DNA of 34,211 bases from a virus. A model generated the notes under the pieces. The model searched no databases. It worked only from the letters and a program-made list of their open reading frames with translations, and had not been told where the DNA came from. The number at the start of each line of letters is the position of its first letter. Within the stretch, counting starts at the first letter, position 1. Made by a program: the position numbers and the translations under genes. The stretch is taken from positions 1-34,211 of IMG/VR virus record IMGVR_UViG_3300042880_001002; one strand, given 5' to 3'. Shown piece by piece: positions 1 to 34,211 of this stretch.

Positions 1-2
1 GG

Positions 3-2159
3 GCTGCCGACAACGGCATGGCGCTGTTCGTGGTGCCCGGCACCGTTGCGGCATCTGGTGAAGCCCGGGCCGAACACATCGTGCAGACCCAGGTCGTGCT
101 GGTCGATCTCGACCACGGCGATATTGCCGCCAAGCACGAACACCTGGCCCGTCATCTGGGTGATCCCAGCCTGGTGGTCGCGTCGGGCGGAGTCACTCCT
201 CAAGGCCAGCGCAAGCTGCACCTCTATTGGCGGCTGAGCGAACCAGCCGAGGGCGACGACATCGCCACGGTCTGCCGAGCCCGTCACATGATCGCCAGCA
301 AGGTCGGTGGCGACCCGTCGTTTCGGTCGCCGCATCAGCCCATCCGCGTGGCAGGATCTGTTCACGGCAAATCCGGCACGGCGCGACTGGTCGAAATCCT
401 CAGCCAGCACGACCGCGACCACGACCTCAGCGATCTGGTCGAAGCGGTTCTGGCCATGCCTCTGCTCGAGGGCGAGGCGACTTCCGAGTTTGACTACAAC
501 GACGCCGGCACGGGCTCTGGAACCGTGACCGAGCTGTTTGGCCGCGCGGTGCGCGAAGGCGGCGTCGACGGCACAACCCGCTTTGATGCCCTGTCGCGGA
601 TCATTGGCTACTGGATCAGGCGCTGCCGCGAAGGCCACGTCACCACCACCCAGGCCTGGCAAGAGATCGTCGACTACAACAATGCCCGCATCGATCCGCC
701 CTGGGCGCAGACCCGGCTTCGGTCGGAAGCCGAGAAGATCTGGAAACTCGACAGCGCCCGCTACGGCGAGGACTATCTCGACGACACCGGCCATGGCGGT
801 CCGACAGGCGGCGGCGGTGACAGCGGCGACGATGCGGCCCCGGTCCAGCTGACCGAGGATGCCTTGGCCGAGGTCTTCACCGGCCAGCACGCGCAGGACT
901 GGCGATACGTCGCCGCCTGGGGCCAGTGGCTGACCTGGACCGGAACGGTTTGGGTGCGTGAAGACACCCTCAAGGCCTACGATCTGGCTCGCAAGGTTTG
1001 CCGGTCTGCCGCGCGCAAGGCATCCAGCGCCAAGCTGAAGGCCAAGCTGTCGTCGGCCTCGACGATTGCGGCGGTCGAGCGCATCGCGCGGGCCGATCGG
1101 CGGCATGCCGAGACGACCGAGGTCTGGGATCGAGACCCCTGGGCGCTGAACACGCCCGCAGGCGTGGTGGATCTGCACACAGCCATTGGCGGGTCGCACG
1201 ATCGGCCCTCCTACATGACCAAGATCACCAGCGCTTCGCCGCAGGGCGACTGTCCGGTCTGGCGTGAGTTCCTGGCCACCGTCACCGGCGGCGATACCGA
1301 GCTCCAGCTCTATCTGCAGCGCATGGCCGGCTACTGCCTGACCGGCGTGACCAGCGAGCACGCGCTGTTCTTCCTCTATGGCACCGGCGCCAACGGCAAA
1401 TCGGTCTTCGCCAACGCCCTGACCGCGATGATGGGCGACTACGCCACGGTCGCGGCGATGGACATGTTCATGGCCAGCCATGGAGATCGCCACCCGACCG
1501 ATATGGCCAGCCTGCGCGGCGCCCGCGTCGTGACCGCCATCGAGACCGAACAGGGCAGCCGCTGGGCTGAGAGCAAGCTGAAAGCCCTGACTGGCGGCGA
1601 CAAGATCACCGCCCGGTTCATGCGCCAGGACTTCTTCGAGTTCATCCCCCAGTTCAAGCTGCTGGTCGTCGGCAATCACAAGCCCTCGATCCGCAATGTC
1701 GACGAGGCCATGCGCCGTCGTCTGCACATGATCCCGTTCACGGTGACCATCCCGGCCGCCAAGCGCGACAAGCGCCTGCCTGACCGATTGCTGGCCGAGC
1801 GCGATGGCATCCTGCGCTGGGCGCTCGAGGGCTGTCTGGAGTGGCAGCGCATCGGGCTGCATCCGCCGGCATCGGTGCTAGCCGCGACCGAGGAGTATTT
1901 CGACGCCGAGGATGCGGTCGGCCGGTGGCTCGATGAGCGCTGCAACCTCGGCCCGAACTGCAAGGCGACGTCAGGGGCGCTCTACGCCAGCTGGAAGAGC
2001 TGGGCCGATGCCAATGGCGAATATGCCGGCTCCAACAAGCGCTTCTCCGAAACCCTCACAGCCCGCGGATTTACCCGCGCCAACACCAACTCGGCCAGGG
2101 GTTTCCGAGGCTTGGAGCTGCGCGACCCGCCAGCCAATTCAACCGCCATGGAGTTTTGA
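3..2159 (+). CDS. Phage P4-type primase-helicase (5'-truncated by window edge)
   Basis: Replication protein that would prime and unwind phage DNA. The reading frame is open from base 3, with codons before the first ATG (base 18) encoding AADNG, so the real start lies outside the window and the ATG at 18 is probably internal. Numbering from base 18, residues 20-120 resemble the RepB/AEP-type primase fold (acidic VVLVDLDHGD strand, then a GGxTPxGxxKLHLYWRLS block). A glycine-rich linker follows near residues 255-270. The C-terminal part is an SF3-type/D5 helicase with Walker A GTGANGKS at residues 455-462, an acidic Walker B-like VVTAIETE strand and a basic AMRRRLHMIPF block typical of P4 alpha and plasmid primases. 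A winged-helix-like tail (about 620-705) closes it. It is followed after 3 nt by the RuvC-like gene. Family assignment is confident; the exact N-terminus is not visible. Confidence 0.9.
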   Translation, partial: AADNGMALFVVPGTVAASGEARAEHIVQTQVVLVDLDHGDIAAKHEHLARHLGDPSLVVASGGVTPQGQRKLHLYWRLSEPAEGDDIATVCRARHMIASKVGGDPSFRSPHQPIRVAGSVHGKSGTARLVEILSQHDRDHDLSDLVEAVLAMPLLEGEATSEFDYNDAGTGSGTVTELFGRAVREGGVDGTTRFDALSRIIGYWIRRCREGHVTTTQAWQEIVDYNNARIDPPWAQTRLRSEAEKIWKLDSARYGEDYLDDTGHGGPTGGGGDSGDDAAPVQLTEDALAEVFTGQHAQDWRYVAAWGQWLTWTGTVWVREDTLKAYDLARKVCRSAARKASSAKLKAKLSSASTIAAVERIARADRRHAETTEVWDRDPWALNTPAGVVDLHTAIGGSHDRPSYMTKITSASPQGDCPVWREFLATVTGGDTELQLYLQRMAGYCLTGVTSEHALFFLYGTGANGKSVFANALTAMMGDYATVAAMDMFMASHGDRHPTDMASLRGARVVTAIETEQGSRWAESKLKALTGGDKITARFMRQDFFEFIPQFKLLVVGNHKPSIRNVDEAMRRRLHMIPFTVTIPAAKRDKRLPDRLLAERDGILRWALEGCLEWQRIGLHPPASVLAATEEYFDAEDAVGRWLDERCNLGPNCKATSGALYASWKSWADANGEYAGSNKRFSETLTARGFTRANTNSARGFRGLELRDPPANSTAMEF

Positions 2160-2162
2160 ACA

Positions 2163-2756
2163 ATGTCGACCAATTCGCCATCGGTGACGGTTGTGACGGG
2201 TCTCCCCCTTATAGGCGTTACACGCGCGTACACGCGCGCCTCTAAGGCCGATAATGGAGATGCCGTCACAACCGTCACGACCCGTCACCCCGACCTGACG
2301 GTCCTCGCCCTCGACCTCGGCACCACGACCGGCTGGGCCCTGCGGTCGATGGGCATGATCACCAGCGGCTGCCTGTCCCTCAAGTCCTCCCGTTTCGACG
2401 GCGGCGGCATGCGCTATCTGCGCTTCAGGCGTTGGCTTGAGCAGCTGCAGAGCGATGCTGGCCCCATCGGTGCGGTCTACTTCGAGGAGGTCCGCCGCCA
2501 TGTCGGAACCGACGCCGCGCACGTCTATGGCGGCCTGCTGGGCCAGCTGACCGCCTGGTGCGAGGAACACGGCGTCGCCTATCAGGGCGTGCCCGTCGGC
2601 ACCATCAAGGCGTTCGCCACCGGCCGCGGCAATGCCGACAAGGCCGCCATGATCGCCGCGGTCCAGGCACGCGGGTTCTCGCCGTTCGATGACAACGAAG
2701 CCGACGCCATCGCCATCCTGCTCTGGGCCATCGAGACCGGCGGAGGTGTGCGATGA
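2163..2756 (+). CDS. RuvC-like Holliday-junction resolvase / RNase H-fold nuclease
   Basis: Predicted phage nuclease that would resolve branched DNA made during replication or packaging. The RNase H fold begins near residue 45: LALDLGTTTGWAL puts the first catalytic Asp at D51, YFEEV gives E108/E109, and DDNEADAIA (about 176-184) supplies the C-terminal acidic pair. The length (197 aa) suits a RuvC-like domain plus an N-terminal extension. The first roughly 45 residues (VTVVT ... VTTVTT) are low-complexity and are encoded by an imperfect palindrome, so they may be dictated by DNA structure and not by protein function. ATG 2163 is the only plausible ATG before the fold. The gene sits 3 nt after the primase-helicase and overlaps the next gene by ATGA. 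Confidence 0.82.
   Translation: MSTNSPSVTVVTGLPLIGVTRAYTRASKADNGDAVTTVTTRHPDLTVLALDLGTTTGWALRSMGMITSGCLSLKSSRFDGGGMRYLRFRRWLEQLQSDAGPIGAVYFEEVRRHVGTDAAHVYGGLLGQLTAWCEEHGVAYQGVPVGTIKAFATGRGNADKAAMIAAVQARGFSPFDDNEADAIAILLWAIETGGGVR
2184..2278. repeat. 95-bp imperfect palindrome at the primase/RuvC junction
   Basis: Outer arms 2184-2199 (GTGACGGTTGTGACGG) and 2263-2278 are perfect 16-bp inverse complements. Inside them TCTCC (2201-2205) pairs with GGAGA (2256-2260), TTAT (2209-2212) with ATAA (2251-2254), and AGGCG (2213-2217) with CGCCT (2237-2241). The centre is alternating purine-pyrimidine (ACGCGCGTACACGCGCG, from 2222). All pairs share a centre near 2227-2231. It starts 21 nt after the ATG of the RuvC-like gene, so the mRNA could fold around the early codons. 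A role in replication origin function or translation control is inference. Confidence 0.85.
2185..2301. repeat. TGACGG iteron cluster, possible primase binding/origin sites
   Basis: Six copies of TGACGG or its complement CCGTCA occur in 117 bp: 2185-2190 and 2194-2199 (forward), 2263-2268, 2272-2277 and 2282-2287 (reverse), and 2296-2301 (forward). Neighbouring copies are spaced 9-10 bp apart, close to one helical turn. P4-type primase-helicases are known to bind short iterons in their own origins, so a site next to the primase gene fits, but no binding is shown here. Confidence 0.45.
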
Positions 2757-2941
2757 ACTGGTGTCCGCGCGGCTATGGCGGCGAGCGCCGCGACCCCGAG
2801 CAGGTCAAACGCGAAGGTTGGCGCGAGATGGGCGTTCTGGCCGTCTGCGCCTCCGACCATCGGCTGAACTGGGTCGAGAAAGAGTTCATCCGCCAGATCG
2901 GCGAAAAGCTCTATGGCGGCTCTCCCAAGGTCGAGGGCTGA
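2753..2941 (+). CDS. Small phage protein, unknown function
   Basis: A 62-aa protein that I do not recognise. It is charged, with WREMGVLAVCASDHRLNWVEKEFIRQIGEKLYG as its body (split here as 20 residues or fewer: WREMGVLAVCASDHRLNW, then VEKEFIRQIGEKLYG). The C-terminal half looks helical and amphipathic. There are two cysteines (C4, C32) but no metal-binding pattern. The start ATG overlaps the RuvC-like stop as ATGA, a strong sign that it is translated as part of the early operon. Coding is likely; function is open. Confidence 0.7.
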   Translation: MNWCPRGYGGERRDPEQVKREGWREMGVLAVCASDHRLNWVEKEFIRQIGEKLYGGSPKVEG

Positions 2942-2945
2942 GCCC

Positions 2946-3527
2946 ATGGCCAAGGGACGCAAACGCAAATCCGGCAAACGCCACCCCTGCGGAAAACTGG
3001 TCAGGCCCTCCACCGGCGAGACCCAAGCTGAGGTCCTGGCCACGGTGGTAGAAGCCCGGCGTCGGCAATATGGGGTCACAGCCAGGCAGGCCCGTGATGA
3101 GCGGTTGGGATCTGCGCTGGGACGGCTGGCCTTCCGCGGCCTGATCACCGCCGACCAGTATTCAGCCGGTCAGGTCTATGCCACCACCATGGGCCGCTAC
3201 AGGGCGATCATGGGGCTGCCCACCGATCAACCACGCTCGATGATGGCCCTGCTGATCAACGAGGGCATCTTTGCCAGTGGTGACGTTGTCCACGCCCCTG
3301 ACCTGATCGAGAAGGTGCGCAGGCAGGCGGCCAGCGTGCAGCTGATGCTGCGGTCCTGTGGTTGCGCGCCCGGCTGCGACGGGGGTCGTGCGGCCATCGA
3401 TCTCGTTCACCGGGTTGTCATTGCCGACGAGGACGCCTCGGGCTGGCCGGCTGCGGACATCGGCAATCTGGTTCAGGGTCTTGAAGCCCTGCGGAAGCTG
3501 TTCCACATCAGAACCGATGGTTCGTGA
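2946..3527 (+). CDS. Hypothetical early phage protein with basic N-terminus
   Basis: A 193-aa protein of unknown function. ATG 2946 (4 nt after the preceding stop) is preferred over an upstream in-frame codon at 2913 that would overlap the previous gene by 29 nt. The N-terminus is strongly basic (MAKGRKRKSGKRHPCGK), as in nucleic-acid-binding proteins. The middle (residues about 28-90) is predicted helical with ARQARDERLG and a YSAGQVYATTMGRYRAIMG stretch, and there is a CGCAPGCDGG cysteine motif near residues 138-147 that could bind metal. A late-gene regulator or recombination accessory would suit its position at the end of the early block, but nothing specific supports either. Confidence 0.75.
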   Translation: MAKGRKRKSGKRHPCGKLVRPSTGETQAEVLATVVEARRRQYGVTARQARDERLGSALGRLAFRGLITADQYSAGQVYATTMGRYRAIMGLPTDQPRSMMALLINEGIFASGDVVHAPDLIEKVRRQAASVQLMLRSCGCAPGCDGGRAAIDLVHRVVIADEDASGWPAADIGNLVQGLEALRKLFHIRTDGS

Positions 3528-3647
3528 TCAGTTTAACTCGCTAGGCAAGGCTCGTAACAAACTGATATTATTGTGCTTTCTGTGTTTTCAGCATTGACGA
3601 CACTAGGCGAACACTCTAAACCTTCCGAAATAGAGACTTGAGAACTG

Positions 3648-3680
3648 CGCCCGGAGCCAATGGCTTTCGGGCGTTGTTCG
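3648..3680 (+). terminator. Hairpin terminator between convergent genes
   Basis: CGCCCG (3648-3653) pairs with CGGGCG (3668-3673), and inside it AGCC (3655-3658) pairs with GGCT (3662-3665) around a 3-nt loop. The stem is followed on + by TTGTTCGTTT. It lies 120 nt after the early operon and just past the stop of the convergent minus-strand gene, so it may serve both directions. The T-tract is imperfect. Confidence 0.55.
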
Positions 3681-3689
3681 TTTCGGGCC

Positions 3690-3875
3690 CTACTTTAGGA
3701 GCTCATCGAGAAGCTCATCCACCTTCCGGATCAATGCTTCTTTTTGGGGCATTAGTCCGCCTTGAGCAGCCCACCCATTCACTAAGGCCGAGGCAGCCTC
3801 TCGATCTGCAATTTCATTGATACGGGCACTCAGTCGTCCAATTTGATCCATGATCTTGTCGAAGTCGTCTGGCAT
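3690..3875 (-). CDS. Small helical/coiled-coil protein, unknown function
   Basis: A 61-aa acidic protein on the opposite strand to its neighbours. It is almost entirely predicted helix (DKIMDQIGRLSARINEIADR ... KEALIRKVDELLDELLK), with heptad-like hydrophobic spacing at the C-terminus, so dimerisation is plausible. ATG 3875 is preferred over a GTG one codon upstream; an AAGGGA purine stretch lies 8 nt before it. It is divergent from the HNH gene with only 23 nt between the starts, so promoters must overlap coding sequence. It lies in an AT-richer stretch than its neighbours. Coding is probable; function is unknown. Confidence 0.55.
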   Translation of the reverse strand: MPDDFDKIMDQIGRLSARINEIADREAASALVNGWAAQGGLMPQKEALIRKVDELLDELLK

Positions 3876-3898
3876 CACGGCAATCCCTTTGAGTTGCT

Positions 3899-4165
3899 AT
3901 GGTCGAGAGACTACGCGGTAGACGGGCAGTCGCCAAACGGTTGCTCCGACTAAGAGCTGAACCTCTCTGTCGCGATTGCTCCTCCGCAGGGATCGTTCGG
4001 GAAGCCACAGTGCCCGACCACATCGTGCCGCTGACCCAAGGTGGCTCGGACGAGGACAGCAACATCCGCTGCCTTTGTGCCGACTGCCACCAGGCCCGCA
4101 CGGCCGAGCAGTTCGGTCATCGCAGGACGGTTGCGACCGGCTCGGACGGCTGGCCCATCGGCTGA
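3899..4165 (+). CDS. Phage HNH endonuclease
   Basis: An 88-aa HNH nuclease of the kind found next to terminases in HK97-like cos phages, where it assists DNA cleavage during packaging (known for the family). Visible features are a zinc-knuckle pair C24-x2-C27 and C60-x2-C63, the catalytic DHI (D40, H41), asparagine N55 in SDEDSNIRCLC, and H64 in CADCH. The N-terminus is basic. The start ATG 3899 has no strong ribosome-binding site and no in-frame alternative nearby. Position directly upstream of the ParB-methylase and terminase genes supports a packaging role. Confidence 0.88.
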   Translation: MVERLRGRRAVAKRLLRLRAEPLCRDCSSAGIVREATVPDHIVPLTQGGSDEDSNIRCLCADCHQARTAEQFGHRRTVATGSDGWPIG

Positions 4166-4261
4166 GCCCGGGGGGGGCGGGTCGAAACTCAGGGCCCTGC
4201 GGCACGGAAACCGCGCATGGTCCAAACTTTTCACGACCGCGAGTTAGCGACCGGGGGTCAA
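4166..4261. other. Intergenic spacer with G8 tract and palindrome (possible cos region)
   Basis: The 96-bp gap between the HNH and ParB-methylase genes holds a run of eight G (4170-4177) in a GC-only stretch and a perfect 10-bp palindrome CAGGGCCCTG (4190-4199). HNH-terminase phages usually keep their cos site close to these genes, so this is a candidate, without direct evidence of cleavage. Confidence 0.3.
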
Positions 4262-5605
4262 ATGACACAATGGCCAGCCGATCAGGTCGAGCGCAGGAGC
4301 GTCTCGGACCTCGTGCCCTATGCACGGAATGCCCGCACCCACAGCGATGAACAGGTGGCCCAGATCGCCGCCTCCATACGCGAATGGGGCTGGACGGTGC
4401 CGGTTCTGATCGACGAGGACGGCGGCCTGATCGCCGGCCACGGCCGTGTGCTGGCGGCCCGCAAACTGGGCCTTGCCGAGATCCCGGTGATGGTCGCAAC
4501 CGGTTGGAGCGAGGCGCAGAAGCGCGCCTATGTGCTGGCCGACAACAAGCTGGCGCTGAACGCCGGCTGGGACGCCGACCTGCTCCGCGTCGAGCTTGCC
4601 GATCTGCAGGCCTTCGACTTCGACCTCGGCCTGACCGGCTTTTCCGACGAGGAGCTGGCCGGACTTCTGGCACAAAGCAGCGAGGGTCTGACCGATCCGG
4701 ACACGGTGCCTGATGTGCCGCTGGTTCCGGTCTCGGTACCGGGCGACGTCTGGGTGATGGGCGACCATCGCCTCTGCTGCGGCGACAGCACCGTTCAGAC
4801 CGACGTCGACAAACTGATGCAGGGCGAGCGCGGGGACCTTCTGTTCACCGACCCGCCCTGGAATGTGAACTACGGCGCCGTCAAAGCCGGCAACGCACAG
4901 GGCTACAAGCCCCGAAAGATTCTCAACGACCATATGGATGAGGCCGACTGGGCCCAGTTCGTGGCCGGTTTCTGCGCCTCGTTCTACGCCGTCACCAAGC
5001 CCGGTGCGCTCGCCTATGTGGTGATGAGCGCCCAGGAGTGGCCCTCCATCGACAAGGGGCTGCGCGAGGCCAAGTTCCACTGGTCCTCGACCATCATCTG
5101 GGTGAAGGACGCGCTCGTCCTCTCCCGCAAGGACTACCACACCCAGTACGAGCCCCTCTGGTACGGCTGGAACGAGGACGGCCCACGCATCATGCAGGTG
5201 CCGGATCGCAAGCAGTCGGACATCTGGAACATCGCCCGGCCAAGGGTCTCCGATCTTCACCCCACCACCAAACCGACGCTCCTGATCGAGCGCGCCTTGC
5301 TGAACTCCTCGTCGCGCGGCGCCCTGGTGGTCGATCTCTTCGGCGGCTCGGGCTCGACCCTGATCGCCTGCGAGCAGCAGGGCCGGCGCTGCCGGTTGAT
5401 GGAGCTCGATCCCAAATACGCCGACGTCATCGTCCAGCGCTGGCAGGACTTCACCGGCAAAGCCGCCACGCTTGAGGGCGATGGGCGCGGGTTTGCCGAG
5501 ATTGCCGCTGGACGAGGCCAGGACATGACCGATGAAACCCGGGACCAAACCCAAGCCGACCCACCTGAAACTGATCGAGGGCAACCGCGGCAAGCGGCCG
5601 CTTAA
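4262..5605 (+). CDS. ParB-domain / DNA methyltransferase fusion (beta-class, adenine or N4-cytosine)
   Basis: A 447-aa fusion common in alphaproteobacterial phages. Residues about 8-100 are a ParB/sulfiredoxin-like N-terminal domain (PYARNARTHSDEQVAQIAAS, then GGLIAGHGRVLAAR). The C-terminal domain is an amino-methyltransferase with motif IV DPPW at 197-200, an HPTTKP element at 333-338 and the SAM-binding motif I LFGGSGST at 359-366. Motif IV before motif I means the beta-type permutation. It would modify phage DNA, probably to evade restriction or to mark packaging DNA. ATG 4262 follows a GGGGG tract and removes a 15-residue unlikely extension. The C-terminal tail (glutamine/proline-rich) overlaps the small terminase gene by 74 nt. 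The base modified cannot be told from sequence alone. Confidence 0.9.
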   Translation: MTQWPADQVERRSVSDLVPYARNARTHSDEQVAQIAASIREWGWTVPVLIDEDGGLIAGHGRVLAARKLGLAEIPVMVATGWSEAQKRAYVLADNKLALNAGWDADLLRVELADLQAFDFDLGLTGFSDEELAGLLAQSSEGLTDPDTVPDVPLVPVSVPGDVWVMGDHRLCCGDSTVQTDVDKLMQGERGDLLFTDPPWNVNYGAVKAGNAQGYKPRKILNDHMDEADWAQFVAGFCASFYAVTKPGALAYVVMSAQEWPSIDKGLREAKFHWSSTIIWVKDALVLSRKDYHTQYEPLWYGWNEDGPRIMQVPDRKQSDIWNIARPRVSDLHPTTKPTLLIERALLNSSSRGALVVDLFGGSGSTLIACEQQGRRCRLMELDPKYADVIVQRWQDFTGKAATLEGDGRGFAEIAAGRGQDMTDETRDQTQADPPETDRGQPRQAAA

Positions 5606-6014
5606 TCGCAAAGAGGCGAAGACCATTCCGGCTCTGCCAGATCCGCCGCCGCACCTGACCGCTGATGCGCTGGAGGAATGGCACCGGGTGGCCAGCTGGC
5701 TGCACAAGATCGGGCTTCTCTCCGAGGTCGATCGCGCTGCGCTGGCCGCCTACGCCCAGGCCTATGGCCGCTGGGTCCAGGCCGAACGCGCGATCGCCAA
5801 GATGGCCGAGAAGGACCAGCTGACCGGAGGCCTGATGATCAAGACCTCCAACGGCAACGCCATCCAGAACCCGCTCGTGGGCACCGCCAACAAGGCCGCC
5901 TCCGACATGATGCGATACGCCGCCGAGTTCGGGATGACGCCCAGTGCCAGAACCCGCATCGAAACCCAGGCGTCGGACCAAAACGCCGACCCCGCCGACC
6001 GCTTCTTCGGCTGA
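5532..6014 (+). CDS. terS: Terminase small subunit, P27 family
   Basis: A 160-aa DNA-recognition subunit of the packaging motor. It has the P27-family opening MKPGTKPKPTHLKLIEGN followed by GKRPLN, then PPPHLTADALEEWHRV, and a helical central region (AALAAYAQAYGRWVQAE). It ends in the usual NPLVGTANKAASDMMRYAAEFG block preceding TPSARTRI. It binds viral DNA and delivers it to the large subunit. It overlaps the upstream methylase by 74 nt and the large terminase by 71 nt, an unusually nested arrangement but consistent with tight phage packing. The start ATG 5532 gives exactly the family N-terminus. Confidence 0.93.
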   Translation: MKPGTKPKPTHLKLIEGNRGKRPLNRKEAKTIPALPDPPPHLTADALEEWHRVASWLHKIGLLSEVDRAALAAYAQAYGRWVQAERAIAKMAEKDQLTGGLMIKTSNGNAIQNPLVGTANKAASDMMRYAAEFGMTPSARTRIETQASDQNADPADRFFG

Positions 6015-7797
6015 TCGCACCAGCGCCTATGCCAAGGCCGTGGTCGCCGGCGAGATCATCGCCGGACCCCATGTCCGCAACGCCTGCCGCCGGCATCTGG
6101 ACGACCTGAAACGCTCCGACGGTATCAGGTTTGATCCCGATGCTGCGGCCCATGCCTTCGGCTTCTTCGAGGAGGTGCTCAAGCTCTCCGAGGGCCAGTT
6201 CGAGGGCCAGCCGTTCCATCTGGAACCCAGCCAGGCCTTCATCATCGGCTCGCTGTTCGGCTGGAAACGCTCCGACGGACGACGCCGGTTTCGCCGGGCC
6301 TATATCGAGCAGGGCAAAGGCAACGGCAAATCCCCGGTCGCCGGCGGTATTGGCCTGTTTGGCATGACCGCAGCCGGTGAAGCCGGCGCGCAGATCTATG
6401 CGGCGGCGGCCAAGCGCGAGCAGGCCGGCATCCTCTTCTCCGACGCGGTGAAGATGGTGCGCCAGTCGCCGGCCCTGGCCAAACGGCTGGAGTTCTCGGG
6501 CGGTCCCGGGCGCGAGTTCAACATCGCCCACCATGGGTCGGGCTCGTTCTTCCGGCCGGTGTCGCGCGATACCGGCAAGACCGGCTCAGGCCCTCGGCCT
6601 TACTTCGTGCTGGCGGATGAGATCCACGAGCTGCCCGACCGCTCGATCATCGAGATGCTGGAGCGCGGCTTCAAGTTCCGGCGCGAGCCGCTGCTGTTCA
6701 TGATCACCAACTCCGGCTCGGACCGGAACTCGGTCGCCTGGGAGGAACACGAACACGCGGTCAAGGTGGCCGCGGGCAACATCGATGCGCTTACCGACCC
6801 CACCTATCTGGGCGAGGTCCTGGACGACACGACCTTTTCCTACGTCTGCGCGCTCGACGACGGCGATGACCCGCTGAACGACCCAGACTGCTGGATCAAG
6901 GCCAACCCGCTGCTGGGCGTGACCATCACGGCCGAATACCTCTCCGAGGTGGTGGCCCAGGCCAGGTCCATCCCGGGCCAGCTCAACGGCATCCTGCGGC
7001 TTCACTTCTGCGTCTGGACCGACGCCGAGACCGCCTGGATGACGCGGGCGACGCTTGAGCCGCTGCTCTGCGAGATCACGCCCACCCCGGGCGCAAAAGT
7101 CTGGCTGGGGCTCGACCTTAGCCAGAACCGCGACATCACAGCGCTCGCCGCCGTTCAAAGGACCGGCGAGCAGGACGGCAAACCCTGTTTTGACGCCTGG
7201 ATCGAGGCCTGGACTCCCGGCGACACGCTGGCTGCCCGGGCGCTGCGCGACAAGCAGCCCTATCCGGTCTGGGTGCGGGACGGTTTCCTGCACGCGCCGC
7301 AGGGCGAGAACATCAATTTCCGGCAGGTCGCCCAGGCGCTCGCCGAATACGACCGCGATTACGACGTCCAGATGGTCGCCTACGACCGCTACGCCTTTCG
7401 CCGGTTCGAGGAAGACATCGCCGAGGTCGGGCTCAATCTGGAGTTCGTCGAACATCCCCAAGGCGGCACCAAGCGCGGCAAACCGACCGAGGCCATGAAA
7501 CTCGCCGCCAAGAGCGCCGACCGCGAGCCGCAGGGCCTGTGGATGCCGGGCTCGGTGCGCCAGCTCGAAGAGATGATGCTCGAGGGCCGCATCCGGCTGC
7601 AGAAGAGCCCGGTGCTGATCTCGGCGATCATGTCGGCGGTCATCGAGACCGACCGCTGGGACAATTATTGGCTCTCCAAACAGAGGGCCACCAACAAGAT
7701 CGACGCAGCCGTGGCGCTTTGCATGGCGATTGGAGCAGCCATGGCCAGCGACACGGGCGCGACGATCGATGACTGGCTCAAGAGCCTGGCCGCGTGA
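5944..7797 (+). CDS. terL: Terminase large subunit (ATPase/nuclease)
   Basis: A 617-aa packaging motor subunit. The N-terminal ATPase has Walker A GKGNGKS (124-130) and Walker B VLADEIHEL with D225/E226. The C-terminal RNase H-like nuclease has WLGLDLSQNRDITAL with D391, and KIDAAVALCMA near the end with D587. The start is a GTG at 5944, inside the small terminase gene; no in-frame ATG exists before the conserved AYAKAVVAGEIIAG helix (about 29-41), so this or another non-ATG start must be used. The proline/threonine-rich first 25 residues look unstructured. It ends in a GTGA overlap with the portal gene. Confidence 0.95.
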   Translation: MPEPASKPRRRTKTPTPPTASSADRTSAYAKAVVAGEIIAGPHVRNACRRHLDDLKRSDGIRFDPDAAAHAFGFFEEVLKLSEGQFEGQPFHLEPSQAFIIGSLFGWKRSDGRRRFRRAYIEQGKGNGKSPVAGGIGLFGMTAAGEAGAQIYAAAAKREQAGILFSDAVKMVRQSPALAKRLEFSGGPGREFNIAHHGSGSFFRPVSRDTGKTGSGPRPYFVLADEIHELPDRSIIEMLERGFKFRREPLLFMITNSGSDRNSVAWEEHEHAVKVAAGNIDALTDPTYLGEVLDDTTFSYVCALDDGDDPLNDPDCWIKANPLLGVTITAEYLSEVVAQARSIPGQLNGILRLHFCVWTDAETAWMTRATLEPLLCEITPTPGAKVWLGLDLSQNRDITALAAVQRTGEQDGKPCFDAWIEAWTPGDTLAARALRDKQPYPVWVRDGFLHAPQGENINFRQVAQALAEYDRDYDVQMVAYDRYAFRRFEEDIAEVGLNLEFVEHPQGGTKRGKPTEAMKLAAKSADREPQGLWMPGSVRQLEEMMLEGRIRLQKSPVLISAIMSAVIETDRWDNYWLSKQRATNKIDAAVALCMAIGAAMASDTGATIDDWLKSLAA

Positions 7798-9032
7798 ACC
7801 TGCTTCAAAAGGCCGTCAGCTATCTGGCGCGCTCCATCGGCCTTACCGACCCGCGTCTTTACCGGGCGCTGGGCAGTGTCCCCACTTCCAGCGGCGAGAC
7901 GGTCAATACCGCCTCGGTGCTGGGGCTGGCGGCGGCCTGGGCCTGCGTCAATCTGCTGGCCGGCACGATCGCGTCCCTGCCGCTGATGGTCTACCGCACC
8001 CGGAACGGCGCTCGCACGGTCGCGAGCGATCATCCGCTCTACCGTATCCTCCACGACAGCCCCAATGCCGACCAGACGGCGCTGGATTTCTGGGAGTTCG
8101 TCTGCGCCTCGCTGGAGCTGCACGGCAATGCCTATGCCGAGGTGGTCCGAGCCCGTAATGGCCGGATCATTGCGCTGGGCGTGCCGATCACGCCCGAACT
8201 GGTCACGGTCCGCCGCCTCGATACCGGGGCTCTGGAATATGAGTGGGTCGATCAGGGCCGGCGCATCATCGCTGGTCAGGACCGGGTGCTGCACATTCGC
8301 GGCTTTGGCGGAAATCCGCTGGGCGGGCTCTCCACATTGAGCGCCGGCCGCCAGAGTTTTGGTCTGGCCCAGGCTATCGAACGCGCCTCGGGCGACACAT
8401 TCCGCAACGGGGTCCGCCCATCAGGACTCCTCAAGACCGCCGACACCCTGACCATCGACCAGAGGAAACAGGCCGAGGAGCTGCTGCAGGAGAAGTTCTC
8501 AGGCGCGATCAACGCCGGGCGGCCCATGCTGCTCGACCGGGGCATGGACTGGGTCCAGCTCTCGATCAGCCCCGAAGACGCCCAGATGCTGCAAAGCCGG
8601 GCCTTTTCGGTGGAGGAAGTCTGCCGGTTCTTCGGCGTGCCGCCCTTCATGGTCGGCCATACCGAAAAGACCACCAGCTGGGGCACCGGGCTCGAACAAC
8701 AGACCCTGGGGTTCCAGAAATTCACCCTGCGCCGACGGCTTAAACGCATCGAACAGGCGCTGGAAAAGCAGCTCCTTTCGGTAGCCGACCGGCTGGCCGG
8801 CATCACCATCGAGTTCAATCTCGAAGGCCTGCTGCGCGCCGACAGCGCCGCCCGGGCCAGCTTCTACCAGCTGATGCTGACCAACGGCGTCATGACCATC
8901 AACGAAGTGCGCAGCCTCGAGAACCTGCCACCCGTCGAGGGCGGTGATGAGCCCCGCATGCAGATGCAGAACGTGCCGATCACCCAGGCCGGTCAGCAAC
9001 AGATCCAAACCACCCCAGGAGGTCCCCAATGA
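7794..9032 (+). CDS. Phage portal protein, HK97 family
   Basis: A 412-aa portal protein that forms the dodecameric DNA channel at one capsid vertex. Recognisable blocks are TASVLGLAAAWACVNLLAG and LPLMVYRTRNGAR (about 38-70), HPLYRILHDSPN, the WEFVCASLELHGNAYAEVVR block, IEFNLEGLLRADSAARASFY and the terminal TINEVRSLENLPPVEGGDE. Length is normal for the family. The start is GTG, overlapping the terminase stop (GTGA); the stop overlaps the protease ATG as ATGA. The Q-rich C-terminus is typical. Confidence 0.95.
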   Translation: MNLLQKAVSYLARSIGLTDPRLYRALGSVPTSSGETVNTASVLGLAAAWACVNLLAGTIASLPLMVYRTRNGARTVASDHPLYRILHDSPNADQTALDFWEFVCASLELHGNAYAEVVRARNGRIIALGVPITPELVTVRRLDTGALEYEWVDQGRRIIAGQDRVLHIRGFGGNPLGGLSTLSAGRQSFGLAQAIERASGDTFRNGVRPSGLLKTADTLTIDQRKQAEELLQEKFSGAINAGRPMLLDRGMDWVQLSISPEDAQMLQSRAFSVEEVCRFFGVPPFMVGHTEKTTSWGTGLEQQTLGFQKFTLRRRLKRIEQALEKQLLSVADRLAGITIEFNLEGLLRADSAARASFYQLMLTNGVMTINEVRSLENLPPVEGGDEPRMQMQNVPITQAGQQQIQTTPGGPQ

Positions 9033-9655
9033 GCGAGCTGGACTTCGTGCTGGACGCCAAGGCCCTGGCCGATGATGGCGAGATCGAAGGTCTGGCCGCC
9101 GGCTACGGCAATCTCGACTTCGGCGGCGACGTGATCCTGCCAGGCGCCATCGCCGCATCGATTGCCGGCCGCAAGTCGGTGCCGATGCTGATGTATCACG
9201 ACCAGAAACGTCCCGCCGGCGTCTGGACCGGGTTCGAGGAGACCAGCGATGGCCTGCTCGTGAAGGGCCGGTTCTCCATGTCGACCCGCACTGGCCGCGA
9301 GGCCCATGGCCTGGTCAAGGACGGCGCAATCGGCGGCCTTTCGATCGGCTACCGCGCCATTCGCGAGCGGCTGGTGGGCAAGGCCCGCCACCTGATCGAG
9401 GTCGCCCTGCACGAGGTCAGCCTCGTCACCATTCCAATGAATGAGAAGGCGCTGATCACCTCGGTCAAATCCATCATCGAGGCCGGCCAGCTGCCGAGCC
9501 TTTCCCAGTTTGAGGACTTCCTGCGCGAGGCAGGGTTCTCGAAGTCTCAGGCCGCCGCGATCGCCGGCAAAGGCCTGAGCTCTCTGCTCAAGGCTACGCC
9601 CAGCAGTCCCTCCAACGACTTCCTTTCGGCGCTCGCCAGATCCGTCCGCGCCTGA
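9029..9655 (+). CDS. Prohead maturation protease, HK97 (S78) family
   Basis: A 208-aa serine protease that removes the capsid delta domain during prohead maturation. The catalytic His is H57 in VPMLMYHDQK and the catalytic Ser is S105 in GAIGGLSIGYRA; a supporting acidic residue is likely in the EVALHEVSLVTIPMN strand. These are the standard family signatures. Placement between portal and capsid is the usual order. The C-terminal segment after about residue 150 is helical and less conserved. Confidence 0.95.
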   Translation: MSELDFVLDAKALADDGEIEGLAAGYGNLDFGGDVILPGAIAASIAGRKSVPMLMYHDQKRPAGVWTGFEETSDGLLVKGRFSMSTRTGREAHGLVKDGAIGGLSIGYRAIRERLVGKARHLIEVALHEVSLVTIPMNEKALITSVKSIIEAGQLPSLSQFEDFLREAGFSKSQAAAIAGKGLSSLLKATPSSPSNDFLSALARSVRA

Positions 9656-9677
9656 CCCCCAACATCCGGAGACATCC

Positions 9678-10907
9678 ATGACAGATACCAAAACCGCCGA
9701 GCAGCTTGCCGGCGAAGTGAAGGCTGCGTTCGACGCCAAGCACGACCAGGTCAAAGCCCTCGCTGAAGAAGCGCTGGGCAAGGCCCAGAAGGGCGAGGAC
9801 CTCTCGGCCGCCACCAAGCAACTGGCCGATGAGGCCCTTGTCGGCATGAACGAGGCCAAGGCCCGGCTCGACGAGCTGGAGCAGAAGATCGCCCGCAAGG
9901 GCGCCGATGATGAGACCCGCCCCCGCTCGATCGGCGAGCAGGTTCTGGCCGCCGACGAGATGAAGGCCTTCCTGGCGTCCCGGGCTTCACGCGGCCGGGC
10001 CAGTGTCGAGGTCAAGGCGATCATCACCTCCCTGACCACGGACGCGATGGGCTCTGCCGGCGATCTGATCGTGCCGGACCGTCTGCCCGGCATTCTGGCC
10101 CCCGGCCAGCGCCGCCTGACGGTGCGCGACCTGCTCACCCCGGGCCGGACCTCCAGCACCTCGGTGCAGTATGTGAAGGAGACCGGGTTCACCAACGCCG
10201 CAGCTACCGTTTCAGAAACGACCGGCGCGCTGAAGCCTCAGTCGGACATCAAGTTCGACATCGCCACCTCCAGCGTCACCACCATCGCCCACTGGGTCCT
10301 GGCCACCCGCCAGATTCTCGATGATGCGCCGATGCTGCAGTCCTATATCGACGGACGTCTGCGTTACGGCCTGGCCCTGGTCGAGGAAAACCAGCTGCTC
10401 AACGGCGGCGGCACCGGCACGGACCTCAACGGCATCTACACCCAGGCCTCGGCCTTCACCGCGCCTATCACCATCCCAGCGCCCGTGACCCGCATCGATG
10501 TCCTGCGCCTGGCCGTCCTCAAATCGGCTCTGGCGGAACTTCCGACCACGGGCGCGGTCCTGCACCCGGCCGACTGGGCGAGCATCGAGCTCCTGAAGGA
10601 GACGACCGGCGCCTATCTGATCGGCAATCCGCAGGGCGCGCTTGCGCCCACCCTGTGGAGCCTGCCGATCGTCGCCACCCAGGCGATCTCCCAGGGCAAC
10701 TTCCTGACCGGCGCTTTCCGGCTCGGGGCCCAGATCTTTGATCGCTGGGATGCCCGCGTCGAGGTCTCCACCGAGGACGACCAGAACTTCCGCAAGAACC
10801 TCGTGACGATCCTGGCCGAAGAGCGTCTGGCGCTCGCGGTGTATCGCCCCGAGGCCTTCGTGAAGGGCGCCTTCGCTGCTGCCGCCACCGCGGCGACCGC
10901 TCCGTAA
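9678..10907 (+). CDS. Major capsid protein, HK97 fold
   Basis: A 409-aa capsid precursor. Residues 1-100 are a charged, helical scaffolding (delta) domain with KAAFDAKHDQVKALAEEALG and KARLDELEQKIARKGA; the mature body follows (SAGDLIVPDRLPGILAPGQR, TSVQYVKETGFTNAA) and ends with AVYRPEAFVKG, a near-universal phrase of this family. The upstream protease would cleave near residue 100-115, where basic and small residues lie (SRGRASVEVKAI). A GGAG ribosome-binding site lies 7 nt before ATG 9678. It begins a small new transcriptional gap (22 nt), in keeping with high independent translation. Confidence 0.95.
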   Translation: MTDTKTAEQLAGEVKAAFDAKHDQVKALAEEALGKAQKGEDLSAATKQLADEALVGMNEAKARLDELEQKIARKGADDETRPRSIGEQVLAADEMKAFLASRASRGRASVEVKAIITSLTTDAMGSAGDLIVPDRLPGILAPGQRRLTVRDLLTPGRTSSTSVQYVKETGFTNAAATVSETTGALKPQSDIKFDIATSSVTTIAHWVLATRQILDDAPMLQSYIDGRLRYGLALVEENQLLNGGGTGTDLNGIYTQASAFTAPITIPAPVTRIDVLRLAVLKSALAELPTTGAVLHPADWASIELLKETTGAYLIGNPQGALAPTLWSLPIVATQAISQGNFLTGAFRLGAQIFDRWDARVEVSTEDDQNFRKNLVTILAEERLALAVYRPEAFVKGAFAAAATAATAP

Positions 10908-10925
10908 TCCTGCAAGGAGAGCACC

Positions 10926-11120
10926 ATGCTGATGAAGGCGATTGGTACGCTTCATGTGAGCGCGGTCGGGCCGGACAATATCCAGCCCGGCCAGACCTTC
11001 GAGATCAACGACGGCGACGGTGCCATCCTGCACGAACGCGGCCTGGCCGTGCCCGTGGAGGGTGGGTCTGCTGAAGGTGATCCCGAGCCCGCGCCGACCC
11101 CCAAGGCTCGCGCCAAATGA
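10926..11120 (+). CDS. Small capsid-adjacent protein (possible head accessory)
   Basis: A 64-aa protein just after the capsid gene. Its first 45 residues (TLHVSAVGPDNIQPGQTFEI) look beta-rich, and its tail is acidic and proline-rich (EGDPEPAPTPKARAK). An AAGGAG site precedes the start. The second ATG (codon 3) is an alternative. Small beta-rich proteins at this position often decorate or stabilise the head, but I cannot assign that here. It overlaps the connector gene by 4 nt (ATGA). Confidence 0.72.
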   Translation: MLMKAIGTLHVSAVGPDNIQPGQTFEINDGDGAILHERGLAVPVEGGSAEGDPEPAPTPKARAK

Positions 11121-11653
11121 TCACCACGCTCACCGCTCCGGCCTGCCGCGCGGTGAGCCTGGAGGAAGCCCGCCAGCAGCTGCGCCTCGACGGCGACGAC
11201 GAGGATCTGCTGCTGACCGCCAAGCTCGATGCGGCCCAGGCCGAACTGGAGCTGATGACCGGCCTTCGCCTCTGCCCCCAGACCTTGAGCCTTGAGCTTG
11301 AGGCCTGGGAGGACGAGGTCGTGGTCCCGGTCAGGCCATGTGTGGTCACCCAGATCCAGTATGTGGGTCTGTCGGGTGCGGTCGTGACCATGGCGGCCGG
11401 CGACTATGTCGTGCGCCGCCGGCACGGTTTGACCCGTATCCGCCCGACGACGGGCAAGGTCTGGCCGGTGCTTGCCGACGACGGGCTGATCACCATCACG
11501 CTTACGGCGGGTTTCGCCGAGACCGACCCGGACTTCCTGATCGCCCGGGCCGCCATCCTCGTGAAAGCCACCTCCGAGTTCCAGAACCGGGAGGGCGGCG
11601 CATGTCTGGCGTTCGACACCCTGGCAAGCCAGCTGGCCGCCCGATGGATCTAG
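11117..11653 (+). CDS. Head-tail connector protein, gp6-like
   Basis: A 178-aa adaptor of the gp6/phiE125 gp8 type that sits under the portal. The helical opening (RAVSLEEARQQLRLDGDDED and LLLTAKLDAAQAELELMTG) is the family signature, followed by a beta-rich half and a final helix (LIARAAILVKATSEFQNREG). Position between capsid and head closure genes is standard. Its last codons overlap the next gene by 10 nt. Confidence 0.85.
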   Translation: MITTLTAPACRAVSLEEARQQLRLDGDDEDLLLTAKLDAAQAELELMTGLRLCPQTLSLELEAWEDEVVVPVRPCVVTQIQYVGLSGAVVTMAAGDYVVRRRHGLTRIRPTTGKVWPVLADDGLITITLTAGFAETDPDFLIARAAILVKATSEFQNREGGACLAFDTLASQLAARWI

Positions 11654-11991
11654 CCTCAAAGCTCGACACCCGGGTCCGGATCGAGCGCAAGACCGTCACC
11701 CTCGATCCGGCCTACGGCACCCAAGAAGCCTCCTGGTCAGTGTTCGCCAATGTCTGGGGCGAGGTGCGCGATGTGCTGCCAAGCCGTGCCGAACGGCTGG
11801 CCGAGACGATCACCATCGCCAACCGGCCGGCCCGGGTTCGGGTCCGCTACCTGCCGGGGCTGGCCGCCGATATGCGGCTGATCATCGGTGGTCGGATCAT
11901 GCAGATCATCTCGGGGCCGGCGATGCTCGGCCGACGCGAGGCGATGGAACTGATCGTGGAAGACCACTCCACCGAAGGAGACGCGCCATGA
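11644..11991 (+). CDS. Head closure / head-tail adaptor protein
   Basis: A 115-aa beta-barrel protein of the SPP1 gp16/HK97-type head closure family. The opening (SKLDTRVRIERKTVTLDPAY then GTQEASWSVFANVWGEV) and the RIMQIISGPAMLGRREAMEL strand-turn region are characteristic. A longer open frame extends upstream to 11338 but would lie inside the connector gene; ATG 11644, overlapping its stop, gives the family N-terminus. It overlaps the next gene by ATGA. Confidence 0.88.
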   Translation: MDLASKLDTRVRIERKTVTLDPAYGTQEASWSVFANVWGEVRDVLPSRAERLAETITIANRPARVRVRYLPGLAADMRLIIGGRIMQIISGPAMLGRREAMELIVEDHSTEGDAP

Positions 11992-12554
11992 CCATCAAAC
12001 TGTCAGGCGGTCCTGAGCTGCTCGCCCTGCTGGACCAGCTGCCCAAGAACCTTGAGCGCAACATCATCCGCGGCGGCCTTCGCGCCGGGGCCAAGGTCAT
12101 TCAGCAGCAGGCCCGGGCCAATGTGCCGGTGGAAACCGGCCAGCTTCGCCGGGCCATCGGCATTGGCACGCGGACCGAGGGCGCGCGCCTGAGTTCCTAC
12201 GTCAAACTGCGCGGTCCGGGCTCCTATATCGGCCCCTTCATCGAGTACGGCGTCTCGCCCCACCTGATCAAAGTGGCCGAGGAGGCCCGCCCGATCAGCA
12301 ACACCCGGCGCGGTCCGCGGCGATTGAGCATGGGCACGATCAACAAGATGGTGGCGCGCGGCAGCCTGGTGATCGGCGGCAATTTCGTCGGGCCCATGGT
12401 CCATCACCCGGGCCATGCCCCCAAACCCTTCCTGCGCCCGGCGCTGGATCAGAAGGCGCAAGAAGCGGTCGCGGCCATGGGCGCCTATATCGCCCAGCGC
12501 TTCCAGATCGGCGACCTGCGCGCGCCAACGCTCGGCGTGGACACCGAGGAATGA
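11988..12554 (+). CDS. HK97 gp10-like tail-completion protein
   Basis: A 188-aa protein with the HK97-gp10 family core: LDQLPKNLERNIIRGGLRAG, KVIQQQARANVPVETGQLRR, then a YVKLRGPGSYIGPFIEYG strand and HHPGHAPKPFLRPALDQKAQ. It belongs to the head-tail joining set and is followed, as usual, by the tail terminator. An insert at about 100-130 with NTRRGPRRLSMGTINKMVAR is longer than in compact relatives. Confidence 0.88.
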   Translation: MTIKLSGGPELLALLDQLPKNLERNIIRGGLRAGAKVIQQQARANVPVETGQLRRAIGIGTRTEGARLSSYVKLRGPGSYIGPFIEYGVSPHLIKVAEEARPISNTRRGPRRLSMGTINKMVARGSLVIGGNFVGPMVHHPGHAPKPFLRPALDQKAQEAVAAMGAYIAQRFQIGDLRAPTLGVDTEE

Positions 12555-12955
12555 ACGGGGTCGTGGCGGTCCGCTCCCTGCTGACCGGGAACGCCGCGCT
12601 CACCGCCCTTCTGCCCGAGAGCCGCATCACCGCCGGCGTCCTGCCGCAAGGCTCGAACCTTCCCGCCATCGCCCTGATGAGCATCAGCGGCATCGACCGC
12701 AACATCCTCAAACCCGGTAGCCGCCGGCAGGTGACCGAACGGGTCCAGGTCAGCGTTCTGGCGGCCACCTATCCGGCCGCCAAGGCGCTGATGAGGGCAG
12801 CTCGCGCCGCCACAGCCGATCAGATGCCCACGGTCACGGGCATCGAAAACGTGGTCGTCCACACCGACGCTGCCGGCCCTGACTTCACCGATCCTGAGAC
12901 CGGCATCTTCATCCAGACCCAGGACCTGCGCGTCTCGTTCCTCGAGACCGCCTGA
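12551..12955 (+). CDS. Tail terminator, DUF3168/gp11-like
   Basis: A 134-aa protein that would cap the growing tail tube. It shows VRSLLTGNAALTALLPESRI near the start, GSNLPAIALMSISG, then the TERVQVSVLAATYPAAKALM block typical of DUF3168 proteins, and ends in a beta strand IQTQDLRVSFLE. It overlaps the gp10-like gene by 4 nt and is 29 nt from the tail tube gene. Confidence 0.82.
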   Translation: MNGVVAVRSLLTGNAALTALLPESRITAGVLPQGSNLPAIALMSISGIDRNILKPGSRRQVTERVQVSVLAATYPAAKALMRAARAATADQMPTVTGIENVVVHTDAAGPDFTDPETGIFIQTQDLRVSFLETA

Positions 12956-12984
12956 ACAACCCCCGACCCTAGAAGGATACTCCC

Positions 12985-13446
12985 ATGACGGTTCGCACCT
13001 CCGCGGGCACGACGCTGAAAGTGTCGGCTGCCACGCCCGCTACCTTTGACTCCACCGGCTACAACGCCCTGACCATGACGCTCATTGGCGAGGTCACTGA
13101 TCTGGGCGAGTTTGGCCGGGAATATGCCCTAGTGACCTTCAACCCCGTCGGTAGCCGCGGCGTGGTCAAGAAGAAGGGCAGCTTCAACCAGGGGACCATG
13201 ACCATCGGTCTGGGCCTCGATACCGACGATGCCGGCCAGATCCTGCTCAAGGCCGCATCGCTGGCGGACGCTGACTACAGCTTCCTCGTCACCACCCAGA
13301 ACGGCGACAAGTACTATTTCCAGGCCCAGGTGATGAGCTTCAAGGTCAACATCGGCTCGGTCGATCAGATCACGACTGCCAGCGTCACCCTGGAACTGAC
13401 CACCAACTCCGCCGGTGTCGGCGTGGTCGAGGTCCTCGCCCCCTGA
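12985..13446 (+). CDS. Major tail tube protein
   Basis: A 153-aa beta-rich protein expected to build the siphophage tail tube. It matches the tube family in length and pattern: an N-terminal STGYNALTMTLIGEVTDLGE strand pair, a FNQGTMTIGLGLDTDDAGQ core and a closing VDQITTASVTLELTTNSAG. It has its own AGAAGGA ribosome-binding site and a strong hairpin downstream, consistent with high expression. Confidence 0.85.
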   Translation: MTVRTSAGTTLKVSAATPATFDSTGYNALTMTLIGEVTDLGEFGREYALVTFNPVGSRGVVKKKGSFNQGTMTIGLGLDTDDAGQILLKAASLADADYSFLVTTQNGDKYYFQAQVMSFKVNIGSVDQITTASVTLELTTNSAGVGVVEVLAP

Positions 13447-13454
13447 TGAGCGCT

Positions 13455-13479
13455 GATCACCGCAGGATTTGCGGTGATC
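13455..13479 (+). terminator. Strong hairpin after tail tube gene (partial terminator or RNA-processing site)
   Basis: Perfect 10-bp stem GATCACCGCA (13455-13464) with TGCGGTGATC (13470-13479) and loop GGATT. No clean T-run follows (GGCTGCGTCTTTCT), so full termination is unlikely; it may stabilise the upstream tail tube mRNA or reduce expression of the chaperone and tape measure. Confidence 0.5.
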
Positions 13480-13522
13480 GGCTGCGTCTTTCTCCGCATC
13501 CCTCCCATTCGAAGGACACCAG

Positions 13523-13939
13523 ATGTTCGACATCACCAAACTCTCCGCCAATGAGACCTCCACGGTCGAACTGGTCGGCGGCGACGACGAGCCCCTCTAT
13601 GACGACAAGGGCGCTCGCCTCTCGATCACCGTCTATGGCCCCGGCACCAAGGTCTATCAGCGCGCCCAGGCCCGTCAGCAGAACCTGATCATGGACAAGC
13701 TGAAGAAGCGCGGGCGCATGGACCAGTCGGCCGAGGAAAAGGCTCTGGAACAGGCCGAGTTCCTTGCCGCCTGCACGGTCAGCTTCAACGGCTTTTCCTA
13801 TCCGCCTGCCAAGGGGATGGAGGGCGCGGCCTATTTCCGAAAGGCCTATGAGGACCCGACGATCGGCTTCATCGCTGCCCAGGTCGGGGCCCATATCGGC
13901 GACTGGGCAAATTTTACGAAGAGCTCGGCCGCGAGCTGA
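13523..13939 (+). CDS. Tail assembly chaperone, short (G-like) form
   Basis: A 138-aa chaperone encoded between tail tube and tape measure, the invariant place for gpG/gpGT proteins. Sequence features are MFDITKLSANETSTVELVGG at the start, a basic-acidic helix DKLKKRGRMDQSAEEKALEQ, and a FLAACTVSFNGFSYPPAKGM region common in such chaperones. An AAGGA site precedes the ATG. Its last eight codons lie after a slippery heptamer, and ribosomes slipping there bypass the TGA at 13937 and make the long form. Confidence 0.85.
   Translation: MFDITKLSANETSTVELVGGDDEPLYDDKGARLSITVYGPGTKVYQRAQARQQNLIMDKLKKRGRMDQSAEEKALEQAEFLAACTVSFNGFSYPPAKGMEGAAYFRKAYEDPTIGFIAAQVGAHIGDWANFTKSSAAS
13909..13937 (+). promoter_or_regulatory. 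Programmed -1 ribosomal frameshift signal
   Basis: In the chaperone frame the codons GCA AAT TTT contain the heptamer A AAT TTT (13909-13915), which has the canonical X XXY YYZ form and allows re-pairing as AAA TTT. Six nt later a perfect 6-bp stem AGCTCG (13922-13927) / CGAGCT (13932-13937) with loop GCCG follows. The zero-frame stop is at 13937-13939. Frame, heptamer, spacer and stem all agree. Confidence 0.85.
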
Positions 13940-14391
13940 TCCTCTACGTCCGCCAGCTCGCCTGGCTGGGCGCAGCGCCGACCACCAAGGCGCATAAGCA
14001 CCTCAAATCAGAACCGGAGCCTGCGCCCAGGACCCGTCTTCAGCGGCTTGCCGCCGACGGGCTGGAGCCGGACATGCCGCCCATCTCCTGCCCATGGGTG
14101 GTCGACTATCTGATGGAGTTCGGGCCAACCGAGGCGGGCGCCATGGGGCCGGTTCCGGTTTCCTGGCGCGAGATCGACCACTGGCAACAATGCCTCGGCA
14201 TCGCGCTCGACCCTTGGGTCACCCGTCTCCTGCGGCGTTTGTCGCTGGAGTTTGTCGCTGAGAGCCACAGAGCCCGGGAGGCGGATTGTCCCGCGCCCTG
14301 GAACAGTCCGTCCACGGACTTTGATCGTGAAGCCCTGTCCCGAAAGGTCACCCAGACCTTCCGGGCCATAGCCATGTCCACATCGAACTGA
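13915..14391 (+). CDS. -1 frameshift extension of tail chaperone (T part of GT form)
   Basis: This open frame has no usable start near its beginning: the first ATG is at 14074, more than 150 nt in. Joined to the upstream gene by a -1 slip, codons 1-131 (13523-13915) continue with TAC at 13915 to the stop at 14389, giving a 289-aa GT product. The extension begins YEELGRELILYVRQLAWLGA and contains PPISCPWVVDYLMEFGP and DPWVTRLLRRLSLEFVAE. In lambda-like tails the GT form recruits tape measure and tube protein. It ends 14 nt before the tape measure ATG. Confidence 0.8.
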   Translation, partial: YEELGRELILYVRQLAWLGAAPTTKAHKHLKSEPEPAPRTRLQRLAADGLEPDMPPISCPWVVDYLMEFGPTEAGAMGPVPVSWREIDHWQQCLGIALDPWVTRLLRRLSLEFVAESHRAREADCPAPWNSPSTDFDREALSRKVTQTFRAIAMSTSN

Positions 14392-14405
14392 AGGGAGCCC
14401 AGACC

Positions 14406-17400
14406 ATGAAAGCGGGCACCCTTGAGATCGAGATGATCACCAACATCGCCCGGCTCCAGAAGGAGATGGGCGACATGCGCCGCGCTGTCGGCGGGGCCAT
14501 GGGCGATATCGAGGCTTCTGCTGGCCGCGCGGACCGCGCCCTCAACGGTGTCGGCACGGGCGGTATGACCCGCATGGGGGGCTCGGCCCGGCTTGCGGGC
14601 CATCAGGTCCAGAACCTCGTCTACCAGCTCAACGACATGGTGGTCGGGTTGTTCTCGGGCCAAAAGCCGATGACAGTCTTCATGCAGCAGGGCTCGCAGA
14701 TCGGCCAGATCGCCATGCAGGCCGGCCTTGGCATCGGCGGCATGGCGCGGGCTTTGGTGGGCCTTGCTGCAACGGCGGCCATGGTGGTCCTCACCAACCC
14801 CTATCTACTGGCCGCCGCCGCTGCCGCCGCCCTGGCCTTCGGCGCCTTCAAGATGTTCCAGTCGAGCGTCAAACAAACAGGCGAGCTTGACCGCTATGCC
14901 GCCAGCCTTGGCCTGACCGCCAAGGAGATGAAGGAACTGGGGCCCGTCGGCATCACCGTGGGCGATGTGTTCAAGGGCCTGTGGAAGACCATCAGCGATG
15001 GCCTGAACCTTGGCCCGGTGTTCACCTCGATCAAGGAGTGGGCGGTCGCCGCCTTCGGCAAGGTGATGGAGGTCGGCAAGATCGCCCTGGCGGTCATCTA
15101 CGCGGCCTTCGTCGGCGGCTTTAATGCCATCCGCGTGGTCTGGAATGCGCTTCCCGGCGTGATCGGCGAAGCGGCGATCGGGGCGGCCAATCTGCTGATT
15201 GCGGCGGTCGAGACCATGGCCAACCGCGCTATCGCCTCCATCAACGCCCTGGTCGCAGGAACCAATGCCGTCCTTGAGGTCGTGGGGCTGCCGCTGCTGG
15301 CCCAGATGGACCAGGTCGTGCTGCCGCGCCTCGAGAACCGGTTTGCCGGCAGCACAGGCCGGATGGCCGATGCGGTCCGGGGCGAGTTCACCACAGCCTT
15401 TGCCGATGCCGAGGGGATGCTGGACGCCTTCTCTGAACGCTGGCGTCAGAACACCCTCGATGCCGCTCGCACGCGCATCGCCGCCCGCGCCGCCGAGATC
15501 CGCGGCGACCGGCCAGATCGCGCCGGCAGCCGGGGGCGTGACAGCGCATCCGACGAGGCCGAGCGCGCCCTGCAGGCAGCCCGTGACTATGCGGCGGCCC
15601 TCGTCATGGAGACCGCCAAGATCGGTCGCACCGCCATCGAGATCAAACGTCTGGAGGTCGCGATGGCAGCCCTGCGCGCGCCGACCGATGAGAGCCGGAT
15701 TGCGATCATTGCGGCAGGACAGGCCTGGGAGGACGCCACCCGAGCCCAGAGCGCCGCCGAGTTCGTGCGCAATACCGTCACGCCACTGGAACTGCATATC
15801 TCACTGCTCGGCCGGTCGGCTAAGGCCCAGGCGCTGGCGACCCTTGAAGCCGAGCGTGAGCAGATCGTGCTGGAGCGCGGGGTGGAGGCCTGGAACCGCT
15901 ATCACGCCGCCCGCGCCGCCCTGATCGAGCACGACTTTGGTCTGGCCCAGCAGCAGCAATATCTCGAAACCCTGCAGGAGATGGCGAGCCTCACCCAGCA
16001 GGCCGCGCAGGGCATGTCCGACGCTTTCGGAACCGTGGGCGCGGCGATTGGCGGGGTGGCGTCAGAGTTCGCCCGCTATGCCGCCCAGCAGACCGCTGCG
16101 GCCCAGCGCATCGCTGATGCCGAGCGCGAATACGGCAAGACCTCGTTCCAATATGCCGCTGCCCGAAACGCCATGACGGCTTCGGAGATCAACCACTATG
16201 GCAACCTCGCCAGCGCCGCGAAGGGGTTCTTCAAGGAAGGATCGAAGGGCTACAAGGCGCTGGAAGCGGCTGAGAAGGCCTTCCGCGCCTTTGAGCTGGC
16301 CATCGCCATCAAGAATGCCGCGGTCCGCATCGGCCTCATCGGCGGGGTGACCGCCGCCAAGGTCGGTAGCGATACCGCCCAGGCCGCCTCCGACACCGCC
16401 CGCGCCGGGATCGAACAGGGCAACAGCCTGATCACCACGGGCATCAAGGCGGTCGAGGCGGTGATCAATGCCATCCGCTCGATGCCGTTCCCGCTCAATA
16501 TCGCCGCCGGCGCGGCCACGGCCGCCGTGGTCGCCTCGCTCGGTGTCGCCATCGGCGGGGCCTTTGGCGGCGGCGGCAAGGCCGCGGCTCCCACCAACAC
16601 AGGGACCGGCACCGTCTTTGGCGATGCCGACGCCCAGTCCAAGAGCATCTCCAATGCGCTGGAGCGCCTGCGCGAAGTCGACACCCTGACCATGCGCTAT
16701 TCGTCGGCCATGCTGGCCTCGCTGCGTAACATCGAGGCCAATCTCGGCGGGCTGACCAATCTGATCGTGCGCACCAACGGCGCGGAAAGCTCCGCCGCCG
16801 GTGTCGTCACCGGCTTCAAGTCCGATGGGGTCGCGGGCTCGATCTCCAAGGCCATGCAGGGCGTGGGCAATGTGCTGGCCAAGATCCCCGTGATCGGCGG
16901 CCTGCTGGGCGGGATCACCGGCCTGCTTGGCAAGCTGATCGGCTCACTGTTTGGAACCAAGACCTCGATCACAGGCCAGGGCATCTTCGGCCGCGCGCAG
17001 TCGCTGGGCGATGTTCTGAGCGGCGGGTTCGACGCCAGCTATTTCAGCGACATCAAGAAGACCAAGAAGTTCCTCGGGATCAGTGTCGGCAGCTCGACCA
17101 GCACCCAGTTCTCAAACGCCAGCCCCGAGCTTGAGCGCCAGTTCTCACTGATCTTCTCGGGCTTCTATGACGCCATCTCGGCTGCCGCCGGGCCGCTCGG
17201 CCTCTCGCTCGACGAGGTGCAGAACCGTCTGAAGTCCTTCGTCATCGACATTGGCAAGATTGATCTCAAGGGCCTGACCGCCGAGCAGATCCAGGAGAAG
17301 CTGGCCGCGGTGTTTGGGGCGGCCGCTGACCGCATGGCGCAGTACGCCATTGGCGGGCTCGAGCAGTTCCAGAAGGTCGGAGAGGGCTATTTCGAGACCC

Positions 17401-18533
17401 TGGTGCGGGTGGCCTCCAGCGTCGAGGCGGTCAGCCAGGCTCTGCAGCTGCTGGGCCATCAGGCGAGCGCGCTTGGCGTCGCCGCCTCGCTGGACCTGGT
17501 CGATCTCTTCGGCACGGCCCAGGACATGGTATCGGCCACCAACGACTATTTCTCCCTCTACTATACCAGCGCGCAGCAGGCCTCGGCCCGCACTGCCCAG
17601 ATGAGCGCAGCGCTTGAGGCGCTGGGCCTATCCATGCCCGGCAGCATCGAGGCCTTCCGCGCCCTCGTCGAAGCCCAGGACCTGACCACTGAGGCCGGGC
17701 GCGCGGCCTATGCGGCGCTGCTGCAACTGGCCCCAGCCTTTGCCGACCTGATCGGGGCGGCCCAGGACGCCGCCAGTGCCGCGGCCATTGCTGACGAGCG
17801 GCTTGGCCTTGAACGCCGGCTGATGGAATTGCGCGGCGATACCGCTGCGCTTCGGGCTCTGGAACTGGCCACGCTGGACGCGTCCAACCGCGCCCTGCAG
17901 ACCCAGATCTGGGCGCTCGAAGATGAGGCCAAGGCCGCAAGCGAGGCCGCTGCCGCAGCCGAGAAACTGCGCAGCGCCTGGACCCAGATCACCGAAAGTC
18001 TCATCGCCGAGGTCAAACGCATCCGCGGCGTTATGGGCGGCGGCTCGGTCAGCTACAGCGATGCCCTGGCACAGTTCAATGCCGCCACCGCCGCGGCTCG
18101 GGCCGGCGACCAGGAGGCCGCCCAGTCCCTGCCGCGCCTGTCGCAGGCCCTGCTCACGGCCGCTGGCAATATGGCGACCAGCGCCGAGGGTCTGGCGCGC
18201 ATTCAGGGCCAGACCGCCGGCAGCCTCGAAGAGACGCTGGCAATCATCGCCGCCATGGCCGGGACTGGGGGGACGACGACCGACGCCGTCTCGCAGCCCG
18301 GCTGGTGGGACCAGTTCGCGGCCGGCCAGACGCCCGGCGTCACGACCGCAGCCAATGACAGCGGGCTCGCCATCATCGATGAGCTTCAAGGCCTGCGTCA
18401 GGAGCTGAGCGACCTGCGCGCCGAACAGATGACCGCGTCGGCGGCCATCGCCTCTGGCACTGGCAAGACCGCCCGTATCCTCGAGCGGGTCACGCCGGAC
18501 GGTGATGCGATCGCGGTGAGGACGGCGGCATGA
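14406..18533 (+). CDS. Tail tape measure protein
   Basis: A 1375-aa protein, by far the longest gene, fixing tail length. The N-terminal QVQNLVYQLNDMVVGLFSGQ and TVFMQQGSQIGQIAMQAGLG (68-110) are the TMP_2/lambda gpH-like signature. Hydrophobic stretches follow: alanine-rich MVVLTNPYLLAAAAAAALAF (126-145), more near 220-265, a long glycine/alanine segment about 690-730 and another near 820-850. Coiled-coil regions surround residues 385-560. At about 1.5 Å per residue its length would suit a tail of roughly 200 nm (inference from the general rule). Start ATG 14406 has a GGGAG site; it overlaps the next gene by ATGA. Confidence 0.95.
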   Translation: MKAGTLEIEMITNIARLQKEMGDMRRAVGGAMGDIEASAGRADRALNGVGTGGMTRMGGSARLAGHQVQNLVYQLNDMVVGLFSGQKPMTVFMQQGSQIGQIAMQAGLGIGGMARALVGLAATAAMVVLTNPYLLAAAAAAALAFGAFKMFQSSVKQTGELDRYAASLGLTAKEMKELGPVGITVGDVFKGLWKTISDGLNLGPVFTSIKEWAVAAFGKVMEVGKIALAVIYAAFVGGFNAIRVVWNALPGVIGEAAIGAANLLIAAVETMANRAIASINALVAGTNAVLEVVGLPLLAQMDQVVLPRLENRFAGSTGRMADAVRGEFTTAFADAEGMLDAFSERWRQNTLDAARTRIAARAAEIRGDRPDRAGSRGRDSASDEAERALQAARDYAAALVMETAKIGRTAIEIKRLEVAMAALRAPTDESRIAIIAAGQAWEDATRAQSAAEFVRNTVTPLELHISLLGRSAKAQALATLEAEREQIVLERGVEAWNRYHAARAALIEHDFGLAQQQQYLETLQEMASLTQQAAQGMSDAFGTVGAAIGGVASEFARYAAQQTAAAQRIADAEREYGKTSFQYAAARNAMTASEINHYGNLASAAKGFFKEGSKGYKALEAAEKAFRAFELAIAIKNAAVRIGLIGGVTAAKVGSDTAQAASDTARAGIEQGNSLITTGIKAVEAVINAIRSMPFPLNIAAGAATAAVVASLGVAIGGAFGGGGKAAAPTNTGTGTVFGDADAQSKSISNALERLREVDTLTMRYSSAMLASLRNIEANLGGLTNLIVRTNGAESSAAGVVTGFKSDGVAGSISKAMQGVGNVLAKIPVIGGLLGGITGLLGKLIGSLFGTKTSITGQGIFGRAQSLGDVLSGGFDASYFSDIKKTKKFLGISVGSSTSTQFSNASPELERQFSLIFSGFYDAISAAAGPLGLSLDEVQNRLKSFVIDIGKIDLKGLTAEQIQEKLAAVFGAAADRMAQYAIGGLEQFQKVGEGYFETLVRVASSVEAVSQALQLLGHQASALGVAASLDLVDLFGTAQDMVSATNDYFSLYYTSAQQASARTAQMSAALEALGLSMPGSIEAFRALVEAQDLTTEAGRAAYAALLQLAPAFADLIGAAQDAASAAAIADERLGLERRLMELRGDTAALRALELATLDASNRALQTQIWALEDEAKAASEAAAAAEKLRSAWTQITESLIAEVKRIRGVMGGGSVSYSDALAQFNAATAAARAGDQEAAQSLPRLSQALLTAAGNMATSAEGLARIQGQTAGSLEETLAIIAAMAGTGGTTTDAVSQPGWWDQFAAGQTPGVTTAANDSGLAIIDELQGLRQELSDLRAEQMTASAAIASGTGKTARILERVTPDGDAIAVRTAA

Positions 18534-19423
18534 GACTGATCCGACCCACAACCCTGACCGACGCCATGCTGACCAGCAGCACCGCGCCCGAGACCGACTA
18601 TCCCGCCTGGTCGTCAGTCACCGCCTATACGGTCGGCGCCCGGGTGATCCTTACCGCTACCCATCGCCGCTATGAGGCGCTGGCGGCCTCGACCAATGTC
18701 AGCCCATCCACCGATCCGACCAAATGGCTGGATCTGGGTCCCACCAACCGCTGGGCCATGTTCGACGCCCGCGTCGGCACCGCCACCAGCAGGGCCGCCT
18801 CGCTGCAGGTGGGTCTGGCCCCAGGCGCGATCGACGCCCTGGCTCTGATCGACACTGAGGCGGAAAGCGCCACCGTGACGCTGACGGTCGGCGGCGTGCA
18901 GGTCTATTCGCGCAGCCAGACCTTCAATGTCGGCGGCGTGGCGATCGACAACTGGTTCTCCTGGTTCTTTGAGCCGCTGGGCCAAAAGACCTCGATGCTG
19001 TTTCTGGATGTGCCGGTCTATGCGGCCGGGCAGCTCAGCGTGACCCTGACCCGGGATAACCCGGCCGACAGCGTCTCCTGCGGCACGCTGCTCGTCGGTC
19101 GCCAGCTGTCTCTCGGCGACACCGAGCACGGGGCCGACATCGGCATCATCGACTACAGCCGCAAAGAGACCGACCAGTTCGGGGTGACTTCCGTGGTCGA
19201 GCGGGCCTTCGCCAAACGCATGACCGCCAAGGTGGTCCTGGCCACCGACGCCATCGACGACATCCACCGGAGTCTCGCCGCCCTTCGCGCCACGCCCGTT
19301 CTGTGGATCGGTTCGGAGAGCTTCGAGAGCCTCACCGTCTACGGCTTCTACAAAGAGTTCTCGATCGACATCGCCTATCCGACGGTCAGCTACTGCAGCC
19401 TGACCATCGAGGGCCTGACCTGA
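18530..19423 (+). CDS. Tail-tip protein with carbohydrate-binding-like domain
   Basis: A 297-aa tail protein directly after the tape measure, where distal-tail proteins are encoded. Residues about 24-70 (YPAWSSVTAYTVGARVILTA, RRYEALAASTNVSPSTDPTK, then WLDLG) have the W/Y-G-V-Y-W spacing of small chitin/cellulose-binding modules. The rest is beta-rich (SATVTLTVGGVQVYSRSQTF), with a C-terminal VLWIGSESFESLTVYGFYKE segment. It may contact the cell surface or hold the baseplate. Distal-tail assignment is by position, not by a motif. Confidence 0.7.
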   Translation: MRLIRPTTLTDAMLTSSTAPETDYPAWSSVTAYTVGARVILTATHRRYEALAASTNVSPSTDPTKWLDLGPTNRWAMFDARVGTATSRAASLQVGLAPGAIDALALIDTEAESATVTLTVGGVQVYSRSQTFNVGGVAIDNWFSWFFEPLGQKTSMLFLDVPVYAAGQLSVTLTRDNPADSVSCGTLLVGRQLSLGDTEHGADIGIIDYSRKETDQFGVTSVVERAFAKRMTAKVVLATDAIDDIHRSLAALRATPVLWIGSESFESLTVYGFYKEFSIDIAYPTVSYCSLTIEGLT

Positions 19424-19439
19424 GTTTTCAGGAGACCCC

Positions 19440-20525
19440 ATGCCCATCACATCCCTGCCAACGCCCCCGTCCCGGACGGATGCGGCGAACTTCAACGCGC
19501 GCGCCGACGCCTTCCTGGGCGCGCTGCCGACCTTTGCGACCGAGGCCAATTCGCTCGCCACCGAGGTCAACGGCTATGTGGTCAGCGCCTCATCCAGCGC
19601 AGCCACCGCCGTCAATGCGCCGGGAACCAGCGCGACCAGCACCACGAGCCTTGCGATCGGCACCGGCTCCAAGTCGCTCACCGTCCAGACCGGCAAGGCC
19701 TTCGTCATCGGCCAGTGGGTGACGATCACCAGCACAGCCACACCCGCCAACTGGATGCACGGCCAGATCACCTCCTATACGAGCGGCACCGGGGCTCTGG
19801 TGGTCAATGTCGGCCTGACCAGCGGCAGCGGCACGATCGCGGCCTGGACTGTTGCCCTGAGCGCCCCGAGCCAGGGCGGCAACTCGGTGCTGACCTCGGG
19901 CAGTTATGCCGACCCGGCCTGGATTACATCTCTGGCCGCCGCCAAGCTCACCGGCCAGGCGGCCATCGCCAATGGCGGCACCGGTGCTGCAACCGCCGTC
20001 GATGCTCGCACCAATCTTGGCCTCGTGATCGGCTCCCAGGTCCAGGCCTATAACGCCGCCCTCGATCAATGGGCGGCCAAGGCGGTCCCGGCGGGGGCGG
20101 CTGTCGGCACCACCGATACCCAGACCCTGACTAACAAGACCCTGACCGCCATGGCGTCGGCCTCCACGGTCAGGGACAGCGCCGGTACGAGCTATGCCAT
20201 CGGCTACCGCGAAGTGCCGCAGAACGCCCAGAACGGCGCCTATACGCTCAGCCTCGCTGACGTCGGCAAACACATCTTCAGCGCCAACGCTGGCGTCCAG
20301 ACCATCACCCTGCCGACCAATGCGGCGGCGGCCTTCGCGATCGGCACAGCTATTACCATCGTCAATGCTGGCACATCGCCAATTACCCTCTCAGCGGCCG
20401 GCGTCACCCTCTATCAGGCCGGCAGCAGCAACACCGGCAACCGCACGATTGCGGTCCGGGGCGTCGCAACCCTGCTCAAAGTCGGGACCGATGTCTGGTT
20501 CATCTCTGGCGCCGGGATCAGCTGA
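19440..20525 (+). CDS. Tail fibre protein
   Basis: A 361-aa fibre-like protein with its own GGAG site. The N-terminus ITSLPTPPSRTDAANFNARA and DAFLGALPTFATEANSLATE is a common phage fibre anchor. The middle is rich in Ser/Thr/Ala/Gly with the fibre hallmark ANGGTGAATAVDARTNLGL and TDTQTLTNKTLTAM. The C-terminal knob-like part (AYTLSLADVGKHIFSANAGV, TIVNAGTSPITLSAAG) recurs in many fibres. It probably trimerises. Its stop overlaps the next ATG. Confidence 0.85.
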   Translation: MPITSLPTPPSRTDAANFNARADAFLGALPTFATEANSLATEVNGYVVSASSSAATAVNAPGTSATSTTSLAIGTGSKSLTVQTGKAFVIGQWVTITSTATPANWMHGQITSYTSGTGALVVNVGLTSGSGTIAAWTVALSAPSQGGNSVLTSGSYADPAWITSLAAAKLTGQAAIANGGTGAATAVDARTNLGLVIGSQVQAYNAALDQWAAKAVPAGAAVGTTDTQTLTNKTLTAMASASTVRDSAGTSYAIGYREVPQNAQNGAYTLSLADVGKHIFSANAGVQTITLPTNAAAAFAIGTAITIVNAGTSPITLSAAGVTLYQAGSSNTGNRTIAVRGVATLLKVGTDVWFISGAGIS

Positions 20526-20956
20526 TGAGCGGGATCATGGGCATGCTGCTGGGCGCGGGTGGCGCAAGCCTCACGGTGACCCGCGGCAGCTATGCCGAGA
20601 TTGGCAAACTGAGCACCTACTACTGCGGCTACGACGCCTCGGTCGGGCTCTATGTCAACTTCGGGTCCATCGCGCCGGTCCCGGCCCTGTTCAACGGGGC
20701 GACCGTCAAGGCGGTCTATTCCTACGGCTTCGCCCCCAATGAGGCGCTGGCCTACACGATGATCTTCTCGGGCAATCAGGCCGCCGGTTTCGTCACGGGC
20801 CTGACCATCAATGGCACCAGCGTCGATGGGTCGGTTGGCGCTCCGAGCTTCGATGCCACCAACAACGAAACCACATTTTCGCTCTTTGCCAACGTCACGG
20901 GCCCGACCCTGTTTGGTCTCTCTGACGGCCTGACCTCGAGCGTCTCCCTGAACTGA
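20525..20956 (+). CDS. Hypothetical fibre-associated protein
   Basis: A 143-aa protein I do not recognise. It opens with a glycine-rich stretch (MSGIMGMLLGAGGASLTVTR) and is otherwise beta-rich with many aromatic residues (YAEIGKLSTYYCGYDASVGL), which suits a small receptor-contacting or fibre tip protein. The ATG overlaps the fibre stop by one base (TGATG), so translation is coupled to it. Confidence 0.65.
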   Translation: MSGIMGMLLGAGGASLTVTRGSYAEIGKLSTYYCGYDASVGLYVNFGSIAPVPALFNGATVKAVYSYGFAPNEALAYTMIFSGNQAAGFVTGLTINGTSVDGSVGAPSFDATNNETTFSLFANVTGPTLFGLSDGLTSSVSLN

Positions 20957-20967
20957 AGGGTTCCTCC

Positions 20968-21123
20968 ATGACCGATGAAACTACCCCCACGCCTGCGGAC
21001 CCGCAGGCGCAAGACCCCATGCTTGAAACCCCCATTGAGCCCCGTCCGCCGCGCCGGCGGATCGGCGAGATCGACGGCGTCCGGGTCGAGCTGGAACTGC
21101 ACGATCAGCCGGAGGAACTCTGA
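20968..21123 (+). CDS. Small proline-rich acidic protein
   Basis: A 51-aa gene between two coupled genes, starting with ATG 20968 and ending TGA 21121-21123. The N-terminal half is low-complexity (TTPTPADPQAQ), then PRPPRRRIGEIDGVRVELEL. An AAGGG stretch precedes it, and its stop overlaps the ATG of the next gene (TGATG). The tight spacing on both sides and the third-position GC pattern argue that it is real. Function unknown. Confidence 0.6.
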   Translation: MTDETTPTPADPQAQDPMLETPIEPRPPRRRIGEIDGVRVELELHDQPEEL

Positions 21124-21584
21124 TGAAGAACGTCAGCTACCGCTACAGCGTCTGCCATGCCGACCGGGTGACGCTCGATGTCGGCGAAACGCTGACCTTC
21201 CCCCGCGGCTCGGCTGCGCGGTCCCTCGGCGTCCTGGTGCTGCAGGGCCGGCTGGAAAGCACCGAGATCGAGACCGGCGATGTGCTGCTGCGCGAGCCCG
21301 AGCCGATCGGGTTCATGAAGCGGTTCTCAGGGACCTCACCCATCAGTGTGTTTGCACCCGATGGCGCGGAGTGGTTCTGCCTGTCTCGCAACGATTCCGG
21401 CGACCGGGAGGTGGCCTGCCAGACCATTGACGGCGAGTTCACGCTGGCGGCTGGCTGGGGGCTGATCGTCGCGCAAGGTCAGGTCGTCATCGACGGGGTC
21501 GAGGTCGCGCAGGACAGGTATTTCAAGCCGCGGCTGACAGACCTCACTGGCGCCGGCGCAGGGATCATTCTCCTTGTCCGCTGA
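21123..21584 (+). CDS. Hypothetical protein, beta-rich (cupin-like?)
   Basis: A 153-aa protein of unknown function. The alternation of short strands and glycine turns (VTLDVGETLTFPRG, LGVLVLQGRLESTEIETGDV, LAAGWGLIVAQGQVVIDGVE) resembles a double-stranded beta-helix (cupin) rhythm, but no metal-binding histidine motif is present. It is translationally coupled to the 51-aa gene and overlaps the next gene by 11 nt. Confidence 0.6.
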   Translation: MKNVSYRYSVCHADRVTLDVGETLTFPRGSAARSLGVLVLQGRLESTEIETGDVLLREPEPIGFMKRFSGTSPISVFAPDGAEWFCLSRNDSGDREVACQTIDGEFTLAAGWGLIVAQGQVVIDGVEVAQDRYFKPRLTDLTGAGAGIILLVR

Positions 21585-21816
21585 TCTGACGCCGACGGCC
21601 GTGGCCGCTTCGCGCCTTGAGACCGATCATGCCGAGATGAAGCGCGAGCTGGCCGAAGTCCGGTCCGATATCCAGGCGCTGCGGACCGATGTGCAGGACC
21701 TGGTCTCGGCCTGGAAGACCGCCACTGGCGTGGTCAAGTTCGTCAAATGGCTGTCGACCCTGATGGCTGCGATGGCGGTGATCTACGCCACCCTCAAGGG
21801 CCTGGCTGGCCGCTAA
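21574..21816 (+). CDS. Small coiled-coil membrane protein (holin-associated type)
   Basis: An 80-aa protein: residues 17-48 are a charged coiled coil (ETDHAEMKRELAEVRSDIQA, then LRTDVQDLVSAW) and 56-74 one transmembrane helix (FVKWLSTLMAAMAVIYATLK). This layout resembles XhlA-like lysis proteins. The start is TTG at 21574, overlapping the previous gene; no in-frame ATG precedes the coiled coil. It lies 15 nt upstream of the endolysin, which supports a lysis role. Confidence 0.6.
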   Translation: MSADLTPTAVAASRLETDHAEMKRELAEVRSDIQALRTDVQDLVSAWKTATGVVKFVKWLSTLMAAMAVIYATLKGLAGR

Positions 21817-21831
21817 CTCCCGGAGACATCG

Positions 21832-22368
21832 ATGCCCCAGCTTCCTCCAGCCTATCGCTGGATCGACGAGGTGCCCCCGCTGCCCAGGATGGTGGCTGAG
21901 GCTCGCCGTCTCTTCGGCACGGTCGAGACGTCGGGCCCCGCCGACAACCCGGTCATTCTGGACTGGGCGAAAGAGGCCGGGCTCTCCAACGCCTATTCAT
22001 CCGACGCTGTGCCCTGGTGCGGCCTCTTCATGGCGCTGATCGCCAAGCGCGCCGGCAAGGCCGCGCCGGCCAAGCCGCTGTGGGCCCGAAACTGGAGCCG
22101 GTTTGGCATTGCCTCACCGCAAGCGGCGCTGGGCGATGTGCTGGTGTTTTCCCGGGCCAAGGGCGGAGGTCATGTCGGCCTCTATGTCGGCGAGGACGAG
22201 ACCGCCTTCCATGTGCTGGGCGGCAATCAGTCTGACGCGGTCAGCATCACCCGCATCGCCAGGACCCGCTGCATCGCCATCCGCCGGCCGATCTACCGGG
22301 TCCAGCCCGCCAGCGTGGCGCCCGTTCACCTCGCCGCCTCAGGGGTGATCTCGACCAACGAGGCCTGA
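21832..22368 (+). CDS. Endolysin, NlpC/P60-like (TIGR02594-type) cysteine peptidase
   Basis: A 178-aa predicted peptidoglycan-cleaving amidase/peptidase. It carries the catalytic Cys C63 in VPWCGLFMA, His H114 in GGGHVGLYVG and a supporting LGGNQSDAV (N132), the TIGR02594 pattern. No signal peptide is visible, so it needs a holin-type partner for export. It has a GGAG site before ATG 21832. A terminator-like hairpin follows 27 nt after the stop. Confidence 0.85.
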   Translation: MPQLPPAYRWIDEVPPLPRMVAEARRLFGTVETSGPADNPVILDWAKEAGLSNAYSSDAVPWCGLFMALIAKRAGKAAPAKPLWARNWSRFGIASPQAALGDVLVFSRAKGGGHVGLYVGEDETAFHVLGGNQSDAVSITRIARTRCIAIRRPIYRVQPASVAPVHLAASGVISTNEA

Positions 22369-22395
22369 TCTCACCCTTCATCAACGTCACCAACC

Positions 22396-22420
22396 GCCCG
22401 CGCTCCTGCGGGCATTTTTT
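22396..22420 (+). terminator. Rho-independent terminator after endolysin gene
   Basis: GCCCGC (22396-22401) pairs with GCGGGC (22408-22413) around GCTCCT, then A and six T (22415-22420). It is the best-formed intrinsic terminator in the window. The ribosome-binding site of the next gene (GGAG) begins immediately after the T-run, so downstream fibre genes depend on read-through, antitermination or a separate promoter. Confidence 0.75.
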
Positions 22421-22433
22421 ATGGAGAAACGAC

Positions 22434-22628
22434 ATGGACGATCTCAAACCCTGGTGGACCTCCAAGGCCATCTGGACCGGCCTGATCGGCAGCGCCTGGG
22501 GCGTGGCTGGCACGCTTGGCCTGCTGCCCGACGGCCTCAGCCAGGCCGATGTGCTGACCGTGGTCCTGGCCATCACCGGCATTGGCGGGGTGGTCTTCCG
22601 CAAGACCGCCCGCGCCCGCATCGGCTGA
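22434..22628 (+). CDS. Putative holin (two-TM small membrane protein)
   Basis: A 64-aa protein with two hydrophobic helices, about 12-31 (AIWTGLIGSAWGVAGTLGLL) and 39-55 (DVLTVVLAITGIGGVVF), separated by a short turn (PDGLSQA), and a basic tail (RKTARARIG). This is the form of many small phage holins or spanin-like membrane proteins. A TGGAGA site precedes the ATG. It is flanked by two hairpins, so it stands as a separate cassette. Confidence 0.68.
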   Translation: MDDLKPWWTSKAIWTGLIGSAWGVAGTLGLLPDGLSQADVLTVVLAITGIGGVVFRKTARARIG

Positions 22629-22632
22629 TCCC

Positions 22633-22662
22633 GCTGGCGCAGGCCTTGTGGTCTGCGCCAGC
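22633..22662 (+). terminator. Hairpin after holin-like gene
   Basis: GCTGGCGCAG (22633-22642) and CTGCGCCAGC (22653-22662) form a perfect 10-bp stem with loop GCCTTGTGGT. It is followed by CCTCATTTCC, a poor T-run, so it may be a weak terminator or an mRNA-stabilising stem. Confidence 0.5.
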
Positions 22663-22686
22663 CCTCATTTCCGAAAAGGTGCAGGC

Positions 22687-22998
22687 ATGACCAGGCTGAC
22701 GATCCGCCGCGGCGGCACCAAGCGCCTGCGCGCGACCTATTTCACCGATCAGCCGGCGGGGATCGTCCGGAACCTCTCCGGCCTCTCGCTGATCATCATC
22801 GACCAGAGCGGCAATATCGCCGCGCCCACGGTCTCGATCCTGACGCCGGCCAGCCTCGGCCAAATCCAGATCCTCTGGACCGACGAGCAGACCGCTGCTC
22901 TCAACCGCGGGCTTGGCCGGGTCTGGCTGAGGCTCGGGCTGGAGAACACCAGCGGGGAGCGTGAGGTCCTGCCGACCCTCACGTTTGATGTCGAATGA
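22687..22998 (+). CDS. Small baseplate/fibre-adaptor-like protein
   Basis: A 103-aa beta-rich protein (MTRLTIRRGGTKRLRATYFT, LSLIIIDQSGNIAAPTVSIL, GRVWLRLGLENTSGEREVLP). The rhythm resembles the N-terminal domain of BppU-type baseplate upper proteins, which attach fibres, though I cannot confirm it. ATG 22687 follows an AAGGTG site; an open frame extends to 22582 but would run through the hairpin and holin gene. It overlaps the collagen-like gene by ATGA. Confidence 0.65.
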   Translation: MTRLTIRRGGTKRLRATYFTDQPAGIVRNLSGLSLIIIDQSGNIAAPTVSILTPASLGQIQILWTDEQTAALNRGLGRVWLRLGLENTSGEREVLPTLTFDVE

Positions 22999-23288
22999 CG
23001 GCCGCGCTTCAGATCCTGGAGACGGTCCAGTCCCTCGTCGTTGAAACCGAAGACGGCGCCCTGACCCTCCTCATCGAGGGACAGGGCATCGCCGGGCCCA
23101 CAGGGCCCACAGGCCCCCAAGGGCCTGTGGGACCGCAAGGGCCTGCAACCCCCGCCACCACGCTCACCCAACTTGGCGACGTCTCCGTCTCGGCCCCCGC
23201 GGCCGGCGACGTGCTGATGTTCACCGCCCCCCAGAACCGATGGACCAACTCAAACGCGACCGGGCTGGTCGACGGAGGAAATTTCTAG
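22995..23288 (+). CDS. Collagen-like tail fibre segment
   Basis: A 97-aa protein with six Gly-Pro-X triplets at residues about 34-51 (GPTGPTGPQGPVGPQGPA), which would form a short collagen triple helix. Flanks are beta-rich: LTLLIEGQG before it and TLTQLGDVSVSAPAAGDVLM after it, the latter a recurring fibre motif. It is coupled to the upstream gene (ATGA) and ends at the stop just before the next fibre ATG. It probably trimerises as a fibre shaft connector. Confidence 0.75.
   Translation: MTAALQILETVQSLVVETEDGALTLLIEGQGIAGPTGPTGPQGPVGPQGPATPATTLTQLGDVSVSAPAAGDVLMFTAPQNRWTNSNATGLVDGGNF
23106..23131 (+). repeat. 11-bp perfect hairpin inside the collagen-like repeats
   Basis: CCCACAGGCCC (23106-23116) and GGGCCTGTGGG (23121-23131) are perfect inverse complements around CCAA. 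The stem sits inside the Gly-Pro-X codons and uses alternative codons on each side (GGC/CCA versus GGG/CCT), so it would form a very stable RNA hairpin in the coding sequence. Confidence 0.7.
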
Positions 23289-24830
23289 ATGGCCAATACT
23301 CTTCGCATCAAACGCCGCGCTGCGGGTGGCTCAGCCGGAGCGCCAGCATCGCTCGCCAATGCCGAGCTTGCCTTCAACGAGCAGGACAACACCCTCTACT
23401 ACGGCACCGGCACTGGCGGCGCAGGCGGCACGGCGACGTCCGTCATTGCGATTGGCGGCCCGGGGGCATTTGTCGGGTTGGCGGGCGATCAGACGGTCGC
23501 CGGCATCAAGACCTTCTCCAGCACCATTGGTGGCTCGATCACCGGCAATGCGGCCACTGCCACCAAGCTGGTGACGGCCCGGTCCCTGGCCCTTTCGGGG
23601 GATGTCTCAGGTTCGGCCAGTTTCGATGGATCGGCCAACGCCACCATCACGGCGACCCTCGCCAATAGCGGCGCGACCGCCGGGACCTATGGTTCGGCCA
23701 CGCAGGTCTCCCAGATCACCGTCGATGCCAAGGGCCGGGTTACCCTGGCAGCCGGCGTCGCCATCAGCTTCCCGGTGGCCTCCGTGGCCGGCCGCACCGG
23801 CGCCATCACCCTGACCACAGCCGATGTGGCCGAGGGCTCAAACCTCTATTTCACCGACGCCCGGGTCCGCGCGAACCGGCTCGATCAGCTGGCAGCGCCC
23901 ACGGCGGCTGTCGCCATGAACGCCCAGCGGCTGACCGGTCTTGCCGAGCCGACCGCAGCCCAGGACGCGGCGACCAAGAACTATGTCGACCTGACCGTTC
24001 AGGGGCTCGACCCCAAGGCCTCGGTCAGGGCGGCATCGACCGGCAACATCGCCGCCCTGACCGGCACGATGACCATCGACGGCGTGGCGCTAATCGCGGG
24101 CAACCGGGTATTGGTGAAGGACCAGACCACGCCAGCCCAGAACGGCGTCTATATTGTCGCTGCCAGCACCTGGGCCCGGGCAGATGATCTGTCGACCTGG
24201 GACGAACATGTGTCGGCCTATCTGTTCGTCGAGCAGGGCACGATCAACGCTGACGTCGGCTTCCTCTGCACGGTCGACAGCGGCGGCACGCTGGGGACCA
24301 CAGCCATCGCCTTCGTCCAGTTCAATGGCGCAGGCCAGGTGGTGGCCGGCGCGGGCCTCACCAAGACAGGCAACAGCATCGATGTGGGCGCTGGCACGGG
24401 GATAGCGGTAAGCGCCGACAGTATCGCCCTGAGCGGCCAGGCTCTGGCGCTGCACAACCTCGCCACCAGCGGCCTGGTCGCGCGCACCGCGGCCGATACG
24501 GTCACCGGGCGCACGCTTACCGCCGGTTCGGCCAAGCTCACCGTCACCAATGGCGACGGCATCGCGGGCAACCCGACCCTCGATGTGAACGAGGCCAATC
24601 TCACCCATAACAACATCGGCGGCACGCTGGGCGTCACCAAGGGCGGCACCGGGGCCACGACCCTGACCGGCTACATCAAGGGCGCGGGCACAGCGGCGTT
24701 CACGGCCTCGGCCACCATCCCCAGCACTGACATCACCGGGCTGGGCACCATCGCTAGCCAGGCGGCCAGCAATGTCACAATCACCGGCGGCACGATCGAC
24801 AACATCACCCTGGATGGCGGCACCTTCTGA
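23289..24830 (+). CDS. Long tail fibre protein
   Basis: A 513-aa fibre with a strong GGAGG site. The N-terminal [20 protein letters not shown] and [20 protein letters not shown] is an anchor domain shared with the next gene. The shaft shows recurring [20 protein letters not shown] and [30 protein letters not shown] and [20 protein letters not shown], all common fibre phrases. A domain at about residues 230-355 ([40 protein letters not shown]) recurs in many phage fibres. It ends in a glycine/threonine repeat without a knob, so a separate tip protein is likely. Confidence 0.85.
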
Positions 24831-25381
24831 TGCCCAACACCCTGCGCCACAAACGCTCCACTGCACCTGGCGGCGTTCCGACGACGGCTGCCCTGTCTCT
24901 GGGCGAGCTCGCAATCAACACCTATGACGGCAAGCTGTACCTGAAGAAGAACGTCTCCGGGTCCGAGACCGTGGTTGAGGTCGGCGCGATCACCTCTGGT
25001 GGTGTCACCGCCGCGCTCGGCTACACCCCGGCCAACAAGGCGGGCGAGAGCTTTACCGGCGCGATCTCGGTGGCAGGGTCGATCACGGCCACCGGCGATG
25101 TGACGGCCTATTCCGACGCCAGCCTGAAAACCGATGTGGTCACCATCGCGGATGCGCTGGATCTGGTTCGTCAGATGCGCGGCGTCCGGTTTCTGCGCCT
25201 CGACACCGGCGCGGCAGGCATCGGGGTCATCGCCCAGGAACTGCGCGAGGTGGCGCCTGAGCTTGTCGCCGAGAACGACGACGACCTGCTCTCTGTTGCC
25301 TACGGCAATCTGGTCGGGGTGCTGATTGAGGCGGTGAAGGAACTGGCCGCCAGAGTCGAGACGCTCGAGACGCGCCCATGA
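24830..25381 (+). CDS. Short tail fibre/spike with S74 intramolecular chaperone
   Basis: A 183-aa protein with the same anchor opening as the fibre before it ([40 protein letters not shown]). After a linker comes a C-terminal Peptidase S74 autochaperone: TAYSDASLKTDVVTIADALD, MRGVRFLRLDTG, and the signature GIGVIAQELREVAPEL with LLSVAYGNLVGVLIEAVKEL. In this family a Ser/Lys pair in the SDxSLK motif (here SDASLK) cleaves the chaperone after trimerisation. The short anchor-plus-S74 composition is unusual. Coupled to both neighbours by overlaps. Confidence 0.87.
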   Translation: MPNTLRHKRSTAPGGVPTTAALSLGELAINTYDGKLYLKKNVSGSETVVEVGAITSGGVTAALGYTPANKAGESFTGAISVAGSITATGDVTAYSDASLKTDVVTIADALDLVRQMRGVRFLRLDTGAAGIGVIAQELREVAPELVAENDDDLLSVAYGNLVGVLIEAVKELAARVETLETRP

Positions 25382-26742
25382 CCCTGCAATCCTCCGGCGC
25401 AATCTCGCTCTCTAATGTGTCGGTCGAGCTGGGGCGCAGCGGATCTGCGACCACCTCCCTTGGCGAGGCGGCGGTCCGCGCTCTGGCAGGCATCGGGTCC
25501 GGCCCGATCTCGCTGTCAAACCTCTATGGCAAGTCGGCCACGAGCTACTGGTATGTCGCCTGCGGCTCGCTCGAGACCATTCAGTCATTCGGGACCGACA
25601 GCGCCGGCAACATCTATGCGTTCGGCTATTCCCTGATCGCCAAGTTCAACGCCGATGGCGTCCTGCAATGGCAAAAGACCATCAACCGGACGATCATGAC
25701 CGGTAAAGCGATGGCCGATGGCACAGTGCATCTGGCCGGCTACTGGATCGTGTCGGGCTCAAACTATGGGTCGTTCACGGCGCGCCTTGATACCAACGGC
25801 AACCTTGTCTGGACCCGCAGCCTCGATGCCACCGGCAATGCCGAATACGGCTACGACGTCGATGCGACTGCGACCGACGTCTACCTGGTCGGCCAGACCC
25901 TTAGTCAGGGCGCAGGCGCGGGCGACGCTCTGATCGCTAAGTGGAACAGCGCCGGCACGCTGCAATGGCAGCGGTCGCTCGGTGGGTCAGGCGCGGACTC
26001 AGCAATCCGCGGCGTGGTCGACGCCAGCGGGAATATCTATTTCGTCGGGACCACGGCCAGCGCCGGTGGCATGGGCGGTCAGGACATCCTGATCGCCAAA
26101 TACAACTCGGCGGGAACCCTTGCCTGGCAGCGGTCGCTCGGGACCTCCGCGGCCGACAGCGGCATCTCGATCACCTTCAACGCCGCCGGCAATCCGGTGA
26201 TTCTGGGCTACGGCACGGCCACAGGAAACGCAGTCGTCGCTACCTACGACACCAACGGCAACCTGCTCTGGCAGGTGCAACTGCCTGCCAATTTCTACCC
26301 GCGGGACATCACGGCCGACACGGGTGGCAATGTCTATCTGGTCGGAAACAACTATGCGGACTCGACTGGCTTCGTGGCCAAGATCGATAGCTCCGGCAAT
26401 CTGGTCTGGAGCCTGCAGATCTCCACCCTGGCCGGGTTCTGGGTCGAGATCACCGGGGCCAAGGTCGCCGGCGGCGGGCTGGTGTTCAACGCCCAGGAAT
26501 GGATAATGATCAAGAACGGGTCGATCGTCCTGGCCAGCAGCATATTCAAGCTGCCGCTCGATGGATCGAAGACCGGGGCCTGGGGTGAATTCACAGGCGC
26601 AGCCGGGTCAGTGACCCTGTCGGCTGGGACGTTGACCGGGCTCACGCGCGCCTTGACCAGTGCGACGCGCACGCTGACGGCGGGATCGGTGGCGGCGACG
26701 GTCGCGGCGGGGAGCACCACATTCACTAAGACCAGCATCTAG
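25378..26742 (+). CDS. Beta-propeller tail protein
   Basis: A 454-aa tail protein. The N-terminus (GAISLSNVSVELGRSGSATT and PISLSNLYGKS) is the anchor of many short fibre-tip proteins. Residues about 85-345 hold six repeats with the pattern xAKxxxxGxLxWxxxL: IAKFNADGVLQWQKTI, TARLDTNGNLVWTRSL, IAKWNSAGTLQWQRSL, IAKYNSAGTLAWQRSL, VATYDTNGNLLWQVQL and VAKIDSSGNLVWSLQI, separated by DASGNIYFVG-type strands. This is an SBBP/beta-propeller arrangement, suited to receptor binding. The C-terminal 60 residues are Ser/Thr/Ala-rich and unassigned. It is the last gene of the late operon. Confidence 0.82.
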   Translation: MTLQSSGAISLSNVSVELGRSGSATTSLGEAAVRALAGIGSGPISLSNLYGKSATSYWYVACGSLETIQSFGTDSAGNIYAFGYSLIAKFNADGVLQWQKTINRTIMTGKAMADGTVHLAGYWIVSGSNYGSFTARLDTNGNLVWTRSLDATGNAEYGYDVDATATDVYLVGQTLSQGAGAGDALIAKWNSAGTLQWQRSLGGSGADSAIRGVVDASGNIYFVGTTASAGGMGGQDILIAKYNSAGTLAWQRSLGTSAADSGISITFNAAGNPVILGYGTATGNAVVATYDTNGNLLWQVQLPANFYPRDITADTGGNVYLVGNNYADSTGFVAKIDSSGNLVWSLQISTLAGFWVEITGAKVAGGGLVFNAQEWIMIKNGSIVLASSIFKLPLDGSKTGAWGEFTGAAGSVTLSAGTLTGLTRALTSATRTLTAGSVAATVAAGSTTFTKTSI

Positions 26743-26759
26743 GCCTTCTGGCCGCCTAG
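26739..26759. terminator. Short hairpin between convergent operons
   Basis: CTAGGC (26739-26744) and GCCTAG (26754-26759) form a 6-bp stem with a 9-nt loop, and both TAG stop codons (the phage gene on + and the nuclease gene on -) lie in the stem. Only 13 nt separate the two genes. The T-run is missing, so termination strength is uncertain. Confidence 0.35.
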
Positions 26760-27715
26760 ATTGCTCCGCCCGTCAGGTCCTCATCCTCAATAGGGATAGG
26801 GGAGGCGTTTTGTCCTTCCTCCCACTCCGCATAGGTTCGACCATCAGGCAGGCGCCAGGATACACGCCCATTGGCGCTGGCCCCGGTCACCGCCGCCGCG
26901 GCCGATGAAACCGACGAAAAGACGTAGTCCGAGGTGAACACCAAGGCATCTTGCTGCTCCAGCAGAATGCCGCTGGCTACCAGATCCGCACGCAGCGCTA
27001 CCGTGCCCTTGGGGATGGTTGGGGTGGTCTTCAGCCTGGCCCTGGACCCTTTCTTGACGACGATTTCGCCGCTGGACGTCACCAACAGCTGCCCAGCGAA
27101 GCCTTGGCCCCTGAACTCGAAAAGGACGCTTTCCGCCCATGAAGGTGCTGGGCTGGTGCTCTTGGGCAGGCTGGAAATGTCCCCCGAGACGACCTTGAAC
27201 AGGTCGCAGCCCAGCGCCCCGACCAGGGTCTTGGTCTGATCGATGAATTCTTCCATGGCCGCCCGGTCAGGTAGCGGAAGCTTGCCTTCCTCGCCGGCCT
27301 TCTGGGTGTTCTGCAACTGCCAGCGAGGGTTCAGGCCGGCGTCTGCAATAAGGCGGGCCTCCACGTAACGGGCGTGCGACTTGGTAAGGTTCTCGTCCTT
27401 GCTGACCATAGCAATGGTCTCGACCCAGAAGGGCTTGCCGCCTTTCCCCTTGTCGTTGCCGGCATGGTACTGGAGCCGGTCGGCCACGCATTCGGACTCG
27501 CCGATATAGGCCAGAAGTCGGTCCGGCTGGGTCTCGTCAAAGCCGAGTAGCATGTAGACGCCCGGCCGCGCCAACTCGGGAAAGGTGCCGCGGACCTGCT
27601 TCATCTGCAGCTTGCGGAAGGCGATAGCCTGGATCGTCGACATCGAAATCTGGGCAATCCGGATGCCGTCCGGGTCGCCGTCGAGCAGGAAGATGTTGAT
27701 CGAGCGAGGGCGCAT
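26756..27715 (-). CDS. GIY-YIG nuclease with DUF4357-like C-terminus (last gene of defence operon)
   Basis: A 319-aa predicted endonuclease. The N-terminal MRPRSINIFLLDGDPDGIRI is typical of GIY-YIG proteins near restriction-like operons. The catalytic domain has GVYML (52-56), AYIGES (69-74), Arg R80 and Glu E119 in YVEARLIADAG, i.e. all expected catalytic positions. Residues 280-300 (NGRVSWRLPDGRTYAEWEE) look like DUF4357. ATG 27715 is chosen for its GGAG site; another ATG at 27736 overlaps the preceding stop as ATGA but lacks a site. It lies 17 nt after the T5orf172-type gene. It is a likely effector of the operon; DNA cleavage is inference from the motif. Confidence 0.85.
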   Translation of the reverse strand: MRPRSINIFLLDGDPDGIRIAQISMSTIQAIAFRKLQMKQVRGTFPELARPGVYMLLGFDETQPDRLLAYIGESECVADRLQYHAGNDKGKGGKPFWVETIAMVSKDENLTKSHARYVEARLIADAGLNPRWQLQNTQKAGEEGKLPLPDRAAMEEFIDQTKTLVGALGCDLFKVVSGDISSLPKSTSPAPSWAESVLFEFRGQGFAGQLLVTSSGEIVVKKGSRARLKTTPTIPKGTVALRADLVASGILLEQQDALVFTSDYVFSSVSSAAAAVTGASANGRVSWRLPDGRTYAEWEEGQNASPIPIEDEDLTGGAI

Positions 27716-27732
27716 GCGGCTATCTCCGCCGA

Positions 27733-28932
27733 TCATTGGTCGGCGCGCACGAGGCACGCGCTCTGCGGGTCATAGATGAAGCCCGTCAGGCTTTGGTCGC
27801 GGATTTTTTCCACCACCTGGTCAACGATGTGGAGTGGCACGAGGAACCATTCGCGCGGTTGCACGGGATTGCCGAAGCGGTCCTCAATCGTGAGGTCGAG
27901 CCTGGCGTTGGCAAAGACGCGATGAAGGAGCTTTTCGAGCCGAGTTCGGTTGATGTTGAAAAGCTTGTAGGTCGCGACGATTTCTACGCCAGCCAGCAGA
28001 TATGTAGCGTCCTTAGTTGCATTGGCGATCCGCGCTTCTACCGTGCCGCCTGTGACGCCGATCTTGTGAATGAGGTCGCGATGCGCAGTGATATCCGGGT
28101 GGTCTGACTTGCTTCGCAGCACATAGATCGTACCGCTTTCAAGGTCGTCGTCAGCGGCGTTGTCGCCAAAGAGCGGCCCTGCAGAAGGCTCGGTAACCCG
28201 CCGGCCAGCCTCATCCTTGTAGAGCGCGCGCTGAAGAGACCGCAACAGCAGGTCGCTCTCGGTGCCGTTGGAATAGATGACCCTAAGCCGCGCGTCGGTC
28301 TCACCGTTTGGCGCTTTGATGGTCTCCCCGACTTCAGCCACATAGGCTGTCTGGCCGCCCAGAATAAAAAACTGACCGGACTGTATGTCCGCTTTCAGGA
28401 AGCCCGAATCCTTTACGAAGGGCCGTGTCGTTCGGACTCCACTTTCGAGGTCGATCTGAACCTGCTGGAATAGCGCCTTGAACTTCTCAAAATCCAGGCA
28501 CCGGTCCCGGCTCGCGATCTCTTCGGCCTCCCGCTTCTCAACGCTAGTGCGGACATGGCGCAGATTGGTGATGTCCGATGAGCCCGCGGCACCTTCCAGC
28601 TCAGCGAGCAGCTCATCTTCGTCCATCGTGTCCGAGGGAGCTGGGGACGCGATAGCGGCGCCACTCAACAATCCCTGATGATCGAGCGGCACGAGGATGC
28701 CTCGGCAATCATCGAGAACGCGCAGACGATCAAGGCGGACCGCATAGAGCCGCTCAAAGATATCGCCGTCTACGCCATGTAGGGGCGCACGCCCAGTTTT
28801 CTCGACGAACCGCTGAATTTCCTCGAAGCCCGCGATAATGCGTTCCTCGCGGGCCGAGCGGCCGCCTTTCTTTTCGGGTTGCGCGAAATCGTCGAGTTCC
28901 GAGCGCAGTTCATCAAGGTCGAGATCAGTCAT
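27733..28932 (-). CDS. GIY-YIG nuclease, T5orf172 type, with long N-terminal region
   Basis: A 399-aa protein whose C-terminal part (268-375) is a T5orf172-like GIY-YIG domain: TIYVLRS (268-274), KIGVTGG (290-296), R301 and E333 in RLEKLLHRVF. The N-terminal 150 residues are charged and helical (DLDLDELRSELDDFAQPEKK), and the middle (185-245) is a small beta domain (GQFFILGGQTAYVAEVGETI). ATG 28932 is preferred because a longer frame to 29052 would lie inside the helicase gene; the overlap with the helicase stop is 8 nt. The middle region may contact the helicase. Cleavage activity is inference. Confidence 0.8.
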   Translation of the reverse strand: MTDLDLDELRSELDDFAQPEKKGGRSAREERIIAGFEEIQRFVEKTGRAPLHGVDGDIFERLYAVRLDRLRVLDDCRGILVPLDHQGLLSGAAIASPAPSDTMDEDELLAELEGAAGSSDITNLRHVRTSVEKREAEEIASRDRCLDFEKFKALFQQVQIDLESGVRTTRPFVKDSGFLKADIQSGQFFILGGQTAYVAEVGETIKAPNGETDARLRVIYSNGTESDLLLRSLQRALYKDEAGRRVTEPSAGPLFGDNAADDDLESGTIYVLRSKSDHPDITAHRDLIHKIGVTGGTVEARIANATKDATYLLAGVEIVATYKLFNINRTRLEKLLHRVFANARLDLTIEDRFGNPVQPREWFLVPLHIVDQVVEKIRDQSLTGFIYDPQSACLVRADQ

Positions 28933-30997
28933 AGCGGCCCTCATCCTTGAAGCGGACGAATGCGGCGGCGCCTTCGGCCATGCGCTTCTCCCAGGCGTCG
29001 GCCGAACTGATCGACGGGAGGCGACCACGCTCCTTCTTGAAGCGCACGGCACGCACGGCCAGCTCCTTTGCCTCCTCTGGCGTCAAGCTGGTCCGCTTGG
29101 CAGCGATCGCCGCAGCGACCTGCTTCAGACTTTCTTCGCTCATGGTCTTGGCGAGTATGGAATAGGCTTCGCCAAACGGATTGACCCGGTCGATCAGGTC
29201 GATGTCCAGATCACGAACGTCCATCGCGAACTTGCGCACGCCGTCAACAAAGGCGGTGTTTGCGCTTTCCTCGCCGAGCGAACTGCCTGCGGCGACTTCC
29301 TTGGCCTTCTGGGTGAGGTTTAGCGCCGCCACGGCGTGCTGCCGGACCGCTTCCTGATCCTCGTCATCAAGGTTTGGATATTTGTCCTTTATGATCTTGC
29401 CCATTCGCACCTGGGTCAGCTCTTCGGCCAGGGTTTCGCCGCCGGCATGCTCCCCATCAAACAGGCCACGCGCGATCGTCGTCTTGTCCTGTACGAAGGC
29501 AGCAATCACCTCGTTCAGATCCTCCTGACAGATGCGCGTTGCTTCCTCGCTCTTGGGCTCGGATAGCCCCTTGATCTCAATCTGGAACTTGCCGGACTCT
29601 TCATTGAAGCCGACGTTGCACTTGTTCGGATCGTATCCGCCCTCGCCATAGTCAAAGCCCGGCGTTGGCACGTTCTGTGGGTTCTTTGGCTTAAACTCGA
29701 AACGGGGCGCCAGCACCTGCTCCATCAACAGACTGGCCGCGATCGCCTTCAGCGTGTCGTTGACGGCTTCGGTCACGATGTCGTCGGCGGCGGCCGGTTC
29801 GGCGATCAGGTTTGAGAAGCGCGCTCGGGTCTTGCCCGGCGCATCGCGGGTCGCCCGGCCGATGATCTGCACGATCTCTGTAAGGCTGGAGCGATATCCG
29901 ACCGTCAGGGCATGCTCGCACCAGATCCAATCGAATCCCTCCTTGGCCATGCCCAGCGCGATGATGATGTCCACGTGATCACGATTGTGCTTCTGCGCTG
30001 GATCTTTCAGGGCCGCTGAAACTCGGTCCCGCGTGGCAGAATCGTCATTGACCAGGTCTGCGATACGCAGAGTGCGGCCATCTCGAGCTAGGACGAGCTG
30101 AAATCCCGTGGCGGGGTCTGTGCCTTGCCAGGCCCCCAGCTCCTCAATGATGTGCTCCACCTCCTTGATCTTGTCCTTCGTGCTCTCGCGCGAGTTGACG
30201 TTGGGGATGTGGATGATCGTTTTCTCGGCCGGGTTCAGCACCTTCAGAATGTCGTCGGCATACGAGTCCGAGTAGAAGAAATACCCGATGTCGAGATGCT
30301 TCAGATACTGATAGCCGTTGAGCTGCTCGTAATAGGTATAGGTGACGCTCTCGAACTTTCCTTCGTCTTGAGGGGCCAGTACCGCCTCGGCATCGCCGCG
30401 GAAATACGACCCGGTCATCGCAACGATATGCACCCGGTCGCGGGTGATGAAATCGCCCAGATGCAGACCAAGCTTGTTGTCGGGGTTGGCCGAGACATGG
30501 TGGAACTCGTCCACCGCAATCAGCCGATCGTCGAACGCCTCGACTCCGAACTTGTCGACCGCGAAACGGAACGTCGCGTGGGTGCAGACCAGGACCTTAT
30601 CGTCGCTCTTTAGAAACGCGCCGAGGGAATTGACCTTGCCGCCGTTGTCGTTGCCGGGCGCGTCGCACAGGTTCCACTTCGGCTCGACGTGCCAGTCAGC
30701 CCAGAAGCCATGATTGCTCAGCGGCTCATCATGGAAGCTGGAGCCGATGGATTTCTCAGGCACGACGATGATGGCCTGCATGACCCCCTGGTTGGCCAGC
30801 TTGTCGAGCGCGATGAACATCAGTGCGCGGCTCTTGCCCGAGGCGGGCGGCGACTTGATCAGCAGATATTGCTCGCCGCGCTTCTCGAAGGCACGCTCCT
30901 GCATTGGCCGCATGCCGAATTCGTTGGCCCTGGTTGAGCTGCCATTCGCTGCATAGGAAACCGAAACTGAGGGTACGGATTTGATGGAATTCGTCAT
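28925..30997 (-). CDS. DEAD/DEAH-family SF2 helicase (defence operon motor)
   Basis: A 690-aa helicase/translocase resembling type III Res or type I HsdR motors but without a visible nuclease domain. Visible motifs: Walker A PASGKS (51-56), DEFH (163-166), motif III MTGS (194-197) and motif VI QIIGRATR (377-384). The C-terminal 290 residues (after 400) form a separate, mostly helical domain. It overlaps the methylase stop by 4 nt (ATGA) and the T5orf172-type gene by 8 nt. It would move DNA or displace strands after recognition; partner binding is inference. Confidence 0.9.
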   Translation of the reverse strand: MTNSIKSVPSVSVSYAANGSSTRANEFGMRPMQERAFEKRGEQYLLIKSPPASGKSRALMFIALDKLANQGVMQAIIVVPEKSIGSSFHDEPLSNHGFWADWHVEPKWNLCDAPGNDNGGKVNSLGAFLKSDDKVLVCTHATFRFAVDKFGVEAFDDRLIAVDEFHHVSANPDNKLGLHLGDFITRDRVHIVAMTGSYFRGDAEAVLAPQDEGKFESVTYTYYEQLNGYQYLKHLDIGYFFYSDSYADDILKVLNPAEKTIIHIPNVNSRESTKDKIKEVEHIIEELGAWQGTDPATGFQLVLARDGRTLRIADLVNDDSATRDRVSAALKDPAQKHNRDHVDIIIALGMAKEGFDWIWCEHALTVGYRSSLTEIVQIIGRATRDAPGKTRARFSNLIAEPAAADDIVTEAVNDTLKAIAASLLMEQVLAPRFEFKPKNPQNVPTPGFDYGEGGYDPNKCNVGFNEESGKFQIEIKGLSEPKSEEATRICQEDLNEVIAAFVQDKTTIARGLFDGEHAGGETLAEELTQVRMGKIIKDKYPNLDDEDQEAVRQHAVAALNLTQKAKEVAAGSSLGEESANTAFVDGVRKFAMDVRDLDIDLIDRVNPFGEAYSILAKTMSEESLKQVAAAIAAKRTSLTPEEAKELAVRAVRFKKERGRLPSISSADAWEKRMAEGAAAFVRFKDEGRYD

Positions 30998-33771
30998 GCG
31001 CGTACCCCCGACTTTTTCTTGGGCGTCCCCTGGCTGGAGGACATTTTGGTATACAGCTCGAACAATTTCTCCAGCCGCTCGGTGTCGTTCTTGAAGCGTC
31101 GGCCGATATAGATGCGCTCCAAAACCTCGTCGTTACGCTCATGCGCCGCGCGAAGGTCTTCAGGCATGGCGTCGGGGTCGTAGAGGTCGGCGATCGTCGC
31201 TGGGAAATGTGCCTCGCGTGCGAGCAAGATGTCTTCGGCACAACGGGTCAGATCGGCCTTGTTCTTTTCGGTCAGCTTCGGGATGGGGAAGGTGTTCCAC
31301 CCGAGTGTGTTGGAATAGGAGAAATCGGTGCGCATTCGTGCGCAGACTGTGCCGATCCAAACCCAATGTAGCCGTGATGCGATGAGCGCCATATTCCACA
31401 GAGGAGCATCATGTATCGCAAAACATTTGAAGCTAACAACCGCAGGTGCAGAAATGAGATCGCAAGGCAGGTATTGACGGTTCTCTGAGCTGGTCTGTGG
31501 CACAGCGATAAAATACGCGGAAGACTCTACCTGATCGCGGAACCGATGGGGCGAACTAACCAACACGGTTGCTGTGGTGTCTTTAGGCTTACTTTGGCGA
31601 TCTGTCCGAACAGTATCGAACCGACGTTTCAGTTCCGGTATTTCACTTGCTCGCATTGCATCGGAGTCACGCACCCAGATACACATGCGTGGGGCGGCAT
31701 TGATGACCTCGGTCGACCCATAATATGGCCTGACAAACTCAGCAGCCCGATTATCCGCTGTCATCAATTCTCGTGCGTCTTGCCGTGAGAAAATCAAAGG
31801 CGCCGCATAATAGGGATGGTTGCCGAAGTTCATCTTTGCGACATCAGATATAGGCTGTGAAGCTGCGTGAATAAATATGTCTTGCGAAGTAGCAAGGTAA
31901 CCGTTGATGTTATCAACTTGACGTGCAGTCACCCCGTCTGCTGTTTCTTCATAAAGTGTTGCGGTAGCTGTCGTCGCTGGCACAATGCCCACGATCACCA
32001 CGGTGATACCGGCATTGTGTGCCGCAAGGTTAGCCCACTTAAAGGAAGTATGAGCGAATCCGATCTTTTGGCCCAAAGCAATAACGTAAGGCCATAAGAC
32101 AGGCACTTGCCCGCCTTGGCAAATCGTGTTGGTCGCAACGAATGCGGCGGCACCCTTTGTTTGATTAATAAATTGAGCGGACTTTATGATCCATCCTGCA
32201 ACATAGTCTAGATTTCCCCACCGCTTCATCAATGGAGAAAAAACGAATTCAAGATCCTCTTTCTGCAATGCAGACTGTTTATTGTAGCCCGAATACGGCG
32301 GATTCCCACAAATGTATGTCTCGCCACCTTCATTCTCGAAGTCGATCTGTGCCTGATTAAGCGGCGTATGAAACAGGTCGTCAGCGTGGTGCTTCACACC
32401 TGTGCCCGTCGGCGGACAGATGCTAAGCCAATCGAGCCGCAGGGCGTTGCCGCAGGTGATCCAGTTCTGAGCATCGAGCGGCAGGAAGTCGCGAAGCGCT
32501 TCTTTCTGGCCGCGATAAAGCACATCGCACTGGTACTCGGCGATGATGAGCGCCAGGCGTGCGATCTCGGCCGGAAAGTCGCGCAGTTCGATCCCGCGAA
32601 AATTCGTCAGCGGAAGCTCGGAGCGATGGTCGGCCTCGTCTCTGCGGCGATTGATCTCCGCTTCGATGGCCCGCATTTCCTTATAGGCGATGACCAGGAA
32701 ATTGCCGGAACCACAGGCCGGATCAAAAACCCGAATCTTCGACATACGTTTGCGCAGGTTGAGTAGCATGCGCCCGTTGTCGTCCGCCTCCTGCAGCTGG
32801 GTTCGCAGGTCGTCGAGGAACAGCGGATTCAGCACTTTCAGGATGTTCGGCACGCTGGTGTAGTGCATGCCCAGCGCGCCACGCTCGTCATCATCGGCCA
32901 CGGCCTGGATCATCGACCCGAAAATGTCCGGGTTGATCTTCTTCCAGTCCAGGCTGCCAATGTGCAGCAGGTAAGATCGCGCGATACGGCTGAACCGCGG
33001 GACATCTGTACTTCCAGAAAACAGCCCGCCGTTCACATAGGGGAAGCCGTCGGCCCAGCGCGCAATGCCGGCGTTCACTCGATCCGGAAGCTTTGTGTTC
33101 ATGGCGCGGAACAGCTCGCCGATCACCTCATGGGTATTGGACGAGTCCTTCGCGCTCATGGTCTCGATGGCAGGCGTGAAGGTGACGCTGCCACTGAAAA
33201 TCTCGGTGTCCTCCGCGAAGAAGCAGAAGATCAGTCGCGCCATGAAGTGGTTCATGTCGTGCCGGCGCTGCGCGGTGCCCCATTCAGGATTGTCCTTCAG
33301 CAGTTCGACATAGAGCCGATTCAGACGGCTGGTCGCCCGAATGTCGAACGAGCTCTCACGGAGCTGCTTGACCGTGGTGATGCCGGCCAGAGCTAGGAAG
33401 AAGCCGAAGTGGTTCGGGAAATCGGCGTAGGTACAGGAGACTGGCGGATCATCTGACGTGATGTCTTCCGCCTCGAACAGCTCTCCATCGGTGGCCAACA
33501 CAAAGCGTGCTTTCGCCCGCGCCGTCGCGGGGCTGGCCTTCAGGGCCGCGAGCGTCCGTGTGACCTCACCTGGTTTGCAGGTGGCGATGTGGATGTTGTT
33601 CGTCTGAAGAACGCCGCCCAGGTCCGACTTGTTGGACTCGCCCTTGCGCAGGCGCTTAAGGGTGGTCTCCTTGTTTCCGAATGCCTCCAGGAACGAATAG
33701 GGGAACTCTTCAGCGTCGAAGGGGCGCTCCGCCAGCGTAGAGATGGCTTCCTCGATCTCAACAGCGTTCAT
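30994..33771 (-). CDS. MmeI/YeeA-like DNA adenine methyltransferase with target-recognition region
   Basis: A 925-aa class I SAM-dependent methyltransferase. Motif I FDPACGSGNF is at 349-358 and motif IV NPPY at 490-493 (gamma order, N6-adenine). The helical region before it (RHDMNHFMARLIFCFFAEDT) is the spacer seen in MmeI-like enzymes; the region after about 620 acts as the presumed target-recognition domain (FVRPYYGSTEVINAAPRMCI), and WNTFPIPKLTEKNK is a typical end phrase. MmeI has an N-terminal PD-ExK nuclease, but here I see no clear catalytic ExK (nearest is ATDGELFEAED), so cleavage is probably left to the GIY-YIG partners. Residues about 480-800 are encoded by clearly AT-richer DNA. 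Start overlaps the regulator stop (ATGA). Confidence 0.9.
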   Translation of the reverse strand: MNAVEIEEAISTLAERPFDAEEFPYSFLEAFGNKETTLKRLRKGESNKSDLGGVLQTNNIHIATCKPGEVTRTLAALKASPATARAKARFVLATDGELFEAEDITSDDPPVSCTYADFPNHFGFFLALAGITTVKQLRESSFDIRATSRLNRLYVELLKDNPEWGTAQRRHDMNHFMARLIFCFFAEDTEIFSGSVTFTPAIETMSAKDSSNTHEVIGELFRAMNTKLPDRVNAGIARWADGFPYVNGGLFSGSTDVPRFSRIARSYLLHIGSLDWKKINPDIFGSMIQAVADDDERGALGMHYTSVPNILKVLNPLFLDDLRTQLQEADDNGRMLLNLRKRMSKIRVFDPACGSGNFLVIAYKEMRAIEAEINRRRDEADHRSELPLTNFRGIELRDFPAEIARLALIIAEYQCDVLYRGQKEALRDFLPLDAQNWITCGNALRLDWLSICPPTGTGVKHHADDLFHTPLNQAQIDFENEGGETYICGNPPYSGYNKQSALQKEDLEFVFSPLMKRWGNLDYVAGWIIKSAQFINQTKGAAAFVATNTICQGGQVPVLWPYVIALGQKIGFAHTSFKWANLAAHNAGITVVIVGIVPATTATATLYEETADGVTARQVDNINGYLATSQDIFIHAASQPISDVAKMNFGNHPYYAAPLIFSRQDARELMTADNRAAEFVRPYYGSTEVINAAPRMCIWVRDSDAMRASEIPELKRRFDTVRTDRQSKPKDTTATVLVSSPHRFRDQVESSAYFIAVPQTSSENRQYLPCDLISAPAVVSFKCFAIHDAPLWNMALIASRLHWVWIGTVCARMRTDFSYSNTLGWNTFPIPKLTEKNKADLTRCAEDILLAREAHFPATIADLYDPDAMPEDLRAAHERNDEVLERIYIGRRFKNDTERLEKLFELYTKMSSSQGTPKKKSGVRA

Positions 33772-33971
33772 TTGGCCCTCCCGCTGCGCGCATCTTTGGC
33801 CAGGTCGCCTTCATTGCCGTCGTCGAGGGCCTGCAATCGTTCGAACTCCTCGACCGCCATAACGACCAGCACAGGCCGATCGTACTTGGTGATCGCAACC
33901 GGTGCCGACCGCGCCATGTCGACCATCTCGCCGAACTTGTTCTTTGCCTCTGCAGCCGTGAAGGTGCGCAT
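33768..33971 (-). CDS. Phd/YefM-type antitoxin-like regulator (first gene of defence operon)
   Basis: A 67-aa protein with the Phd/YefM fold signature: MRTFTAAEAKNKFGEMVDMA, then APVAITKYDRPVLVVMAVEE and FERL. These proteins bind operator DNA and neutralise a toxin. No toxin gene (Doc, RelE or similar) is adjacent; the next gene, overlapping by ATGA, is the methyltransferase. ATG 33971 with a GGAG site is preferred over a TTG at 33986. An inverted repeat just upstream is a fitting operator. It may work as an operon controller, or be a leftover half of a toxin-antitoxin pair. Confidence 0.85.
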   Translation of the reverse strand: MRTFTAAEAKNKFGEMVDMARSAPVAITKYDRPVLVVMAVEEFERLQALDDGNEGDLAKDARSGRAK

Positions 33972-33976
33972 GCGAA

Positions 33977-33994
33977 TCTCCGCCAAGGCGGAGA
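33977..33994 (-). promoter_or_regulatory. Inverted repeat operator upstream of Phd-like gene
   Basis: TCTCCGCC (33977-33984) and GGCGGAGA (33987-33994) are perfect 8-bp inverse complements around AA, ending 6 nt before the Phd-like ATG and including its ribosome-binding site. A second palindrome GCTAA-G-TTAGC lies at 34001-34011. Phd-family proteins commonly autoregulate through such palindromes, so binding here is expected but not shown. The promoter itself must lie upstream, but I see no convincing -35/-10 pair. Confidence 0.55.
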
Positions 33995-34211
33995 GATTTA
34001 GCTAAGTTAGCCATAAAGACAATGGTTGTGAGTTTGCGAGATACACGTGCGGCCAGCGAGAGTTCGCCTTCAGGCTCCCTTCCACCGCCACTGGCATCTG
34101 AAAAGATTAAACTTTTCCGCTTAAGAGGGATCCATTCGGTCCTGTCAGAGCAAATGCACCGGCTAGCGGAACGCGGCGGATCGGGTAGGGCGGGGCGATG
34201 CCCAGACTCAG
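33995..34211. other. Right-edge region with no assigned gene
   Basis: About 217 bp from the operator to the window end. On + an ATG at 34022 opens a frame that stays open to the edge (begins MVVSLRDTRAASESSPSGSL, includes LFRLRGIHSVLSEQMHRLAE), but it lacks a clear ribosome-binding site and is not recognisable. It could be a divergent gene or chance in GC-rich DNA. The region should also contain the promoter of the defence operon. No tRNA or attachment site is recognisable. Confidence 0.3.

Follow-up and report, generated by a model that had tools for sequence, protein, structure and literature searches.

Our analysis describes a small gene of the Phd/YefM antitoxin family that stands, with no toxin gene adjoining it, at the head of a DNA-methylation defence operon in a viral genome. 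We conclude that its product is most probably a toxin-less autorepressor, which would limit both its own gene and the coupled defence operon through a dyad at positions 34000-34012 of the window, the whole 34,211-base stretch of DNA studied here. This dyad is shared with dozens of relatives, and reading from it the small gene is most likely a self-limiting switch for the operon; to judge from their neighbouring genes and upstream sequences, Phd relatives of this type appear to play such a role for many anti-phage systems.

The phd-like gene and its operon

The window is an IMG/VR virus record. Its first 27 kb form the phage part, with primase, terminase, major head, tape-measure and tail genes, and a further phage gene (4217-5605) has ParB-like and DNA methyltransferase parts. 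The methylase/helicase/GIY-YIG operon is convergent to the last phage gene; relatives of that gene were sought as a guide to the usual occupant of the site in related phages, and none was confirmed.

The first gene of the operon (33768-33971, minus strand) encodes 67 amino acids matching PF02604 (E 8.2e-12) and TIGR01552 (E 7.6e-9). With 45.2 bits against a gathering score of 29.8 for PF02604, the protein is a member of the Phd/YefM family; the same family is matched by all nine rows of alignment A1. PF02604 is the sole Pfam family that the window protein matches, the XRE-type helix-turn-helix of the C-proteins not being found, and the match covers only profile positions 1-51 of 74, which is the N-terminal part. 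A phmmer search against PDB chains returned Rv2865, YefM and ribosomal protein L4 as the only matches up to an E value of 1, and a single-sequence AlphaFold model (mean pLDDT 68.8, pTM 0.27) was of too low quality to bear out the fold and was not used.

The ATGA at 33768-33771 is common to the stop codon (TGA) of the phd-like gene and the start of the next gene, which encodes not a cognate toxin but a 925-residue MmeI/DnmA-like N6-adenine DNA methyltransferase (30994-33771, minus strand). Upstream, no Pfam match to a toxin or any other family was seen in the visible 240 bp, where the record ends. These observations bear out what the earlier note had read from the letters, namely a Phd/YefM gene that is first in its operon, overlaps the methylase start and has no toxin beside it. 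The methylase carries all five MmeI domains (PADLOC type IIG, E 6e-274), its alignment to MmeI (5HR4) begins past the N-terminal nuclease region of that enzyme, and no D-x9-ExK motif was seen by eye. It is followed, also on the minus strand, by a 690-residue YeeB-like SF2 (DEAD/ResIII) helicase (28925-30997), a YeeC-like T5orf172/GIY-YIG nuclease (27733-28932; PF10544, E 3e-14; start inferred from the annotation of relatives, here L147) and another GIY-YIG protein, this one carrying DUF4357 (PADLOC PDC-S14; 26756-27736; start presumed from its ATGA overlap). By gene content and order, with an MmeI-like methylase, an SF2 helicase and a T5orf172 gene in succession, the operon is thus of the DnmA-YeeB-YeeC type with one extra GIY-YIG gene. 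Near 103 loci fetched by means of the window-type helicase, tblastn found no relative of either the Phd protein or the fourth gene.

Neighbours of the Phd relatives and first genes of homologous operons

Relatives of the Phd protein were sampled from alphaproteobacterial and pseudomonadotal genomes, and their downstream genes were read and in part profiled. The nearest relative, L150, is 84% identical over 50 residues; its contig stops 66 bp past the Phd gene, and no DnmA match was found in its genome. The relatives were ranked by a profile whose source was the window protein and the sequences closest to it, most of them defence-linked, and the ranking is therefore biased; L221-L228 and L239 turned up after this profile was made. 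Among relatives whose downstream sequence could be read, the top 15 by score all lack a toxin. The closest plasmid relatives with annotation precede type I hsdM-hsdS (L143, L144) or BREX-3 brxF (L145), again with no toxin. Type I restriction-modification genes lie downstream of L143, L144, L155, L156, L221-L225 and L105, a type I methyltransferase or restriction enzyme being the very next gene for L155, L156 and L223 and, by close resemblance, for L221, L222, L224 and L225. BrxA of a BREX system adjoins L226, C5 methylase genes adjoin L152 and L228, and the gene next to L227 is restriction-helicase-like by eye, without a profile match; for L150 and L151 the contig ends too soon for downstream genes to be read. 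After the top 15 come L154 and L153, with RelE-like toxins, and then L239 (HKD and Snf2). Relatives further down the ranking mostly have RelE/ParE, PIN or MazF-like genes immediately 3', and next to none of those below L239 was a defence gene recognised. In a tree, the defence-linked rows fall into two groups, one of the window with L150-L152 (98/97) and one of fifteen other rows (98/98), and the neighbour label changes 3 times against 15.3 in shuffles, on few columns and a poorly resolved topology.

A scan of viral contigs with the same alignment yielded 53 loci, 41 of them non-redundant with enough upstream sequence and 37 with informative downstream sequence. The next gene encodes at least 200 amino acids in 37 of these 37, and a 4-bp stop/start overlap joins it to the Phd gene in 13. 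Of these next genes, twelve were compared with profiles. Ten code for methylases or for subunits of restriction systems (type I, II, III or Dcm); an eleventh, a candidate defence nuclease, is the HNH protein of a candidate system in PADLOC, and the twelfth product is a VWA protein without a tie to defence. At L270:5228-5902 a Phd gene of the RM type, preceded by an exact dyad, stands before a VWA-domain gene without a restriction tie, and the regulator family may serve other systems too.

The earlier note had suggested looking for the same first gene in homologous operons. We surveyed 96 DnmA-type operons with sufficient upstream sequence, some of them near-copies of each other, using profiles made from representatives, on the same strand and up to 1 kb upstream of the methylase, with families named by Pfam. 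Phd occurs in this slot in 0 of 96, and its pairing with DnmA is a single case, that of the window. The earlier note had said that a regular lack of the Phd-like gene in such operons would speak against its idea, and for this operon family that lack is what the survey shows. The slot holds HigA-like proteins in 13 operons, ribbon-helix-helix proteins in 9 (a naming that rests on a Pfam match below the curated cut-off), HTH_17 in 7, resolvases in 5, PIN toxins in 5, and RelB, HepT and an unassigned family in one each; in 54 nothing was recognised. One HigA-like gene lies 743 bp from the methylase and the other 12 near it, so that small DNA-binding proteins, counted as those 12 with the ribbon-helix-helix, HTH_17 and RelB proteins, occupy the slot in 29 of 96. 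It therefore seems to be the role that recurs and not the Phd gene itself, and a regulator is not obligatory, because 54 of the 96 have no recognised first gene.

An ATGA overlap with the methylase start, as in the window, is frequent among the slot genes, and no toxin-like reading frame was seen by eye upstream of those of HigA, ribbon-helix-helix and RelB type. A TTGTCGAGTGTCGATTATCACT-like sequence is common to the HigA-type genes (10/10 loci printed); it is conserved at a distance of some 40-60 bp before the HigA start in loci with no recognisable HigB (L006, L026, L027, L030, L032, L034, L040, L057, L058 and L147). The ribbon-helix-helix genes share a GTGTA-TCC...GG-TACAC-like sequence (8/8 loci), a dyad just 5' of the start codon in L013, L015, L045, L049, L054, L062, L064 and L081. 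In L029, L077, L087 and L108 it is a PIN (VapC/FitB-like) toxin gene that shares ATGA with the methylase start; these loci perhaps represent a stage preceding toxin loss.

The candidate operator and competing explanations

Upstream of the phd-like gene lies the dyad GGCTA-ACT-TAGCT (34000-34012, minus-strand reading), which ends 28 bp 5' of the start codon and matches RGCYA-N3-TRGCY exactly. This motif, conserved upstream of the relatives 16-34 bp 5' of their start codons, was first read off upstream regions and then tested on loci outside that reading, where 8 of 10 carry it without a mismatch (shuffle mean 0.011); among the viral loci it is exact in 28 of 41 (shuffle mean 0.05, maximum 1). 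Nine of 39 toxin-linked relatives also have it in exact form, and the window shares the dyad with toxin-linked L158, L159 and L163, as in a Phd/YefM module with its operator-like dyad; its presence in some toxin-linked relatives fits the expectation for an inherited operator. The only other exact match in the window lies inside the tape-measure gene (16706). A scan for sigma-70 promoters upstream of the phd-like gene gave no match. Around the dyads of L158, L239 and L231 there are extra operator-like half-sites at 9-bp spacing, an arrangement that suggests cooperative arrays. The dyad, which the earlier note had not listed, is a better-supported operator candidate than the repeat to which that note had pointed.

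The protein itself is conserved unevenly. Mean identity among 53 defence-linked members is 71% up to residue 48 and 10% past it, and the defence-linked members are shorter than the toxin-linked ones (57-83 against 80-98 amino acids, p 9e-9). The C-terminal part of Phd binds the toxin. No such segment is evident in the window protein, whose family match stops at position 51 of 74, or in its group, where the tail is short and unconserved and the residues L, I, V, F, W, Y and M account for about 10% of it in total, against about 29% in the toxin group.

With toxin and tail gone, and Phd missing from all 96 homologous operons, the gene might be read as the decaying remnant of a toxin-antitoxin module without present function; a mean identity of 71% in the N-terminal part of the 53 defence-linked members and a dyad at a near-fixed place would be unexpected under decay, and we regard this reading as improbable. 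No more credible is a solitary antitoxin that travels with the operon and neutralises host toxins encoded elsewhere. Solitary antitoxins of such a role are known, phage T4 Dmd among them (reviewed in PMC3874152), but here the toxin-binding part is short, lacks conservation and has few hydrophobic residues, while the N-terminal part and the dyad are conserved.

Over the ribosome-binding site lies the feature that the earlier note had taken up, a perfect 8-bp inverted repeat, TCTCCGCC-AA-GGCGGAGA (33977-33994). The repeat is present as described, and its occurrence is not unusual: perfect 8-bp repeats with loops of up to 6 number 6 in the window and 2-17 in ten shuffled windows, and among 55 upstream regions of the group only 3, the window's included, have a counterpart of it (0.5 expected by chance). 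On these counts the palindrome, which is not conserved, was rejected as a conserved operator, and it is probably not the operator. As RNA it can fold into a hairpin in which the Shine-Dalgarno sequence is buried (z -2.05), which would allow control to be mainly translational; with such a repeat in 3 of 55 upstream regions and no enrichment in the window, we give this little credence, and as a group-wide feature the hairpin proved weak and inconsistent. The last and least probable alternative, proposed in the earlier note, is that the nucleases are the toxin partner, bound directly by the Phd-like protein in an addiction module; adjacency and translational coupling are all that speaks for it, the same Phd type stands before type I, II, III, Dcm and BREX genes, unrelated effectors that share no nuclease, the tail is short and not conserved, and we find no support for it.

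The other proposal of that note, a controller role, fared better: toxin-less relatives in first position before restriction and BREX operons and the shared dyad give it strong comparative support, although the palindrome is probably not where such a controller binds. We propose that a Phd dimer would bind the dyad, just upstream of the ribosome-binding site, and that the bound dimer would curb transcription, from a promoter whose position we infer, of the phd-like gene and of the genes for methylase, helicase and GIY-YIG proteins that are translationally coupled to it. A newly entered cell holds no repressor, so that the operon would there begin at its full rate and be throttled later; were the repressor lost during phage attack, through a presumed inducing signal, expression could rise again.

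Comparison with known regulators of defence operons

The antitoxins Phd of P1 and YefM of E. coli act at palindromic operators to repress the promoters of their own genes. The window protein shares the PF02604 family with them and differs in having no toxin, a shortened and unconserved tail, and a defence operon downstream. The first-gene arrangement is known from RptR, the RMS-proximal transcriptional regulator of E. coli, a small autorepressor that opens a type I restriction island and binds short palindromes (TAGCTA) in its own promoter (PMC12255303; PDB 9R2Z). The likeness lies in the first-gene position and in TTAGCTAA, which is present also in the upstream region of the window; RptR, however, is all-helical, has 79 amino acids and was placed by its authors in no known regulator class. 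Though apparently unrelated to the window protein, it shows by analogy that a first-gene repressor arrangement works. More speculatively, the first slot of defence operons may hold an exchangeable repressor-operator cassette, often a toxin-less protein of an antitoxin family (Phd, HigA, RelB, ribbon-helix-helix), whose inherited lability would serve as an infection sensor, host shut-off or proteolysis removing the repressor and freeing the restriction genes; we hold this broader idea to be possible, though rather unlikely.

C-proteins, which are thought to set the timing of expression when a restriction-modification system enters a new host (PMC3874152), are likewise small regulators encoded within the operon, but they are helix-turn-helix proteins that activate and repress the nuclease gene, whereas the window gene precedes a whole operon with the methylase first and repression alone is proposed. 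The BrxR/CapW repressors that accompany many defence systems (PMC9122601) are larger WYL-domain proteins, thought to sense ligands, and belong to another family. With the DnmA-YeeB-YeeC systems of Bacillus subtilis and Vibrio crassostreae (PMC9973331) the window operon shares, in the same order, an MmeI-like methylase (in those systems one without the nuclease motif), an SF2 helicase and a T5orf172 protein; it adds the Phd gene in front and the second GIY-YIG/DUF4357 gene behind. No defence was observed for the B. subtilis system, and deletions in V. crassostreae led to greater sensitivity to some phages (PMC9973331).

Beyond the C-proteins, RptR and the WYL regulators, little is settled about the ways in which restriction-modification systems spare a new host and become induced. 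A lineage of Phd proteins whose predicted operator is clear offers a directly testable regulator of defence operons. A literature search that fell short of preprints and most subscription journals found no paper on Phd as a restriction regulator. A Phd annotation beside restriction-modification genes is not to be taken as a toxin-antitoxin module. Makarova and colleagues proposed in 2009 that solo antitoxin homologues are possible regulators of diverse operons (PMC2701414), and the Phd lineage found here before type I, II, III, Dcm and BREX genes supports that proposal.
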